DNA of 64,000 bases from Methylopila sp. 73B (GTDB lineage Bacteria > Pseudomonadota > Alphaproteobacteria > Rhizobiales > Methylopilaceae): the NCBI RefSeq assembly GCF_000526315.1, contig NZ_JAFV01000001.1, positions 2,356,001 to 2,420,000 on the forward strand. Direction: 5' to 3'. A model generated the notes under the pieces. It ran no database searches and was not told the DNA's origin. It worked only from the letters and a program-made list of their open reading frames with translations. The position numbers and the translations under genes were made by a program. Below, one piece after another: positions 1 to 64,000 of this stretch (position 1 is the first letter of the stretch; each line of letters begins with the position of its first letter).

Positions 1-654
1 GATCGGCTCGTCCTTCTTCATGCCGAGCACGCTGTCGTAGTCGCCGCACATGCCGGCATCGGACATGTAAGCCGTGCCGCCCGCAAGAATGCGGTGATCG
101 GAGGTCGGCGTGTGGGTGTGGGTGCCGACCACGAGCGTGGCGCGTCCGTCGAGAAAGTGGCCGAAGGCCTGCTTCTCGCTGGTGGCTTCGGCGTGGAAAT
201 CGACCACCACGGCGTCCGCCGCCTCGCCCAGCGGGCAGGCCTCGAGCTCGGCGTCGATCGCGCGGAAGGGATCGTCGAGCGATGTCCCCATGAAGACGTT
301 GCCCATGACGTTGACCACGAGCACGCGGGCGCCGTTGCGCGCCTCGATCAGCTGCGCGCCGCGTCCGGGCGTGCCCTTGGGGAAGTTGACCGGGCGCACG
401 AGCCGGTCCGCGCGCTCGGCGAACACCAGCGCCTCGCGCTGATCGAAGGCGTGGTTGCCGAGGGTGACCGCGTCGCAGCCGGCGTCCAGCAGGTCGTTGT
501 AGATCGCTTCGGTGATGCCGAAGCCGCCCGCGGCGTTCTCGCCGTTGATCACGACGAGGTCGAGCCCCCAGCGCTCGCGCAAGGCCGGCAGCCGTTCGGC
601 CACCACATTGCGCCCGGCGCGGCCGACCACGTCGCCGAGAAACAGAAGTCGCAT
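1..654 (-). CDS. ymdB: TIGR00282/YmdB-family metallophosphoesterase, 3' end beyond window
   Basis: The minus-strand frame starts at ATG 652-654 and runs off the left edge with about 218 residues visible. It begins MRLLFLGDVVGRAGR, then has INGENAAGG, GNHAFDQREAL, VNVMGNVFM, DFHAEATSEK and GTHTHTPTSD. These are the metal-ligand blocks of the calcineurin-like TIGR00282 family, whose members hydrolyse 2',3'-cyclic nucleotides and bind two metal ions. The usual GNHTWD block reads GNHAFD here, which keeps the ligand Asn and His. The family length is about 265-275 residues, so roughly 50 are missing. It follows the 5-formyltetrahydrofolate cyclo-ligase gene on the same strand, a familiar alphaproteobacterial order, with a small lipoprotein gene between them. 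The family call is firm; the cellular substrate is not known from sequence. Confidence 0.9.
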   Translation of the reverse strand, partial: MRLLFLGDVVGRAGRNVVAERLPALRERWGLDLVVINGENAAGGFGITEAIYNDLLDAGCDAVTLGNHAFDQREALVFAERADRLVRPVNFPKGTPGRGAQLIEARNGARVLVVNVMGNVFMGTSLDDPFRAIDAELEACPLGEAADAVVVDFHAEATSEKQAFGHFLDGRATLVVGTHTHTPTSDHRILAGGTAYMSDAGMCGDYDSVLGMKKDEPI

Positions 655-762
655 GCGGGAACCCCGGATGACTGTGACGCGCGCCGGCCCTCAGGACCGA
701 CGCGCTTCACTATCCGAGCTTTGCAGCGCCGTCATCGCAGGAATGCGGGCCGCAGGCCGTGA

Positions 763-888
763 TCAGCGGGCGATCGCCTGGCCGGTGGCGGTGACGTCGC
801 GCTTCGCGCCGCGAACGGTGTTTGCGCAGGCGGCCATCGAAACGGAGAAGGCGACGAGAACGGTGAAAGCGATGAGGCGACGCGCCAT
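763..888 (-). CDS. Entericidin EcnA/B-like small lipoprotein (41 aa)
   Basis: ATG at 886-888 opens a 41-residue frame ending at TGA 763-765. It starts with two arginines, has a hydrophobic stretch (LIAFTVLVAFSVSM), a lipobox ending AAC at about residue 21, and a short polar tail (ANTVRGAKRDV). Size, lipobox and tail composition match the entericidin family of toxin/antidote-type lipoproteins. Proteins of this kind are probably anchored in a membrane after cleavage before the Cys. A GGAG-like sequence sits upstream of the start. It lies between the cyclo-ligase and ymdB genes, on the same strand as both. No second entericidin is adjacent, so an antidote/toxin pairing cannot be claimed. Function beyond envelope lipoprotein is inference. 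Confidence 0.8.
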   Translation of the reverse strand: MARRLIAFTVLVAFSVSMAACANTVRGAKRDVTATGQAIAR

Positions 889-981
889 GTGCAGAACTCC
901 CGGACAGCGAGCAAACCGGCCTCAAGGGATCCGGCGGCAGATGAACGCGCGACAGGCCGCCATGGTTTCGCCACGCCCGCG

Positions 982-1575
982 TTAAACTGCAGGCGCGTAT
1001 CCGAACTCCGTCAGCACGCCGTCCAGCCGCTGGTCGTAAGCGTCGGTCGGCACGCGCTCCACCTCCTGCGCGGCGAAGGCGAGCCCGACCGCGGTGGTGG
1101 GCCGCGACGCCCTGAGCTTTTCGAGCGACCGGTCGTAGAAGCCGCCGCCATAGCCGAGACGGAAGCCGTGGGCGTCGAAGGCCGCGAGCGGGGCGAACAG
1201 CAGGTCGGGCTCGACCTCCTCGGCGGCGTCGCCCGGCTCCAGAAGGCCGAAGCGGCGGGTCTCGAGCGGCTCGCCCGGCGCCCAGGCGCGGAACATCAGC
1301 GGCGCGTCCTTGCGCGCGATCACGGGCAGGCAGAGCAGGACGCCCATGGCGTGGAGCCGCGTCATCAGCGGCGCCGTTTCGATCTCGCCGCGGATCGCGA
1401 CGAAGACGGACACGCGCCGGGGCCGCAACCTGGCCACGAGCTCGGCTCCGACCTCGGCGACGGCCTCGGCCGCCTGCGCGCGTTCGTCGGGCGGGATCGC
1501 CGCCCGGCGCGCGAGCGTCTCGGCCCGTAGCGCCGCCTTGAGGGCGGCGGGGTCGGTGGTCGTCGTCTGGGTCAT
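982..1575 (-). CDS. ygfA: 5-formyltetrahydrofolate cyclo-ligase (197 aa)
   Basis: This enzyme converts 5-formyl-THF to 5,10-methenyl-THF using ATP, returning a stored folate form to one-carbon metabolism in the cytosol. The C-terminal half carries the family block GYGGGFYDR (about residues 141-149) followed by VGLAFAAQ and a conserved DGVLTE end. The length of 197 residues is normal. The start is ATG 1573-1575. It lies directly downstream of the 6S RNA gene on the same strand; co-transcription of this gene with 6S RNA (ssrS-ygfA) is a widespread bacterial arrangement and supports both calls. Confidence 0.93.
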   Translation of the reverse strand: MTQTTTTDPAALKAALRAETLARRAAIPPDERAQAAEAVAEVGAELVARLRPRRVSVFVAIRGEIETAPLMTRLHAMGVLLCLPVIARKDAPLMFRAWAPGEPLETRRFGLLEPGDAAEEVEPDLLFAPLAAFDAHGFRLGYGGGFYDRSLEKLRASRPTTAVGLAFAAQEVERVPTDAYDQRLDGVLTEFGYAPAV

Positions 1576-1594
1576 GAAAGATGAGAAGCGCGGA

Positions 1595-1747
1595 GCCGCA
1601 GAGGCCGTTGGATGTAAGATCCCGGGACACCTACATAGTAGGTGGGCGCCGTTGTGACCAAGACCACGGTCGAGACCAGTGACAGCTCCCGTTCGGAATC
1701 GTAAGGGCCCGGGGATTCAAGTCTCCTGACGCACCCCGCAGCACCGC
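1595..1747 (-). ncRNA. ssrS: 6S RNA (ssrS), RNA polymerase-binding regulatory RNA
   Basis: The position immediately upstream of the 5-FCL gene and near zapA is the standard alphaproteobacterial location of 6S RNA. Read on the minus strand, the region folds into one long rod. The terminal helix pairs GCTGCGGGG (near 1742-1734) with CCTCTGCGGC (1604-1595) with G-U pairs. An inner helix pairs ATCCCCGGG with CCCGGGAT. A further apical arm is available in the centre, including the block GGGAGCTGTCACTGG. A -10-like TACATT (complement of 1754-1759) would place the 5' end near 1747. 6S RNA mimics an open promoter and sequesters sigma70 holoenzyme. The ends are approximate by a few bases. A covariance-model search would settle it. 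Confidence 0.75.
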
Positions 1748-1788
1748 AACGCCAATGTAGGCGAGCGAAGGGCGAAGCGCCAGTGGCC

Positions 1789-2577
1789 TCAGCGCGGCGG
1801 CAGGCCGAGCGATGCCCGAAATTCGTTGATCGGAATCGACGGATACGAGAGTTCGCCGACCGGCGCGAAACGTTTTGGTCGCGGGGGCCGCATGGAAAGG
1901 ACGAGATCGGGCGGCGGCGGAAGCGCCCCCACGACGCGACGCCTCGGTGGAGGAACAAGATCCCGCGTGTCAAACGAGGTCGAGTCTAAGCGAACGGCGT
2001 TGAGGGTGAGCGTCTCGAGCATGTGCGCCGCACCATCGAAATCGTGCGGTTCATAGGGCCGATCAATCGTTTCGTAATGGATGAGAGCTTGCTCGACGAA
2101 ACCGATGGCCGCGACACAGCCGTCTGAAATCGTGAAGTAAGCTGCTGTCGTGTCGCGCTGGAATGCAGTGGTCCCCGTGAAACGATATTCAGCCAACGCG
2201 CCGTCCAGCCGGGACGAACGGAACGTCTTCAAACGGCCTGTCGGCTCGATCTGATCATGTAGACCGCTCCCTCCGCCAGACACAGCAACAAGCGGTCGCC
2301 AAAGATCGTCGACATCCTTGTCCCCCGCCTGGCTCCGGCCCGTGACCATCACGCTCAGGACAACGTCGCCATAAGGAGCGCAACTTCGGCACAAGACGAA
2401 TGTGAGCCCCCGATGCCCTTGGGAGAACTGGACTCGTGGATCGGTCGACCCAAGCCGGTATTCCCGCAGTTGGCCTCCCTCCGCGAGGATCTGACCGTAG
2501 CGGAAGCCGCCGCCCTTCCAGACGCAGGCTGACGCCTCGGCGTGGGCCGATCCGATCAGGGCCATCGCACAGATCAA
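1789..2577 (-). CDS. Putative secreted protein of unknown function, atypical composition
   Basis: I do not recognise the family. The frame ends at 1789 and can start at TTG 2575-2577 (262 aa) or ATG 2563-2565 (258 aa). The TTG start gives a better signal peptide: MICAMALIGSAHA, then mature ASACVWKGGG. The mature part has a Cys pair in LCRSCAPYG, a central region with several aromatic residues, and a proline/arginine-rich end (VPPPRRRVVGALPPPPD). Composition stands out: the 60 bases 2041-2100 contain 30 G/C, against roughly 75% in neighbouring coding DNA. It separates zapA from the 6S RNA gene, which are normally neighbours. The low G+C suggests a recent arrival. Periplasmic or exported location is inferred only from the signal peptide. 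Confidence 0.6.
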   Translation of the reverse strand: MICAMALIGSAHAEASACVWKGGGFRYGQILAEGGQLREYRLGSTDPRVQFSQGHRGLTFVLCRSCAPYGDVVLSVMVTGRSQAGDKDVDDLWRPLVAVSGGGSGLHDQIEPTGRLKTFRSSRLDGALAEYRFTGTTAFQRDTTAAYFTISDGCVAAIGFVEQALIHYETIDRPYEPHDFDGAAHMLETLTLNAVRLDSTSFDTRDLVPPPRRRVVGALPPPPDLVLSMRPPRPKRFAPVGELSYPSIPINEFRASLGLPPR

Positions 2578-2615
2578 CGATCGCAGGCACTGAGCGAGAC
2601 GTGGTCGCAGCCGCC

Positions 2616-2987
2616 CTACTCCCGCCGCACCCCGTCCGACAGTTCCTCCGCCAGCCGCTCCAAGCGTTCGGCGGCGGCGGCGATCTCGTTGGCGACGTTG
2701 GCGTGGCGGCCGTCGACGGCGGCGCCGGCGTCCGCCTGGGCGGCCTTGAGGCCGGCGATCTCGGCTTCGAGCGCCGCGTGGCGCTTCTTGGCCTCGCTCA
2801 GCTCGTCCGCCACCATGATCGCGGTCATGATCGAGAGGCGGACGTCGCCGACCTCGCCGAACGTGCCGCGCAGGTTGGAGAACCTGCCGTCGACCTCCCG
2901 GCCGAGCGCGAGCAGGTGCTCCTCCTCGCCCTCCCCGCAGGCCATGCGGTAGTCGCGTCCGCCGATCGTGACCTTGACCTGCGGCAC
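2616..2987 (-). CDS. zapA: Cell division protein ZapA (123 aa)
   Basis: ZapA binds FtsZ and stabilises protofilament bundling at the division ring. The N-terminal block VKVTIGGRDYRMAC followed by EEHLLALGREVD is the ZapA globular head. The rest is a helical, Ala/Glu-rich coiled coil (about residues 65-120) as in the family. I chose GTG 2985-2987 because it places the head motif at residue 4 and leaves 5 bases after the preceding gene's stop, which implies translational coupling. Length is typical for alphaproteobacteria. Confidence 0.88.
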   Translation of the reverse strand: MPQVKVTIGGRDYRMACGEGEEEHLLALGREVDGRFSNLRGTFGEVGDVRLSIMTAIMVADELSEAKKRHAALEAEIAGLKAAQADAGAAVDGRHANVANEIAAAAERLERLAEELSDGVRRE

Positions 2988-2992
2988 CGCGA

Positions 2993-3265
2993 TCAGCCCT
3001 CCGTCTCGGCGAGCGCGGCGCGCACCGCGTCCATGGCCGCGTCGATGCGCGTCGCGAGCTCGCGGTCGCCCTCCCCCGCCGCCTCGGCGCGCTGGGCGGC
3101 CTGGTCGAGCAGTTCCGCAAGGCGCAGACGATCGTCGGCGAAGGCGCCGAGCTCCTCCTCGCGGGCGCGGGCGGCGTCGGCCGCATCGAGCGCGCGGCCG
3201 ACCGCCGCCTCGGCCGCGTCGAGCGCGGCGTCGAGACGTTTCAGCGCGGCGTCCAGCTCGCTCAC
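2993..3265 (-). CDS. DUF4164-type coiled-coil protein (90 aa)
   Basis: This small helical protein precedes zapA. The start is GTG 3263-3265 with a GGAGCTAGGGG ribosome site just upstream. The protein is almost entirely amphipathic helix rich in Ala, Asp, Glu and Leu (LKRLDAALDAAEAAVG, later LRLAELLDQAAQRAEAA), a predicted coiled coil without enzyme motifs. Genes of this type preceding zapA are common in Rhizobiales and carry the DUF4164 label. The 5-base spacing to zapA suggests a joint division-related role, which is inference. Confidence 0.7.
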   Translation of the reverse strand: MSELDAALKRLDAALDAAEAAVGRALDAADAARAREEELGAFADDRLRLAELLDQAAQRAEAAGEGDRELATRIDAAMDAVRAALAETEG

Positions 3266-3419
3266 CCCTAGCTCCCCCGGCGTCGGTCGCGACCAAACGC
3301 GAAAGCGTCGATCAGGCAAGACCTTGCGCGCCTGATTTTAAGAGCTGCGTCGAAGTTGCGTCAATCGCGCGAGCCCCGGCGTCCACGGCTTTCGCGGAAA
3401 CCACGCCGGACGCTGCGTA

Positions 3420-3447
3420 TTGACATGTTTGGGCGCCCCTTTAAACG
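3420..3447 (+). promoter_or_regulatory. Probable tkt promoter overlapping a GGGCGCCC palindrome pair
   Basis: The 344-base gap 3266-3609 separates the divergent DUF4164-zapA and tkt genes and holds no convincing open frame. TTGACA at 3420-3425 with TAAACG at 3442-3447 (16-base spacer) is the best sigma70-like promoter. The self-complementary octamer GGGCGCCC occurs in the spacer and again just after the -10, so it could be an operator or a hairpin in the leader. The predicted leader is about 155 bases. Nothing else recognisable lies in the gap. Confidence 0.4.
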
Positions 3448-3609
3448 TCCGGGCGCCCTCGGCGTCCGCCGCAGTTTCGAGGGCGTAGGCGTCTCCCCCC
3501 AGGCGCTCGCCCGACGACCGCGCGGCGGGTCGACCCGTCTTTCGTAGGGATCGCTTCGTCCGGCGAAACGTTCTCCGCGAGACAGAACTCAAGGATCGGA
3601 TCTCCCACG

Positions 3610-5598
3610 ATGACCGACGCGATCGACACCCGCCGGCTGGCGAACGCCATCCGCGCCCTTTCCATGGACGCGGTCGAGAAGGCGAACTCCGGCCATCCCG
3701 GCATGCCGATGGGCATGGCGGACGTGGCGACCGTGCTGTTCACCAAGGTCCTGAAGTTCGACGCCGCCGACCCTCACTGGTTCGACCGCGACCGTTTCGT
3801 GCTCTCCGCCGGCCACGGCTCGATGCTGCTCTATTCGCTGCTGCATCTGACCGGCTCGAAGGAGATGACGATCGACGAGCTGAAGCGCTTCCGGCAGGTC
3901 GGCTCGCGCACGCCGGGCCACCCCGAGCGCGGCCACACCGAAGGCATCGAGACCACCACCGGCCCGCTCGGCGCCGGCATTTCGAACGCCGTCGGCCTCG
4001 CGCTCGCCGAGCGCATCCTCGCCGCCCAGTACCCGACGCTGACCGACCACCGCACCTTCGCGATCTGTTCGGACGGCGACCTGATGGAGGGGATCAGCCA
4101 GGAGGCGATCGCGATCGCCGGCCACTACAGGCTGAGCAAGCTCGTCTTCCTCTACGACGACAACGGCATCTCGATCGACGGCGAGACCTCGCTGTCGGAC
4201 TCGGTCGACCAGATCGCCCGTTTCCAGGCCTGCGGCTGGAACGCCGTGCGCATCGACGGCCACGACGCCGAGGCGATCGAAGCCGCGATCAAGGCGACCG
4301 AGGGCTCGGACAAGCCGACGCTGATCGCCTGCAAGACCACGATCGGCTTCGGAGCGCCCAACAAGGGCGGCACCGAGAAGGTGCATGGCTCGCCGCTCGG
4401 CGCGGAGGAGATCGCCGCCGCCCGCAAGGAGCTCGGCTGGGAGTATCCCCCGTTCGTGATTCCGGACGACGTGAAGCAGGCCTGGGCGCAAGCCGGTTCG
4501 CGCGGCGCAGGCGCCCGCGCCGAGTGGGAGAAGCGTCTGGACGCGCTCGGCGCCGACGAAAAGGCCGAGTTCCTGCGGCGGCAGCGCGCGGAGCTTCCCG
4601 CGGGCTTCGCGCAGGCGATGGCCGACTACAAGGCGAAGCTCTACGCCGAGCCCAAGGAGATGGCGACGCGCAAGGCCGGCGAGGCCGCGCTCGCCGTCGT
4701 GTCGCAGGCCCTTCCGGAGCTGGTCTCCGGCTCCGCCGACCTCACGCCGTCGAACAACACCTTCACCAAGAACATGACGGTGGTCTCCCCGGGCTCCTAC
4801 GGCGGCACCTTCGTGCACTGGGGCATCCGCGAGCACGGCATGGCGGGCGCCATCAACGGCATGGCGATCCATGGCGGCCTGCTGCCGGTGGGCTCGACCT
4901 TCCTCGTGTTCTCCGACTACTGCCGCCCGCCGCTGCGCCTCGCCGCGCTGATGAAGCTGCGCGTGGTGCAGGTGTTCACCCACGACTCGATCGGCGTCGG
5001 CGAAGACGGTCCGACCCACCAGCCGGTGGAGCACCTCGCGAGCCTGCGCGCGATCCCGAACCTCAACGTGTTCCGCCCGATGGACACGATCGAGACGGCG
5101 GAGGCGTGGGAGCTCGCGGTCTCGAGCCTTGAGCGCCCGAGCCTGCTGGTGCTCACGCGCCAGAACCTGCCGCAGCTCCGGCTCGAGGATAAAGGCAACC
5201 TGACCGCCAAGGGCGGCTACGAGCTCGCCGCCGCAGACGGCCCGGCCAAGGTCAGCCTGTTCGCGACCGGCTCCGAGGTCAGCCTCGCGATGGAGGCCAA
5301 GGCCAAGCTCGACGCCGCGGGCGTTCCGACCCGCGTGGTGTCGATCCCCTGCTTCGAGCTGTTCTTCGACCAGCCCGGCGCCTATCGCGCCGAAGTGATC
5401 GGCACGGCGCCGGTCAAGATCGCGATCGAGGCCGCGATCCGGCAGGGCTGGGACGCGATTGTCGGCTCCGACGGCGGCTTCGTCGGGATGTCGAGCTTCG
5501 GCGAGAGCGGCCCGTACAAAGAGGTCTACGCGCACTTCGGCATCACGACCGGAGCCGTCGTGGCGCTCGCGAACGCGATGGCCGAGACCTCCGCATAA
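3610..5598 (+). CDS. tkt: Transketolase (662 aa)
   Basis: Transketolase is the thiamine diphosphate enzyme that moves two-carbon units in the pentose phosphate pathway or Calvin-type cycles. Visible family blocks are [12 protein letters not shown] near the N-terminus, the ThDP/Mg motif GDGDLMEG around residue 155, the activating Glu in GIREHGMAG (about E408) and the C-terminal domain with FATGSEVSL. Length is normal. It is the first gene of a same-strand tkt-gap-pgk-aldolase run, so it supplies the central sugar phosphate pathway together with these enzymes. No RuBisCO or phosphoribulokinase is in the window, so autotrophy cannot be inferred. Confidence 0.97.
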
Positions 5599-5775
5599 TC
5601 ACGGGCGTGAATGGCGTCCTACGCCAAAACTCATGCGCATTTTTTCCCGCGAGGCCCCATATAGGGGCCCGCGGCGGCCCGCGACCCTTCAGGATCGCAG
5701 GCCCGCGTCGACAGGGATGACAATCGGGGCGTCGGGCGGCGAAGCGCGGCGCGACAGGGAAGGGAAGACACGACA

Positions 5776-6786
5776 ATGGCGGTGAAGGTCGCGATCAACG
5801 GCTTCGGGCGCATCGGGCGGCTCGTGCTCCGGGCAATCGTCGAGTCCGGGCGCAAGGACATCCAGGTGGTCGCGATCAACGACCTGGGGCCGGTGGAGAC
5901 CAACGCTCACCTGCTGCGCTACGACTCGGTCCACGGCCGCTTTCCCGCCGAGGTGACCGTCAACGGCGACGTCATCACCGTCGCGGGCCATGGCGACATC
6001 AAGGCGACCGCGATCCGCAACCCGGCCGAGCTGCCGCACACCGAGCTCGGCGTCGACATCGCGCTCGAGTGCACGGGTCTCTTCACGGCGAAGGACAAGG
6101 CCGCCGCGCACCTGCAGGCCGGCGCGAAGCGCGTCATCGTCTCGGCTCCCGGTGAGGGCGTCGACCTGACGGTCGTGTTCGGCGTCAACGAAGACAAGCT
6201 GACGAAGGACCACCTGATCGTCTCGAACGCGTCCTGCACCACGAACTGCCTGGCGCCCGTCGCCAAGGTGCTGAACGACGCGATCGGCATCGATCACGGG
6301 TTCATGACGACGATCCATTCCTACACGGGCGACCAGCCGACGCTCGACACCATGCACAAGGACCTCTACCGCGCCCGCGCGGCGGCCCTCAGCATGATCC
6401 CGACCTCGACCGGCGCCGCCAAGGCCGTCGGCCTCGTGCTGCCGGAGCTCAAGGGCAAGCTCGACGGGGTCTCGATCCGCGTGCCGACCCCGAACGTCTC
6501 CGTCATCGACTTCAAGTTCGTCGCCAAGCGCCCGACCAGCGTGGAGGAGGTCAACGACGCCGTGAAGGCTGCGGCCGCCGGCAAGCTCAAGGGCATCCTC
6601 GACGTGGTCGACGCGCCGCTGGTGTCGTCGGACTTCAACCACAACCCGCACTCGTCGAGCTTCGCTCTCGACCAGACCAAGGTGCTCGAAGGCACCTTCG
6701 TGCGCGTGCTCAGCTGGTACGACAACGAGTGGGGCTTCTCCTCGCGCATGTCGGACACCGCGACCGCGCTCGCGAAGTTCCTCTGA
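5776..6786 (+). CDS. gap: Glyceraldehyde-3-phosphate dehydrogenase, type I (336 aa)
   Basis: This enzyme oxidises glyceraldehyde 3-phosphate to 1,3-bisphosphoglycerate with NAD+. The N-terminal Rossmann motif is INGFGRIGR. The catalytic Cys154 lies in [11 protein letters not shown]. The C-terminal [12 protein letters not shown] block is present. Length is standard. The start ATG follows a GGGAAGAC-rich leader. It sits 177 bases after tkt and before pgk on the same strand. NDL after the second beta strand is consistent with a mainly NAD-dependent enzyme, but specificity is inferred. Confidence 0.97.
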
Positions 6787-6848
6787 GGCCTGACGCGGGC
6801 CGGACCGCTGGCTGTGTTCCGGCTTCCGCCGGGACACAAGTTCGAGGG

Positions 6849-6877
6849 CTTGCCCAGGTTCTCTGACGACCAATAAA
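6849..6877 (+). promoter_or_regulatory. Possible internal promoter for pgk
   Basis: CTTGCC at 6849-6854, a 17-base spacer and AATAAA at 6872-6877 resemble alphaproteobacterial sigma70 elements. The inferred transcript would start about 25 bases before the pgk ATG at 6910. This is a pattern match only. Confidence 0.35.
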
Positions 6878-6909
6878 AGCCGAACGGCCGCGCTGGGGGA
6901 CATAGCCTG

Positions 6910-8109
6910 ATGACCGATTTCAAGACTCTCGACGACGTCGACGTCGCGGGCAAGCGCGTGCTCGTGCGCGTCGATCTGAACGTCCCTATGGAGGGCGACC
7001 GCGTCACCGACGACACGCGGCTGCGGGCGATCCAGCCCACGCTGAACGAGCTCGCGCAAAAGGGCGCGAAGACCGTTCTGCTCGCGCATTTCGGCCGGCC
7101 GAAGGGCAAGCGCGACGAGGCTCAGTCGCTGAAGGTCGTGATCCCGGCGCTTGAAAAAGCGCTGATGCAGGACGTCGGCTTCGCGAACGACTGCGTCGGC
7201 GAGGCCGCGGAGGCCGCCGTCGCCCGCATGACTCCCGGCGACGTGCTCCTGCTCGAGAATGTCCGCTTCCACGCGGGCGAGGAAAAGAACGACCCGGCCT
7301 TCGCCGCCGAACTCGCCAAGCTCGGCGACATCTACGTCAACGACGCCTTTTCCGCCGCGCACCGCGCGCACGCCTCGACCGAAGCCCTCGCGAAGCTGCT
7401 GCCGGCCTACGCCGGCCGCTCCATGCAGGCCGAGCTCGACGCGCTGACCAAGGCGCTCGGCGCGCCTGAGCGCCCGGTGGTCGCGGTCGTCGGCGGCGCC
7501 AAGGTCTCGACCAAGCTCGACCTGCTCGGCAACCTCGTCGCCAAGGTCGACTACCTCGTGATCGGCGGCGGCATGGCGAACACCTTCCTCGCGGCCAACG
7601 GCGTCGACGTCGGCAAGTCGCTGTGCGAGCGCGACCTGCTCGACACCGCGCGCGACATCACGGCCAAGGCCGCCGCGGCGGGCTGCCGGATCGTGCTGGC
7701 GAGCGACGGACGGCTGTCGAAGGAGTTCAAGGCCAACGCCCAGAACCGCGTCGCGCCGGTGACCGACGTCGCCGCCGACGAGATGATCCTCGACATCGGG
7801 CCGGACGGCGTCGCGGAGGTGTCCGCCGTGCTGGAGACGGCCAAGACGCTGGTGTGGAACGGCCCGTTCGGCGCTTTCGAGATCGCGCCCTTCGACAAAG
7901 GCACGGTCGCGGTCGCCCGCAAGGCGGCGGAGCTAACCGACGAAGGCCGTCTTCTGTCCGTCGCCGGCGGCGGCGACACTGTGGCCGCCCTCAACCACGC
8001 GGGCGCCGCGGACAGCTTCACCTACGTGTCGACTGCGGGCGGCGCCTTCCTCGAATGGCTCGAGGGCAAAGATCTGCCGGGCGTGAAGGCGCTCGCCGCG
8101 ACAAGATAG
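6910..8109 (+). CDS. pgk: Phosphoglycerate kinase (399 aa)
   Basis: PGK transfers a phosphate between 1,3-bisphosphoglycerate and ADP. The N-terminal signature [12 protein letters not shown] (substrate side), [10 protein letters not shown], the hinge-region [12 protein letters not shown] and the nucleotide-binding [13 protein letters not shown] are all present. Length is normal for the bacterial monomeric enzyme. It lies between gap and the aldolase gene, on the same strand, and completes the triose phosphate segment of the cluster. Confidence 0.97.
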
Positions 8110-8126
8110 GCGTTCTGTTCTATATC
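8098..8126 (+). promoter_or_regulatory. Possible promoter for the aldolase gene, overlapping the pgk end
   Basis: GCGACA at 8098-8103 and TATATC at 8121-8126 are separated by 17 bases. The -10 is a rare A/T-rich hexamer in this G+C-rich region and lies 35 bases before the aldolase ATG. Confidence 0.4.
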
Positions 8127-8161
8127 AGGCGCAAACTGCGAACCCGGACTTCGAGAGGCCC

Positions 8162-9127
8162 ATGAACGCTCAGACCAAGATCACCCCCGCGACCCATTCG
8201 CTCATCACGCCGCGGGTCAAGGAAATCCTGTCCTGGTACGAGAGCGACAACCCGGGCACGAAGGCGAACCTCTACCGCCTGCTGATGACCGGTCGCCTCG
8301 CGGGCACCGGCAAGCTGGTGATCCTGCCCGTCGACCAGGGCTTCGAACACGGCCCGGCGCGGTCCTTCGCGCCGAACCCGGCGGGCTATGACCCGCACTA
8401 CCACTATCAGCTCGCGATCGACGCCGGCCTCAACGCCTACGCCGCGCCGCTCGGCATGCTGGAGGCCGGCGCCTCCACCTTCGCCGGCCAGATCCCGACC
8501 ATCCTCAAGATGAACAGCGCGAACTCGCTGTCGCGCCTCAACGAGGACGCCGACCAGGCGGTGACCGCGTCGGTCGCGGACGCAGTGCGTCTCGGCTGCT
8601 CGGCGATCGGTTTCACGATCTATCCCGGCTCGGACGCGGCCTACGACCAGTTCGAGGAGATCCGCGAGCTGTCCGCCGAAGCCAAGTCGGTCGGCCTCGC
8701 GGTCGTGGTGTGGTCCTACGCCCGCGGCGGCACGCTGACGAAGAAGGGCGAGACGGCCGCCGACGTCATCGCCTACGCCGCCCACATGGCGGCGCTGCTC
8801 GGCGCCCACATCATCAAGGTGAAGCCGCCGTCGGATCACCTCGAGCTCGACGCCGCGAAGAAGGCCTACGAGAAGGCCAAGATCCCGGTCTCGACGCTGT
8901 CCGAGCGCATCCAGGACGTCGTCAAGAGCTGCTTCGGCGGCCGCCGCATCGTCATCTTCTCAGGCGGCGAGACCAAGAACGACACCAACGCGCTGCTCTC
9001 CGAGATCAGCCAGATCGCGGCCGGCGGCGCCTTCGGCTCGATCATGGGCCGCAACGCCTTCCAGCGCCCGCGCGACGAGGCGATCGAGCTGCTCGGCAAG
9101 ATCATCGACATCTACGCCAAGGCGTGA
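8162..9127 (+). CDS. fbaB: Class I fructose-bisphosphate aldolase, DhnA/FbaB type (321 aa)
   Basis: This enzyme cleaves fructose 1,6-bisphosphate by Schiff-base chemistry, without metal. The fold family is shown by LVILPVDQGFEHGP near residue 55, the Schiff-base lysine in HIIKVKPP (about K219), and the phosphate-binding FSGGETK and GGAFGSIMGRN blocks. It belongs to the archaeal/DhnA-type class I family, which is unrelated in sequence to the metal-dependent class II enzyme. It closes the tkt-gap-pgk cluster. A palindromic repeat follows the stop codon. Confidence 0.92.
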   Translation: MNAQTKITPATHSLITPRVKEILSWYESDNPGTKANLYRLLMTGRLAGTGKLVILPVDQGFEHGPARSFAPNPAGYDPHYHYQLAIDAGLNAYAAPLGMLEAGASTFAGQIPTILKMNSANSLSRLNEDADQAVTASVADAVRLGCSAIGFTIYPGSDAAYDQFEEIRELSAEAKSVGLAVVVWSYARGGTLTKKGETAADVIAYAAHMAALLGAHIIKVKPPSDHLELDAAKKAYEKAKIPVSTLSERIQDVVKSCFGGRRIVIFSGGETKNDTNALLSEISQIAAGGAFGSIMGRNAFQRPRDEAIELLGKIIDIYAKA

Positions 9128-9139
9128 TCGACGTCTGAT

Positions 9140-9240
9140 CTCATCCCGGACGTCGCGGCGCGAGCCGCGGCGATCCGGGATCGTCGTTTCGGGGGGTCGT
9201 TCGTCCGCACGACAATCCCGGCTCCGCGCCGAGGACGCGC
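9140..9240. repeat. Degenerate GTCATCCCGG-family palindromic repeat
   Basis: After the aldolase stop, ATCCCGGACGTCGCGGC pairs with GCCGCGGCGATCCGGGAT, giving a stem that closes near 9143/9181. A second, degraded arm starting ATCCCGGCTCCGCG follows near 9213. The design, two hairpins in opposite orientation, matches the better copies at 36588, 17769 and inside ileS. It may also stop transcription after fbaB, but it has no U tract. Confidence 0.6.
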
Positions 9241-9325
9241 GGTCCGGCCGACGGCGTCCCGCCCCGCTTTCGCCACGCTCGGGCGTGAGACAGCGTCCAC
9301 GCCATTCCCCGTCCGTCCGAGCCCC

Positions 9326-9967
9326 ATGACCCTTCCCCATCGCACCCGCCTGATGCTCGTGACCCCGGAGCTCGCCGAGACCGAGGCCTTCGCGCCGGTC
9401 TTCGCCGCGGCGCTGGCGGCCGGCGATGTCGCCGCCGTGGTGGTTCGGCTCGCGGCCGCCGACGACCGCACCCGGATCGCCCGCGCGAAGCCCCTGATCA
9501 CGACGGCCCAGGAGGCCGGGGCCGCCGTGCTGCTCGCCGGCGACGGCGTCGAGGACATCATCGGCAAGGCCGGCGCGGACGGCGTTCATCTCGTCTCGTC
9601 GACGCTGCTGCCCGACATGGTCGAGCGCTTCAGCCCCGAGAAGATCGTGGGCTTCGCCGCCCCGCGCTCGCGCGACGCCGCCATGGAGGCGGGCGAGGCC
9701 GGAGTGGACTACCTGCTGATCGGCCTCGACGGCGCGGAGCCGTGGGACGCGGAGACCATCCGCGACCGCACGGAATGGTGGGCCGAGATCTTCGAGGTGC
9801 CCTGCGCCGGCTTCGCCGCCACGATCGACGACGTCGCGGCGATCGCCGCCACGGGCGCCGAGTTCGTCGCGCTGGGCGACGCCGTGTGGCGCCACGAGGA
9901 CGGCCCGGCGGCCGGAGTCGCCGCCGCCGGCGCGCAGATCTCGCTCGGCCGGGCCCCGACGCCGTGA
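9326..9967 (+). CDS. ThiE-like TIM-barrel protein lacking canonical catalytic residues (213 aa)
   Basis: The sequence aligns by eye to thiamine phosphate synthase: RLMLVTPELAE at the start, GADGVHLVSS in the middle and a C-terminal GAEFVALGDAVW. In ThiE the pyrophosphate and metal residues sit in an RxK motif and an NDR-D segment before GADGVH. Here these positions read VVVRLAA and AGDGVEDII, so the lysine and the NDR are missing. It may therefore be a ThiE-fold paralogue with another activity. Its stop overlaps the start of the Sel1 gene. Similar 'thiamine phosphate synthase' genes follow the aldolase in other Rhizobiales, as I recall. Confidence 0.7.
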   Translation: MTLPHRTRLMLVTPELAETEAFAPVFAAALAAGDVAAVVVRLAAADDRTRIARAKPLITTAQEAGAAVLLAGDGVEDIIGKAGADGVHLVSSTLLPDMVERFSPEKIVGFAAPRSRDAAMEAGEAGVDYLLIGLDGAEPWDAETIRDRTEWWAEIFEVPCAGFAATIDDVAAIAATGAEFVALGDAVWRHEDGPAAGVAAAGAQISLGRAPTP

Positions 9968-11079
9968 GCCCGCGCGCCGCAGCCCTCGCGGCGCTGCTGG
10001 CGGCTTCACTCGGGGCCGTCGGGCCCGCGATCGCGCAGCAGAGGCCTCGTCAGGGCGAGCTCCCCGCCCCGGCCGAGCTTTCGGTGCCCAGCCTGCGCGA
10101 CATGATGATCACCACGCCGACCCCTTCGGGCGTTCCGAACGCGCCCGAGGAGAAGAAGGCGCCGGAGCCGCCGGTCGACCCGAACGCCGATCTCGCCTAC
10201 GGCGCGTTCCAGCGCGGCCATTACATCGCCGCCATGGCGGAGGCGCGCAAACGCGTCGAGGGGCGCCGCCTCGACCCCGCTGCGATGACACTGATCGGCA
10301 AGCTCTACGCCGACGGTCTCGGCGTCGGCCGCAACGAGGCCGAGGCCGCGCGATGGTTCGAGCGCGCCGCGGCGCTCGGCGACCGGGAGGCGATGTTCGC
10401 GCTCGGCCTCGCGCGGCTCCAGGGCGTCGGCGGCGAGAAGGACCCCAAGGAGGCCGCCGACTGGTTCGCGAAGGCGGGCGAGATCGGACAATCCGAGGCG
10501 CTCTACAATCTCGGCGTGATGCGCCTGCAGGGCGAGAACGGCCGGCCGGACTTCAAGGGCGCCGCCGAGGCGTTCAAGGCGGCGGGCGACGCCGGCCAGG
10601 CCGACGCCCAGTACGCCTACTCTGCGCTCCTGAAGGAAGGCCGCGGCGTCGACAAGAACGTCGAGGACTCCGTGCGCTGGCTCGCCCGCGCCGCGGCGCA
10701 GGATCAGATCGCCGCGCTGGTCGAATACGGCATCGCGCGCTTCAACGGCTCGGGCGTGGAGAAGGACGAGGCCGACGCCGCCCGGCTGTTCGAGCGGGCG
10801 GCGGAGCGGGGCAACGCGATCGCCCAGAACCGCCTCGCCCGGCTCTACGCCTACGGCCGCGGCGTCGGCCGCGACCCCGCCCGCGCCACGGCCTGGCATC
10901 GCCTCGCCCGCGCCCAGGGCCTGAGCGACGCCTGGCTCGAAGGCTTCGTCCAGACCCTGTCGGAGGCCGACCAGGCCAAGGCGGACGAGCTGTCGAAGCG
11001 CTGGGAGGCGAGGCTCGGTCCCCTGCCGGCGGCGGAAGCGGCGCTTGCGGGCTCTGGGTCCCCCGCCCCCAAACCTTGA
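9964..11079 (+). CDS. Exported Sel1-repeat (TPR-like) protein (371 aa)
   Basis: GTG 9964-9966 overlaps the preceding TGA as GTGA, indicating translational coupling. The N-terminus is a signal peptide (AALAALLAASLGAVGPAIA then QQR). A Pro-rich linker follows. From about residue 75 there are roughly seven Sel1 units of 36 residues, visible as repeated GxGxxxxxxxAxxWFxxAA patterns such as YADGLGVGRNEAEAARWFE and LYAYGRGVGRDPARATAWHR. Sel1 arrays form alpha-solenoid scaffolds for protein contacts, often in the periplasm. The partner is unknown. The length and repeat count are ordinary for this family in alphaproteobacteria. Confidence 0.85.
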   Translation: MSPRAAALAALLAASLGAVGPAIAQQRPRQGELPAPAELSVPSLRDMMITTPTPSGVPNAPEEKKAPEPPVDPNADLAYGAFQRGHYIAAMAEARKRVEGRRLDPAAMTLIGKLYADGLGVGRNEAEAARWFERAAALGDREAMFALGLARLQGVGGEKDPKEAADWFAKAGEIGQSEALYNLGVMRLQGENGRPDFKGAAEAFKAAGDAGQADAQYAYSALLKEGRGVDKNVEDSVRWLARAAAQDQIAALVEYGIARFNGSGVEKDEADAARLFERAAERGNAIAQNRLARLYAYGRGVGRDPARATAWHRLARAQGLSDAWLEGFVQTLSEADQAKADELSKRWEARLGPLPAAEAALAGSGSPAPKP

Positions 11080-11166
11080 CGGCGGGCGTCCGCGGGGGCA
11101 AACGAGCGCAACCTTTTTTAAACGCCGCGTCCTACGCGCCGCGGCGCTCGTCCGGAAGACAGCCCC

Positions 11167-11730
11167 ATGAAGATCAACGGCAACCAGATCACCCCCGGCA
11201 TGGTGCTCGAGCACCAGGGCGGCCTCTGGGCCGCGGTGAAGACCAACGCCGTGAAGCCCGGCAAGGGCGGCGCCTTCAACCAGGTCGAGATGAAGAACCT
11301 GATCGACGGCCGCAAGCTCAACGAGCGCTTCCGCGCCGACGAGACGGTGGAGCGCGTTCGCCTCGAGCAGAAGGACTTCCAGTTCCTCTACGCCGAGGGC
11401 GAGGATCTGGTGTTCATGGACACCAGCACCTACGAGCAGATCACGCTCGCGACCGAGTTCGTCGGCGAGCGCGCGGCCTTCCTGCAGGACGGCATGCAGG
11501 TGACGGTGGAGATGCACGAGGAGCGCCCGATCGGCATCAAGCTGCCCGACCAGGTGACGCTCGAGATCGTCGAGGCCGATCCGGTGGTGAAGGGGCAGAC
11601 CGCCGCCTCCTCCTACAAGCCGGCGAAGCTCGAGAACGGCCTGCGCGTGATGGTGCCGCCGTTCATCGGCTCCGGCGAGCGCATCGTGGTCGACACCAAC
11701 GAAGTGACCTACCTGCGTCGCGCGGACTGA
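11167..11730 (+). CDS. efp: Elongation factor P (187 aa)
   Basis: EF-P relieves ribosome stalling at polyproline sequences. The three-domain beta-barrel protein has normal length. The modification loop reads KPGKGGAF, with Lys33 at the position beta-lysylated by EpmA in enterobacteria. Central [27 protein letters not shown] is split here by domain boundaries typical of EF-P. The end has [17 protein letters not shown]. No epmA or epmB is nearby. The proline-rich proteins encoded in this window (for example the TipF-like and RluB tails) are natural clients, which is inference. Confidence 0.96.
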
Positions 11731-11764
11731 GACGATCAAGCTACGGTTTGCTTGGAACCACTAC

Positions 11765-11859
11765 GTCATGCCCGGCCTTTTGGCCGGGTATCCACGACTT
11801 TGCCGGCGCCAGGCCCGCTGCTGCAAGTCGTGGATGCCCGCGAAGACGCGGGCATTGAC
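11765..11859. repeat. Double-hairpin palindromic repeat between efp and the FMN reductase gene
   Basis: The element begins GTCATGCCCGG and ends GGGCATTGAC. It contains two short hairpins (CCCGGCCTTTTGGCCGGG and CCCGCGAAGACGCGGG), and an inner long-range pair ATCCACGACTT with AAGTCGTGGAT. The whole 95-base unit can fold back on itself. Its termini resemble, but are not identical to, the GTCATCCCGG family. Confidence 0.65.
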
Positions 11860-11891
11860 GCCGGTGTTTCCGAACTCCCCGAGGAGCCATC

Positions 11892-12470
11892 ATGCCGCTG
11901 ACGCTTCCCGTTCTCTACGGCTCCGTCCGCACCGAGCGGCAGGGCATCGTGCTCGCCCGCTGGATCGCCGAGGCGCTGCGCGCGCGTGGGCATGACGCGC
12001 CTTTGATCGATCCGATGGAGCGGCGCTTGCCGCTGCTCGACCGGATGTACAAGGAATACAAGCCCGACGAGGCGCCGCCCGTGCTTCGGGAGCTCGCCGA
12101 GCTCTACGGGCAGGCCGACGGCTTCGTGCTCGTCACGGGCGAGTACAACCACGGCGTCCCGCCGGCGCTGAAGAACCTGCTCGACCACTTCCTCGAGGAG
12201 TACTTCTGGCGGCCGTCGGCGATCGTCAGCTACTCGGCCGGCGGCTTCGGCGGCGTCCGCGCCGCGATGCAGCTCAGGGCGATCGTCGGCGAACTCGGCA
12301 TGCCGTCGATCCCTTCGATCTACGCGGTGCCGAAGATCGGCCAGGCCTTCGACGACGCGGGCCGGCCGACGGACGCCAAAGTCGCGACGCGGTTCGACCG
12401 CTTCGCCCGAGAACTCGAATGGTACGCCGAGGCGCTCAAGACCAAGCGCGCGGCCGGCGTGCCCTACTGA
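11892..12470 (+). CDS. NADPH-dependent FMN reductase family protein (192 aa)
   Basis: This is a flavodoxin-like oxidoreductase. LPVLYGSVRTERQG forms the phosphate-binding loop and GEYNHGVPPALKNLLDHF is the characteristic second flavin-contact block of the NADPH:FMN (ChrR/SsuE-like) family. Length is typical. Substrates in the family range from free FMN to quinones, chromate and azo dyes, and cannot be fixed from sequence. It stands alone between efp and suhB; a repeat element fills the upstream gap. Confidence 0.85.
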   Translation: MPLTLPVLYGSVRTERQGIVLARWIAEALRARGHDAPLIDPMERRLPLLDRMYKEYKPDEAPPVLRELAELYGQADGFVLVTGEYNHGVPPALKNLLDHFLEEYFWRPSAIVSYSAGGFGGVRAAMQLRAIVGELGMPSIPSIYAVPKIGQAFDDAGRPTDAKVATRFDRFARELEWYAEALKTKRAAGVPY

Positions 12471-12525
12471 CCTGACCTTCCCAGCGCCCTCCCCGGCGGC
12501 GCCGACCCTGAAAGCGAATGTCTCC

Positions 12526-13311
12526 ATGGCCCGCTCGCCCGTCCTCAACGTCATGGTCCAGGCCGTCATGAAGGCCGGCCGCTCCATGCGCCGCGACTTC
12601 GGCGAGGTCGAGCAGCTGCAGGTCTCCGCCAAGGGCCCGGGCGACTTCGTCACCGCCGCCGACCGCAAGGCCGAGGACATGCTGCGCGCCGAGCTGCAGC
12701 GGGTTCGCCCGGGCTACAGCCTGGTGATGGAGGAAAGCGGCGTGATCGCGGGCACCGACCCCGACCACCGCTGGATCGTCGATCCGCTCGACGGCACCAC
12801 CAACTTCCTGCACGGCATCCCGATCTTCGCGATCTCGGTGGCGCTGGAGCGCGCCGGCCAGCTGGTCGCGGGCGTGGTGTTCAATCCGATCACCGACGAG
12901 CTGTTCACCGCCGAGCGCGGCGGCGGCGCCTACCTCAACGACCATCGCCTGCGCGTCGCCGCCCGGCGCGACATCGTCGAGGCCGTGATCGGCTGCGGCG
13001 TGCCGCATCTCGGCCGGCCGAAGCACGACCTGTTCCGCGAGGAGCTGTCGCGCGTGCAGGGCCGCGTCTCGGGCGTGCGCCGCTTCGGCGCCGCCTCGCT
13101 CGACCTCGCCTATGTGGCGGCCGGCCGTCTCGACGGCTTCTGGGAACGCGACCTCAAGTCCTGGGACATGGCGGCCGGCATCCTGCTCATCAAGGAAGCC
13201 GGGGGCTTCGTAACCGACGCCGCCGGCGGCGACGCGATGCTCACGAACGGCTCGGTGGTCTGCGGCAACGAGCACATCCATCCCGAGCTGCTCAAGCTCG
13301 TGAAGGGCTGA
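12526..13311 (+). CDS. suhB: Inositol monophosphatase family protein SuhB (261 aa)
   Basis: Mg-dependent phosphatases of this family have the metal motif DPLDGTTNFLHG (about residues 86-97) and the C-terminal WERDLKSWDMAAGILLIKEAGG. Both are intact here, as is the upstream Glu in VMEESG. In many proteobacteria the protein also associates with the rRNA antitermination complex. The start ATG 12526 is preceded by AAAGCGAATG-like purines. It is followed 14 bases later by ribF on the same strand. Confidence 0.9.
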   Translation: MARSPVLNVMVQAVMKAGRSMRRDFGEVEQLQVSAKGPGDFVTAADRKAEDMLRAELQRVRPGYSLVMEESGVIAGTDPDHRWIVDPLDGTTNFLHGIPIFAISVALERAGQLVAGVVFNPITDELFTAERGGGAYLNDHRLRVAARRDIVEAVIGCGVPHLGRPKHDLFREELSRVQGRVSGVRRFGAASLDLAYVAAGRLDGFWERDLKSWDMAAGILLIKEAGGFVTDAAGGDAMLTNGSVVCGNEHIHPELLKLVKG

Positions 13312-13325
13312 GTGGCGCCACGGCG

Positions 13326-14294
13326 ATGACCGGTCCGACGACGGAGCCGCTGATCGACCCTGAAACGTTGCCGGACCGCCTGCGCGACGGCCACGTCGTC
13401 GTGGGCAATTTCGACGGCGTCCACCGCGGCCACGCAGCGGTGATCGCCCAGGCTGTGGAGCCCGCCCACGCCGCGGGGCGCCCTGTGGTGGCGCTGACCT
13501 TCGAGCCTCACCCCCGTACTTTCTTCCAGCCCGACCGGCCGCTGTTCCGCCTCACCGACGCGCGGGAAAAGGCGCGCCTCCTGGCGCGCGCCGGCGCCGA
13601 CGCCACCGTCGTGCTGACCTTCGACGAGCGCCTGTCGCAGATCGAGGCGGAAGACTTCGTCGCCAAGGTGCTGGCGCGCCGGCTCGGCGCCCACACCGTC
13701 GTCGTCGGCTGGGACTTCCATTTCGGCCGCGGGCGGCTGGGCTCGCCCGCCTTTCTGGCGGAGGCCGGTCCCCGTCACGGCATGTTCGTGGAGGTTGTCC
13801 CACCCCACGGCGGCGCGACGCCTGTCTCCTCCAGCGCGATCCGCGACCTGCTGGCGGCCGGCGATCTCGTCGCCGCCAACCGCCTGCTCGGACGCCGCTG
13901 GACGGTCGAGACCGAGGTCGTCCACGGCGACAAGCGCGGCCGCGAGCTGGGCTTCCCGACCGCCAACCTCGTGCTGCCGCCGGAGACCCGGCTGGCCTAC
14001 GGCATCTACGCCGTGCGCGCGCTGGTCGACGGCGCGATCGTGAACGGCGTCGCAAGCTTTGGCCGCCGGCCGCAGTTCGACGACGGCGCGCCGCGGCTGG
14101 AGGTCTTCCTGCTTGATTTCTCCGGCGATCTCTACAGCAAGCGCCTGCGCGTCGAGCTCGTCGCCTGGCAGCGCGCCGAGGCGAAGTTCGAGAGCGTGGA
14201 GGCCCTGGTCGCCCAGATGGAGCGCGACAAGGCCGAAGCCCGCCGCCTGCTCGCCCAACCGGAAGACCCGCTCGCGCCGAGCGCGCTGGTCTGA
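13326..14294 (+). CDS. ribF: Bifunctional riboflavin kinase / FMN adenylyltransferase (322 aa)
   Basis: RibF makes FMN and then FAD from riboflavin. The N-terminal adenylyltransferase half has VVVGNFDGVHRGH (nucleotidyl-transferase HxGH-type motif) and VVGWDFHFGRGR. The C-terminal kinase half has GRELGFPTANL and GVASFGRRPQFD. Length is standard. It lies just after suhB and before a long repeat-filled gap leading to ileS. Confidence 0.95.
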   Translation: MTGPTTEPLIDPETLPDRLRDGHVVVGNFDGVHRGHAAVIAQAVEPAHAAGRPVVALTFEPHPRTFFQPDRPLFRLTDAREKARLLARAGADATVVLTFDERLSQIEAEDFVAKVLARRLGAHTVVVGWDFHFGRGRLGSPAFLAEAGPRHGMFVEVVPPHGGATPVSSSAIRDLLAAGDLVAANRLLGRRWTVETEVVHGDKRGRELGFPTANLVLPPETRLAYGIYAVRALVDGAIVNGVASFGRRPQFDDGAPRLEVFLLDFSGDLYSKRLRVELVAWQRAEAKFESVEALVAQMERDKAEARRLLAQPEDPLAPSALV

Positions 14295-14295
14295 T

Positions 14296-14491
14296 CCCTC
14301 CTCAAGCGAAGCTTGGGGAGGGTGGCCCTTCGCAAAGCGAAGGGTCGGGTGGGGCCGCCGACGTCGCCCTTGCGACGTCGGTCCTTTTAAGCGCGACGAT
14401 TGGAACAGGGCTTGGCGAAGCGTCTCATCCGGCGAGGCACCCCACCCGACCTCGCTGACGCGAGGCCACCCTCCCCTGTCCCAGGGGAGGG
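14296..14491. repeat. 196-base inverted-repeat element between ribF and ileS
   Basis: The 428-base gap 14295-14722 contains no convincing gene. Its first half is a fold-back element: GGGGAGGGTGGCC...GGGTGGGG on the left pairs with CCCCACCC...GGCCACCCTCCCC on the right. Each end has its own terminal hairpin (CCCTCCTCAAGC/GCTTGGGGAGGG and CCCCTGTCCCAGGGG). An internal hairpin CCGACGTCGC/GCGACGTCGG is at about 14357-14381. The remainder of the gap up to ileS shows no feature I can name. This family differs in sequence from the GTCATCCCGG repeats. Confidence 0.7.
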
Positions 14492-14722
14492 ATCGCTGGC
14501 CCCTTCCGGGCGCCCTTCACTTGTCAGCAAGCCCGACCCTGCTACAAGGCGCGCGACCTCTTCATCGTTGAGGCTTGCATCCATGCGCCTGCGTCCGTCT
14601 CCGACGTTCCGAATTACCGGCCCGGCCTCCGCCTGAGCCGCGCGGTTCGCGCGCCCAGGCGCCGGGCCGGGAGACGACACGCCGCCTGACCGACGCCTCA
14701 CGAGACACCCGGACGCGCCCCA

Positions 14723-17700
14723 ATGCCCTCCGACGTTACGCCCGCCGCCCGCGACTACTCCGAAACCCTGTTCCTGCCGCAGACCGACTTCCCCATGCGC
14801 GCCGGGCTCCCCCAGAAGGAGCCGGAGCTGCTGAAGCGCTGGGAGCGCATCGGGCTCTACGACAGGCTGCGCGCGTCGAGCGCGGGGCGGAAGAAGTACG
14901 TCCTGCACGACGGCCCGCCCTACGCCAACGGCCACCTGCACATCGGCCACGCGCTCAACAAGATCCTCAAGGACGTCGTGGTGCGCACCCGCCAGATGGC
15001 GGGGTTCGACTCGAACTACGTGCCGGGATGGGACTGCCACGGCCTGCCGATCGAGTGGAAGGTCGAGGAGGGCTACCGCGCCAAGGGCCTGAACAAGGAC
15101 GAGGTGCCGGTCATCGAGTTCCGCAAGGAGTGCCGGGAGTACGCGCAGAACTGGATCGGGATCCAGTCCGCCGAGTTCCAGCGCCTCGGCGTCACCGGCG
15201 ACTGGAAGGACCCCTACACCACCATGAAGTTCTCGGCCGAGGCGCAGATCGCCCGCGAGATCATGACCTTCGCGCGGACCGGCCAGCTCTACCGCGGGTC
15301 CAAGCCGGTGATGTGGTCTGTGGTCGAGAGGACCGCGCTCGCCGAGGCCGAGATCGAATACCAAGAGTTCACGAGCGACACGGTGTTCGTGGCGTTTCCG
15401 CTCAGCGAGCGTCATCCCGGCCGCAGCGAAGCGGAGAGCCGGGATCGCGCGTCGGAGGCGGCGCCCGGTTCTGCGGACGGTCCCGGCTCTGCGCCTTCGG
15501 CTTCGGCCGGGACGACGCTGGAGAACGCCTCCGTCGTCATCTGGACGACCACGCCCTGGACCCTGCCCGGCAACCGCGCCGTGGCGTACTCCCGGAAGAT
15601 CGCTTACGGCCTCTATGAGGTGACCGAAGCGCCCGAGGACAACTGGGCCAAGGTCGGCGCGCGCTATCTGCTGGCGGACGCGCTCGCGGAAGGCGTGTTC
15701 AAGGCCGCCAAGGTGAGCGGGTTCAAAAAGGTCCGTGACGTCGCGGCCGACGAGCTCGAGGGCCTCGTCGCCGCGCATCCGCTCAAAGACCACGGCTACG
15801 ACTTCGCCGTGCCCCTGCTTCCCGGCGACCACGTCACCGATGACGCCGGCACGGGCTTCGTGCACACGGCGCCCGGCCACGGCCGCGAGGACTTTGAGCT
15901 CTGGATGGATCATCGCTTCGATCTGGAGACGCGCGGGATCAGCTCGAAGATCCCCTACACGGTCGACGCCGAGGGCTTCCTCACCAAGGACGCGCCGGGC
16001 TTCACCGGCCGCTCGGTCATCACCCACAGGGGCGACAAGGGCGACGCCAACCAGGCGGTGATCGACGCGCTGGTCGCGGGCGGGCGGCTCGTCGCGCGCG
16101 GAAAGCTGCGGCACCAGTACCCGCACTCCTGGCGCTCCAAGAAGCCGGTGATCTTCCGCAACACGCCGCAGTGGTTCATCCACATGGACCGCGACATCGC
16201 CGGCCCCGCGGACACGCTGCGCTCGCGGGCGCTGGCCGCGATCGAGGCGACCGCGTTCTATCCCCCCCAGGGCAAGAACCGCCTGCGCGGCATGATCGAG
16301 GGCCGGCCGGACTGGGTGGTCTCGCGCCAGCGCGCCTGGGGCGTTCCGATCACCGTGTTCGTGCACAAGGAGACCGGGGAGATCCTGCAGGACCCCCGCG
16401 TCGACGCCCGCATCGCGGAGGCCTTCGAGGCCGAGGGCGCCGACGCCTGGTTCGCCGACGACGGATCGCGCTTCCTCGGCAACGATTACGCCCTGTCGGA
16501 CTACGACAAGGTGCCGGACATCCTCGACGTCTGGTTCGATTCCGGCTCGACCCACGCCTATGTGCTGGACCGTCGGCCCGACCTCAGCCCGAAGCGCGTC
16601 GTCGACGGCGGCGAGGACCAAGTGCTCTACCTCGAGGGCTCGGACCAGCACCGCGGCTGGTTCCATTCCTCGCTGCTGGAAAGCTGCGGCACGCGTGGCC
16701 GCGCGCCCTACGACGCGCTGCTGACGCACGGCTTCGTGCTCGACGAGCAGGGCCGCAAGATGTCGAAGTCGCTCGGCAACATCGTCGCGCCGCAGAAGAT
16801 CATCGAACAGTCCGGCGCGGACATCCTGCGCCTCTGGGTCGTGCTGTCGGACTACGCCGACGACCTCCGCATCGGCCAGGAGATCCTGAAGACCGCGACT
16901 GACGCCTACCGCAAGCTGCGCAACACGCTGCGCTGGATGCTCGGCGCGCTGGCGCATTTCCGGGACGGCGACGTCGTCGCGGTCGAGGATATGCCGGAGC
17001 TGGAACGCTACGTGCTGCACCGGCTGGCGGAGGTCGACACAGAGGTGGAGGCCGCCTACGACGCCTTCGACTTCAAGCGCGGCTTCGCGAGCCTGTTCAC
17101 CTTCCTGACCAACGACCTCTCGGCGTTCTACTTCGACGTCCGCAAGGACGCGCTCTACTGCGACCCGGCGTCGTCGGTGACCCGCCGCGCCTGCCTCACC
17201 GTGATCGACCGGGTGTTCCGCACGCTGGTGACGCGGCTCGCGCCGCTGCTGCCGTTCACGGCGGAGGAGACTTGGCTGTCGCGCTTCCCCAGCGAGGACG
17301 GCTCCGTCCATCTCGAACTCTACGCGCTGGCCGACAACGCCTGGCGCGACGACGATCTCGCCGCAAAGTGGGAAAACGTCCGCAAGGTCCGCCGCGTGGT
17401 GACGGGGGCGCTCGAGATCGAGCGCGCCGCGAAGCGCATCGGCTCGTCGCTCGAGGCGGCGCCGGTCGTGCATGTGACCGATCCGGAACTCGCCCTGGCG
17501 CTGAAGGGCGTCGACCTCGCCGAGGTCGCGATCACCAGCGGCATCAAGGTCGTCTCCGACGAGGCGCCGGCAGATGCGTTCCGTCTTGCGGAGGTGGCCG
17601 GCGTCGCCGTGGTGGTGGGCCGCGCGGAAGGCCGGAAATGCGCCCGCTCGTGGAAGGTGACGCCCGACGTCGGCGCGGACGCCGACTACCCCGACGTCAC

Positions 17701-17758
17701 CCCCCGCGACGCCCAGGCGCTGCGCGAATGGGACGCCGCCCGGAGCCGCGCGGCGTGA
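14723..17758 (+). CDS. ileS: Isoleucyl-tRNA synthetase (1011 aa), with repeat-derived insertion
   Basis: This class Ia synthetase charges tRNA-Ile. The HIGH motif appears in [16 protein letters not shown] and the KMSKS loop in [11 protein letters not shown]. The editing domain has [14 protein letters not shown] Pro/Ser/Ala/Glu-rich stretch at about residues 230-266 is encoded by an in-frame palindromic repeat (15411-15518), just before the editing motif. At the C-terminus the usual four-Cys zinc site is largely absent: GRKCARSWK has one Cys where CxxC is expected and the distal pair reads VTPRD. Length is at the long end because of the insertion. It likely remains functional because it is the only ileS here and all catalytic motifs are intact. 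Confidence 0.96.
15411..15518. repeat. GTCATCCCGG-family palindromic repeat inside the ileS coding sequence
   Basis: The 108 bases run from GTCATCCCGGCCG to CGGCCGGGACGAC. They contain the family's two arms: a left hairpin closing on GCCGGGATCGC and a right half TCCCGGCTCTGCG followed by a CTTCGG turn. The layout matches the intergenic copy 36588-36689 nearly arm for arm. The length is exactly 36 codons and ileS stays open, giving a hydrophilic peptide with no homologue that I know in IleRS. Confidence 0.8.
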
Positions 17759-17768
17759 GGCGCAGGGC

Positions 17769-18026
17769 GTCATCCCGGCCGGCCGCAGGCCGAGCCGGGA
17801 TCGTTCTCCCAGGCGGGCGCTGGTCTTCACCTCTCCCCGGCGGGGAGAGGTCGGCGGGCGTGAGCGCGCCGGGTGAGGGGGCTTGTTCCCTCTCAGATGA
17901 ATTCAGAGCCCCCTCGCCCGCTCGGCTTCGCCGATCGACCTCTCCCCGGCGGGGAGAGGTAAAAGCCCGCACTTCTCGTCCAGCGATCCCGGCTCTGCGC
18001 GGCTGCGCCGCTCCGGCCGGGATGAC
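17769..18026. repeat. GTCATCCCGG-family repeat split by a second element
   Basis: The left arm (GTCATCCCGGCCGGCCGCAGGCCGAGCCGGGATCG, positions 17769-17803) and the right arm (CGATCCCGGCTCTGCGCGGCTGCGCCGC...GATGAC, about 17983-18026) are those of one family member. In the other copies they lie about 30 bases apart; here about 180 bases of another repeat sit between them. The right end lies 15 bases before the lspA ATG, so it also forms the lspA leader. The whole 283-base gap 17759-18041 is repeat DNA. Confidence 0.75.
17830..17960. repeat. Nested CTCTCCCCGGCGGGGAGAG repeat element
   Basis: A perfect palindrome CCTCTCCCCGGCGGGGAGAGG occurs at both ends (17830-17850 and 17939-17959). Between them GGGTGAGGGGGCT pairs with AGCCCCCTCGCCC, so the 131-base element folds into one long arm. 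It interrupts the GTCATCCCGG-family repeat. Similar fold-back units of this kind are common in Rhizobiales intergenic DNA as I recall. Confidence 0.75.
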
Positions 18027-18041
18027 GGCGACAGCCCGCCC

Positions 18042-18539
18042 ATGACCCTCGCCTCCCCCGCCCGCCGCGCCTACCTCGTCGCCCTCGTGGTCTTCGCGCT
18101 CGACCAGGCGCTGAAGCTCTGGGCGCTGTTCGTGTTCGACCTTGCGGCCAAGGGCCGCGTCGCCGTCGCGCCGATGTTCGACCTCGTGCTCGTCTGGAAC
18201 ACCGGCGTCTCCTACGGCCTGCTGCAGCAGGACAGCGATTTCGGCCGCTGGGCGCTGGTCGCGCTCCACGTGGTCGCCTCGATCGCGATCACGATCTGGA
18301 TAGGCCGAGAGAAGGACGCGCTGTCCACCTGGGCGCTCGCGCTCATCCTCGGCGGGGCGGTGGGGAACGGGATCGACCGCATCGCCTACGGCGCCGTGGT
18401 CGACTATGCGCTGCTGCATTGGGGCGAGGTCACCTGGTACGTGTTCAATCTGGCCGACGCGGCCATCGTTGCGGGGGTCCTGCTGCTTCTGTATGGTGCG
18501 CTCCGCGGCTCGAAGGGCGCCACGGGGGTAAACTCGTAG
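18042..18539 (+). CDS. lspA: Lipoprotein signal peptidase (signal peptidase II, 165 aa)
   Basis: LspA is the inner-membrane aspartic peptidase that cleaves prolipoprotein signal peptides after lipidation. There are four hydrophobic membrane segments. The catalytic aspartates lie in VVDYALLHWG and FNLADAAIVAG, and the WNTGVSYGLL segment matches the family NxGxxFG region. The start ATG follows directly on a repeat element and has no strong ribosome site. Likely substrates in the window include the entericidin-like lipoprotein at 763-888. Confidence 0.93.
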   Translation: MTLASPARRAYLVALVVFALDQALKLWALFVFDLAAKGRVAVAPMFDLVLVWNTGVSYGLLQQDSDFGRWALVALHVVASIAITIWIGREKDALSTWALALILGGAVGNGIDRIAYGAVVDYALLHWGEVTWYVFNLADAAIVAGVLLLLYGALRGSKGATGVNS

Positions 18540-18594
18540 AGCGTCACGTCCTTCGGACGGGAGCTGCCCGGGTCTCGGCTGCAAGGACACGTCG

Positions 18595-19248
18595 ATGAAG
18601 CGTCAGATCAAAGCCCTCGTCGCGCCGGTCGCCTTTGCGATCGCCGCGGTCGGCGTGGCTCATCCCGCCCACGCGGCGGACGACATGGGCTCCAACCCCA
18701 TCACCGAACTGTTCGACGCGTTCGGCATGGGCGACAAGGAAAAGCCCGAGATCGACTACCGCGAGCGTCCAGCGCTGGTGCCGCCGCCGGCGGTCAGCCA
18801 GCTGCCGCCCCCGCAGGCGAAGGGCGCCGTCGCCCAGTCGACCGGCCAGTGGCCGCTCGATCCCGACGCGGAGCGCCGCGCCCAGCGCAAGGCGCTGGCC
18901 GACGTGCCGCGCACCGAAGAGCGGGACTACCTGCTCGACCGCAATTCGCGCATCTCGCCGAGCGAGCTGAACCGCAAGCGCACGGCCGAGCCCGACGCCG
19001 CGGGCGTCGCCGGCTATTCCTCGCCGACCTACGACAACACGATTGATCGGCTGAGCCCGAGCGAACTCAGGGCGCGCAAGACGCAGACCGCCGAGGCGGT
19101 TCCCGCCGGAACCGAGCCGAAGCGCGCGCGGCTGACCGACCCGCCCTCGGGCTACCGCACCCCGGCCTCGACCGCGCCCTACAAGGCGCCGGAGGCCGAG
19201 GCCTCCTGGTACAAGAAGATCAATCCGTTCTCGAGCGAGGGCCACTGA
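18595..19248 (+). CDS. Exported protein of unknown function (217 aa)
   Basis: The protein has a signal peptide (MKRQIKALVAPVAFAIAAVGVAHPAHA then ADD is split at the cleavage site AHA). The mature part is polar, Pro/Arg-rich and low in hydrophobic residues, with a repeated SPSEL motif (residues about 121 and 153) and an aromatic C-terminus (SWYKKINPFSS). This suggests an extended, possibly disordered periplasmic protein. I do not recognise a domain. It lies between lspA and the M16 peptidase pair and ends in a strong terminator, so it may share a transcript with lspA. A gene in this position is common in Rhizobiales genomes as I recall. Confidence 0.7.
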   Translation: MKRQIKALVAPVAFAIAAVGVAHPAHAADDMGSNPITELFDAFGMGDKEKPEIDYRERPALVPPPAVSQLPPPQAKGAVAQSTGQWPLDPDAERRAQRKALADVPRTEERDYLLDRNSRISPSELNRKRTAEPDAAGVAGYSSPTYDNTIDRLSPSELRARKTQTAEAVPAGTEPKRARLTDPPSGYRTPASTAPYKAPEAEASWYKKINPFSSEGH

Positions 19249-19270
19249 GGCCTCTCCTCGTCCCGACCCG

Positions 19271-19305
19271 AAAAGGCCGGCCGCTCCCGTGGGCCGGCCT
19301 TTTTT
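19271..19305 (+). terminator. Rho-independent terminator after the 217-aa secreted gene
   Basis: AAAAGGCCGGCC, a 9-base loop and GGCCGGCCTTTTTT form a perfect 12-base-pair stem with a T tract on the plus strand. It ends the lspA/secreted-protein unit before the M16 genes. Confidence 0.92.
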
Positions 19306-19483
19306 GTTACGGCGATTTAACCGCCTCATCGGGTGACGTCGACCGCCGCTCGTGGCGGATCGCCGGTTCGTCTATATATGCAGACGACGCGCCCGCGTCG
19401 CCGCGGCTCTGACGCGGCGATCTCGCGCCCCGGACGCCAACTCTTCCCGGCCGCTTCGCCCGACAAAGGACGCCGCCCGCCTG

Positions 19484-20926
19484 ATGACCGGCCCCCGCCC
19501 GTTCACCCGCTTCTTCGGAGGTCTCGCCGCACCCATGGCCGCTGCAACGCTTGTCGCCTCCCTCGCCGGGCTCCAGCCCTCCGCCGCCGCGGCGGACCCC
19601 GCCCGCGCGTCCGGGCCGGAGGTTTCGACCTTCGCCCTCGCCAACGGCCTTGAGGTGGTGGTGATCCCGGACCACCGGACGCCGGTCGTCACGCACATGG
19701 TCTGGTACAAGGTGGGCTCGGCGGACGAGCCCGCAGGCGTCTCCGGCATCGCGCACTTCCTCGAGCACCTGATGTTCAAGGGCACGGCGAAGCACCCCGC
19801 CGGCGCGTTCTCGAAGGTGGTCGCCGAGCTCGGCGGCCAGGAGAACGCCTTCACCTCGTACGACTACACCGCCTATTTCCAGCGCGTCGCCAAGGAGCAC
19901 CTCCAGGAGGTGATGTCCTTCGAGGCCGACCGCATGACCGGGCTGCAGCTCACCGACGAAGTGGTGAACCCGGAGCGCGACGTGATCCTCGAGGAGCGTC
20001 GCTCGCGCGTCGACGGCGATCCCTCGTCGCAGCTCTCCGAGGCCGTCGCCGCCGCGCTGTTCGTGAACCACCCCTACGGCACGCCCATCATCGGTTGGGA
20101 GCACGAGATGGAGACGCTGTCACGCGCGGACGCGATCGCCTTCTACGAGCGCTTCTACACGCCGAACAACGCCATCCTGGTGGTCGCGGGCGACGTGGAG
20201 CCGGCCGAGGTCAAGGCCATGGCGGAGGAGACCTACGGCAAGGCGCCCCGTCGCGCGGACCCCGGCGCGCGCAAGCGCCCGACCGAGCCGGAGCCGCGCG
20301 CGGCGCGCCGGGTCTCGCTGTCCGACCCGCGGGTGACGCAGCCCTCGATCTCGAAGCAGTTCCTCGCGCCCTCCTACGAGACTGCGAAGGGCGACCAGGC
20401 CTACGCGCTCGATCTGCTGGCGCAGCTGCTCGGCGGCGGCCCCACCAGCCGCCTCTACAAGGCGCTCGTCGTGGAGAAGGGCGTCGCCGCCAACGCCGGC
20501 GCCTGGTACCAGGGCGACGCGCTCGACGACGGTCGCTTCGCGGTCTACGGCAGCCCGCGCGGCGGCGCCTCTCTCAAGGAGATCGAGACGGCGCTCGAGG
20601 AGGAGATCGCCAAGATCGTGGCCGACGGCCCGACGCCCGAGGAGCTCGTCCGCGCCAAGACCCGTCTCGTCGCCGACACGATCTACGCGCAAGACAACCA
20701 GGCGACGCTCGCCCGGATCTACGGCGCGTCGCTCGCCACCGGCGGCACGGTCGCCGAGGTTCAGGGCTGGCCCGACAAGATCCGCGCCGTGACCGCCGAT
20801 CAGGTGCGGGACGCCGCGCGCGCCGTGCTGCAGCCGCGCCGCGGCGTGACCGGCGAGCTTCTGACCGCGAAGCCCGCCGCTGTTCCCGCCACCGCCGAGA
20901 AGGCCGCGCCGGGGGCGCGTCCGTGA
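19484..20926 (+). CDS. M16 zinc metallopeptidase, catalytically competent (480 aa)
   Basis: This is a pitrilysin/processing-peptidase family protein. The inverted zinc motif HxxEH is present as AHFLEHLMFKG, and the distal Glu lies in NPERDVILEERR. A signal-like hydrophobic N-terminus (MAAATLVASLAGLQPSAAAA) points to export. I chose ATG 19484 because it gives a normal signal peptide and has AAAGGA upstream; an earlier ATG at 19352 would add 44 basic residues. The next gene overlaps its stop and encodes an inactive partner, so the two probably form a heterodimer in the periplasm, as for other bacterial M16B pairs. Confidence 0.88.
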   Translation: MTGPRPFTRFFGGLAAPMAAATLVASLAGLQPSAAAADPARASGPEVSTFALANGLEVVVIPDHRTPVVTHMVWYKVGSADEPAGVSGIAHFLEHLMFKGTAKHPAGAFSKVVAELGGQENAFTSYDYTAYFQRVAKEHLQEVMSFEADRMTGLQLTDEVVNPERDVILEERRSRVDGDPSSQLSEAVAAALFVNHPYGTPIIGWEHEMETLSRADAIAFYERFYTPNNAILVVAGDVEPAEVKAMAEETYGKAPRRADPGARKRPTEPEPRAARRVSLSDPRVTQPSISKQFLAPSYETAKGDQAYALDLLAQLLGGGPTSRLYKALVVEKGVAANAGAWYQGDALDDGRFAVYGSPRGGASLKEIETALEEEIAKIVADGPTPEELVRAKTRLVADTIYAQDNQATLARIYGASLATGGTVAEVQGWPDKIRAVTADQVRDAARAVLQPRRGVTGELLTAKPAAVPATAEKAAPGARP

Positions 20927-22329
20927 CGGGCGGCCTCGCCGCCCCTCGCCTGTCCCGCCGCCTGTCCGGAGTCTTCGCCGCCGTCATGACCGCAGCCGCC
21001 ATCGCTCTGCCGACCGCCCCTGCCCGCGCCACCGACATCCAGCGGGTCAAGACGCCCGCGGGCGCGGAGGCCTGGCTCGTCGAGGAGAACACGGTCCCGG
21101 TGGTCGCCGTCGAGCTCGCCTTCAAGGGCGGCGCGGCGCAGGACCCCGAGGGCAAGGCCGGGCTCGCCCACCTGATGTCGGCGCTGCTCGACGAGGGCGC
21201 GGCCGACCTCGATTCCGAGGCCTTCCAGCAGACGCTGGAAGACAAGGCGATCGAGCTCAACTTCTCCTCGAACCGCGACGGCGTGACCGCGAGCCTGCGC
21301 ACGCTGCCTGAGAACATCGACGAGGCGTTCCGGCTGCTTGGCCTCGCGCTGGCCAAGCCGCGCTTCGAGACCGCGGACGTCGACCGCATGCGCGGCCAGC
21401 TCTCCGCGCAGATCCGCCGCGCCGCGCTCGACCCCGACGACATGGCCGGCCGCACCTTCTTCTCGGAGGCGTTTCCCGGCCATCCCTACGGCGTTCCGCC
21501 GCGCGGCACGGTCGAGACCCTCGGCGCCATCAGCCGCGACGACCTCGTCGCCGGCCACACGCGCCTGATCGCCCGCGACAACGTCGCGATCGGCGTCGTG
21601 GGCGCGATCACGCCCGAACGCCTCGCCGGACTGATCGACGGCGTGCTTTCCGGGCTCCCCGCCAAGGCCAGCCTCGTCCCGGTTCCGACCGTGCAGCCCG
21701 AGGGCGTGGGCCGCACCGAGGTGGTCGAGCTGGACGTGCCGCAGACCTCCATCATCTTCGGTCGCGCCGGCCCGCTCCGGAACGACGACGACTTCATCCC
21801 GGCCTATGTGGTCAACCACATCCTCGGCGGCGGCTCGTTCTCGTCGCGGCTGTTCACCGAGGTGCGCGAGAAGCGCGGCCTCGCCTACGGCGTCTACAGC
21901 TACCTTGCCCCCTACGACCACGCCGGCATGGTGCTCGGCGGCGTCGCGACCCGGAACGACCGCGCCGGGCAGTCGGTCGACCTGATCCGCGCCGAGATCG
22001 CCCGGATCGCCAAGGACGGGCCGACGGCGGAGGAGCTGGCGAGCGCCAAGAAATACCTGATCGGCTCCTACGCGCTGCGCTTCGACACCTCGGCCAAGAT
22101 CGCCAATCAGCTGGTCCAGCTGCAGCTCGACGATCTCGGGATCGACTACATCACCCGCCGCAACGCGCTGGTGGAGGCGATCACCCCCGAGCAGGTCAAG
22201 ACCGCCGCGGCGAAGCTGTTCGGGGACGGCTCGCTGCTGATCATCGCGGTCGGCAAGCCGCAGGGCCTCGGCGAGGTCAACGTGCGTGCGCCGGAGGCCG
22301 CCCCGGCCACCCCCGGCGCGCCCGGCTGA
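20923..22329 (+). CDS. M16 peptidase-like subunit lacking the zinc motif (468 aa)
   Basis: GTG 20923-20925 overlaps the previous TGA by two bases. A signal peptide (VFAAVMTAAAIALPTAPARA) precedes an M16 fold with FKGGAAQDPEGKAGLAHLM and the C-terminal VREKRGLAYGVYS block. Where HxxEH should be, the sequence reads HLMSALLDEG, so the zinc site is missing. In bacterial and mitochondrial M16 pairs such a subunit binds peptide through its glycine-rich segment and the other subunit cuts. Translational coupling supports this role. The substrate is unknown. Confidence 0.87.
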   Translation: MTGGLAAPRLSRRLSGVFAAVMTAAAIALPTAPARATDIQRVKTPAGAEAWLVEENTVPVVAVELAFKGGAAQDPEGKAGLAHLMSALLDEGAADLDSEAFQQTLEDKAIELNFSSNRDGVTASLRTLPENIDEAFRLLGLALAKPRFETADVDRMRGQLSAQIRRAALDPDDMAGRTFFSEAFPGHPYGVPPRGTVETLGAISRDDLVAGHTRLIARDNVAIGVVGAITPERLAGLIDGVLSGLPAKASLVPVPTVQPEGVGRTEVVELDVPQTSIIFGRAGPLRNDDDFIPAYVVNHILGGGSFSSRLFTEVREKRGLAYGVYSYLAPYDHAGMVLGGVATRNDRAGQSVDLIRAEIARIAKDGPTAEELASAKKYLIGSYALRFDTSAKIANQLVQLQLDDLGIDYITRRNALVEAITPEQVKTAAAKLFGDGSLLIIAVGKPQGLGEVNVRAPEAAPATPGAPG

Positions 22330-22403
22330 GAGCGTCGGCCGCCCGCGCGCCGCGCCGCGGGCGATGCTAGACTGACCGCCCGACTCGCGAGCCGCCGCCT
22401 CTG

Positions 22404-24206
<1,803 letters not shown>

Positions 24207-24319
24207 CGCGCCGGCGCCGCGATCGTGCGCATAGCCGCCGTTGATCGGCCGGGCCGAGGCGGCGAGCATCGGCGTCCACGATTCGCGCGGAGAGACGATC
24301 CCGCCAGGAGACAGACGGC

Positions 24320-24934
24320 ATGCTTCAACAGACCGCCACCGATCTCGCGCTGCGGCTCGCCGCGGTCTATGCGCTGGTCGGCGTGTTCGTGGCGCTCACG
24401 CTCGTCGTCGCGCTGACCATGGCGCGGATCGTGAAGACGCCGCGGGTCATGCGGACGGGCCTCTACGCGCTCTATCTCCTGTCGATCGTGGGGCTGGTCA
24501 CGGCCTACGCCGCCGGCGCCCTGACGCCTCCGGCGGACGCGGCGCAACGGATCGCGGCGTCCGCCGAAAGCGCCAAGGCCTTCGACGCGCGCAACGCGGC
24601 GATCACGCCCGGCGACGTCGCGCCGTCGACCACGGCGGCGGCTGCGTCGGTCGGGACCGTCTACATCCAGGCGCCCGACATGGACTCCCGCTTCGCCGCC
24701 GAGGACCTGTGGCGCGACCTGCGGGCGGCCGGCTTCCAGTCGCCCGGCATCGAACTGGTCGCCGGGCGCGCGCCGACGACGCCGGAGGTGCGCTACTTCA
24801 ACGACGCCGACCGGCCGCTGGCCGAGCAGGTGGCGGCGATCGCGGCGAAGCGGGGCCTCGAGGGCTCGGTGGTCAAGACCATCGCAAACTACAAGGCGCC
24901 CCCCGGCCAGATGGAGTTCTGGTACCCTCGCTGA
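24320..24934 (+). CDS. Membrane-anchored protein of unknown function (204 aa)
   Basis: I do not recognise the family with certainty. Two transmembrane helices lie near the N-terminus (LRLAAVYALVGVFVALTLVV and TGLYALYLLSIVGLVTAYAAG). After a linker, residues 113-200 form a small alpha/beta domain: VYIQAPDMDSRF, DLWRDLRAAGF, VRYFNDADRPLAEQVAAI. That pattern recalls the LytR C-terminal-type domain, seen with peptides or glycan partners, but the match is by eye only. The start has AGGAGAC upstream. Immediately downstream, with a GAGGAGCGG ribosome site in a 21-base gap, lies a GGDEF gene, so the two may be an operon. Confidence 0.6.
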   Translation: MLQQTATDLALRLAAVYALVGVFVALTLVVALTMARIVKTPRVMRTGLYALYLLSIVGLVTAYAAGALTPPADAAQRIAASAESAKAFDARNAAITPGDVAPSTTAAAASVGTVYIQAPDMDSRFAAEDLWRDLRAAGFQSPGIELVAGRAPTTPEVRYFNDADRPLAEQVAAIAAKRGLEGSVVKTIANYKAPPGQMEFWYPR

Positions 24935-24955
24935 AACAGGTGAGGAGGAGCGGCG

Positions 24956-26203
24956 ATGGCGGCGACCCGTCGAGCGCTTTCGATCCGAGAGCGACGTCTG
25001 CTCGACGCGCTCGCGAGCCCGGTGCTCGTCGTCACAGGCGACGACGTCCCCGTTCTGATCGCCATGAACCCGGCCGCCCGCCGCCTGCTCGGGCGGTCCT
25101 CCGCGGGACGGCCGACCTTGGAGCGCGCGATCGGCGCCGAAGCCGCGGCGGCGCTCGCCAAGGCGATCGCGTCGATGGCGCAGGGCGGGCCGGGGCCCAG
25201 CGTCACGGTCGCCTGCGGCGCGGCGGGGATGATCCGCTTCGATCTCGGGCGGGATCCCCGCGACCCCGGCCTGGTCATGATCGCGCTGCGCGGCGCGACC
25301 GATGCCTTGAGCGCGATCGATGAGTTGGCTCAGATGCGCTCGGTGCTGGAGTCGCTGCCGGTGGGCGTCGAGATCTACGACCGCGACTTCAACGCCCTGT
25401 TCTACAACGGCGCGTCAGACGCGCTGTTCGACTACGAGGGCGCGGCGGTGCTCAGCCACGGCGCCTGGTGGCGGCACGCCTTTCCGGATCCCGCGTTGAG
25501 GCGGGCCGCTCGGGAGGACTGGCGGCGCACCATCGCCGCGGCGAAGGCCGACCCGTCGCGCGCCCACATGCGGGAGTGGACCGTGCGGGCCCGGGACGGC
25601 GACACCCGGACGGTGCAGTTCTACTACCGGTTCCTCGGCGATCGCTTCACGCTCGTGCTGTGGGACGTCACCGAGCAGCGCCGGATGGAATCGGAGCTCC
25701 GCGCGGCGGCCCGCACCGACGCGCTGACGGGCGTGGCGAACCGGCGCCGCTTCGCGGAGAGGCTCGCCCACGACATCGCCACTGCGCGCTCCCGCGGCGA
25801 GCCTCTGGCGCTGATCGCGCTCGACATCGACCACTTCAAGGCGATCAACGATCGGTTCGGGCACGCAGTCGGCGACGAGGTCTTGAAGGCGGTCGCGAAG
25901 CGCGCGGCGGGCGCGCTCCGCCACGACGACATGATCGCGCGGGTGGGCGGCGAGGAGTTCGCGGCCCTGCTGCCGAGGGCGACCGGCGACGAAGCGAAAC
26001 TGGTCGCCGACCGCCTGCACAGGGCGATCGTCAGTTTGCCGATCGCCCTCGAGGGGCTGACGCTCGGGGTGACGATCAGCCTCGGCGGGGCCCTGCTGCG
26101 GGCCGAAGACGCCGCCCCGGAAACGCTGACGGCCCGCGCGGACGCAGCGCTCTACGCGGCCAAGGCCCGCGGCCGCAACCGCGTGGCGTTCGAAGGCGAC
26201 TGA
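24956..26203 (+). CDS. Diguanylate cyclase with PAS-like domains (415 aa)
   Basis: This GGDEF protein makes cyclic di-GMP. The active site is GGEEF in ARVGGEEFAALLPR. The product-inhibition I-site RxxD (RHDD) lies exactly five residues before it, so feedback control is probably intact. The N-terminal 240 residues have two PAS-like blocks (VLVVTGDDVPVLIAMNPAARR and LPVGVEIYDRDFNALFYNGA); no transmembrane helix is evident, so it is a cytosolic sensor. It follows a membrane protein gene by 21 bases and is near a second cyclase. Confidence 0.92.
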   Translation: MAATRRALSIRERRLLDALASPVLVVTGDDVPVLIAMNPAARRLLGRSSAGRPTLERAIGAEAAAALAKAIASMAQGGPGPSVTVACGAAGMIRFDLGRDPRDPGLVMIALRGATDALSAIDELAQMRSVLESLPVGVEIYDRDFNALFYNGASDALFDYEGAAVLSHGAWWRHAFPDPALRRAAREDWRRTIAAAKADPSRAHMREWTVRARDGDTRTVQFYYRFLGDRFTLVLWDVTEQRRMESELRAAARTDALTGVANRRRFAERLAHDIATARSRGEPLALIALDIDHFKAINDRFGHAVGDEVLKAVAKRAAGALRHDDMIARVGGEEFAALLPRATGDEAKLVADRLHRAIVSLPIALEGLTLGVTISLGGALLRAEDAAPETLTARADAALYAAKARGRNRVAFEGD

Positions 26204-26368
26204 CGACCCCGGCGTGATGCGCCAGACGGTCACAGGCGCTTTCGCCGACGGCCCGCGTTCACCAAGCCGAACGAGGCCGGTGCAAAAGCGCGGCCATCGG
26301 CCCTTTCCGCCACGTTTGCTGGTATACGTAATTTTCCATATGACCCAGATCAGAGCCGCCACCGCTTG

Positions 26369-27730
26369 ATGCGCCTCGACGTTCCAACGATGGTCGCCTG
26401 CTCCGCGGTGGTCCTCGCTCTGCTGGGCGCGTCCCTGCTGTTGTCCTGGGCGGGCTCCGGGCGACCCAAGCGGCTGTGGTGGTGGACCCTGCCGTTCCTC
26501 TTCGCCGTGGCCTCGGCCGCCCTGCTGGTGGGAGACGGCTTTCTCGTCAGGGAATGGCAGGAGCGAATCGCCGTAGTCGGGGTGCTCCTCGCCCATGGGT
26601 TCGCCTGGCAGGCCGCGCGAGCCTTCGATCGGCGCTCCAACGTCGTCGGGACGGCGCTCGCCATCGCCTTCGGCTGGATGGGCCTCGACGTCGCGGCGCA
26701 AGCCCTCGACCTGCCGGCCGCCGGGGGCGTGACCCGCACGCTCTGCGTCGCGACGTTGAACGGATTGAGCGCGTGGGAGTTCTGGCGCGGGCGCGACGAG
26801 GCCCTGCCGTCGCGACGCCTCATCGTGTCGCTGATGGCGCTCTTCGCCGGCCTGAGCGCGGTCCGCGCCGCGTTCGTCCCGTTCCTTCCCGCGCCGCTTG
26901 GCCTCGGCGCGCCCGAGGTCTGGGCGGTCGTGATCTACAACGCCGCCGTCGTGGCGCAGGCCTCCGCGACCGTCGCCCTCGTCGTCGCGATGTCGCGGGA
27001 GCGCGTGGCGCTCGCAAACTACGAGATGGCGTTGCGCGACCACCTCACCGGCGCGCTCAACCGGCGCGCCTTCGACCAGGAGCTGCTGTTGCTCGAAAAC
27101 GAACGCTCCTCCGACGCCGTCGGCGTCGCGGCGCTCGTGTTCGACATCGACAACTTCAAGACGATCAACGACCGCTACGGCCACGACGTCGGCGACGTCG
27201 TCATCGTCGAGGCGGCGGCGGCGGCGCAACGCTCGATCCGCGCGCGCGACGCGCTGTTCCGGATCGGCGGCGAGGAGTTCGTCTGCCTGCTACCGGGCGC
27301 CACGCTGGCGCAGGCCGAAACGGTCGCCGAAAGGCTGCGGCGGTCGTTCGCCGAAACCCGGATCAGGGTCGGCGAGCACGTCGTCCGCGCCACCCTGAGC
27401 GTCGGCGTGTCCTCGACCGAGCTCGACTGCGCGCATGTCGCGCAGATCGTGTCGTTCGCCGACGAAGCGATGTATGTTGCGAAGGGCGCCGGGCGGAACC
27501 GCACGATCGTCTCCGATCGGCCGAGGATCCGGCGTAGCGACCTGCGTCAGGCCACGCGCAGCACCGCGAGCCGGGTGTCGCCGTACGTGCGGATTTCGAG
27601 CGTATCGAATCCAGCGGGCGCGATGGCCTCGACGTCCGCCGCTTCTTCCCAGACGACCAGCGCGCCGGGCGCCAGCCAGCCGCCTTCGCGCGCCGAGGAC
27701 AAGGCGCGCTCCCCCAACCCCCGCGCATAG
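26369..27730 (+). CDS. Membrane diguanylate cyclase with C-terminal extension antisense to rsmD (453 aa)
   Basis: The N-terminal ~215 residues contain about six hydrophobic helices, a MASE-like membrane sensor. The cyclase domain starts at DHLTGALNRRAF; the active site is GGEEF in FRIGGEEFVCLLPG and the I-site RARD lies five residues before it. The domain should end near AGRNRTIVSD (about residue 386). Instead the frame continues for some 65 residues across the rsmD 3' end (184-base overlap). A stop (TAG 27535-27537) lies one base out of frame just before rsmD ends, so a frameshift, real or in the assembly, probably made the tail. ATG 26369 is preferred over TTG 26366. Confidence 0.88.
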   Translation: MRLDVPTMVACSAVVLALLGASLLLSWAGSGRPKRLWWWTLPFLFAVASAALLVGDGFLVREWQERIAVVGVLLAHGFAWQAARAFDRRSNVVGTALAIAFGWMGLDVAAQALDLPAAGGVTRTLCVATLNGLSAWEFWRGRDEALPSRRLIVSLMALFAGLSAVRAAFVPFLPAPLGLGAPEVWAVVIYNAAVVAQASATVALVVAMSRERVALANYEMALRDHLTGALNRRAFDQELLLLENERSSDAVGVAALVFDIDNFKTINDRYGHDVGDVVIVEAAAAAQRSIRARDALFRIGGEEFVCLLPGATLAQAETVAERLRRSFAETRIRVGEHVVRATLSVGVSSTELDCAHVAQIVSFADEAMYVAKGAGRNRTIVSDRPRIRRSDLRQATRSTASRVSPYVRISSVSNPAGAMASTSAASSQTTSAPGASQPPSRAEDKARSPNPRA

Positions 27731-28107
27731 GGGGGATCGGCGAAGACAAGATCGAACGGAGCGGTCGCGCCGACGGGGCCCATGCGGGTGGCGTCGCGGC
27801 GCGCGATGCGCGTTTGCCCGCCGAGGCCGAGCGTCTCCACATTGGCGCGAAGGCACGCGCGGGCCTCGGCCCCCTCGTCGACGAACAGCGCGAACCGCGC
27901 CCCGCGCGACAGCGCCTCGAAGCCGAGCGCTCCCGTGCCGGCGAACAGGTCGAGCACGCGCGCGCCGGCGGCCGGATCGCCATAGGCGTGAGCCAGCACG
28001 TTAAACACGGCCTCGCGCAGCCGGTCCGTCGTGGGACGGATCGCGCGCGAGTCCGCGGCCGGGCCCTTCAGGGCGCGGCCCTTGAATTTACCCCCGACGA
28101 TCCGCAC
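27547..28107 (-). CDS. rsmD: 16S rRNA (guanine966-N2)-methyltransferase RsmD (186 aa)
   Basis: RsmD methylates G966 of 16S rRNA using SAM. The start RIVGGKFKGRALKG, the SAM site VLDLFAGTGALGFEALSRGA and the catalytic VFADPPYARG block are all present. GTG 28105-28107 places the family start correctly and gives the normal ~185 residues. The start overlaps the 3' end of rluB by 20 bases, so translation may be coupled. The 3' end overlaps antisense with the upstream GGDEF gene. Confidence 0.93.
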   Translation of the reverse strand: MRIVGGKFKGRALKGPAADSRAIRPTTDRLREAVFNVLAHAYGDPAAGARVLDLFAGTGALGFEALSRGARFALFVDEGAEARACLRANVETLGLGGQTRIARRDATRMGPVGATAPFDLVFADPPYARGLGERALSSAREGGWLAPGALVVWEEAADVEAIAPAGFDTLEIRTYGDTRLAVLRVA

Positions 28108-30106
28108 CGCCTGGCCGTCCCCTGCCGCCGCCGCCCGCCGGCTTGCCGCCTCCCGGGCCGCGCGGCTTGAAGCCGCCCGGCTTGCCGCCGGGGCGTGCGC
28201 CGGGCTTGCCCGACGAACCGCCCGGCTTGCCCCCGAAACCACCCGGCTTGCCGCCGGACCTGCCGGCCGGCTTTCCGCCAGCGCCGGCGCCGCGCGGAGC
28301 GTCGCTGCGGGACGGCCTGCTTCCCTGCGAGCGGTCGCCCTGAGGGCGATCGCCGCGGGGCTTGTCGCCGTAGGGCCGGTCGCCTTCGCGACGCGGCGGA
28401 CGATCGCCGAACGCCTTTCCGGCGCCGGACCGCTCCGTCCGCGGACGGTCGCCCTGAGGACGCGCGCCTTGGGGACGATCGCCTCGGGGGCGATCGCCTT
28501 GAGGCCGGTCGCCGCGAGGCCGCTCGCTTCGCGGGGCGTCCTCGGAGCGCCAGCGCGGCTCGGACCGGCGGCCGCCGTCTGTGGTCGCCGCAGGCCGCGG
28601 CCGGTCGCCGGAGGGCGCCCGCGCAGGCCGGTCGCCAAAGCTCCGCGCCGGGCGCTCGCCACGGTCGGGACGGTCGCCGGACGGTGCGCGCGCGGGGCGA
28701 TCGCCAAAGCTGCGCGACGGGCGCTCGCCGCGGTCAGGACGATCGCCGGATGGGGCGCGGGCCGGGCGGTCTCCAAAGCTGCGCTGCGGACGCTCGCCAC
28801 GGTCGGGGCGGTCGCCGCGCGAAGGTCCGCGACGGTCGCCGTCGGCGCGCGGGCCGCGGGCCTCGTCGCCCTCACGCGGCTTGAAGCTCCGGCCGGCGGG
28901 CTTGCCGTCGCGGGCTCCGGGCTTCGCACCGGGACGCGGCGGCCGCGGGGCGCGGCCGGGCGCGCCGAAACGTTCAGCGGCCTCGGGGTCGGCCTTGCGG
29001 GCGCGCCGGGGCGCGGGGTCGTTCTCGGCGCGCGCGACGCGCTCCACCTTCACGGCGCGGCCCTTGCGATCGGCGACGGCCGGGGCGCGCTTGGTGCGCG
29101 TCGGCCGCTCTTCGGTCTCGCCCTCGGCGAGGGTCGGCGGCGCCGGCACGTCGCGCGGGCGCGCCAGCGGGGCCTTACGGCCGACGCGCTGGGACGGGTC
29201 CTTGAGACGGCTCTGGTCCACTGCGGCGCGCTTGTCCGGCGTCTTGCGCCCGGCGCCGCGGCCGCCGGTGACCACCGGCGCGTCCTCGCCATGGCTGACC
29301 GCCTCGGCCTCGAAATCGCAGCCGGCGTCGTCGATCAGGCGCTTGCCGAGCTGGTCCTGAAGCACGCGCGTGCGCACCTCCTCGACCGCGCCTTCGCCAA
29401 GGTCGCCGAGCTGGAACGGACCGAAGGACACGCGGATCAGCCGGTTCACGGCGAGGCCGAGATGCTCGGCGACGCGCTTGACCTCGCGGTTCTTGCCCTC
29501 GCGCAGGCCGATCATCAGCCAGACGTTGTCGCTCTGCTGGCGCTCGATGGTGGCTTCGATGCCGCCGTAGGCGAAGCCGTCGATGGTCACGCCGTCTTTC
29601 AGCGCGTCGAGCTTGTCCTGCGTGGTCCGGCCGAAGGCGCGCACGCGGTAGCGGCGCAGCCAGCCGGTCTCCGGCAGCTCCAGCACGCGGGCCAGGCCGC
29701 CGTCGTTGGTCAACAGCAGCAGGCCTTCGGTGTTTATGTCGAGCCGGCCGATCGTGACCACCCGCGGCATCGCCGGGGGCAGGATCTCGAACACCGTCTC
29801 GCGGCCTTCGGGGTCGTGGGTGGTCGTCACGTAGCCGCGGGGCTTGTGGTAGAGCCAGAGCCTCGTGCGCTCGCGGGCCGGGAGCGGGCGGCCGTCGACG
29901 GTGACGGCGTCCTGCGCGGTGATGTTGCGCGCGGCGCTGTCGATGGTCTGCCCGTTGACCGCGACGCGGCCGGCCTCGATCCAGGCTTCGGCCTCGCGGC
30001 GGGAGCCGAGGCCGGCGCGGGCGATGACCTTCGCCACGCGCTCGCCCGGAGGGGGCGTCGCGGCGTCGTCGGGACTGGCGTCGGGGCGGTCGGTCGGGTC
30101 TGTCAT
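28088..30106 (-). CDS. rluB: Large-subunit rRNA pseudouridine synthase, RluB family, with long disordered tail (672 aa)
   Basis: The N-terminus has an S4 RNA-binding domain (GERVAKVIARAGLGSRREAE) and the RsuA/RluB catalytic motif GRLDINTEGLLLLTNDG with Asp123. It probably modifies 23S rRNA near position 2605. The catalytic part ends near residue 270. The remaining ~400 residues are dominated by Gly, Arg, Asp, Pro and Lys: three tandem 23-residue units based on SGDRPDRGERP-RSFGDRPARAP, then many GDRPQ/GDRPR units, then GGKPGG repeats. Such arginine/glycine tails bind RNA non-specifically. Tails occur in other alphaproteobacterial homologues but this one is very long. Confidence 0.9.
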   Translation of the reverse strand: MTDPTDRPDASPDDAATPPPGERVAKVIARAGLGSRREAEAWIEAGRVAVNGQTIDSAARNITAQDAVTVDGRPLPARERTRLWLYHKPRGYVTTTHDPEGRETVFEILPPAMPRVVTIGRLDINTEGLLLLTNDGGLARVLELPETGWLRRYRVRAFGRTTQDKLDALKDGVTIDGFAYGGIEATIERQQSDNVWLMIGLREGKNREVKRVAEHLGLAVNRLIRVSFGPFQLGDLGEGAVEEVRTRVLQDQLGKRLIDDAGCDFEAEAVSHGEDAPVVTGGRGAGRKTPDKRAAVDQSRLKDPSQRVGRKAPLARPRDVPAPPTLAEGETEERPTRTKRAPAVADRKGRAVKVERVARAENDPAPRRARKADPEAAERFGAPGRAPRPPRPGAKPGARDGKPAGRSFKPREGDEARGPRADGDRRGPSRGDRPDRGERPQRSFGDRPARAPSGDRPDRGERPSRSFGDRPARAPSGDRPDRGERPARSFGDRPARAPSGDRPRPAATTDGGRRSEPRWRSEDAPRSERPRGDRPQGDRPRGDRPQGARPQGDRPRTERSGAGKAFGDRPPRREGDRPYGDKPRGDRPQGDRSQGSRPSRSDAPRGAGAGGKPAGRSGGKPGGFGGKPGGSSGKPGARPGGKPGGFKPRGPGGGKPAGGGGRGRPGGADRRG
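28606..28815. repeat. Three tandem 69-base units in the rluB tail
   Basis: The units each encode 23 residues of the form GDRPDRGERPxRSFGDRPARAP plus S, with x = Q, S and A in order of translation. They differ at scattered third positions, so they are not a very recent duplication. The boundaries are approximate. Confidence 0.75.
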
Positions 30107-30220
30107 GATCGCCGGGCGATAGCACGCGCAGGCGCGGTTTACGAGCGGTTATCGTCCTGTCGACAGCGGGCGCCCGCGAAGGTTACCTCTCGTGCGCACG
30201 CGAACCCGCAGGAGACGTCC

Positions 30221-30676
30221 GTGACCCCGATGGAGCGCGCCCTCGCCGAGGCGCGGGCCGCCGCCGCCCGCGGCGAGGTGCCCGTGGGCGCCGTCGTGGC
30301 CCGCGACGGCCAAGTGATCGCCGCCGCCGGCAACCTGACCCGCGCGCGCAACGACCCGACCGCGCACGCCGAGATCGTCGCCATCCGCCTCGCCTGCGAG
30401 GCGCTGGGCGCGGAGCGCCTCACCGGCTGCGACCTGCACGTGACGCTGGAGCCCTGCCCGATGTGCGCCGGCGCGATCTCCTTCGCCCGCATCCGCCGGC
30501 TGTACTTCGGCGCGGAGGACCCGAAGGGCGGCGCCGTCACCTCCGGCGTGCGGCTCTACGACCAGCCGACCTGCCACCACGCGCCCGAGGTCTACCCCGG
30601 CATCGCGGAGCGCGACGCGGCCGACCTGCTCAGGGTCTTTTTTCAGGGCCTGCGCGATCCCATCTCCGATCGGTGA
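30221..30676 (+). CDS. tadA: tRNA-specific adenosine deaminase TadA (151 aa)
   Basis: TadA deaminates A34 to inosine in tRNA-Arg(ACG). The zinc motifs are TAHAEIVAIRLA and EPCPMCAGAI, with the proton-shuttling Glu in HAE. VPVGAVVARDGQV and the C-terminal GLRDP match the family. GTG 30221 is preferred because GGAG lies six bases before it; ATG 30230 is an alternative giving 148 residues. It diverges from rluB, a common Rhizobiales arrangement. Confidence 0.92.
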   Translation: MTPMERALAEARAAAARGEVPVGAVVARDGQVIAAAGNLTRARNDPTAHAEIVAIRLACEALGAERLTGCDLHVTLEPCPMCAGAISFARIRRLYFGAEDPKGGAVTSGVRLYDQPTCHHAPEVYPGIAERDAADLLRVFFQGLRDPISDR

Positions 30677-30751
30677 ACGAAACGCCTCCCGTGGCGTTTC
30701 CGAGCCGGAGCCGTCGGCCGTTCCGACGCGCGAGACCTGAGGTGAGACCGC

Positions 30752-30910
30752 ATGGACGTCGTCCGCATCCTGATCGCCATCCTGCTGCCGCCGCTCGGCG
30801 TGTTCCTGCAGGTCGGCATCGGCCTCCATTTCTGGCTGAACATCCTGCTGACGCTCTGCGGCTACATCCCGGGCATCATTCACGCCATCTGGGTGATCAT
30901 CCGCAAATGA
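30752..30910 (+). CDS. YqaE/Pmp3 family small membrane protein (52 aa)
   Basis: The 52-residue product has two transmembrane helices (VRILIAILLPPLGVFLQVG and FWLNILLTLCGYIPGIIHAI) joined by a short loop, and matches the Pmp3/YqaE pattern with LPPLGVFL and GYIPGIIHAIWVI. Members are small plasma-membrane proteolipids linked to stress and membrane potential in yeast and plants. A GAGGTGAG ribosome site precedes the ATG. The stop overlaps the next start (ATGA). Confidence 0.88.
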   Translation: MDVVRILIAILLPPLGVFLQVGIGLHFWLNILLTLCGYIPGIIHAIWVIIRK

Positions 30911-31290
30911 CCGCCAAGGCCGCCACCGGCTTCGCTGGGCGCATAGAGCCGTCGTCGCGTCAGACGTCGCTGGACGATCTCGACCGGCTCGCCGATCTGC
31001 TCGACACGCGCTGGCGCATCCCCGGCACCAACTGGCGCTTCGGGGTCGACGCGATCGCCAGCATCGTGCCGGTGGCGGGCGACCTGTCGACCGCGGTGGT
31101 CTCGGCCTACATGATCAAGCGCGCCCACGACCTCGGCGCGCCGAACCACATTCTGGCGCGGATGGTCGGCAACGTCGCGATTGACACGGTGGTAGGCAGC
31201 GTGCCGGTGATCGGCACGGTGTTCGACTTCGCCTTCAAGGCGAACCGCCGCAACATGGCGTTGCTGAAGAAGCACTTCGCAGGGCGTTAG
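30907..31290 (+). CDS. DUF4112 domain protein (127 aa)
   Basis: ATG 30907 overlaps the stop of the YqaE gene. The sequence has the DUF4112 pattern: LADLLDTRWRIPGTNWRFGVDAIASIVPVAGDL, read here as two blocks, then a long hydrophobic helix and GSVPVIGTVFDFAFKANRRN. One or two membrane-associated helices are likely. The function of the family is unknown. Translational coupling to the YqaE protein suggests a joint membrane role. Confidence 0.85.
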   Translation: MTAKAATGFAGRIEPSSRQTSLDDLDRLADLLDTRWRIPGTNWRFGVDAIASIVPVAGDLSTAVVSAYMIKRAHDLGAPNHILARMVGNVAIDTVVGSVPVIGTVFDFAFKANRRNMALLKKHFAGR

Positions 31291-31321
31291 CGCGCGACGC
31301 CCACGACGGGGTTGGCCCACG

Positions 31322-32155
31322 TCACCCCAACACGGCCTCGATCGCCCGCTTGGTCTCGTCCTTCGCCGCCTCGCTCGCGCGCAGGACGGCGGTGGTCTTC
31401 AAGAAATCCAGCAGCGTAATGGCCTCGACGTTGGGGCGGATCACCGCTTCCGGCGGACGGCGCGCGAGCTTTCCCGCGACGATGGTCGTCTGCATGATCT
31501 GAAGCGAGCCCAGCGTGGTCTCGAACGCGTTCGGGACGCGGCCTTCGCTTGCGACCGGCCCGCCGGTGACGTCGACCGCGATCACCGCGTCGACGTCGTC
31601 GAGCGCGTCGAACGGCAGCGGGTTGGTCATCGCGCCGTCGATCAGCGTCCTATCGTGATGGACGATCGGCCGGAACAGCCCGGGGATCGCGATCGACGCC
31701 GCGACGGCCGGCCGCAACGGCCCCACGTCGAAGCGGATTTCCGCGCGGCCGAAGAAATCGGTCGCGACGGCGACGAAGGGAATCTGCAGCGCGTCGAAGG
31801 TCTCGGGCACGCCTTCGGGCAGGAACTGCGCGAGTAGCAGTTCGGCGTCGACGAGGACCGGGTTCCGCGAACCGGCGCCGAAGAGGTCGGTCAGCCGGCC
31901 GACCCGCGCCTTCATCAGCTTGGAGAGAACCGCGCCGCGGTCGCGCAGCATGGCCGCGGTGTGGGCGCGGAGCTCCTTGGCGGGCAGGCCCGCGGCGTAG
32001 GCGGCGCCGTAGATCGCGCCGATCGACACGCCCGCGATCGCCGCGGGGCGCAGGCCCAGCTCGTCGAAGGCCTCGAGCGCATGAAGGTGCGCCAGCCCGC
32101 GGGCGCCGCCGCCTCCAAGCGCGAGGCCGATCCTGCGGCCCGCCGGATTGTCCAT
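31322..32155 (-). CDS. Patatin-like phospholipase family protein (277 aa)
   Basis: This serine hydrolase has the patatin oxyanion block GLALGGGGARGLAHL, the nucleophile elbow GVSIGAIYG (GxSxG) and the catalytic aspartate in LIDGAMTNPLP. It resembles RssA-type cytosolic members rather than secreted toxins, as no signal peptide is present. ATG 32153-32155 overlaps the stop of the upstream hydrolase gene by one base. Its lipid substrate is unknown. Confidence 0.9.
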   Translation of the reverse strand: MDNPAGRRIGLALGGGGARGLAHLHALEAFDELGLRPAAIAGVSIGAIYGAAYAAGLPAKELRAHTAAMLRDRGAVLSKLMKARVGRLTDLFGAGSRNPVLVDAELLLAQFLPEGVPETFDALQIPFVAVATDFFGRAEIRFDVGPLRPAVAASIAIPGLFRPIVHHDRTLIDGAMTNPLPFDALDDVDAVIAVDVTGGPVASEGRVPNAFETTLGSLQIMQTTIVAGKLARRPPEAVIRPNVEAITLLDFLKTTAVLRASEAAKDETKRAIEAVLG

Positions 32156-33069
32156 CACACAAGGTCTCCGAAGAAGGTCAGGAGCGCTTTGGCGGTCGCC
32201 TGCGGCGCTTCTTCGGGCAGGAAGTGGCCGCAGGCGATCGCCTCGCCGCGCACGTCGTCGGCCCAGTCCCGCCAGACGTCGATCGGCCGCCCGCCGCCCT
32301 GGCCGGGAAAGCCGGCCTCGCCCCACAGCGCCAGGACGGGCGCCCCGATGCGCCGGCCCGCCGCGCGGTCGGCCTCGTCGTCCGCGACGTCGAGCGTCGC
32401 GCCGGCGCGGTAGTCCGCGCAGGTCGCCGCCACGCGGCCGGGATCGGCGAAGAACGCGCGGTAATGATTGAGCGCCTCGCAGCCGAAGGCGTCGAGCGTC
32501 TTCGCCGCGGTCCAGCTCGCGAGCGTCCATTCGAGGAAATAGGTGGGATCGGCCGCGATCAGCGTCTCGGGAAACGGCGCCGGCTGGGCGAGAAAGGCCC
32601 AGTGGTAGGCCGAGAGCGCCCGCGCGCGGCCGAAGCCCGCCCACATCCGCTCCGTCGGCACGATATCGAGCAGGGCGAGCTTCGCGACGCGATCGGGGTG
32701 GTCGAGCGCCAGGCGATAACCGACGCGGCCGCCGCGGTCGTGGCCGGCCAGGGCGAAACGCTCGTGGCCGAGAGCGCGCATCAGGCCGACCATGTCCCTG
32801 GCCATCACGCGTTTGGCGTAGTTTTCCGGAACCGGGGGCGGAACGGAGGACCAGCCGTAGCCGCGCAGGTCCGGAAGCACGACGGTGAAGCGCTCCGCGA
32901 GCAGGGGCGCGACCTTGCGCCAGCCGACATGGGTCTGGGGGTAGCCGTGCAGCAGCAGGAGCGGCGGCCCCTCCCCGCCGACGCGCGCGAACAGGCGGAC
33001 GTCGTCCGCCACGTCGATCCAGCGCGGCGCAAAGCCCGGAAACAGGTCGGCGAGCGCGGCCTTGGCCAT
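32155..33069 (-). CDS. Alpha/beta hydrolase, haloacetate dehalogenase-like (304 aa)
   Basis: The oxyanion segment LLLLHGYPQTHVGWR and nucleophile elbow AGHDRGGRVGYRLALDHP use Asp, not Ser, as nucleophile. HDRG plus the C-terminal base in CGHFLPEEAP is the signature of the fluoroacetate/haloacetate dehalogenase and epoxide hydrolase branch. Two arginines and a Trp after the elbow fit this group. No halide-specific claim can be proved. A GGAGG site precedes ATG 33069, and the stop overlaps the patatin start, so the two are coupled. Confidence 0.87.
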   Translation of the reverse strand: MAKAALADLFPGFAPRWIDVADDVRLFARVGGEGPPLLLLHGYPQTHVGWRKVAPLLAERFTVVLPDLRGYGWSSVPPPVPENYAKRVMARDMVGLMRALGHERFALAGHDRGGRVGYRLALDHPDRVAKLALLDIVPTERMWAGFGRARALSAYHWAFLAQPAPFPETLIAADPTYFLEWTLASWTAAKTLDAFGCEALNHYRAFFADPGRVAATCADYRAGATLDVADDEADRAAGRRIGAPVLALWGEAGFPGQGGGRPIDVWRDWADDVRGEAIACGHFLPEEAPQATAKALLTFFGDLV

Positions 33070-33134
33070 CGTCCCCTCCTCCAACACCCCATCCTTCAGC
33101 TTAGCGCGTCGCCCGCGCCGGCAGCCGCACGCTT

Positions 33135-34598
33135 TCAGCCGAACAGGTCCGACTGCGGCGCGGGCGCGGGCTTGCGCGGCTTCGCCTCCTTGCGCGGAGC
33201 GGGTTGCGCCGCCGGGGCGGAGGGCGGGGGCGGCGCGGCGCCCTCGCCGGCGGTCGCGGCGCGCTCGCCGTCCTGGAACTTCAGGCGCACCTGCTCGCCG
33301 TCGCCCACCTCGGCGGCGCGGCGCAGCACATGGCCCTCGGCGTTCAGCACCAGCGCGTAGCCGCGCTCCAGCACGCCCTCGTAGCTGAGGCTGCGCACGA
33401 GCTTCCAGACCGAGGCCAGCCGGTCGCGACGTTTCTCTGCGAGCGCCGTCGCCGCACGCTCCAGCCGGGCTGAAAGGCCTTCCGCCCGTTCGCGCCCGAG
33501 ATGAACGCGCTGAGTCAGAGCGGCCGGCTGGAGCCGCGCGGAGGCGGCGGCGAAGCGGGCGCGGTGGCGGCCGGCGTTGGCGGTGAGCGCGGGCCGGAGC
33601 CGGGCGGCGGCGTGGTCCAGGCGCTGGCGGGGGATCTGGATCAGAGTCTCGAGCGTCGGCAACGCGCGCGCGGCGGAGCGCAGTTCGGTCCGGCGCGCCT
33701 CCATGCCCCGAAGCGTCGCGGCGCGGAGCCGGGCGCCGCGTTCGGCGGTCGCGGCCAGCAGTTCGGCGCGCACCGGCGTCACCATCTCGGCGGCGGCGGT
33801 CGGCGTCGGCGCGCGCCGGTCGGAGACGTAGTCGATCAGCGTGGTGTCGGTCTCGTGACCCACAGCGGAGACCAGCGGGATCGCGCTCTCCGCCGCGGCG
33901 CGCACCACGATCTCCTCGTTGAAGCCCCACAGGTCCTCGAGGCTGCCGCCGCCGCGGGCGACGATCAGCACGTCCGGCCGCGGGATCAGGCCGCCCGCGC
34001 CAAGCGCGTTGAAGCCGCGGATCGCGGCCGCGACCTCGGCCGCCGCGGTCTCGCCCTGCACGCGCACCGGCCACACGATCACCCGCCGCGGAAACCGGTC
34101 GGACACCCGGTGGAGGATGTCGCGGATCACCGCGCCGGTGGGAGACGTTACGACGCCGATCACCTCCGGAAGGTAGGGGATCGGACGCTTGCGCTCGGCT
34201 GCGAACAGGCCCTCGGCCTGGAACTTGCGCTTACGCTCTTCGAGCAACGCCATGAGCGCGCCGACGCCCGCGGGCTCCAGCGTGTCGATGACGATCTGGT
34301 AGGCGGACTTGCCGGGGTAGGTGGTGAGGCGGCCGGTGGCGATCACCTCCATGCCCTCCTCCGGCTTGAACCGTAGCTTTCCGAACGACCCGCGCCAGAC
34401 CACGGCGTCGATCTTCGCGCCCTCGTCCTTCAGCGCGAAATAGGCGTGGCCGGACGAATGCGGGCCCCGGTAGCCGGAGATCTCGCCGCGCACGCGGACA
34501 TAGCCGAAGGTGTCCTCGACCGTCCGCTTGAGCTGCTGGGACAGTTCGGAGACCGAGACTTCGAGGGCGTTGCTGGCGGCGGCGTCGGACGGGGGCAT
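33135..34598 (-). CDS. xseA: Exodeoxyribonuclease VII large subunit (487 aa)
   Basis: XseA with XseB degrades single-stranded DNA from both ends. The N-terminal OB domain has [26 protein letters not shown]. The catalytic part includes [31 protein letters not shown], and [17 protein letters not shown] coiled-coil region follows, and the C-terminus ends in a Pro/Ala-rich tail. xseB is not in the window. Confidence 0.95.
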
Positions 34599-34844
34599 GG
34601 GCCTCGGTGGGATCGGAGCGGTCGTGAGCGTGCGCGACGTTAGCCGCGTTCGGCGCGCAAGGCGACGGCGGCGGCCAAGGTCACGTCTGCGTCAGCGGGA
34701 CAAAACTTCCTTGCCTGGCTTGCCGCCCCTTCTACCTGCCGAGGCTCGCACGTGACGCGGCCTCCGCTTTGCGCCGCGCGAGGACGGGGCCGTGCCGCGG
34801 CGGCCGCCGGCCGACAAAAGCAGCCGCGGCTTGAGGACATCCCC

Positions 34845-35207
34845 ATGCGCTCGTTCCTGCTCGCCGCCGCCCTGTCCCTCGCCCTGCCCGCCGGCGCCGC
34901 CTTCGCCCAGGCCATCACCGTCGTCGACCAGGCGCCCGCCGACGCCGTCACGGTGTCGATCGCCAACATGGCCTTCGCGACCGAGGAGGTGAAGGTGAAG
35001 AAGGGCGGCAGCGTGACCTGGACCAACGACGACGAGATCGCCCACAACGTCCATTTCCGCAACGGCCCGGCGAAGGGCGACCCGAAGGCCCAGGGCAAGA
35101 TGCTGAACAAGGGCGAGAGCTACACCGTGACCTTCGGCGAAGCCGGGACCTACGACTACATTTGCACGCCGCATCCGATGATGAAGGCGAAGGTCATCGT
35201 CGAGTAA
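34845..35207 (+). CDS. Periplasmic cupredoxin (pseudoazurin/amicyanin-like, 120 aa)
   Basis: A signal peptide ends at FAQA (about residue 22). The mature protein is a single blue-copper domain with ligands His67 (AHNVHF), Cys107 and His110 (ICTPHP) and a nearby Met (112 or 113). The short spacing CTPHPMM is typical of amicyanin/plastocyanin-type sites. Such proteins carry electrons between periplasmic enzymes. No partner enzyme is adjacent. The ATG follows GAGGAC. Confidence 0.88.
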   Translation: MRSFLLAAALSLALPAGAAFAQAITVVDQAPADAVTVSIANMAFATEEVKVKKGGSVTWTNDDEIAHNVHFRNGPAKGDPKAQGKMLNKGESYTVTFGEAGTYDYICTPHPMMKAKVIVE

Positions 35208-35306
35208 GGCGCCGGCGGAGGTCGGCCCCGCGGGGCCGTGACCTCCGCGCCCGCCTCCGCTAGAACGGCGCCGACCTCCCCCGTCGACGCCCCCTGCGAG
35301 GCCCTG

Positions 35307-36572
35307 ATGATCGTCCTTCTCCTCGGCTCCGGCGGCCGCGAGCATGCGCTGGCCGCGGCGCTCGCCAAGAGCCCGAAGCTCACGCGGCTGATCGCGGCGC
35401 CGGGCAACCCAGGCATCGCCCAGCACGCCGAGCTGCGCGAGGTTCCCGTCGACGACCTCGAGGGGATCGTGCGGCTCGCGACCGACGAGAAGGTCGACCT
35501 CGCCGTGGTCGGCCCCGAGGCGCCGCTGGTGGCCGGCGTGGTGGATCGGCTGAAGGAGGCCGGGATCAAGGCCTTCGGCCCCAGCGCCGCGGCCGCCCGG
35601 CTGGAAGGCTCCAAGGCCTTCACCAAGGAGCTCTGCGCCCGCCACGACATCCCGACCGCAGGCTTTAGGCGCTGCCGTTCCGGCGCCGAAGGGCACGCCG
35701 CGGTCGACGCCTTCGGCGCGCCGGTCGTGATCAAGGCCGACGGCCTCGCGGCCGGCAAGGGCGTCACCGTCGCCATGACGCTGGAGGAGGCGCACGCCGC
35801 CGTCGACGACGTGTTCGCGGGCGGCTTCGGGGAGGCCGTGGTCGAGGAGTTCATGGAGGGCGAGGAGGCCAGCCTGTTCGCGCTCTGCGACGGGACCACG
35901 GCGCTCGTCTTCGGCGAGGCCCAGGACCACAAGCGCGCCTACGACGGCGACGAAGGCCCGAACACCGGCGGCATGGGCGCCTATTCGCCCGCGCCGATCC
36001 TGACGCCGGCCCTGGTCGAGAAGGCGATGGCGCAGATCGTGCGCCCGACTGTGAAGGCGATGGCCGAGGCCGGCGCGCCGTTCACCGGCTTCCTCTACGC
36101 CGGGCTGATGATCGAGGCCAACGCGCCGCGGCTCGTCGAATACAACGTCCGCTTCGGCGATCCTGAGGCGCAGGTGGTGCTGCCGCGGCTGAAGGAGGAC
36201 CTGCTCGACCTGCTGGTCGCGGCCGTCGACGGCCAGCTCGCGGGCCGGAAGGCCACCTTCATAAGCGACGCGGCGCTGACCGTGGTCATGGCCGCGAACG
36301 GCTATCCCGGCGCTTACGAGAAAGGGTCGGAGATCCGCCACGTGGCGGAGGCGGAGGCGCGCCACGACGTCACCGTGTTCCACGCCGGCACCACGACCGA
36401 CGGCGAGCGGCTGCTCGCGAACGGCGGCCGCGTGCTCGCCGTCACCGCGACCGGCGCCGACGTGCGCGAGGCCCAGGCCCGCGCCTACACCGCGATCGAC
36501 GACATCGACTGGCCGGGCGGCTTCTGCCGCCGCGACATCGGCTGGCGCGCGGTGGCGCGGCTGGAGGAGTAG
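35307..36572 (+). CDS. purD: Phosphoribosylamine-glycine ligase (421 aa)
   Basis: PurD makes GAR in purine synthesis from PRA, glycine and ATP. The start LLLGSGGREHALAAAL, the ATP-grasp segments (VVIKADGLAAGKGVTVA, GDEGPNTGGMGAYSP) and VEYNVRFGDPEAQVV are all conserved. ATG 35307 is chosen over 35238 because GSGGREHA should begin near residue 7. Length is standard. It is monocistronic here, followed by a repeat. Confidence 0.96.
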   Translation: MIVLLLGSGGREHALAAALAKSPKLTRLIAAPGNPGIAQHAELREVPVDDLEGIVRLATDEKVDLAVVGPEAPLVAGVVDRLKEAGIKAFGPSAAAARLEGSKAFTKELCARHDIPTAGFRRCRSGAEGHAAVDAFGAPVVIKADGLAAGKGVTVAMTLEEAHAAVDDVFAGGFGEAVVEEFMEGEEASLFALCDGTTALVFGEAQDHKRAYDGDEGPNTGGMGAYSPAPILTPALVEKAMAQIVRPTVKAMAEAGAPFTGFLYAGLMIEANAPRLVEYNVRFGDPEAQVVLPRLKEDLLDLLVAAVDGQLAGRKATFISDAALTVVMAANGYPGAYEKGSEIRHVAEAEARHDVTVFHAGTTTDGERLLANGGRVLAVTATGADVREAQARAYTAIDDIDWPGGFCRRDIGWRAVARLEE

Positions 36573-36587
36573 GTCCGGAAAACGGAC

Positions 36588-36689
36588 GTCATCCCGGACG
36601 GCCGAAGGCCGAGCCGGGATCGTGATCCGGGGAGCGGCCGTTCAGAACGATCCCGGCTCCGCGCGGCTGCGCCGCTTCGCCGGGATGAC
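36588..36689. repeat. Intact GTCATCCCGG-family double-hairpin repeat (reference copy)
   Basis: GTCATCCCGGACGGCCGAAGG leads into a left hairpin closing on GCCGGGATCG. A spacer follows, then CGATCCCGGCTCCGCGCGGCTGCGCCGCTTCG leads into GCCGGGATGAC. The outer ends GTCATCCCGG and CCGGGATGAC are exact inverted copies, so the 102-base unit forms a cruciform or two hairpins. It fills the gap between convergent purD and the HAD gene and could serve as a bidirectional stop. Confidence 0.85.
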
Positions 36690-36694
36690 GCCGC

Positions 36695-37564
36695 TCACCA
36701 CGCAAGCTTCGGCGTGACCGCGACCGGGGTGTCGCCGTTTTCCGCGAACAGCGCCGCGAGCTTTTCGGGGTCCGGCGCGCCGGGGCCAAGCTCCTCGGCG
36801 TGGATGCCGTCCGCCACGAACAGGCAGTCGATGCCCGCCGCCGCGGCGCCCGCGAGGTCGGTGCGCACCGCGTCGCCGATCGCGATGATGCGGGAGCGGT
36901 CGACCGCGCGCTTGGCGATGTCGGAGGCGACGGCGATCGCGGCGTCGTAGATCGGGGCGTAGGGCTTGCCGGCGTAGTGGGTCTCGCCGCCCATGTCCCG
37001 GTACATGTCGGCGATCGCGCCGGCGCACCAGATCAGGTCGTCGCCGATCTGCACCACCAGGTCGGGGTTGGCGCAGATCAGCGGCATGCCGCGGTCCTTC
37101 AGCTCCTCGAGCAGCGGGCGGTAGTCCTCCGGCTCCTCGGTCCGGTCGTCGAACAGGCCGGTCACCACCGCGAGCGGCGCCTCCTCCACGCTCACGCGCT
37201 CGATGCGCTCGTCGCCGAACAGCGGCACGTCGCGCATCGGCCCGATGTGGTGGACGCGGGCGACGCCGCGCTCCGCCAGCATGTGGTGGGTGACGTCGCC
37301 CGAGGTGATCACCGCATCCCAGGCGCTGCGCGGCACGCCGTAGCCGTCGAGGTGGTCGATCACCCACTCGCTGTCGCGCGGCGCGTTCGAGATCAGCACC
37401 ACGACGCCGCCTTGGGCGCGGAACCGCGTCAGCGCGTCCCCCGCCTCCGCATGGGCCGCGACGCCGTTGTGCAGCACGCCCCAGACGTCGCACAGCGCGA
37501 CGTCGTAGGCGGAGGCGAGCGGCGCGAACCGCGCGAAGACGGGGGAGTCGGAGATGTCGGTCAT
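36695..37564 (-). CDS. HAD-type hydrolase, TIGR01459 family (289 aa)
   Basis: The first HAD motif is DVALCDVWGVLHNGV with the nucleophile aspartate pair around residue 24-26; the second is LISNAPRDS; the third lies around GKPYAPIYDAAI and the last around IAIGDAVRTDLAGA. These match the NagD-like class IIA subfamily TIGR01459, found in alphaproteobacteria. The substrate is unknown. Length is normal. It is convergent with purD. Confidence 0.88.
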   Translation of the reverse strand: MTDISDSPVFARFAPLASAYDVALCDVWGVLHNGVAAHAEAGDALTRFRAQGGVVVLISNAPRDSEWVIDHLDGYGVPRSAWDAVITSGDVTHHMLAERGVARVHHIGPMRDVPLFGDERIERVSVEEAPLAVVTGLFDDRTEEPEDYRPLLEELKDRGMPLICANPDLVVQIGDDLIWCAGAIADMYRDMGGETHYAGKPYAPIYDAAIAVASDIAKRAVDRSRIIAIGDAVRTDLAGAAAAGIDCLFVADGIHAEELGPGAPDPEKLAALFAENGDTPVAVTPKLAW

Positions 37565-37595
37565 GAGGGCGCCCTAGAGCCGCGGCGGAGCGCCG

Positions 37596-39065
37596 TCAAG
37601 CGCGGCGGGGAAAGGCATGAGGCGTGAACGCGCGGGTGACGCCATCCGATCCCGCCTCGCCGGCTTCTCCGCCCTCGCCGCGCACCGGCCTCGGCACGCC
37701 GAACAGGAAGCCCTGCGCCGCCTTGACGTCGAGATCGAGCAGCTCCGGCGTGGTGCGCTCCTCCTCCACATGGGTCGCGATCAGGTCGACGCCGTCTCGG
37801 GCGAGCAGGTTGGGCAGGTCGGCGGGGTGCACCGGCAGGTTCCGCGCCGTGTCGGGGTCGAGCAGCGTCGCCGCCGGAACCTTCACGAAGCGCACGCCGC
37901 GGGCGGCGAGATCGCGGCCGTCGAGCCGCAGGTTCGCGACCTGGTCGATGGAGAACCGCACGCCCTTCGCGGCCAGCGCGTCGCGGTTCTCGCGCTCGAG
38001 CGCGCCGAGGCCGTCGAAGGCGGACTGGGTGAGCTCCAGCACGAGCAACCGCGCGAGCTCCGGCGAGCCGTCGATATAGGTCGCGACGTCGCGCGCGACC
38101 CGATCGTCGGCGAGGGTCTCGGAGGCGATGTTGACGAAGATGCGGACGCCCCGCCCGCGGGCGTTGAGGCGGTGCGCGACCCGAGCGGCGCGCTCGATCG
38201 CACGGCGGTCGATCTCGACCAGCCTTCCTTCCGCGGCCGCGGAAGGAAGGAACTCCTCGGGCAGCACCAGCCCGTCCGGCTCCCGCAGCCGGGAGAAGCC
38301 CTCATAGTGCAGGATCCGGCGGTTCGGCAGCGCCACCACGGGCTGGAGGTAGAAGTCGACGCGGTCGTCCCGCAGCGCCAGCTCGACGCGCGCCGCGAGG
38401 CCGCGGTCGGCCGCGCCGGCGTAGCCCTGGGTCTCGTCCTCGGCTTCCGCGGGGTCGAACGGATCCGGCGCCTGCGGCTTCGAGGGCGAGGCCACGGCCT
38501 CCGTGCGGCGCGCCCGGCGCGGGGGCGCGGGCGGCGGCGGCGGGATCAGCGGACGGGCCTCGGCGACCGGCGCCGCAGCCGCCGCCGCCGGCTCGGAGGC
38601 CCGGGCCGGCTGCGCGGGGAGCGCCTCGGCCGGCGTCGCGAGGGTCGCGACCGGCGCCGGCCGCGGGGCCTTCAGCCGCAGCAGCGCCGCGTCGTGCTTT
38701 GCGACCTCCTTGGCGACCGAGGTCACCAGACCGCCCAGCGCCGCGATCTCCTCCACCAGCGGCCGGCTCGCGGCCTTGGCGCGGTCGGAGACCGCCGCGT
38801 CGAGGGTCGAGAGCCGCACGTCGAGGGTCTCGATCCGGCTCTGCAGCTCGGTCACCAGGCGGTCGAGGTCGTCGACGCGTTCGAGCTCCGCCCCCGGCGC
38901 CCGCGCGAAGGCCATGTGGAGCACGGCCATCCCGGCCAGCGCGGCGAGCCCGACGAGCATGCCCTCGGCGAGGCCGAAACCGAGGCCGAAGCTCGCCATG
39001 ATGGCGACGCAGGCCGCCGTCACCGTCATGGCGACGGCGACGAAGACATCGGCGGGCTTGAACAT
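37596..39065 (-). CDS. TipF-like membrane coiled-coil protein with degenerate EAL domain (489 aa)
   Basis: Two N-terminal membrane helices (VFVAVAMTVTAACVAIMA, LVGLAALAGMAVLHMA) precede a coiled coil (about 70-130), a Pro/Ala-rich linker and a C-terminal EAL domain. The EAL motif reads YEGFSRLR; the Glu, the Asn (FVNIAS) and Gln residues are kept but DDFG is replaced by IDQVAN. The domain probably binds cyclic di-GMP without cutting it. This layout is that of Caulobacter TipF, which positions flagellar assembly. ATG 39065 is chosen; ATG 39074 is possible. No flagellar genes are in the window. Confidence 0.78.
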   Translation of the reverse strand: MFKPADVFVAVAMTVTAACVAIMASFGLGFGLAEGMLVGLAALAGMAVLHMAFARAPGAELERVDDLDRLVTELQSRIETLDVRLSTLDAAVSDRAKAASRPLVEEIAALGGLVTSVAKEVAKHDAALLRLKAPRPAPVATLATPAEALPAQPARASEPAAAAAAPVAEARPLIPPPPPAPPRRARRTEAVASPSKPQAPDPFDPAEAEDETQGYAGAADRGLAARVELALRDDRVDFYLQPVVALPNRRILHYEGFSRLREPDGLVLPEEFLPSAAAEGRLVEIDRRAIERAARVAHRLNARGRGVRIFVNIASETLADDRVARDVATYIDGSPELARLLVLELTQSAFDGLGALERENRDALAAKGVRFSIDQVANLRLDGRDLAARGVRFVKVPAATLLDPDTARNLPVHPADLPNLLARDGVDLIATHVEEERTTPELLDLDVKAAQGFLFGVPRPVRGEGGEAGEAGSDGVTRAFTPHAFPRRA

Positions 39066-39210
39066 TGGCGTCATCCGGGCAAAAGGCCTTGGCGACCATC
39101 GCAGATTCGCGATTCCGCAGCCAACCCGTCGTCGTCCGGGCCGCGGTTCCCCACATGATGTGGCGAAGACGGCCGACGACGTCGGTCGAACGCCCGGAGA
39201 GGAGAGACCC

Positions 39211-39417
39211 ATGATCGTTCTGGATGTGTCCGGCATGACCTGCGACGGCTGCTCGAAGTCGGTCCAGTCCGCGCTCTCCGCGCGCGATCCCGACGCGGTC
39301 GTGGTCGTCAACCGCATGGCCGGCCGGGTCTCGGCCGACACCACCCTCAGCGCGGAGGAGGCGATCGCCGCGATCGAGGCCGCCGGCTACGACGCGCAGC
39401 TCGCCGTCACCGGCTGA
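39211..39417 (+). CDS. copZ: Heavy-metal-associated (HMA) copper chaperone, CopZ-like (68 aa)
   Basis: A single ferredoxin-like HMA domain with the metal motif GMTCDGCSKSV. It should bind Cu(I) through the two cysteines and hand it to a partner ATPase, none of which is in the window. A GGAGAGG site lies just before ATG 39211. The palindrome CCACATGATGTGG at 39151-39163 in the upstream gap could be an operator. Confidence 0.88.
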   Translation: MIVLDVSGMTCDGCSKSVQSALSARDPDAVVVVNRMAGRVSADTTLSAEEAIAAIEAAGYDAQLAVTG

Positions 39418-39521
39418 AACGCGGCTCTCGCTCACCTTTCGTTTACCCTGTTTCGCCAAGGTGACGCATCGGCGCGCCGCTTCGTGCGCGCTCCAGCGGA
39501 TCGAGGTTTGCAGGGCATGGC

Positions 39522-40910
<1,389 letters not shown>

Positions 40911-41036
40911 ACCCGCGGGATCGCTCCGGCGCCGCGCCGAAAGCGCCCGTCCGCGCCCCAGCCTCGCGCCGGGCCCGGCTTGACGCGCGATCCGGGATGG
41001 GGCCAGCGTCGCCGGCGTTCACCCGGATCCCCCCTG

Positions 41037-42164
41037 ATGCCCGACACATTCGATCTCGCCGTCGTCGGCGGCGGCGTTCTCGGCCTCGCCCACGCGCTCG
41101 CGGCCGCCCGCAGCGGCCGGCGGGTCGTCGTCGTCGACCGCGAGGGCCGCGCCAACGGCGCCTCCGTGCGCATGCCGGGCATCGTCGGCGTCACCGGCCA
41201 GCCCGCGGGCGGCGCGTGGCGGCGGGCGAAACGCTCCCGCGACGTCTGGGCCGACGTCGCGGCGCAGGCGAGCGTCCGCATCGAGCACGAGGGCCTCGCC
41301 ATCGTCGCGCGGCGTCCGGAGGCCGCCTCCGCGCTCGAGGCCTTCATGGCGACCGAGATGGGCGAGGACTGCACGCTCTACGCCGCCGAAGACGGCCACG
41401 CGCTATTCCCGCAGTTCAAGGGCGCGATGTCGGCGGTGTTCTGGAGCCCGCACGAGCTGCGCGTGGAGGCGAAAAGCGCGATGCCGAAGATCGCCGCGTG
41501 GCTGGCGGAGGCCCACGACGTCGCGTTCCGCTGGGAGACCGCGGTGACCGCGGTCGAGGGAACGCGGCTCACGACCTCGCGCGGGGCGATCGAAGCCGAG
41601 GCGATCGTGGTGTGCCCCGGCGACGACTTCCGGTCGCTGTTCGGCGAGACGCTCGCGAGGGCCGGCCTCGTTCGCGCCAAGAGTCATATGCTGCGAGTGC
41701 GTCCGGAGGAGGGTTTCGAACTCCCCGGCGCCGTCGCGACCGACCTAAGCCTCATCCGCCTCCCCGGCTTCGCCGAGCTGCCGGAGGCCTCCGCCCTACG
41801 CGCGCGGCTCGAGGCCGAGCAGCCCGAGCACCTGGCCCATGGCGTCGCCCTGATCGCGACCCAGTCGGCGGACGACACGCTGGTGCTTGGCGCGAGCCGG
41901 CAGGTGGACGCGACGCCCGACCCGTTCCAGACGCAGGCGATCGACGAGCTGATCCTCGAGGAGTTCGCGGCCGTGTTCGGCAAGCGTCCGAAGGCGGTGC
42001 TGTCGCGCTGGACCGGCACCTACGCCTTCAATCCCGAACGCCCTGTGGTGGTCGAGGCGCCCGCGCCGAACGTGCGCGTCGTGGTCGCGGCCTCCGGGGC
42101 GGGGGCGACCGGCGCTTTCGCGATTGGCGAGGAGACGATCGCCGACCTATTCGGCAAGGGCTGA
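41037..42164 (+). CDS. TIGR03364-family FAD-dependent oxidoreductase (375 aa)
   Basis: The FAD motif FDLAVVGGGVLGLAHALAAAR begins at residue 4 and a DAO-type fold follows. The length and the RMPGIVGVTGQPAGGAWRRA segment fit TIGR03364, a family of amine or aminophosphonate oxidases associated in some genomes with phosphonate catabolism. No phosphonate gene is present, so the substrate is open. ATG 41037 is chosen because it puts the Rossmann motif at the terminus. Confidence 0.82.
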   Translation: MPDTFDLAVVGGGVLGLAHALAAARSGRRVVVVDREGRANGASVRMPGIVGVTGQPAGGAWRRAKRSRDVWADVAAQASVRIEHEGLAIVARRPEAASALEAFMATEMGEDCTLYAAEDGHALFPQFKGAMSAVFWSPHELRVEAKSAMPKIAAWLAEAHDVAFRWETAVTAVEGTRLTTSRGAIEAEAIVVCPGDDFRSLFGETLARAGLVRAKSHMLRVRPEEGFELPGAVATDLSLIRLPGFAELPEASALRARLEAEQPEHLAHGVALIATQSADDTLVLGASRQVDATPDPFQTQAIDELILEEFAAVFGKRPKAVLSRWTGTYAFNPERPVVVEAPAPNVRVVVAASGAGATGAFAIGEETIADLFGKG

Positions 42165-42353
42165 CCGTTCGTTTGGAAAAGAAGGTTTGGACTGTACGTG
42201 GCGCGTGCTTCGACAGCCCGTCTTCTCAATCTCAAACAGACACTGAGGGCTCCGGGCGGAACGGACGCGCCGGCCGGCTCCGTTGCCGTTCCCAGCCGGC
42301 TGCGCTAGGGAGCGGGTCCGTTTCGAGACCTTCGCCTTGCCTGGACACGCCCG

Positions 42354-43835
42354 ATGAACGCCCGCCGCACCGATCTGACCCAGGCGCGCACGCCGCGCGG
42401 CTTCGCCGACCGCGGCGCGGCCGAGCTCGCCGCGACCCGCGCCATGGCGGAGCGCATCCGCGCGACCTATGAGCTCTGGGGCTTCGAGGAGGTCGAGACG
42501 CCGTTCTTCGAGTACACCGACGCGCTGGGTAAGTTCCTGCCGGACCAGGACCGCCCCAACGCCGGCGTGTTCTCGCTGCAGGACGACGACCAGCAGTGGA
42601 TGTCGTTGCGCTACGACCTGACGGCGCCGCTCGCCCGCCACGTGGCGGAGAACTTCCAGAAGCTCGCGAAGCCCTACCGCAGCTATCGCTTCGGCCCCGT
42701 GTTCCGCAACGAGAAGCCGGGCCCGGGCCGCTTCCGCCAGTTCCTGCAGTTCGACGCCGACATCGTGGGCGCGCCGTCGGTCTCGGCCGACGCCGAGATG
42801 TGCATGATGATGGCCGACGCGATCGAAGCTGTCGGCGTCAAGCGCGGCGACTACGTGATCAAGGTCAACAACCGCAAGATTCTGGACGGCGTGATGGAAG
42901 CGATCGGCCTCGGCGGCGAGGAGAACGCCGGGCGAAGGCTGACGGTGCTGCGTGCGATCGACAAGCTGGACCGGCTGGGCCCGAACGGCGTGCGCGCGCT
43001 GCTCGGCGCCGGCCGCAAGGACGAGAGCGGCGACTTCACCAAGGGCGCGGGGCTGGATGAGGCCGGGGCCGCGCGGGTGCTGTCGATCCTCGAGGCCAAG
43101 CGCTCGACCAACGCCGAAACCGCGGAAGCGCTCGCGGCCGAGTTCGCCGCCACGCCTGTGGGCGCCGAAGGCGCGAGCGAGCTGAAGGAGATCGCCGATC
43201 TTCTCGCCGCCGCCGGCTACGACGGCCGCGTGTCGGTCGACCCCTCGGTCGTCCGCGGCCTCGAATACTACACAGGTCCGGTCTACGAAGCCGAGCTGAC
43301 CTTCCAGATCGCCGGCGACGACGGCAAGCCGATCCAGTTCGGCTCGGTCGGCGGCGGCGGGCGCTACGACGGGCTGGTGGGCCGCTTCATGGCGGAGAAC
43401 ACGCCGGCGACCGGCTTCTCCATCGGCGTCTCCCGCCTGCAGGCGGCGCTCCGCGCGCTGGAGGGCGAGACCGCGGAGGCCTCGGCCGGCCCCGTCGTCG
43501 TGCTGGCGTTCGACCGCGACCGCATCGGCGACTCGATGGCGCTCGCGGCGCGGCTGCGGGCCGCGGGGATCAAGTCCGAGGTCTACCTCGGCGGCTCCGG
43601 CATGAAGGCGCAGATGAAGTACGCCGACCGCCGCAAGAGCCCCTGCGTGGTCATGCAGGGCTCGGACGAACGCGAGAAAGGCGAGGTCACGCTGAAGGAC
43701 CTCGTCGAGGGCGCCAAGGCCGCCGCCGCAATCTCCGACCGCGCGGAGTGGACCGAAAGCCGCCCGGCGCAGGTGACCGTGCCCGAGGCGCGGCTGGTGG
43801 AGGAAGTCCAGGCGATCCTCGCCCGGCACCGCTGA
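42354..43835 (+). CDS. hisS: Histidyl-tRNA synthetase (493 aa)
   Basis: This class II synthetase has motif 2 as [18 protein letters not shown] and the His-A block [12 protein letters not shown], with motif 3 near [13 protein letters not shown]. Bacterial HisRS usually carries FRHERPQ-GRYRQF in motif 2 and is about 420-430 residues. The alphaproteobacterial form seen here is longer and differs in this loop, which contacts the tRNA acceptor end. That group is known to charge a tRNA-His with an altered -1/73 pair. The enzyme should be functional. Confidence 0.94.
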
Positions 43836-43900
43836 GCGGCGGAAGGGTTGCATCCGCTCACGAAAGGAACGAGCGCCCCAGCTTTCCGAAGGCTCGTTTC

Positions 43901-44049
43901 CCCCCTTGCGGGGAGGGGGTAAGGGTGGGGGTCGTTCCAGAGAGAGCTGTCAGGGCGACGGGACGCTCGCGAGGCCGCGGGCCTCAGACGTGGGGCGCTT
44001 TTCTGCGCCACCCCCCACCCCTAACCCCTCCCCGCAAGGGGGAGGGGGA
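43901..44049. repeat. Fold-back repeat between hisS and the 91-aa gene
   Basis: CCCTTGCGGGGAGGGGGTAAGGGTGGGGG at the left and the reverse complement CCCCCACCCCTAACCCCTCCCCGCAAGGG at the right form arms about 30 bases long, separated by some 85 bases. The element fills the gap between two convergent genes. It is a third repeat family. The sequence CCCCTCCCCGCAAGGGG is a frequent intergenic motif in Rhizobiales as I recall. Confidence 0.7.
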
Positions 44050-44070
44050 CCAAGAGCGTCGCTTGGCCCC

Positions 44071-44346
44071 TTACGCCGTCCCCTTCGCGAGCGCCGCGGC
44101 CACGTCCTCGGGGGTCGCTTGCGCCATCGGCATCATGAGCTTCACGGCTTCGGTCTTGGCGCCGGCGCGCATGATGAGGATGACGGTCTCGGCGCCGCCG
44201 CAGGCGGGATCCCCGCAGGCGATCTCGCTGACCGTCACCGCGTCGTCCTCGCCGAGGCCCAGCGCCTCGCGGGCGTAGGCGGCCACGCGGCGGGAGGCGT
44301 CGGCGCGGGCGGGATCCTCGGCGCGGGAGCGGAAGAACAGGGCCAT
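44071..44346 (-). CDS. Small protein with conserved Cys pair, unknown function (91 aa)
   Basis: The frame runs from ATG 44344-44346 to TAA 44071-44073. It has an N-terminal basic segment (ALFFRSRAEDPARAD), a central VSEIACGDPACGGAETVILIM and a helical end. The CxxxxC segment with ETVI is a family mark I have seen in small alphaproteobacterial proteins, sometimes annotated as nitrate reductase-related, but I do not trust that name. It lies downstream of cydX on the same strand with an 82-base gap. Confidence 0.65.
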   Translation of the reverse strand: MALFFRSRAEDPARADASRRVAAYAREALGLGEDDAVTVSEIACGDPACGGAETVILIMRAGAKTEAVKLMMPMAQATPEDVAAALAKGTA

Positions 44347-44428
44347 GGCCGCGTTCTACGCCAGGAGGCCCTCCCGCGGCCAGAGCCGAAACGCGAGGGG
44401 CGGCCTTGCCGGACGCCCCTCGCCCTGC

Positions 44429-44566
44429 TCAGTCCCGCAGGGGAACCGACGGCTCGCGCAGGGCGTCCGAGACGCGTCGGTCCTCGCGCATCTCGAACCA
44501 CATCGCGTTGAGGATCGCGAAGGCGCAGGCGAGGCCGAGCCCGAGGATCCAGGAGAAGTACCACAT
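44429..44566 (-). CDS. cydX: Cytochrome bd accessory subunit CydX (45 aa)
   Basis: ATG 44564-44566 opens a 45-residue frame with one transmembrane helix (MWYFSWILGLGLACAFAILN) and a basic tail (MWFEMREDRR). CydX/CbdX proteins stabilise the cytochrome bd oxidase hemes. The start lies 12 bases after the cydB stop with an AGGACG site, so it is the third cistron of cydABX. Confidence 0.88.
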   Translation of the reverse strand: MWYFSWILGLGLACAFAILNAMWFEMREDRRVSDALREPSVPLRD

Positions 44567-44578
44567 GGCGGTTCGTCC

Positions 44579-45736
44579 TCAGTAGGCGTTGGGATTGCGG
44601 TCGATCGAGGCGGGCGTGACCGTCCCCCGCATGACCCGGAACACCCAGGCGGTGTAGCCGAGGATCAGCGGAAGGAAGATCGCGGTCGCGAGCAGCATGA
44701 CGAACAGCGTGAGCTGGCTCGACGACGCGTCCCACACCGTCAGGCTCTGCGACGGATCGAGGTTCGAGGGCATCAGGAAGGGAAACAGCGAGAGCCCCGC
44801 GGTCGCGATGATCCCCGCTACGCCCAGGCTCGTGCCGGCGAGCGTGGTCCAGCCGCGGCGCGCAGCGAAGCCGAGGAGCGCCAGCAGCAGTCCGGCCGCC
44901 GCGATCACGGGCGCCGCGATCATCCACGGATGCGCCGCGAAGTTCCCGAGCCAGGCCCCCGCGTGCAGCTCCACCGTCTTGCCGAGCGGGTTCGACGGGC
45001 CCGCCGGATCGACGACGCTGGCGTAGACGTAGCCGTCCATCAGCGCGATCCAGCCGCCGCCGATCGCGAACAGGACGAGCGCCGCCGCCGCCGCCGCCGC
45101 GCCGAACAGCCTGGCGCGCTCGACCACAGCGCCCTGGCAGCGCAGCGTGATCATCGCGGCGCCATGGGCGGCGAGCATGGTGAGGCTGACGAGGCCGGCG
45201 AGCAGCGCGAAGGGGCGCAGCAGGCCCACGAACTTGAGGAAGAACCCGCCTTCGTAGATCGGCCGGAGCGTCGGGTCGAAGCCGTGGGGCACGCCGAGGA
45301 ACAGGTTGCCGACGGCGACGCCGAAGATCAGGGCCGGCACGAAGCCGCCGATGAACAGCGCCCAGTCCCACGCCTCGCGCCAGCGCGGATCATGCACCTT
45401 GCCGCGGAACTTGAAGCCGACCGGCCGCAGGATCAGCGCGAGCAGGATCGCGATCATCGCAAGGTAGAAGCCGGAGAAGCTCGCGGCGTAGAGCGGCGGC
45501 CAGGCGGCGAAGATCGCGCCGCCGCCGAGGATGAGCCAGACCTGGTTGCCTTCCCAGGTCGGGCCGACGAGGTTGATGAGAATGCGGCGCTCGTCGTCGG
45601 TCTTGGCGGCGAAGGGCAGCAGCGCGCCGACGCCGAGGTCGTAGCCGTCCATCAGCGCGAAGCCGATGAGCAGCACGCCGAGCAGCAGCCACCAGATCAG
45701 GCGAAGCGTTTCGTAGTCGAGCGGGATCGTGTGCAT
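44579..45736 (-). CDS. cydB: Cytochrome bd ubiquinol oxidase subunit II (385 aa)
   Basis: This polytopic membrane protein of about nine helices begins with IWWLLLGVLLIGFALMDGYDLGVG and has GNQVWLILGGGAIFAAWPPLYA, both family marks. It forms the high-affinity quinol oxidase with CydA. It follows cydA after 29 bases. Length is normal. Confidence 0.96.
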   Translation of the reverse strand: MHTIPLDYETLRLIWWLLLGVLLIGFALMDGYDLGVGALLPFAAKTDDERRILINLVGPTWEGNQVWLILGGGAIFAAWPPLYAASFSGFYLAMIAILLALILRPVGFKFRGKVHDPRWREAWDWALFIGGFVPALIFGVAVGNLFLGVPHGFDPTLRPIYEGGFFLKFVGLLRPFALLAGLVSLTMLAAHGAAMITLRCQGAVVERARLFGAAAAAAALVLFAIGGGWIALMDGYVYASVVDPAGPSNPLGKTVELHAGAWLGNFAAHPWMIAAPVIAAAGLLLALLGFAARRGWTTLAGTSLGVAGIIATAGLSLFPFLMPSNLDPSQSLTVWDASSSQLTLFVMLLATAIFLPLILGYTAWVFRVMRGTVTPASIDRNPNAY

Positions 45737-45765
45737 GGGTCCGTTCTTTCCTTAAGCGGCCGGTC

Positions 45766-47352
45766 TCAGCGATCCGTCGCCGCCGCGGCGGCGCCCGCGG
45801 GCACGTGGGAGGCGCCGGCGAAGCCGTCGATGAGGACGTTGCGCGTAGACGGGCCGCTCCGGATGATCTTGAGCATGAGGAAGACCATGATCACGGCGAG
45901 CGTCGTGTAGACGGTGAGGAAGAAGCCGAGGCTGATCACGAGGTCGCCGAGCGTCAGGCCCGAGGCCGCGTAGAAGGTCGGCAGCACGCCTTCGACCACC
46001 CAGGGCTGTCGGCCATACTCGGCGACCAGCCAGCCGGCCTCGGCCGCGACCCACGGCAGCGGCAGGCTGAACAGCGCGATCTTGAGCAGGAGAGGGCTCG
46101 AGTCGATGCGGTGGCGCGTCGACAGCCAGAAGGCGATCGCGAAGAAGGCGATGAAGTAGAAGCCGAGCGCGACCATGATCCGGAACGACCAGAACAGCGG
46201 CGCCACGGGGGGGACGGTGTCGAGCGCCGCCTTGCGGATCTCCTCCGGCGTCGCATTGGCGACGTCGGTCCGGTAGCGCTTCAGCAGCAGCGCGTAGCCG
46301 AGGTCATGCCAGTTCTCGGAGAATCGCGCCCGAGCGGCCTGGTCCTTCGGGTCCTTGCGGATCGCGTCGAGGTCCGCCGCCGACGCCATTCCGTTGCGGA
46401 TGCGCGTCTCGGCGTGCTTCACCAGAGGCAGGATGCCGGGAAGCTCGGTGTCCAGGCTGCGGGTCGTGATGAGCCCCAGAACATAGGGGATCTTCACCTC
46501 GAAGCGGTTGCCGTCGGTCCCCGGCAGAGCGAACAGCGTCAGGCCGGCGGGCGCGGGCTCGGTCTCCCACATCGCCTCCATCGCCGCGATCTTCATCTTC
46601 TGATGCTCGGTCGCGACATAGCCGCTCTCGTCGCCCAGCACCACAACCGAGAGGCTGGAGGCGAGGCCGAAGCTGGCCGCCACCGCCATCGAGCGCTTGG
46701 CGAGGTCGAGATGCAGGCCGCGCAGCAGGAAGTAGGCGCTGATCGCCATGACGAACATCGCGCCGGTGACGTAGCCGGCGCTCACCGTGTGGACGAACTT
46801 CGCCTGCGCGACGGGATTGAACAGCACCGCCATGAAGTCGGTGACCTCCATCCGCATCGTGTCCGGATTGAACGTCGCGCCGACCGGGTTCTGCATCCAG
46901 CCGTTGGCGATCAGGATCCAGAGCGCCGAGAAGTTCGCCCCGAGCGCCGTCAGCCAGGTGACCACGAGATGCGCCACCTTCGACAGCCGATCCCAGCCGA
47001 AGAAGAACAGGCCGATGAAGGTCGCCTCCAGAAAGAAGGCCATCAGCCCTTCGATGGCGAGCGGGGCGCCGAAGATGTCGCCGACGTAGTGGCTGTAGTA
47101 GCTCCAGTTCATGCCGAACTGGAACTCCATCACGATGCCGGTCGCGACGCCCATGGCGAAGTTGACGCCGAACAGGGTGCCCCAGAACAGCGTCATGCGC
47201 CGCCAGATCTCGCGGCCGGTCATCACGTAGACGCTCTCCATGATGGCCATCAGGAGGGACAGCCCGAGCGTCAGGGGAATAAAGAGGAAGTGGTACATCG
47301 CCGTCGCCGCGAACTGGAGTCGCGACAGGTCGACGACCGTGAAGTCGATCAT
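45766..47352 (-). CDS. cydA: Cytochrome bd ubiquinol oxidase subunit I, long Q-loop type (528 aa)
   Basis: CydA binds hemes b558, b595 and d. The N-terminal heme-ligand His lies in AMYHFLFIPLTLGLS. The segment KIPYVLGLITTRSLDTE and LGYALLLKRYRTDVANA correspond to the long Q-loop form seen in E. coli, rather than the shorter CIO form. EAGWLVAEYGRQPWVVEGVLPT is conserved. ATG 47352. A FixK/FNR box lies 77 bases before the start. Confidence 0.96.
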   Translation of the reverse strand: MIDFTVVDLSRLQFAATAMYHFLFIPLTLGLSLLMAIMESVYVMTGREIWRRMTLFWGTLFGVNFAMGVATGIVMEFQFGMNWSYYSHYVGDIFGAPLAIEGLMAFFLEATFIGLFFFGWDRLSKVAHLVVTWLTALGANFSALWILIANGWMQNPVGATFNPDTMRMEVTDFMAVLFNPVAQAKFVHTVSAGYVTGAMFVMAISAYFLLRGLHLDLAKRSMAVAASFGLASSLSVVVLGDESGYVATEHQKMKIAAMEAMWETEPAPAGLTLFALPGTDGNRFEVKIPYVLGLITTRSLDTELPGILPLVKHAETRIRNGMASAADLDAIRKDPKDQAARARFSENWHDLGYALLLKRYRTDVANATPEEIRKAALDTVPPVAPLFWSFRIMVALGFYFIAFFAIAFWLSTRHRIDSSPLLLKIALFSLPLPWVAAEAGWLVAEYGRQPWVVEGVLPTFYAASGLTLGDLVISLGFFLTVYTTLAVIMVFLMLKIIRSGPSTRNVLIDGFAGASHVPAGAAAAATDR

Positions 47353-47428
47353 GGGTCCGCCCGCCTATTCTCAAGCCCGGCGCACAGGCCGGATGGGATG
47401 GCGGTACCCTCCCGCCGGCCGCGTCGCT

Positions 47429-47442
47429 TTGATTTGGAACAA
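47429..47442. promoter_or_regulatory. FNR/FixK-type box between cydA and cydD
   Basis: TTGATTTGGAACAA matches TTGAT-N4-ATCAA at nine of ten positions. It lies between divergent cydABX and cydDC. With the usual -41.5 spacing, transcription would start near 47394 (cydA) and 47477 (cydD), the latter 21 bases before the cydD ATG. One box could therefore serve both units. Confidence 0.6.
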
Positions 47443-47497
47443 GGTGAGACAGGAGCCGGCTCCTTAAGCCCTGGAGCGTGATCCGAAAGACAGCTCC

Positions 47498-49270
47498 ATG
47501 ACCCACGACGCCTCCGCGACCTCCGCCCGAGCGGCCGCGCGCGCCGCCGCGCGCCAGCTGTCCCGCTTGAGCCGCGGCGCCTTCCTTCCCCTCGCCCTCG
47601 CCGCCGGCGCGCCGCTGGCGGGCGGGCTGCTGCTGATCGCGCAGGCGATCCTGCTCGCGCGCACGCTCGAACAGGCGATCGTCGCCGGCGCGCCGTTCGC
47701 CGCGCTCGCGCCGGCCGCGCTCGCCGTCGCCGGCCTCATCCTCGCCCGCGCGGCGCTCGGCCTTCTCGGCGAATGCGCCGCCGCGGCCGCGGCCGAGACC
47801 GTGAAGCGCCGGCTGCGGGACGCGCTGACGCGCCGGCTGCTCGCTGGCGACGCCGTCGGCGCGGCGGAGCGCAGGTCCGGCGCGCTCGCGAGCGCGCTGG
47901 TGGACCAGGTCGAGGCGCTCGACGGCTTCGTCGCCCGCTTCCTGCCGGCCGCCGTGCAGGCGGCGCTGCTGCCGCTCGCCTTCGCCGCGGCCGTCTTCGC
48001 CTACGACGTGACGGTGGGCCTGCTGTTCCTCGTCACGGCGCCGCTGATACCCGTGTTCATGGCGCTCGTGGGCTGGGGCGCGAAAGCCGCGAGCGACGCG
48101 CAGGCGACCGCGCTCGCCCGTCTCTCCGGCCGCTTCGCCGACCGGCTGCGCGGGCTGACGACGCTGCGCCTGTTCGGGCGGCTGGAGGCCGAAGCGATCG
48201 CGCTGGAGACGGCCACCGACGAGCTGCGCGTCCGAACCCTGCGGGTGCTGCGCATCGCGTTCCTGTCGTCGGCGGTGCTGGAGTTCTTCGCGGCCCTGGG
48301 CGTCGCGGGCGTCGCGCTTTACGTGGGCCTCTCCTACCTCGGCCTCGTCGATCTCCGCGCCGCCCCGCTGACGCTGGGCGGCGGCCTCGCCTGTCTTCTG
48401 CTGGCGCCCGAGGTCTACCAGCCGCTCCGTCTGCTGGCCGCCCACCACCACGACCGCGCCGCGGCCATCGCCGCCGTGCAGGAGATCGAGCGCCAGTTCG
48501 GCGCGCTCGCGACGATGGAGCCCGCGCCGCCGCTCGCCGCCCCGGTGGTCGTCCGCCGGGACGACGCCCCCTGGGCGATCGAGGCGAGCGGCCTGACGCT
48601 GCGCACGCCCGACGGCGTCACGCTCCTCGACCGCGCCGACCTGCACGTCCCCGCCGGCGCAAGCATCACGCTCGTCGGTCCCAGCGGAATCGGCAAGTCC
48701 ACGCTGCTGGACGCGCTCGCACGGCTGCGTCCCGCCGAGGGGACGATCCGGCTGGGAAGCCGGGCGCTGGCGGAGATCCCGGAGGCGCGGCTCCGCGCCG
48801 AGCTCGGCTATGTCGGCCAGCGCTCCCGCCTGTTCCACGGCACGATCGCCGACAACATCCGCCTTGGGGATCCGCTGGCGAGCGACGACGCCGTGCGGCG
48901 CGCAGCGGACTGCGCCGCCGCGCTCGCCTTCGTGGAGCGGCTGCCGGAGGGGTTCGGGACCCTTGTCGGCGAAGGCGGCCTCGGCCTCTCCGGCGGCGAG
49001 GCGCAGCGGATCGCCCTCGCCCGGCTCTATCTGCGCGATCCCGCCGCGATCCTGCTCGACGAACCCACCGCCCATCTCGACGCCGCGACCGAACGGCTCG
49101 TGCTGGAGCGGCTTCTCAGCTTCGCACGCGGCCGCACGCTGCTCGTCGCCACCCACTCCGCCGTCGTCGCCGACGCGATGGACGGCGCGCTGCGCATCGA
49201 AGGCGGTCGTCTCGCGCCGTGCGGTCCGCGCCAGCCTCGCGCCAGCATCGTCAAGGACGCCGCCGCATGA
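47498..49270 (+). CDS. cydD: Thiol reductant ABC exporter subunit CydD (590 aa)
   Basis: CydDC exports cysteine/glutathione and is needed to assemble cytochrome bd. The N-terminal part has six membrane helices. The ATPase domain has Walker A VGPSGIGKSTLL, the signature LSGGEAQRIALARL and Walker B AILLDEPTAHLD. It is divergent from cydA and overlaps cydC by four bases. Confidence 0.93.
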   Translation: MTHDASATSARAAARAAARQLSRLSRGAFLPLALAAGAPLAGGLLLIAQAILLARTLEQAIVAGAPFAALAPAALAVAGLILARAALGLLGECAAAAAAETVKRRLRDALTRRLLAGDAVGAAERRSGALASALVDQVEALDGFVARFLPAAVQAALLPLAFAAAVFAYDVTVGLLFLVTAPLIPVFMALVGWGAKAASDAQATALARLSGRFADRLRGLTTLRLFGRLEAEAIALETATDELRVRTLRVLRIAFLSSAVLEFFAALGVAGVALYVGLSYLGLVDLRAAPLTLGGGLACLLLAPEVYQPLRLLAAHHHDRAAAIAAVQEIERQFGALATMEPAPPLAAPVVVRRDDAPWAIEASGLTLRTPDGVTLLDRADLHVPAGASITLVGPSGIGKSTLLDALARLRPAEGTIRLGSRALAEIPEARLRAELGYVGQRSRLFHGTIADNIRLGDPLASDDAVRRAADCAAALAFVERLPEGFGTLVGEGGLGLSGGEAQRIALARLYLRDPAAILLDEPTAHLDAATERLVLERLLSFARGRTLLVATHSAVVADAMDGALRIEGGRLAPCGPRQPRASIVKDAAA

Positions 49271-50931
49271 TCGCCCTGCTCTCGTTCCGCCGCCTGTTCG
49301 CGGCCCACAGCGGCCGCTTCGTCGCGGCGCTCGCGTTGTCGCTCGCGACGCTCGTCGCCGGCGTCGCGCTGCTCGGGCTGTCGGGGTGGTTCCTGACCGC
49401 CGCGTTCCTGACGAGCGCCGCCGCGAGCTTCAACCTGTTCGGCCCCTCGGCGGCGGTGCGCGGGCTGTCGATGCTGCGCATCGCCTCCCGCTACGGCGAG
49501 AAGTTCGTGGGGCACGACGCGACGCTGAAGGTCCTGGCCGACATCCGCGGCTGGACCTTTCGCGCGCTTGGACGCGGCGGGCTGGACCTCGGCCGCTCGC
49601 TTCGCCGCGGCGACGCGGTCGCGCGGCTCACCGCCGACGTCGACGCGCTGGACAGCGTCTTCATCGTGGCGGCCGGACCGCTCCTAACCGGCGCTCTTAT
49701 CGGGATGATGCTGACGGCGCTGCTGGGCGTCCTGCTGCCGGGCGCAGCCCCGGTCTATGGGCTCGCCATGGCCGCCGCGCTCGTCGGCGCGCCCCTGCTG
49801 CTGATCCTGGGCACGCGTCGGCTCGGCGCGGACGCCGTGCGGCTGTCGGCGGACCTGCGGATCGCGACCCTCGACACGCTCGAAGGCCACGCCGACCTCG
49901 TCGCCTTCGGCGCGACGGAGACGGCGCGGGCTCGTTCCGCCGCGATCGCCGACGCGCTGGCGCGCGTGCGCCGGCGGCTGGCGGCGCGGGCGGGGCTGGC
50001 CGCCGCCGCGGTCGCGATCTGCGCGGGCGTCGGCGCGCTCGGCGTGCTGCTCGCAGGCGTCGACGCGCACGCTGCAGGAGAGCTGGGCGGTCCGCTCGTG
50101 GTCGGCCTCGTGCTGGCGGCGCTCGGCGGTTTCGAGGCGACGGCCGTCGTCGTCCGCGCGATCGGCAAGTTCGGCGCGGCCGCGGCGGCGGCGGAACGGC
50201 TGAAGGCGATCGACGACGCCGTCGCGCCGGTGGCGGAAGCGCTCCGTCCGCTGCCGCTGCCGCGCGGCGGCGGCTTCGCCTTCGACCACGTGACCTACGG
50301 CTATGATCCCGACCGTCCCGTCCTGCGCGACCTCTCCCTTGCAGTTTCGGCCGGCGAACGGGTTGCGGTCGCAGGGCCGAGCGGCGCGGGAAAATCCACG
50401 CTCGCCTCCCTGCTGCTGCGTCTGGCCGATCCTCAGGCGGGCCGCATCAGCGTCGCCGGCCGCGACCTCCGCGACGTGGCCGCCGGCGATCTCCGCCGGC
50501 GCGTGGCGCTGCTCGAACAGCAGGCGCCGGTCTTCGGCGGCTCCGTGCGCGAGAATTTGCGGATCGGCGACCCCTTCGCGGACGACGTCGCGCTGTGGGC
50601 CGCGCTGCGCAAGGCGAGGCTGGACGACGTGATCGCCGCGCTGCCCGGCGGCCTCGAGGCCGAGCTCGGCGAAGCGGGCGCGAAGCTGTCGGCTGGCCAG
50701 GCGCGCCGCCTTTGCCTCGCCCGCACGCTGCTGTCTCCGGCGGAGATCCTCGTGCTGGACGAGCCGACCAGCGGCCTCGACCGCGCGACCGAACTCGCCT
50801 TCCTCCGGGACCTTGGCCCGGCGACGGAGGGGCGCACCGTGCTGCTGATCACCCACGCCGCGCTGCCCGAAGGCGTCGCCGACCGGACGCTGCGGCTCGT
50901 CGACGGCCGGGCGATCGAAGCCGGGGCCTGA
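49267..50931 (+). CDS. cydC: Thiol reductant ABC exporter subunit CydC (554 aa)
   Basis: ATG 49267 overlaps the cydD stop (ATGA). It is an ABC half-transporter with GLSGWFLTAAFLTSAA in the membrane domain, Walker A AGPSGAGKSTLASLL, signature LSAGQARRLCLARTL and Walker B LVLDEPTSGLD. Its partner is CydD. Length is normal. Confidence 0.92.
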   Translation: MIALLSFRRLFAAHSGRFVAALALSLATLVAGVALLGLSGWFLTAAFLTSAAASFNLFGPSAAVRGLSMLRIASRYGEKFVGHDATLKVLADIRGWTFRALGRGGLDLGRSLRRGDAVARLTADVDALDSVFIVAAGPLLTGALIGMMLTALLGVLLPGAAPVYGLAMAAALVGAPLLLILGTRRLGADAVRLSADLRIATLDTLEGHADLVAFGATETARARSAAIADALARVRRRLAARAGLAAAAVAICAGVGALGVLLAGVDAHAAGELGGPLVVGLVLAALGGFEATAVVVRAIGKFGAAAAAAERLKAIDDAVAPVAEALRPLPLPRGGGFAFDHVTYGYDPDRPVLRDLSLAVSAGERVAVAGPSGAGKSTLASLLLRLADPQAGRISVAGRDLRDVAAGDLRRRVALLEQQAPVFGGSVRENLRIGDPFADDVALWAALRKARLDDVIAALPGGLEAELGEAGAKLSAGQARRLCLARTLLSPAEILVLDEPTSGLDRATELAFLRDLGPATEGRTVLLITHAALPEGVADRTLRLVDGRAIEAGA

Positions 50932-50956
50932 CGCGCCGGACAAGCGCCCCCCACAT

Positions 50957-50986
50957 ACAAAAAGCCCCGGCCTTGCGGCCGGGGCG
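50957..50986 (-). terminator. Rho-independent terminator of the fixK gene
   Basis: On the minus strand GCCCCGGCC, loop GCAA, GGCCGGGGC is followed by TTTTT. It lies 37 bases after the fixK stop. On the plus strand it lacks a T tract, so it probably stops fixK transcription and only partly affects cydDC. Confidence 0.85.
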
Positions 50987-51022
50987 TCCGTCAATCGCTC
51001 CGGGGATGGAAGCGCTTTAAAC

Positions 51023-51694
51023 TCAGGCGTCGAGCCGGCGCAGGGCGGCCTTGTCGCGCAGGACGATCGATCGGCGATGGGCGGGAAGTTCGATCACCCC
51101 GCGGCGCTCCAGTTCGGTCAGCGTGCGCGAGACGGTCTCGATCGTGAGGCCGAGATGGTCGGCGATGTCGATGCGGGCCATCGGCAGGTCGACCGCGCCG
51201 GGATGCGGCAGCCGACGGGAGAGGCCCAGCAGGAACGTCGCGACTTTTTCCAGCGCGCATTTCCGCCCGAGCAGCAGCATGTGGTCCTGCGCGCGCTCCA
51301 GCGCGTTCAGCATGGCGGACACCACCTGCCGGGCGAGATCGCTGTCGCCTGCGGCGAGCGCGTCGAGCCCGTAGGCGCGGTAGGCGACGACCGTCGCCTC
51401 TCCAAGCGCCTCCGCGGTGAAGCGGTGCTCCTCGCCGGCCTCGACGCCGAAGATTTCGCCAGGGAGATGGAAGGCGTCGATCTGGCGGCGACCATCGCTG
51501 AGCAGCTTGTAGGTGCGCACCGCGCCGGTGACGACCTTATAGAAGCGGGTCGCCGGCTCGCCTTCCGCGAAGATCTCCTCGTCCTTGGCGAAGGCCCGGA
51601 CCGGAGCGGCGGCGCGATGAGCCTGAAGCTCGCCGATATGGGCGAGCGCGACGGCCGGCGCGATGGGCTGGGCTGGAGCGTGAGAAGCGAGCAT
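51023..51694 (-). CDS. fixK: FixK/FNR-type Crp family regulator (223 aa)
   Basis: A cyclic-nucleotide-fold sensor domain (residues 25-130) is followed by a winged helix with IDIADHLGLTIETVSRTLTELERRG. The recognition helix ExxSR is that of FNR/FixK, which bind TTGAT-N4-ATCAA. There are no N-terminal cysteines for an iron-sulphur cluster, so it is the FixK type, controlled by its synthesis through FixLJ. I chose ATG 51694, where a normal N-terminus begins; an upstream ATG at 51808 adds 38 residues. Targets likely include cyd, usp, hemN and ompW nearby. Confidence 0.85.
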   Translation of the reverse strand: MLASHAPAQPIAPAVALAHIGELQAHRAAAPVRAFAKDEEIFAEGEPATRFYKVVTGAVRTYKLLSDGRRQIDAFHLPGEIFGVEAGEEHRFTAEALGEATVVAYRAYGLDALAAGDSDLARQVVSAMLNALERAQDHMLLLGRKCALEKVATFLLGLSRRLPHPGAVDLPMARIDIADHLGLTIETVSRTLTELERRGVIELPAHRRSIVLRDKAALRRLDA

Positions 51695-51785
51695 CGGAAC
51701 CTCCGTCGGCGTGGACCTGACGGGGACCAGGGGTAGGCCCGACCTGACGTTTCGAAAATTCAGATGCTCCCCTAAGGGGAAGCCC

Positions 51786-52163
51786 TTAGGGAGCGGACAG
51801 CGCGCCACGGATGCCGGCGACGAGGGCGTCGTCGTGCACAGGCTTTTCGAGCACGAGGCTGAATCCGGCGGCGTGCGCGCGGGCTCGAAGGCCGTCGCTC
51901 GCCTTCGCCGTGATCATGATCGCCGGAAGGCGCACGTGGCGCAGGCGCAGGCGCGTCATCAGCTCGACGCCCTCCATGCCCGGCATGAACTGATCGACGA
52001 CGAGACAGCCGGTCGCCGGCAGGTTGCGCTCGTCGTCGAGCAGCGCCGGGCCGTCGACGTAGAGCCGGACGTCGAGGCCCTCGAGCTCGAGCGCAAAGCG
52101 CAGCGAGCGGCGAACCGCGTCGTCGTCGTCGACGACGAGCACTGGGCCTCGGGAGGCGGGCAT
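51786..52163 (-). CDS. Stand-alone receiver domain protein (125 aa)
   Basis: The product is a single response-regulator receiver domain: acidic pocket VLVVDDDDAVRR, phosphoacceptor Asp57 in CLVVDQFMPGMEG, IMITAKAS and VLEKPV. All phosphorylation residues are present. It has no output domain. It lies between fixJ and fixK on the same strand, 67 bases from fixJ and 91 from fixK. It may compete with FixJ for phosphate from FixL or relay signals elsewhere. Confidence 0.88.
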   Translation of the reverse strand: MPASRGPVLVVDDDDAVRRSLRFALELEGLDVRLYVDGPALLDDERNLPATGCLVVDQFMPGMEGVELMTRLRLRHVRLPAIMITAKASDGLRARAHAAGFSLVLEKPVHDDALVAGIRGALSAP

Positions 52164-52230
52164 GGGAGCGTCCTGTCTGAGCCGGAGCTTCAGCCCTACG
52201 CCCCAACGCCCACGCGCTCCTTGATCTTCC

Positions 52231-52848
52231 TCAACGGGCGACCCGCTCCACCGCAAGCGACAGACGCACAAGCTCCGACAGGCTCCCGGCCTGCATCTTC
52301 GTCATCACGTGGGCGCGGTAGATCTCGACGGTGCGGGCGCTGATGCCGAGGTCGTAGGCGATCACCTTGTTCGCCTTGCCGGCGACGAGGCCCTCCAGCA
52401 CCTGCGCCTCCCGTTCGGTCAGGCTGTCCAGGCGTTCGCGGATCGCGGCCGTCCGGGCGTCGGTCTCGCTTGCGGCGGCGCGGCGCGCGAGCGCCCCGCG
52501 CACGGCGGCGAGCAGGAGATGGTCGTTGAACGGCTTTTCGATGAAGTCGACCGCGCCTTCCTTCATGGCCTCGACCGCGAGCGGCACGTCGGCGTGGCCG
52601 GTCATGACGATGACGGGACACCGGAGACCACGCGCCTTCAGCCGGCGTAAAAGCTCGATGCCGTCGAGGCCCGGCATGCGCACGTCGGTCAGCACGCAGC
52701 CCGGCTGGATGGCGTCGAGCCCGTCGAGGAAGGCCGAGGCGGACTCGTGCAGGCGGACCGGCAACCCGTCGGAGGCGAACAGGAAGGCGAGCGACTTCCG
52801 CACCGCGAGGTCGTCGTCCACGACGTGCACGACCGCGTCACTGGGCAT
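52231..52848 (-). CDS. fixJ: Response regulator FixJ (205 aa)
   Basis: Receiver domain with [14 protein letters not shown], phosphoacceptor Asp55 in [12 protein letters not shown] and FIEKPF; a LuxR-type helix-turn-helix follows ([36 protein letters not shown]). It is activated by FixL under low oxygen. The start overlaps the end of fixL by 11 bases. Confidence 0.94.
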
Positions 52849-54331
52849 CCGTAAGCTCCTTCTCGTCCACGGCCCGGAGCGTGAAGGCGAAACGCACGCC
52901 CTCCCCCGGCATGCTCTCCGCCCAGATCCGGCCCCCGTGCGCCTCGACGATCGTGCGGCAGATCGACAGGCCGACGCCCATCCCCTGGGCCTTCGTCGTC
53001 TGAAAGGGCTGGAACAGGTGGTCCGCGATCTCCGGCGCGAGGCCGGGACCGGTGTCGATCACCTCGACCGTCACGAGACCCGCTTCCCCGCCGGCGCGCG
53101 TCGCGACCGTCAGCTCCCGCCGCGACGCGTTCTCCATCGCCTCGATCGCGTTGCGCACCAGGTTGAGCAGCACCTGCTGGACCTGGATGCGGTCGGCCAG
53201 CACCAGCGTCGCCCGCGGGTCGAAGTCGAACGCGACGCGGACGCCCCGCTCCTTGACGCCGACGAGCGCGAGCGCGCTCGCCTCCTCGATCAGCCGCGGC
53301 AGGCTCTCCACCTGTCGCTCGCTGTCGCCCCGCCGCACGAAGTCGCGGAGACGGCGGATGACGAGCCCCGCGCGCATCGCCTGCTCCGCGGCCTGGCCCA
53401 CCGCGTCGCGCAAGAGGTCGACCTGCTCGCCCTCCATCCGCTCCAGGATCCGGCGCGAGCCGGTGAGGTAGTTGGCGATGGCGGTGAGCGGCTGGTTGAT
53501 CTCGTGGGCGAGGGTCGAGGCCATCTCGCCGAGCGCGGTGAAGCGGGACATGTGGATGAGCTCCGCCTGCAGCTCCTGAAGGCGCGTCTCGGTCTCCTGC
53601 CGCTCGGTGAGGTCGCGGATGAAGCCGGTGAAGTAGCGTGCGCCGGCGGAGCGCATCTCGCCGACCGAGAGCTCCATCGGAAAGGTCGAGCCGTCCTTGC
53701 GCCGGCCGACGACGACCCGGCCGACGCCGATGATGCGGCGCTCGCCGGTGGTGAGGTAGCGGGCCATGTAGCCGTCGTGCTGGCCGCGGTAGGGCTCCGG
53801 CATCAGCATGCTGATGTTGCGTCCCACGACCTCCTCCGGCGCGTAGCCGAACTGGCGCTCCGCCGTCGTGCTGAAGGACTGGATCGCCGCCTGCTCGTCG
53901 ATCACGATCATCGCGTCGGGCACGGTCTCCAGGATCGACCGCAGATGCGCCTCTCGGGCGCGCAGGGCGTTGTCGGAGGCGAACCGTTCGCCGAGATCGC
54001 GGATGGCGACCGCGAAGACCTGCGCGTCGCCCTCGCCCGCCGCCGCCGCGATCGCGACGAGCGCCGGAAACGAGCCGCCGCCGGCCCGGAGCAGATCGCA
54101 GCGCGCTTCCGCCGAGCCCGCCGTTTGCGCGCGTGCGAAGAGGGCCGCTCCCGCTGTCGCGTCGGCGTGCAGCGTCGCGAGGGCGCGCCCCTGCGCGTCC
54201 CGAGCGCCGAGGCCGAAGATGCGCTCGGCCGCCGGCGGCCAGTGGATCACGCGGCCCGCGGCGTCGGCGAGGACCAGGGCGAGGTCTGTCATCGGCTGGG
54301 CGATCGGGTCTTCGGGCGGGGCGAAGGTCAT
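52838..54331 (-). CDS. fixL: Oxygen-sensor histidine kinase FixL (497 aa)
   Basis: Two PAS domains and a kinase module. The second PAS has the FixL heme pocket: proximal His185 in [10 protein letters not shown], Arg191, Arg205 in IIGVGR, and Leu/Val at MELSVGEM. These align with His200, Arg206, Arg220 and Leu236/Ile238 of Bradyrhizobium FixL. The phosphorylated His276 lies in [12 protein letters not shown], and NAIEAME and DTGPGLAPE are ATP-binding motifs. No membrane segment is seen, so it is a cytosolic form. It overlaps fixJ and is divergent from usp. Confidence 0.94.
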
Positions 54332-54385
54332 CGGGCGATCCTACAGCGGCTTCGCGGCGTGGGGCCACCGCCGGCGGCGCCCGCT

Positions 54386-54399
54386 TTGCGCAGGATCAA
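54386..54399 (+). promoter_or_regulatory. FNR/FixK-like box upstream of the universal stress gene
   Basis: TTGCGCAGGATCAA matches eight of ten consensus positions, with an intact ATCAA half. It lies in the fixL/usp gap. Centred spacing of -41.5 would start transcription near 54434, 22 bases before the usp ATG. Confidence 0.5.
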
Positions 54400-54455
54400 G
54401 GCGGCGGCGTTCGCGCGGCGGGAGGATCGAGCGTCACCAGACGTGGAGATCGACG

Positions 54456-55301
54456 ATGACGCCTCTGACGGACGCCGCGCCGGGCTACGCAAGCCTCGCG
54501 GTCCATTTCGACCTCACGCTTGCGGCCCGCGACCGCGGCCGCCTCGCAGTCGACCTCGCCGACCGCTTCGGCGCCCACATCATCGGCCTCGCGTCCGAGC
54601 AGATGCTGCTGCCGATCTACGGCGACCTTGGCGGCCCCCACGTGGCGGCCACCATCGCCGAGGACGAGCAGGGTCGAGTCGAGGAGGAACTGGCCGGCGC
54701 CTACGCCGCGTTCAAGGACGTGATCGGCGCGCGCAACAACGTCGAGTGGCGGCAGGCGCTCGAGGAGCCGAGCCGGCACGTCATCGCCAACGCCCGCGCC
54801 GCCGACCTGCTCGTGCTCGGGCGCCGCTCCAGCAAGGACGCGGTCGACGTCGCCCTCGGCGTCGCTCCCGGCGCGGTCACGCTCGAATGCGGGCGGCCGG
54901 TGCTGATCACGCCGCCGGGCGTCGACCGCCTGTCCGCCCGCGCGATCGTCATCGCCTGGAAGGACACCCGTGAGGCGCGCCGGGCGGTGCGCGACGCCCT
55001 GCCGCTGCTGCTGCGCGCCGAGGAGGTGGTGGTCGTCACGTCCTGCGGGTCGTTCCGGGACGAGAGCGCCGAGGACGTCGCGGCCTTCCTCGCCCGTCAC
55101 GGCGTCAACAGCCGCCCGGAGGTACGCGCGGGCGAGATCTCGTCGATCGCCGACGAGATCCTCGACGCGGCGGACGAGATCGGCTCGGACCTCATCGTCG
55201 CCGGCGCCTATGGCCACAGCCGCACGCGCGAATGGATGTTCGGCGGCGTGACGCGCTCCCTGCTCGAGACCTCGCCGGTTCCGCTGCTCCTGTCGCACTG
55301 A
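54456..55301 (+). CDS. Universal stress protein, two-domain (281 aa)
   Basis: The product has two tandem Usp domains. The second ends with GAYGHSRTREWMFGGVTRSLL, the ATP-binding G-2x-G-9x-G pattern. The first has VLGRRSSKDA in the equivalent place. Universal stress genes are recurrent members of FNR/FixK regulons. It sits between fixL and hemN with a box upstream. Confidence 0.88.
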   Translation: MTPLTDAAPGYASLAVHFDLTLAARDRGRLAVDLADRFGAHIIGLASEQMLLPIYGDLGGPHVAATIAEDEQGRVEEELAGAYAAFKDVIGARNNVEWRQALEEPSRHVIANARAADLLVLGRRSSKDAVDVALGVAPGAVTLECGRPVLITPPGVDRLSARAIVIAWKDTREARRAVRDALPLLLRAEEVVVVTSCGSFRDESAEDVAAFLARHGVNSRPEVRAGEISSIADEILDAADEIGSDLIVAGAYGHSRTREWMFGGVTRSLLETSPVPLLLSH

Positions 55302-55328
55302 CGCGACGCATCCCCCCGCGCCGGGCCT

Positions 55329-55342
55329 TTGATCTCGCTCAA
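55329..55342 (+). promoter_or_regulatory. FNR/FixK-type box upstream of hemN
   Basis: TTGATCTCGCTCAA matches the consensus at nine of ten positions. Its centre is only about 40 bases from the hemN ATG, so standard spacing would put the transcript start at the ATG itself. Confidence 0.65.
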
Positions 55343-55375
55343 AGCCCGCGCCCGCGCCGTCTGCAGGATGGGCCC

Positions 55376-56725
55376 ATGCTCCCGCTCCGCCTCACCGACC
55401 TCGCCGACCGCCAGGTCCCCCGCTACACGTCGTACCCGACGGCGCCGCACTTCCACGATGGCGTCGGGGCGGAGAATTACGGTCGCTGGCTGGGCGCGCT
55501 GCGGGAGGCGGAGGCTCCGGTCTCGCTCTACGTCCACGTCCCCTACTGCCGGTCGATCTGCCATTACTGCGCCTGCACCACCAAGGCGACGCGGCGCGAC
55601 GAGCCGGTGGTGGCCTACGTCGGGCGGCTGAAGCGCGAGATCGCCCTCGTGGCCGAGCGGACCGGGCGGTTGAGAGTCTCCCACATCCACTGGGGCGGCG
55701 GCACGCCCAACCTGCTGCCGCCGGACCTGTTCGACGCCCTCGTCGCGGACCTCTGCGACCGCTTCGACGTCGACCCTTACGCCGAGCACGCGATCGAGCT
55801 CGATCCGCGGCATGTGACCCGCGAGGGCGCGCGGCGGCTCGCCGCCTCCGGCGTGACGCGGACGAGCCTCGGCGTGCAGGATTTCGCGCCCGAGGTGCAG
55901 TCCGCGATCGGCCGCATCCAGCCGCATAGGGTCGTGGCCGCCGCGGCGGACGCCGTCCGCGCCGCCGGGATCGAGGGCCTGAACTTCGACCTCATCTACG
56001 GCCTGCCGCGCCAGACGCTGCGCTCGGCCCGGGAGACCGCGCAGCGCGCCGTCGCCCTTGCCCCCGACCGCATCGCGCTGTTCGGCTACGCGCATGTGCC
56101 CTGGTTCCGGGCGAACCAGCGGCTCATCGACGCCCGAGATCTTCCCGACGTCGGACTTCGGCTCGAGCTCGCCGCGACCGCCCGCGAGGCGATCGAGGCG
56201 GCCGGCTACGTGCCCGTCGGGATCGACCACTTCGCCCGGTCGGACGACAGCCTTGCGACCGCGGCCGCGTGGGGGACGCTCCGCCGCAATTTCCAAGGCT
56301 ACACGACCGATCGGGCGGAGACCCTCATCGGCCTTGGGCCCTCCTCCGTCGGGCGCCTGCCGGCGGGCTACGTCCAGAACGCCGCCGACGTCGGCGCTTG
56401 GGCCCGCGCGATCGACGACGGCCGGCTCGCGGTCGTCAAAGGACGCGCGCTCACTCCGGACGACCGGCTGCGCGGAGCGGTGATCGAGCGGCTGCTCTGC
56501 GGCTTCGAGGCCGAGCTCGGCGCGATCGCGATGGCCCACGGCGCCTCGCCCGCCGCGCTCCTGCCCGCGCTGGAGCGCCTCGAACCGCTGATCGCCCAGG
56601 ACTTCGTGCGCCTCGACGGATCCCGTCTCAGCATCGTGCGCGACGCGCCGGCGCTGGCGCGCATCGTGGCGAGCGCCTTCGACGCCTACCTCGGCGCGGG
56701 GGCGCGACATTCGCTGGCCGCGTGA
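55376..56725 (+). CDS. hemN: Oxygen-independent coproporphyrinogen III dehydrogenase (449 aa)
   Basis: This radical SAM enzyme makes protoporphyrinogen without oxygen. The iron-sulphur motif is YCRSICHYCAC (CxxxCxxCxC), followed by HIHWGGGTPNLL and GLNFDLIYGLP. Length is close to E. coli HemN (457). ATG 55376 is preferred because TSYPTAPHF falls at the usual position. It supplies heme for FixL and cytochrome bd at low oxygen. Confidence 0.94.
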   Translation: MLPLRLTDLADRQVPRYTSYPTAPHFHDGVGAENYGRWLGALREAEAPVSLYVHVPYCRSICHYCACTTKATRRDEPVVAYVGRLKREIALVAERTGRLRVSHIHWGGGTPNLLPPDLFDALVADLCDRFDVDPYAEHAIELDPRHVTREGARRLAASGVTRTSLGVQDFAPEVQSAIGRIQPHRVVAAAADAVRAAGIEGLNFDLIYGLPRQTLRSARETAQRAVALAPDRIALFGYAHVPWFRANQRLIDARDLPDVGLRLELAATAREAIEAAGYVPVGIDHFARSDDSLATAAAWGTLRRNFQGYTTDRAETLIGLGPSSVGRLPAGYVQNAADVGAWARAIDDGRLAVVKGRALTPDDRLRGAVIERLLCGFEAELGAIAMAHGASPAALLPALERLEPLIAQDFVRLDGSRLSIVRDAPALARIVASAFDAYLGAGARHSLAA

Positions 56726-56758
56726 CGCGGAAGCCGCTTTCTAAAGCCGGCTCGGCGT

Positions 56759-56800
56759 TTGACGCAGGTCAACGAAGAGCGCCCCGGAAAAGTCTAAATC
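56759..56800 (+). promoter_or_regulatory. FixK/FNR-type box and -10 element of ompW
   Basis: TTGACGCAGGTCAA (56759-56772) is a perfectly symmetric box, eight of ten to consensus. TAAATC at 56795-56800 is a -10 located so that a transcript starting near 56807 is 41.5 bases from the box centre. This is a textbook class II arrangement. Confidence 0.75.
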
Positions 56801-56847
56801 TCAAAGCGCTCCCAGGCACTTGCTTCGCACTTTGAGGATTCGGACCC

Positions 56848-57519
56848 ATGAAATTCCTGCTTGCGCCGGCGCTCGCGCTCGCCGCCCTCGCACCCGCCGT
56901 CGCCCGCGCGGCGGACGCCCCCCTCGACCAACCCGCCTTCGAGAGCGCCGCTCCGTTCGACTGGAGCCGCTTCATGGTGAGAGGCCGGGTGATCGGCGTC
57001 GTGCCGCACAAGTCGAAGGCGAACCTCAGCATCCCCGGCAGCGCCCACGTCTCGTCCGACGTGATGCCGGAGATCGATTTCACCTATTTCTTCACGCCGA
57101 ACCTCGCGGTCGAGGTCATCTGCTGCGCCTCGAAGCACAGCATCAAGGGCCGCGGCGCGCTGAAGGGCCTGAACGTCGGCGACACCTGGGTGATCCCGGC
57201 GACGGTGACGGCGCAGTACCACTTCACCAATCTCGGCAAGTTCAAGCCCTACGTCGGCGTCGGCGTGAACTACTCCATCTACTTCGGCGAGGACGGCGCA
57301 GGCCCGACCGTGCGCAAGCTCAACCTCAAGAATTCGGTCGGCGTCGCGGCCCAGGTCGGCTTCGACTACATGATCGACGAGCACTGGGGCGTAAACGTCG
57401 ACGTGAAGAAGATTTACATGGAGCCCAAGATCTCGCTCGCCGCCGGCGGCGCGGACGTCCGCGGGCGCGCCAAGATCAACCCCTGGGTGATCGGCACGGG
57501 CGTCACCTACCGCTTCTGA
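56848..57519 (+). CDS. ompW: OmpW-family outer membrane protein (223 aa)
   Basis: A signal peptide (MKFLLAPALALAALAPAVARA) precedes an eight-stranded barrel. The segment GDTWVIPATVTAQYHF and FKPYVGVGVNYSIYF and the terminal aromatic YRF match OmpW. The barrel has a hydrophobic channel. E. coli ompW is FNR controlled, and the box upstream here fits that. No other gene follows on this strand. Confidence 0.9.
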   Translation: MKFLLAPALALAALAPAVARAADAPLDQPAFESAAPFDWSRFMVRGRVIGVVPHKSKANLSIPGSAHVSSDVMPEIDFTYFFTPNLAVEVICCASKHSIKGRGALKGLNVGDTWVIPATVTAQYHFTNLGKFKPYVGVGVNYSIYFGEDGAGPTVRKLNLKNSVGVAAQVGFDYMIDEHWGVNVDVKKIYMEPKISLAAGGADVRGRAKINPWVIGTGVTYRF

Positions 57520-57536
57520 GCCTTCGGCCGCGGCTC

Positions 57537-58268
57537 TCAGGCCGGCGGCGCGAAGGTCGACAGCAGGCCCGCATAGGGCTTGGAGCGCGGCGTCGCATAG
57601 GCGCCGCGCTTGCTTGTCCTGAGGCCGAGCGCGACGAGAGCCTCGGCCTGCTTCACCGCGGCGGCCACGCCGTCGACCACGGGCGCGCCGAAGCGCTCCG
57701 ACAGGGCGGCGGCGAGATCGGCCATTCCGGCGCAGCCGAGCACGATCGCGTCCGCGCCGAGGCCGAGCGCGCGGTCAATCTCCGCCTCCAGCTTCACGCG
57801 GGCGTCCGATCCTTCGTCCTCGAGCGCCAGCACCTCCACGTCGCAGGCGGAGACCCGCACGCGGGCGGCGTAGCCGTAGCGGGTGACGATCTCCTCCAGA
57901 GGCACGACCGAGCGCTCCAGCGTGGTGACGACCGCGATGCGCTTCGCGATCTGGCCGGCGGTGACGAGGGCCGCCTCGCAGATGCCGACGACGGGGATCG
58001 CGGCCGCCGCCCGCGCCGCGTCGAGCCCGGTGTCGTCGAAGCAGGCGATGATCGCGGCGTCCGCGCCCGCGCCTTCGCCCTCCCGGATCGCCGCGATCAG
58101 GCCGGGAACCGCGAAGGCCTCGTCGTAGTAGCCCTCGATCGAGGCCGGCCCCATGGCGGAGGTGGCGGCGACGATCTCCGTGCCCCCCGCCGCAGCCGCG
58201 CGGGCCGCGGCGGCAGCTTTGGCCGTCATCGAGGCGGTGGTGTTGGGATTGACGACGAGCAGCTTCAT
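57537..58268 (-). CDS. Aspartate/glutamate/hydantoin racemase family protein (243 aa)
   Basis: MKLLVVNPNTTASMTA, the first catalytic Cys in AAIIACFDDTG and the second in IVLGCAGMADL match the Asp/Glu/hydantoin racemase family. The two-cysteine pair drives cofactor-free racemisation. NPNTT favours the hydantoin racemase branch. ATG 58268 overlaps the upstream permease stop (ATGA). So it is the last gene of a Pot-type ABC operon; the imported ligand is likely related to its substrate, which is inference. Confidence 0.85.
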   Translation of the reverse strand: MKLLVVNPNTTASMTAKAAAAARAAAAGGTEIVAATSAMGPASIEGYYDEAFAVPGLIAAIREGEGAGADAAIIACFDDTGLDAARAAAAIPVVGICEAALVTAGQIAKRIAVVTTLERSVVPLEEIVTRYGYAARVRVSACDVEVLALEDEGSDARVKLEAEIDRALGLGADAIVLGCAGMADLAAALSERFGAPVVDGVAAAVKQAEALVALGLRTSKRGAYATPRSKPYAGLLSTFAPPA

Positions 58269-59092
58269 AGGGGCTTCAAGGTCTTGCGCCGCCGCGCCAT
58301 GGCCGTCACGGCGACAAGCGCGGCCGCGATCGCGGTGAAGGAGACCAGGGTGGTGACGGCCCCCAGCGCGTAGAGCACCGGCGTCGTGACGTTGGTGGTC
58401 ATGCCGTAGATCTCGAGCGGAAGGGTGTTGAAGCTGCCGGCGGTCATCAGGGTGCGGGCGAACTCGTCGTAGGACAGCGTGAAGCCGAAGAGGCCGACGC
58501 CCACGAGGCTCGGCGCGATGATCGGCAAGACCACATGGACGAAGGTCTGCCAGTTCGAGGCGCCGAGGTCGCGCGCGGCCTCCTCGTACGCCGGCGAGAA
58601 CCGGTTGAACACCGCGAACATGATCAGCACGCCGAAGGGCAAGGTCCAGGTGAGATGGGCGCCGAAGGCCGAGGTCCACCACGTCGGCTGCACGCCCGCC
58701 ACCTGGAACATGAGGCCGATGCCGAGGCTGACGAGGATCGACGGCACGACTAGGCTCGCGACCGTCAGATAGAACAGCGCGGTCGAGCCGAGGAAGCGGC
58801 GGCGGAAGGCGAGCCCGGCGCACAACGACACCGCGACGGTCGTCAGCGTGGTCATCACGCCAAGAGCCAGTGAGCGCGCGAAGGAGCCGCCGAAGTCGCC
58901 CACCGCCTGCTGCTCGAACAGGTTTTCGAACCAGCGCGTGGAGACGCCGTTCATCGGAAAGGTCAGGCCGCCGGCAGGCCCCTGGAACGACAGGATCAGG
59001 ATGGTCGACAACGGCCCGTAGAGGAACAGCACGAACAGCGCGAAGAACGCCGCCAGCGCGTAGAACTCCAGACCGCGCTTTTCGGACGCCAT
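58265..59092 (-). CDS. ABC transporter permease, PotC-like (275 aa)
   Basis: This inner-membrane permease has six hydrophobic segments and the EAA loop EEAARDLGASNWQTFVHVVLP. It resembles the PotC half of polyamine-type importers. The start ATG 59092 lies two bases from the stop of the other permease, and its own stop overlaps the racemase start. Confidence 0.9.
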   Translation of the reverse strand: MASEKRGLEFYALAAFFALFVLFLYGPLSTILILSFQGPAGGLTFPMNGVSTRWFENLFEQQAVGDFGGSFARSLALGVMTTLTTVAVSLCAGLAFRRRFLGSTALFYLTVASLVVPSILVSLGIGLMFQVAGVQPTWWTSAFGAHLTWTLPFGVLIMFAVFNRFSPAYEEAARDLGASNWQTFVHVVLPIIAPSLVGVGLFGFTLSYDEFARTLMTAGSFNTLPLEIYGMTTNVTTPVLYALGAVTTLVSFTAIAAALVAVTAMARRRKTLKPL

Positions 59093-59094
59093 CC

Positions 59095-59943
59095 TCACAG
59101 CTCCTTGCGGATGTTGACGATGCGCAGCATCGCGGCCACCATCAGCAGGACGAGGACGAGCAGGGCCACCGCGTTCGCCGCAGCCGCCGGGTATTGCAGC
59201 AGCGAGATCTCGTTCGCGATCATCAGGCCGACTGAGGCCGACTGTCCGCCCGACATGAAGCGCACGGTGACGAAGTCGCCGAGCACCAGCGTCACCACGA
59301 AGATCGAGCCGATCGCGATCCCGGGCTTGGCGAGCGGGATCACGACGTTGGTCAAAGTCTGCCAACCGTTCGCGCCGGCGTCGCGCGCGGCCTCGACCAG
59401 CGCGCGGTCGATGCGCATCAGCGAGTTGAAGATCGGCGTGACCATGAACAGCACGTAGAGGTGCACCATCGCGAGCACGACGGCGAACTCCGAGAACAGC
59501 AGGAACTCCAGCGGAGCCGGGACGATCCCGAGTTCGATCAGCGTCGTGTTCAGCAGTCCGTTGCGGCCGAGAAACGGCACCCACGAGATCATGCGGATGA
59601 TGTTCGAGGTCAGGAACGGCACCGTGCAGATCAGGAACAGGACCATCTGCATGGTCGTGCTGCGGACATGGAACGCGAGGAAATAGGCGACGAGAAAGCC
59701 GACGACGGTCGTGATCGCCCAGACGATCGCCACGAACTTCAGCGTGTTCAGATAGGTCTTCCACGTCACCCAGGAGCCCAGCGTCTCGGCGTAATTGAGC
59801 GTGATGAAATCCGGGTAGATCTGGACGCTGTCGTAGTCCCAGAAGCTTACCGCCACGATGGCGGCGAGCGGCAACAGCAGGAAGGCGCCGAGGATCAGCG
59901 CGAGCGGCGCGGCCTGCAGATAGGGGGCGAGACGGCCGGTCAT
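59095..59943 (-). CDS. ABC transporter permease, PotB-like (282 aa)
   Basis: Six-helix permease with an EAA loop VEAARDAGANGWQTLTNVVIP. It is the PotB half of the pair. Length is typical. It follows the binding protein gene after 100 bases. Confidence 0.9.
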   Translation of the reverse strand: MTGRLAPYLQAAPLALILGAFLLLPLAAIVAVSFWDYDSVQIYPDFITLNYAETLGSWVTWKTYLNTLKFVAIVWAITTVVGFLVAYFLAFHVRSTTMQMVLFLICTVPFLTSNIIRMISWVPFLGRNGLLNTTLIELGIVPAPLEFLLFSEFAVVLAMVHLYVLFMVTPIFNSLMRIDRALVEAARDAGANGWQTLTNVVIPLAKPGIAIGSIFVVTLVLGDFVTVRFMSGGQSASVGLMIANEISLLQYPAAAANAVALLVLVLLMVAAMLRIVNIRKEL

Positions 59944-60043
59944 GAGCGCGCGTCGGAGCGAGCGCGGACGTCGCCCCGCCGTCGCGCCTGGCCTTGCGGG
60001 GTCCCGGCTGTCTCCGGGACGCGAGAGAGGGGCGTCGCGACGC

Positions 60044-61345
60044 TCACGCGGCGATGAACTCGTTCCACTTGCGGACCATGTAGCGGTCCTTGTCCATCAC
60101 GGCGTTCCAGCACGCGACCTTGCCCATCCGCTCCTCGAACGAACCGCCGTCGCGCACCGCGCCGGCCTTCTCCAGCACCTTGCCGTCGGGCGAGAGAATG
60201 TCGGAGGCGGCCGGTTTGCCCTCCATCCAGAAGCCCCATTCGTCCGGCGACATGTGCTGCTTCGCGGTCGACAGGCAGGCGGAGTAGTAGCCCTGGCGGT
60301 TGAGATAGGCGCCGCACCAGCCGGACAGGTACCAGTTGATGTACTCGTAGGCCGCGTCGAGCACGAGGCCCTTGACGTTCTTGCCGATGCCGAGGCCGCC
60401 GCCCCAGGCGCGATAGCCTTCGGCGAGCGGCTGATAGACGCAAGGCACGCCCTTCGACCGCACGGCGGTGACGGCCGGAGACCACATCGACTGGATGATG
60501 ACCTCGCCGGAGGTCATAAGGTTCACGCTCTCGTCGAAGGTCTTCCAGAAGGCGCGGAACTGACCGGCTTTCTTGGCCTCGATCAGCGTGGCGATCGTCG
60601 TGTCGATCTCCGCCTCGGTCATGTTGCCCTTGTCGCCGTATTTGATGATGCCCGCGCTCTCGCAGATCATCGCGGCGTCCATGATGCCGATCGAGGGGAT
60701 GTTGAGGATCGACGTCTTGCCTTTGAACTTCGGGTCGAGAATGTCCTTCCAGTTCTCGATCGGCCGGCCGACGAGATCGGGCCGGATGCCGAGCGTGTCG
60801 GCGTTGTAGATCGTCGGGATCAGCGTCATCCACTCGGTCGGCGCCTTCGCGAAGGTCTTCGCGCCGGGGCCTTCCACGAAGCCGACCGTGCTGGGCGCTG
60901 TGCCCTGGGCGACCACGCTGTCGGGCGTCAGCTTGCCGGTGGTGAAGATCGGGACGATCTGGTCGTAGTACTTGATCTTCTTGACGTCCATCGGCTGCAG
61001 CGCGCCGCTCGGGAACACCTTCTTCGCGATCCAGTACTCGATGTCGGCAATGTCGTAGCTGTCGGGCTGGGTCACCGCGCGCTGGGTGACGCTGTCGCTG
61101 TCGAGCGCCGTCATGCGCAGGGTGAAGCCGAGGTCCTTCTTCACCTGGTCGGCGATGGCGTTGAGGTTGGAGACGCCGGTGCCGAACTGGCGCAGCGTCA
61201 CGTCCTTGATGTTCTGCGCCCAGATCGTCGGGAACCCGGTCACCGCGCCGGAGCCGGCGGCGGCGCCGGCCGCGGCGGCCACCCCCTTCAGAACGGCGCG
61301 GCGGTCGAGGCCGGTGGTCGGATCAATGGTCTTCGGATCAGTCAT
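60044..61345 (-). CDS. Periplasmic substrate-binding protein, PotD/F-like, Tat-exported (433 aa)
   Basis: The N-terminus has a twin-arginine signal LDRRAVLKGVAAAAG. The body has the spermidine/putrescine-binding fold with segments such as DIADIEYWIAKKV, VPCVYQPLAEGYRAWGGG and VLDAAYEYINWYLSG. It is longer than PotD (348). The substrate is not necessarily a polyamine; the racemase in the operon suggests another amino compound. Confidence 0.85.
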   Translation of the reverse strand: MTDPKTIDPTTGLDRRAVLKGVAAAAGAAAGSGAVTGFPTIWAQNIKDVTLRQFGTGVSNLNAIADQVKKDLGFTLRMTALDSDSVTQRAVTQPDSYDIADIEYWIAKKVFPSGALQPMDVKKIKYYDQIVPIFTTGKLTPDSVVAQGTAPSTVGFVEGPGAKTFAKAPTEWMTLIPTIYNADTLGIRPDLVGRPIENWKDILDPKFKGKTSILNIPSIGIMDAAMICESAGIIKYGDKGNMTEAEIDTTIATLIEAKKAGQFRAFWKTFDESVNLMTSGEVIIQSMWSPAVTAVRSKGVPCVYQPLAEGYRAWGGGLGIGKNVKGLVLDAAYEYINWYLSGWCGAYLNRQGYYSACLSTAKQHMSPDEWGFWMEGKPAASDILSPDGKVLEKAGAVRDGGSFEERMGKVACWNAVMDKDRYMVRKWNEFIAA

Positions 61346-61376
61346 GGGCCGGTCCTTGGGTCATGCGGGGTCGGGA

Positions 61377-62471
61377 TCACTGCAACGAGGGGCGGAGCAC
61401 GTGGACGTCGGCGAGGCTCCAGGCGAGCGGCGCGGCCTGGCCGATCTCGTGCGGCGCGGAGTCGAAGACCGCCTCGTCGGCGTAGACGGTGAAGTCCTCC
61501 ACCCCGGGCGCGTCGAGGGTCATCTTCATGGACCCGCCGCGGTACTCGACGTTGCGGACATGGCCGGTGAAGCCGAGGCCCGGCGCGGCGGCCTCGCCGA
61601 TCCGGATGCGATCGCGCCGAACCGCGGCCTGCGCCGGGGCGCCGAGCTCCAGATGGGCCGCCGCGGGCAGACGGAACGCCGCGCCGCCCGAACAGGTGAG
61701 GATCGCGCCGGCGTCGTCGAGCGCGGTGACCTTGCCGGACAGCACGTTGTGCTCGCCCATGAAGCTCGCCACGAAGGCGGTGGCGGGACGGTGGAAGATC
61801 TCGCGCGGGGCCGCCGCCTGCTCGATCCGCCCGTTCGACATCACCACCACCAGATCGGCGAGCGCCATCGCCTCCTCCTGGCTATGGGTGACGTGGACGA
61901 AGGTGACGCCGAGGTCGCGCTGCAGGCGCTTCAGCTCGGCGCGCATGCGGACCTTGAGGAAGGGGTCGAGCGCCGACAGCGGCTCGTCGAGCAGCAGCGC
62001 CTGCGGGCTGGTGATCAGCGCCCGGGCGAGCGCGACGCGCTGCTGCTGGCCGCCGGAGAGCTGCGCCGGACGCCGCGAGGCGTACTGGTCCATGTGCATG
62101 AGCTTGAGCATCCCGAGCGCCTTCTCCCGCCGCTCGGCCTTCGCCACGCCCTTCATCTTCAGCGAGAAGGCGACGTTGTCGACGAGGTCGAGATGCGGGA
62201 ACAGCGCGTAGGACTGGAACATCATCGAGGTCGCGCGCCGGGCGGGCGGCAGGTCCGTCACGACGACGTCGCCGAGGCGGATGTCGCCGGAGGTGACGCT
62301 CTCGTGGCCGGCGATCATGCGCAGCGTCGAGGTCTTGCCGCAGCCGGAGGGACCGAGCAGGCAGCAGTAGGTCCCGGCCTTGATCTTCAGGCTGATCGCG
62401 TCAACCGCGACGGCGTCGTCGCCGTATCGCTTGGTGACCGAGGCGAGGTCGATCTCGGCGGCTTGCGGCAT
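61377..62471 (-). CDS. ABC transporter ATP-binding protein, PotA-like (364 aa)
   Basis: Walker A LGPSGCGKTSTLRMI, signature LSGGQQQRVALARAL, Walker B LLLDEPLSALDPF and the H-loop VTHSQEEAMAL are present, with a C-terminal TOBE domain from about residue 280. It energises the Pot-type importer. It is the first gene of the operon, with the regulator gene 143 bases upstream. Confidence 0.93.
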   Translation of the reverse strand: MPQAAEIDLASVTKRYGDDAVAVDAISLKIKAGTYCCLLGPSGCGKTSTLRMIAGHESVTSGDIRLGDVVVTDLPPARRATSMMFQSYALFPHLDLVDNVAFSLKMKGVAKAERREKALGMLKLMHMDQYASRRPAQLSGGQQQRVALARALITSPQALLLDEPLSALDPFLKVRMRAELKRLQRDLGVTFVHVTHSQEEAMALADLVVVMSNGRIEQAAAPREIFHRPATAFVASFMGEHNVLSGKVTALDDAGAILTCSGGAAFRLPAAAHLELGAPAQAAVRRDRIRIGEAAAPGLGFTGHVRNVEYRGGSMKMTLDAPGVEDFTVYADEAVFDSAPHEIGQAAPLAWSLADVHVLRPSLQ

Positions 62472-62613
62472 CTGTGCTCCGGGCTGGGTCGCAGACCAGC
62501 AACGCCCGTGCCAAACGCGCGGCGCTCGGAACGAACGGAGCCTGCGGTCAAGCTGACGGCCGCACAGCTTAAAACAGCGTCAACCGCCCAATCGACGCGC
62601 AGCCGGCTCGCGT

Positions 62614-63612
62614 TCACGCCATCAGGAACGCCGGGGCGGAGGGGCCGCCTTGCGCGCGGAACGCCGCGACGCGCTCCGCCGCCTTGCGCATGCTCGACAG
62701 CAGATGGTCGCTGAGCGCCGTGGCGGCGCGGTCGCCGTCGTTGGCCTTCAGCGCCGCGAGAATGGCGAGATGCTCGTCCATGAAGGGATCGATGCGCGGC
62801 GCCTTGGCGATCGCGGCCTGGATGTGCTTGCCGACGACCAGCAGGCAACGCGTGCGCTCGAGCGCGGCGCGCGCCTCGGCGTTGCGGCCGAAACCTAAGC
62901 ACGTCACGTGGATGTCCGCTTCGAGCGCGTCGAGTTCGGCGACGCCGTAGTCCGGAGCCGCCCGGTTCGCGGCGGCGTGCCGGGTCATCATTTCACGGAG
63001 CTGGGCGGCTGGCACGCGGCCGGCGGCGCTCCTGATCAGGGGCGGCTCCAGCATCAGCCGGAGCTCGTAGAGATCGCTGATGCGGGCTTCGTCCATCGGC
63101 ACGATCTGCCAGTGGCCGCTGTCGGTCTTGACCGCGATGCCCGCGCCCTGCGCCCGCAGCAGCAGGTTGCGCGCCACCGTCCGCCCGACGCCGAAGTGAC
63201 GCGCCAACGCCAGTTCGTTGATGCGGAAGCGGCCGAAGACGGACGCCTCGATGACCGCGCGCTCCAGCGCATAGTAGAGCGTGTCCCAGGCGTCGTCGCG
63301 CGCGGCGCCTGTCGCGAGGCCCAGGATCTCGGCGGTAAGCGCGACCCGCTTCGGCGGCCCATCGCCGACGAGGACCCCGCGCCCGTCGAACCGCCGCACC
63401 AGCTTTTCCGCCTCGAGCTGCGCGAAGGCCTGCTTCACCGGCGAGCGGCTGGCGCCGAACAGGCTCGCCAGCGCGCCCTCGGCCAGCACCGCGCCCGCAG
63501 GCAGCCGCCCGGACGCGATCGTCTCGCGCAACGTGTCCGCGATCAGGGCGTAGGCCGGGCGCTTGCGTTCGAACATGCGTCTCGTTTCCGGAGACAGGTT
63601 TTTCCCGGGCAT
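62614..63612 (-). CDS. GntR-family regulator with two winged-helix domains (332 aa)
   Basis: The first wHTH (residues 20-82) has YALIADTLRETIASGRLPAG and FGASRSPVKQAFAQLEAEKL. A second one (about 105-170) has RINELALARHFGVGRTVARN and GIAVKTDSGHWQI. The C-terminal part (175-320) is an FCD-type ligand domain of helices with ELRLMLEPPLI and EHLAILAALKAND. One wHTH is normal, so the double arrangement is unusual. It probably controls the adjacent importer-racemase operon. Confidence 0.85.
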   Translation of the reverse strand: MPGKNLSPETRRMFERKRPAYALIADTLRETIASGRLPAGAVLAEGALASLFGASRSPVKQAFAQLEAEKLVRRFDGRGVLVGDGPPKRVALTAEILGLATGAARDDAWDTLYYALERAVIEASVFGRFRINELALARHFGVGRTVARNLLLRAQGAGIAVKTDSGHWQIVPMDEARISDLYELRLMLEPPLIRSAAGRVPAAQLREMMTRHAAANRAAPDYGVAELDALEADIHVTCLGFGRNAEARAALERTRCLLVVGKHIQAAIAKAPRIDPFMDEHLAILAALKANDGDRAATALSDHLLSSMRKAAERVAAFRAQGGPSAPAFLMA

Positions 63613-63701
63613 CTCACGGCCGCTTAGAGATGAAGCCGCCTCAAGCTCCGAGCGTCCTGCCCCGGTTTATCCGGGGATGATGAAGAGCGACGAAACAGCC
63701 T

Positions 63702-64000
63702 TCAGGTCACCGCGCCGAGCGGCCAGGGGACGAACTCGTTGTCGCCGTAGTCGAAGGTTTCGCTCAGGGACGGCTCGCCGGAGGCGACCGCGATGATCTT
63801 CTCGAAGATGCGCTCGCCCGCCGCTTCGATGGTGTCGGCGCCGGTGACGATCCCGCCGCAGTTCACGTCCATGTCCTCTTCCATGTGCTCGTACATGGCG
63901 TCATTGGTCGCGATCTTGATGCAGGGCGCCGGCTTGAAGCCCGAGACCGAGCCGCGACCAGTGGTGAAGCAGATGATGTTGCAGCCGCCCGCGACCTGGC
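63702..64000 (-). CDS. UxaA/GarD-family dehydratase, C-terminal part (partial)
   Basis: Only the last ~99 residues are inside the window. They read GGCNIICFTTGRGSVSGFK, PCIKIATNDAMYEHM, DMDVNCGGIVTGADTI, which match the C-terminal catalytic domain of altronate/galactarate dehydratases and UxaA-family hydrolases. The Cys and His of an iron site would lie upstream, outside. A hairpin CCCCGGATAAACCGGGG follows downstream at about 63661-63677. Confidence 0.85.
   Translation of the reverse strand, partial: QVAGGCNIICFTTGRGSVSGFKPAPCIKIATNDAMYEHMEEDMDVNCGGIVTGADTIEAAGERIFEKIIAVASGEPSLSETFDYGDNEFVPWPLGAVT

Follow-up and report, generated by a model that had tools for sequence, protein, structure and literature searches.

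How does a DNA palindrome that looks like an intergenic repeat come to lie inside the reading frame of an essential aminoacyl-tRNA synthetase, and is its position there a repeated landing place or the trace of one old insertion? The question is raised by ileS in the window, the 64,000-nucleotide stretch of DNA analyzed here. A first-pass annotation had placed a 108-base repeat in frame within this gene at 15411-15518; its length and frame stood, whereas its coordinates were one base off. The corrected features are as follows.

14723-17758, plus strand: ileS, isoleucyl-tRNA synthetase, 1011 amino acids, TIGR00392 match
15410-15517, plus strand: CGTC-tagged head-to-head palindrome pair, in frame, 36 codons (residues 230-265)
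15411-15447, plus strand: left arm of the ileS element, GTCATCCCGG...CCGGGATCG
15448-15480, plus strand: spacer separating both arms of the element
15481-15517, plus strand: right arm of the element, TCCCGG...CCGGGACGACG, inverted relative to the left arm
15539-15559, plus strand: IWTTTPW motif, downstream of the insert

Against the TIGR00392 equivalog model, the ileS product scored 794 bits (curated cut-off, 621.4), and the match spans the insert as one stretch, from residue 23 to residue 912. One IleRS copy was found in this Hyphomicrobiales genome, hereafter G000 (1 match at E<=1e-50). The element, 108 bases with its CGTC tags, begins on a codon boundary in phase 0 and encodes 36 residues, mostly polar or small, upstream of the IWTTTPW motif, which we take to be the start of the CP1 editing domain. 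As RNA, this strand folds at -90.1 kcal/mol (z -6.45), and 0 of 200 shuffled sequences folded as low. No target-site duplication was seen by eye at the insert. Alignment with the ileS genes of relatives brought out close relatives without the segment, among them G011, whose ileS DNA is 93.5% identical outside the loop; the insert in G000 is therefore not a chance feature. The earlier proposal, in which a palindromic repeat of a dispersed family turned into a segment of an essential protein, is supported.

The ileS insert is a member of a dispersed palindromic repeat family, here called family A. The 108-mer gave at least 69 BLAST matches in G000, 40 of 179 first-look candidates having been scored, and the pattern TCCCGGN{8,36}CCGGGAYGAC gave 92 matches, grouped by script into 54 sites, against 0 for the backwards control. 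The family is thus abundant elsewhere in the genome, where its absence would have counted against the first-pass annotation. The 37-base left arm alone recurs at other places in G000, once at 100% and several times at 97% identity. Two intergenic sites lie in the window.

17769-18026, no strand assigned: intergenic family-A pair between ileS and lspA
36588-36689, no strand assigned: intergenic family-A copy

The latter had been named as kin of the ileS insert and is confirmed as a member of the same family. At 17769-18026, CTCTCCCC...GGGGAGAG palindromes sit in the family-A spacer as nested repeats (by eye). The gap between ribF and ileS, at 14295-14500 of the window, is filled by a long palindromic pair of the CCTCCCC/GGGGAGG type (by eye).

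Intragenic copies were sought as sites with the same best coding frame in the 240-base flanks on both sides plus a stop-free frame across, using a simple codon score whose training set of seven stretches included ileS itself. The same best frame on both sides was found at 8 of the 54 family-A sites in G000, 3 of these 8 being stop-free in any phase. L185 and L186, considered as intragenic copies, both proved on reading to be gaps between genes, which leaves ileS as the single site of the 54 read as intragenic. Among family-A sites of other genomes, none of a chosen sample of 20, two of them with one arm only, was intragenic.

Family A resembles the CGTC-REPs, which, in the available sections of Di Nocera and others 2013 (PMC3733652), are mainly alphaproteobacterial and lack a dedicated transposase. 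Common to both, as those sections describe them, are the CGTC tag, AT as first stem bases, an 8-bp stem, and head-to-head dimers. The superfamily tag is unpaired CGTC, TGTC, or CCTC, and 15410-15517 opens with CGTC and closes with GACG; the superfamily stem has 8-9 bp and starts with complementary A-T, and the left arm pairs ATCCCGGC / GCCGGGAT. Head-to-head dimers predominate in G000 as well, 37 of the 54 sites being in -+ order under the strict pattern. Other family-A dimers provide no independent test of the stem, because the pattern with which they were picked largely demands those stem bases. Family A differs from the CGTC-REPs, as presented there, in its apparently longer stem loops and in a tail of CG(T/C), not CCA. 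In the left arm, 16 bases separate the 8-bp stems, against a loop of 4-5 bases in the superfamily; in many family-A copies the bases at this place pair into an inner stem closed by a short loop (by eye), and the same sections name exceptions in loop length, such as Bradyrhizobium CGTC-1. The tail of the superfamily is short and unpaired and in most cases fits CCA, while the bases after GGGAT in family A are mostly CG(T/C) (by eye). Since the source says "most" of the CCA tail in the part available, we call the element CGTC-type without assigning it to any of families 1-4. A mobilizing enzyme is presumed; a Y1 (RAYT-type, Y1_Tnp, PF01797) transposase was rejected as the mobilizer in G000, the only genome searched for it, where 0 matches were found, while a control search with PF01797 gave matches in 5 of 14 genomes.

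When solved IleRS1 chains are aligned by phmmer, the alignments are interrupted at the insert, and 6-7 residues are left there, as in alleles without a repeat (215->222 in S. aureus, 217->224 in Priestia, 220->228 in H. pylori). An AF2 model built from the window protein and 30 of 80 named loci of the order (mean pLDDT 82.9), with IleRS structures as its best Foldseek matches, places strands at 216-228 and 269-275 and residues 232-264 between them at pLDDT <50. The model suggests that the insert occupies a hairpin loop ahead of the editing domain and is predicted to be disordered, although low pLDDT is weak proof of disorder, since no aligned sequence contains the insert and six other segments, among them 194-215, also score <50.

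All 13 sampled genomes of the genus (G000-G012) have ileS, and the loop occurs in several states: family A in three (G000, G005, and G002), a second repeat, family B, in four (G009, G012, G008, and G010), a short empty turn in five (G011, G004, G006, G003, and G007), and an extra loop in one (G001). Family B is unrelated to A, being a CCCTCCCC...GGGGAGGG repeat of the form CCCTCCCCC...GGGGGAGGGG with peptides such as SPSPLAGEGRGGGW...PTPNPSPQGGGE; in the ileS genes of G008 and G010 it is known from two contig ends each, G010 being in short pieces. The residues of G005 and G002 that resemble those of G000 are likewise encoded by repeat DNA, in line with the origin that had been proposed. The empty turn reads DGLDG, EALDG, DALEG, KDGALDG, or AALGG and differs little between the two halves of the genus. 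Inserts of both families end 0-2 bases from one and the same codon, that aligned to a Leu in the x-A-L-D-G turn (by eye), G010 having Trp in place of this Leu. The extra loop of G001, KDVVIGRTETFPDAKRGETSARTRRSIDPELES, fits neither family and is perhaps a decayed or a third insert. With 96-97% identity in rpoB, G000, G009, and G011 nevertheless carry A, B, and the empty turn, respectively. The inserts of G000, G005, G009, and G012 fold at -78.6 to -105.8 kcal/mol, that of G002 is weaker (-64.9 vs -90.1 kcal/mol in G000), and the extra loop of G001 folds weakly (-31.9 kcal/mol). The draft assemblies of G008 (C32) and G010 (C4) end within the ileS palindrome, and one such G010 contig end looks like what we take to be sequencing-adapter sequence.

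Beyond the genus, 397 genomes from 141 genera of the order were searched with patterns combining a family end with IWTTTP. These matched three genomes for A and four for B, all of this genus, and controls gave 0; neither repeat was found at the IleRS loop in the 384 sampled genomes outside the genus, at the sensitivity of patterns that demand ATC for Ile plus these arm letters. The loop was extracted from 76 of the 80 named loci (L059, L113, L116, and L124 having no motif), and none was like either repeat by eye. Loop length varies widely across the named loci, so that a change in length appears to be tolerated across the order. In low-GC Alphaproteobacteria, 41 of 385 genomes matched; 30 loci were read, of which none had such an insert and none was recognizable as Rickettsia.

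The frame test on family-B sites flagged a hydantoinase/oxoprolinase gene of hydantoinase A/B type (PF01968, PF02538) in G012. It likewise occurs with and without a repeat, so this pattern is not special to ileS. One site in the gene holds family B in frame in G012, G007, and G008 and is empty in G010, G001, G002, and G004; at E<=1e-60, the gene has matches in 7 of the 13 genomes and none in the other 6. The G012 copy (L274, G012:C1:473904-474046) reads N in part, the G008 repeat spans two contig ends, and the G007 gene matches in three pieces, its frame looking broken elsewhere and its insert being open. Intragenic copies of family B numbered 2 of 41 among the matches listed for G012, one of them ileS, added as a positive control, and 0 among the best matches listed for G000 (23, two given partly), G009 (8), and G007 (16, the oxoprolinase copy lying outside these). 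L356 of G007, considered as a further intragenic copy, proved on reading to be a gap between two genes, presumably acyltransferase-like and CysZ-like.

The four loop states require 6 changes on the rpoB, ileS, flank, and combined trees, against a mean of 6.9 for shuffled labels, and 28-31% of shuffles require 6 or fewer, 13 tips giving little power. No trace of descent was therefore detected at this power, the states fitting the trees no better than shuffled labels do. Exchange between species is likely part of this poor fit. The genes of G005 tell conflicting histories: by rpoB it groups with G004 (92.6% vs 90.5% to G000), whereas all 11 windows taken from ribF and ileS place it nearer to G000, G009, and G011 than to G004, which makes recombination between species the likely source of its ribF-ileS region. 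In pepM, its similarity to G000 does not exceed that of G002. No import is apparent in the flanking sequences of G002 and G009. As for the copies themselves, the three family-A inserts in ileS are mutually nearest among 56 dimers (82-85%), with one intergenic copy tying at 82.2% for G005. The family-B inserts of G009 and G008 are mutually nearest at 82.4%, vs at most 74.6% to 20 sampled copies plus G012, and in a second comparison at 86%, vs 82% for the next copies among the matches listed. Given this mutual closeness of the ileS copies, there may have been as few as one independent insertion per family, with old inheritance or exchange accounting for the other copies; the safe minimum is two insertion events, one for each family.

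We assign a probability of roughly 0.82 to the reading that a REP dimer inserted at a tolerated loop of ileS, where insertion, loss, and probably exchange keep the state turning over. The dimer, of CGTC type, belongs to the short palindromic repeats that do not move autonomously, and would have inserted between two ileS codons at the tip of the beta-hairpin loop ahead of the CP1 editing domain. As its 108 bases (3 x 36) keep an open frame and encode polar residues, the enzyme would remain whole with a floppy 36-residue loop. The loop would be a tolerated landing place, taken by two unrelated repeat families and empty in other species, its state changing quickly through insertion, loss, and probably recombination between species. 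The insertion itself as judged against the relatives, its frame and repeat identity, its place in the loop, the two families, the empty sites, and the poor agreement with the trees are observed, whereas neutrality for the enzyme, disorder of the loop, and the sequence of events are presumed. Inserted copies would decay towards ordinary coding sequence, and the weakened pairing in G002 fits such decay. The simplest reading is that the insertion, at a point tolerant of it, is neutral or nearly so, because 5 of 13 species have the short turn, the G002 hairpin is weaker, and a gene absent from 6 genomes is affected alike. A role of the insert in pausing or editing is possible but unsupported.

The two families with very stable folds at one point, together with the near absence of inserts from genes at the other sites tested, could mean that the hairpin itself is selected, a strong mRNA palindrome, of whatever family, or a disordered linker ahead of the editing domain serving to slow the ribosome or alter IleRS editing. 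We regard this as improbable, given the five species with a short turn, the folds of only -64.9 and -31.9 kcal/mol in G002 and G001, and the same phenomenon in the hydantoinase/oxoprolinase gene, which is without a match at E<=1e-60 in 6 of the 13 genomes. It is barely credible that the repeat is not truly in ileS, through an error of assembly or annotation, or that ileS is a pseudogene: the breaks of G008 and G010 at the palindrome, and the resemblance of a G010 end to an adapter, speak for this, but the frame is open through the insert in G000, G005, G002, G009, and G012, the assemblies of G000 (2 contigs) and G012 (1 contig) are near-complete, and IleS occurs once per genome apart from matches split at the loop.

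The number of insertions is where another history deserves weight. Family A may have inserted once near the root of the genus and then been lost by in-frame deletions or replaced by B, in which case the loop would not be a repeated target for A. The three family-A copies have the same length (106 bases without the outer tag bases), frame, and position, they have loop sub-types in common (by eye) and are mutual best among the 56 dimers but for one tie, and the G005 copy may have arrived with the recombined ribF-ileS tract. We nevertheless hold this history to be possible but rather unlikely: the empty turn, alike in both halves of the genus, looks ancestral, so that several in-frame deletions would be needed, the presence of family B at that point calls for at least one insertion of its own, and G000, G009, and G011 show three states despite their closeness in rpoB. 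Insertion with turnover at a tolerated loop thus remains our preferred reading. More tentatively, and on balance unlikely, a few loop-coding points in conserved genes of the genus, such as the IleRS hairpin and the oxoprolinase loop, could be true insertion targets to which unrelated palindromic families return repeatedly; an enzyme essential for translation would then carry loops encoded by repeats and exchangeable as cassettes.

Events of this kind are already known from intragenic CGTC-REPs (PMC3733652) and from a palindrome in Rickettsia ileS (PMC3767692), as far as the available sections of both papers go. The former records intragenic inserts of 20-30 amino acids, tRNA synthetases with intragenic REPs in X. 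oryzae, E. litoralis, and S. alaskensis, and, in recB of two Xanthomonas species, different REPs at about one site. The first-pass annotation knew of no palindrome-derived peptide in this synthetase, which is contradicted by Table 1 of the R. japonica genome paper (PMC3767692), where a 144-base RPE-7 lies in the isoleucyl-tRNA synthetase RJP_0691; the sections available also report RPE-7 from R. conorii, R. africae, and R. felis, with none detected as a typical RPE in R. prowazekii or R. typhi. RPE-4, RPE-6, and RPE-7, as described there, resemble the ileS element in being inserted in genes (68-192 bases), in an ATGAC motif, and in solvent-exposed positions. RPE-7 and family A occur in the same enzyme in different orders, a likeness at the level of the gene, and by analogy the ileS element may work like an RPE, although we do not class it as one. 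Palindromes also lie within protein genes in the mitochondria of Nematomorpha (PMC6649704), but these are, in the part of that article consulted, perfect, maintained repeats of animal mitochondria, whereas those of ileS and family B are imperfect members of dispersed families.

In the open-licence literature, we saw no description of an essential gene that, within one genus, has two unrelated repeat families as well as empty alleles at a single point. The Rickettsia paper, in the sections seen, asks whether RPE sites are hotspots or one diverged insertion and leaves this open; species with empty, A, and B alleles of one essential gene make the question testable at one position. The findings also show dispersed repeats giving rise to new protein loops in bacteria other than Rickettsia, and repeat-encoded loops interrupting some draft assemblies. 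Compared with the intragenic CGTC-REPs as presented in PMC3733652, one essential gene has here been followed through 13 species of one genus, and what is new is that, within that genus, a single point shows two unrelated families and also empty alleles.
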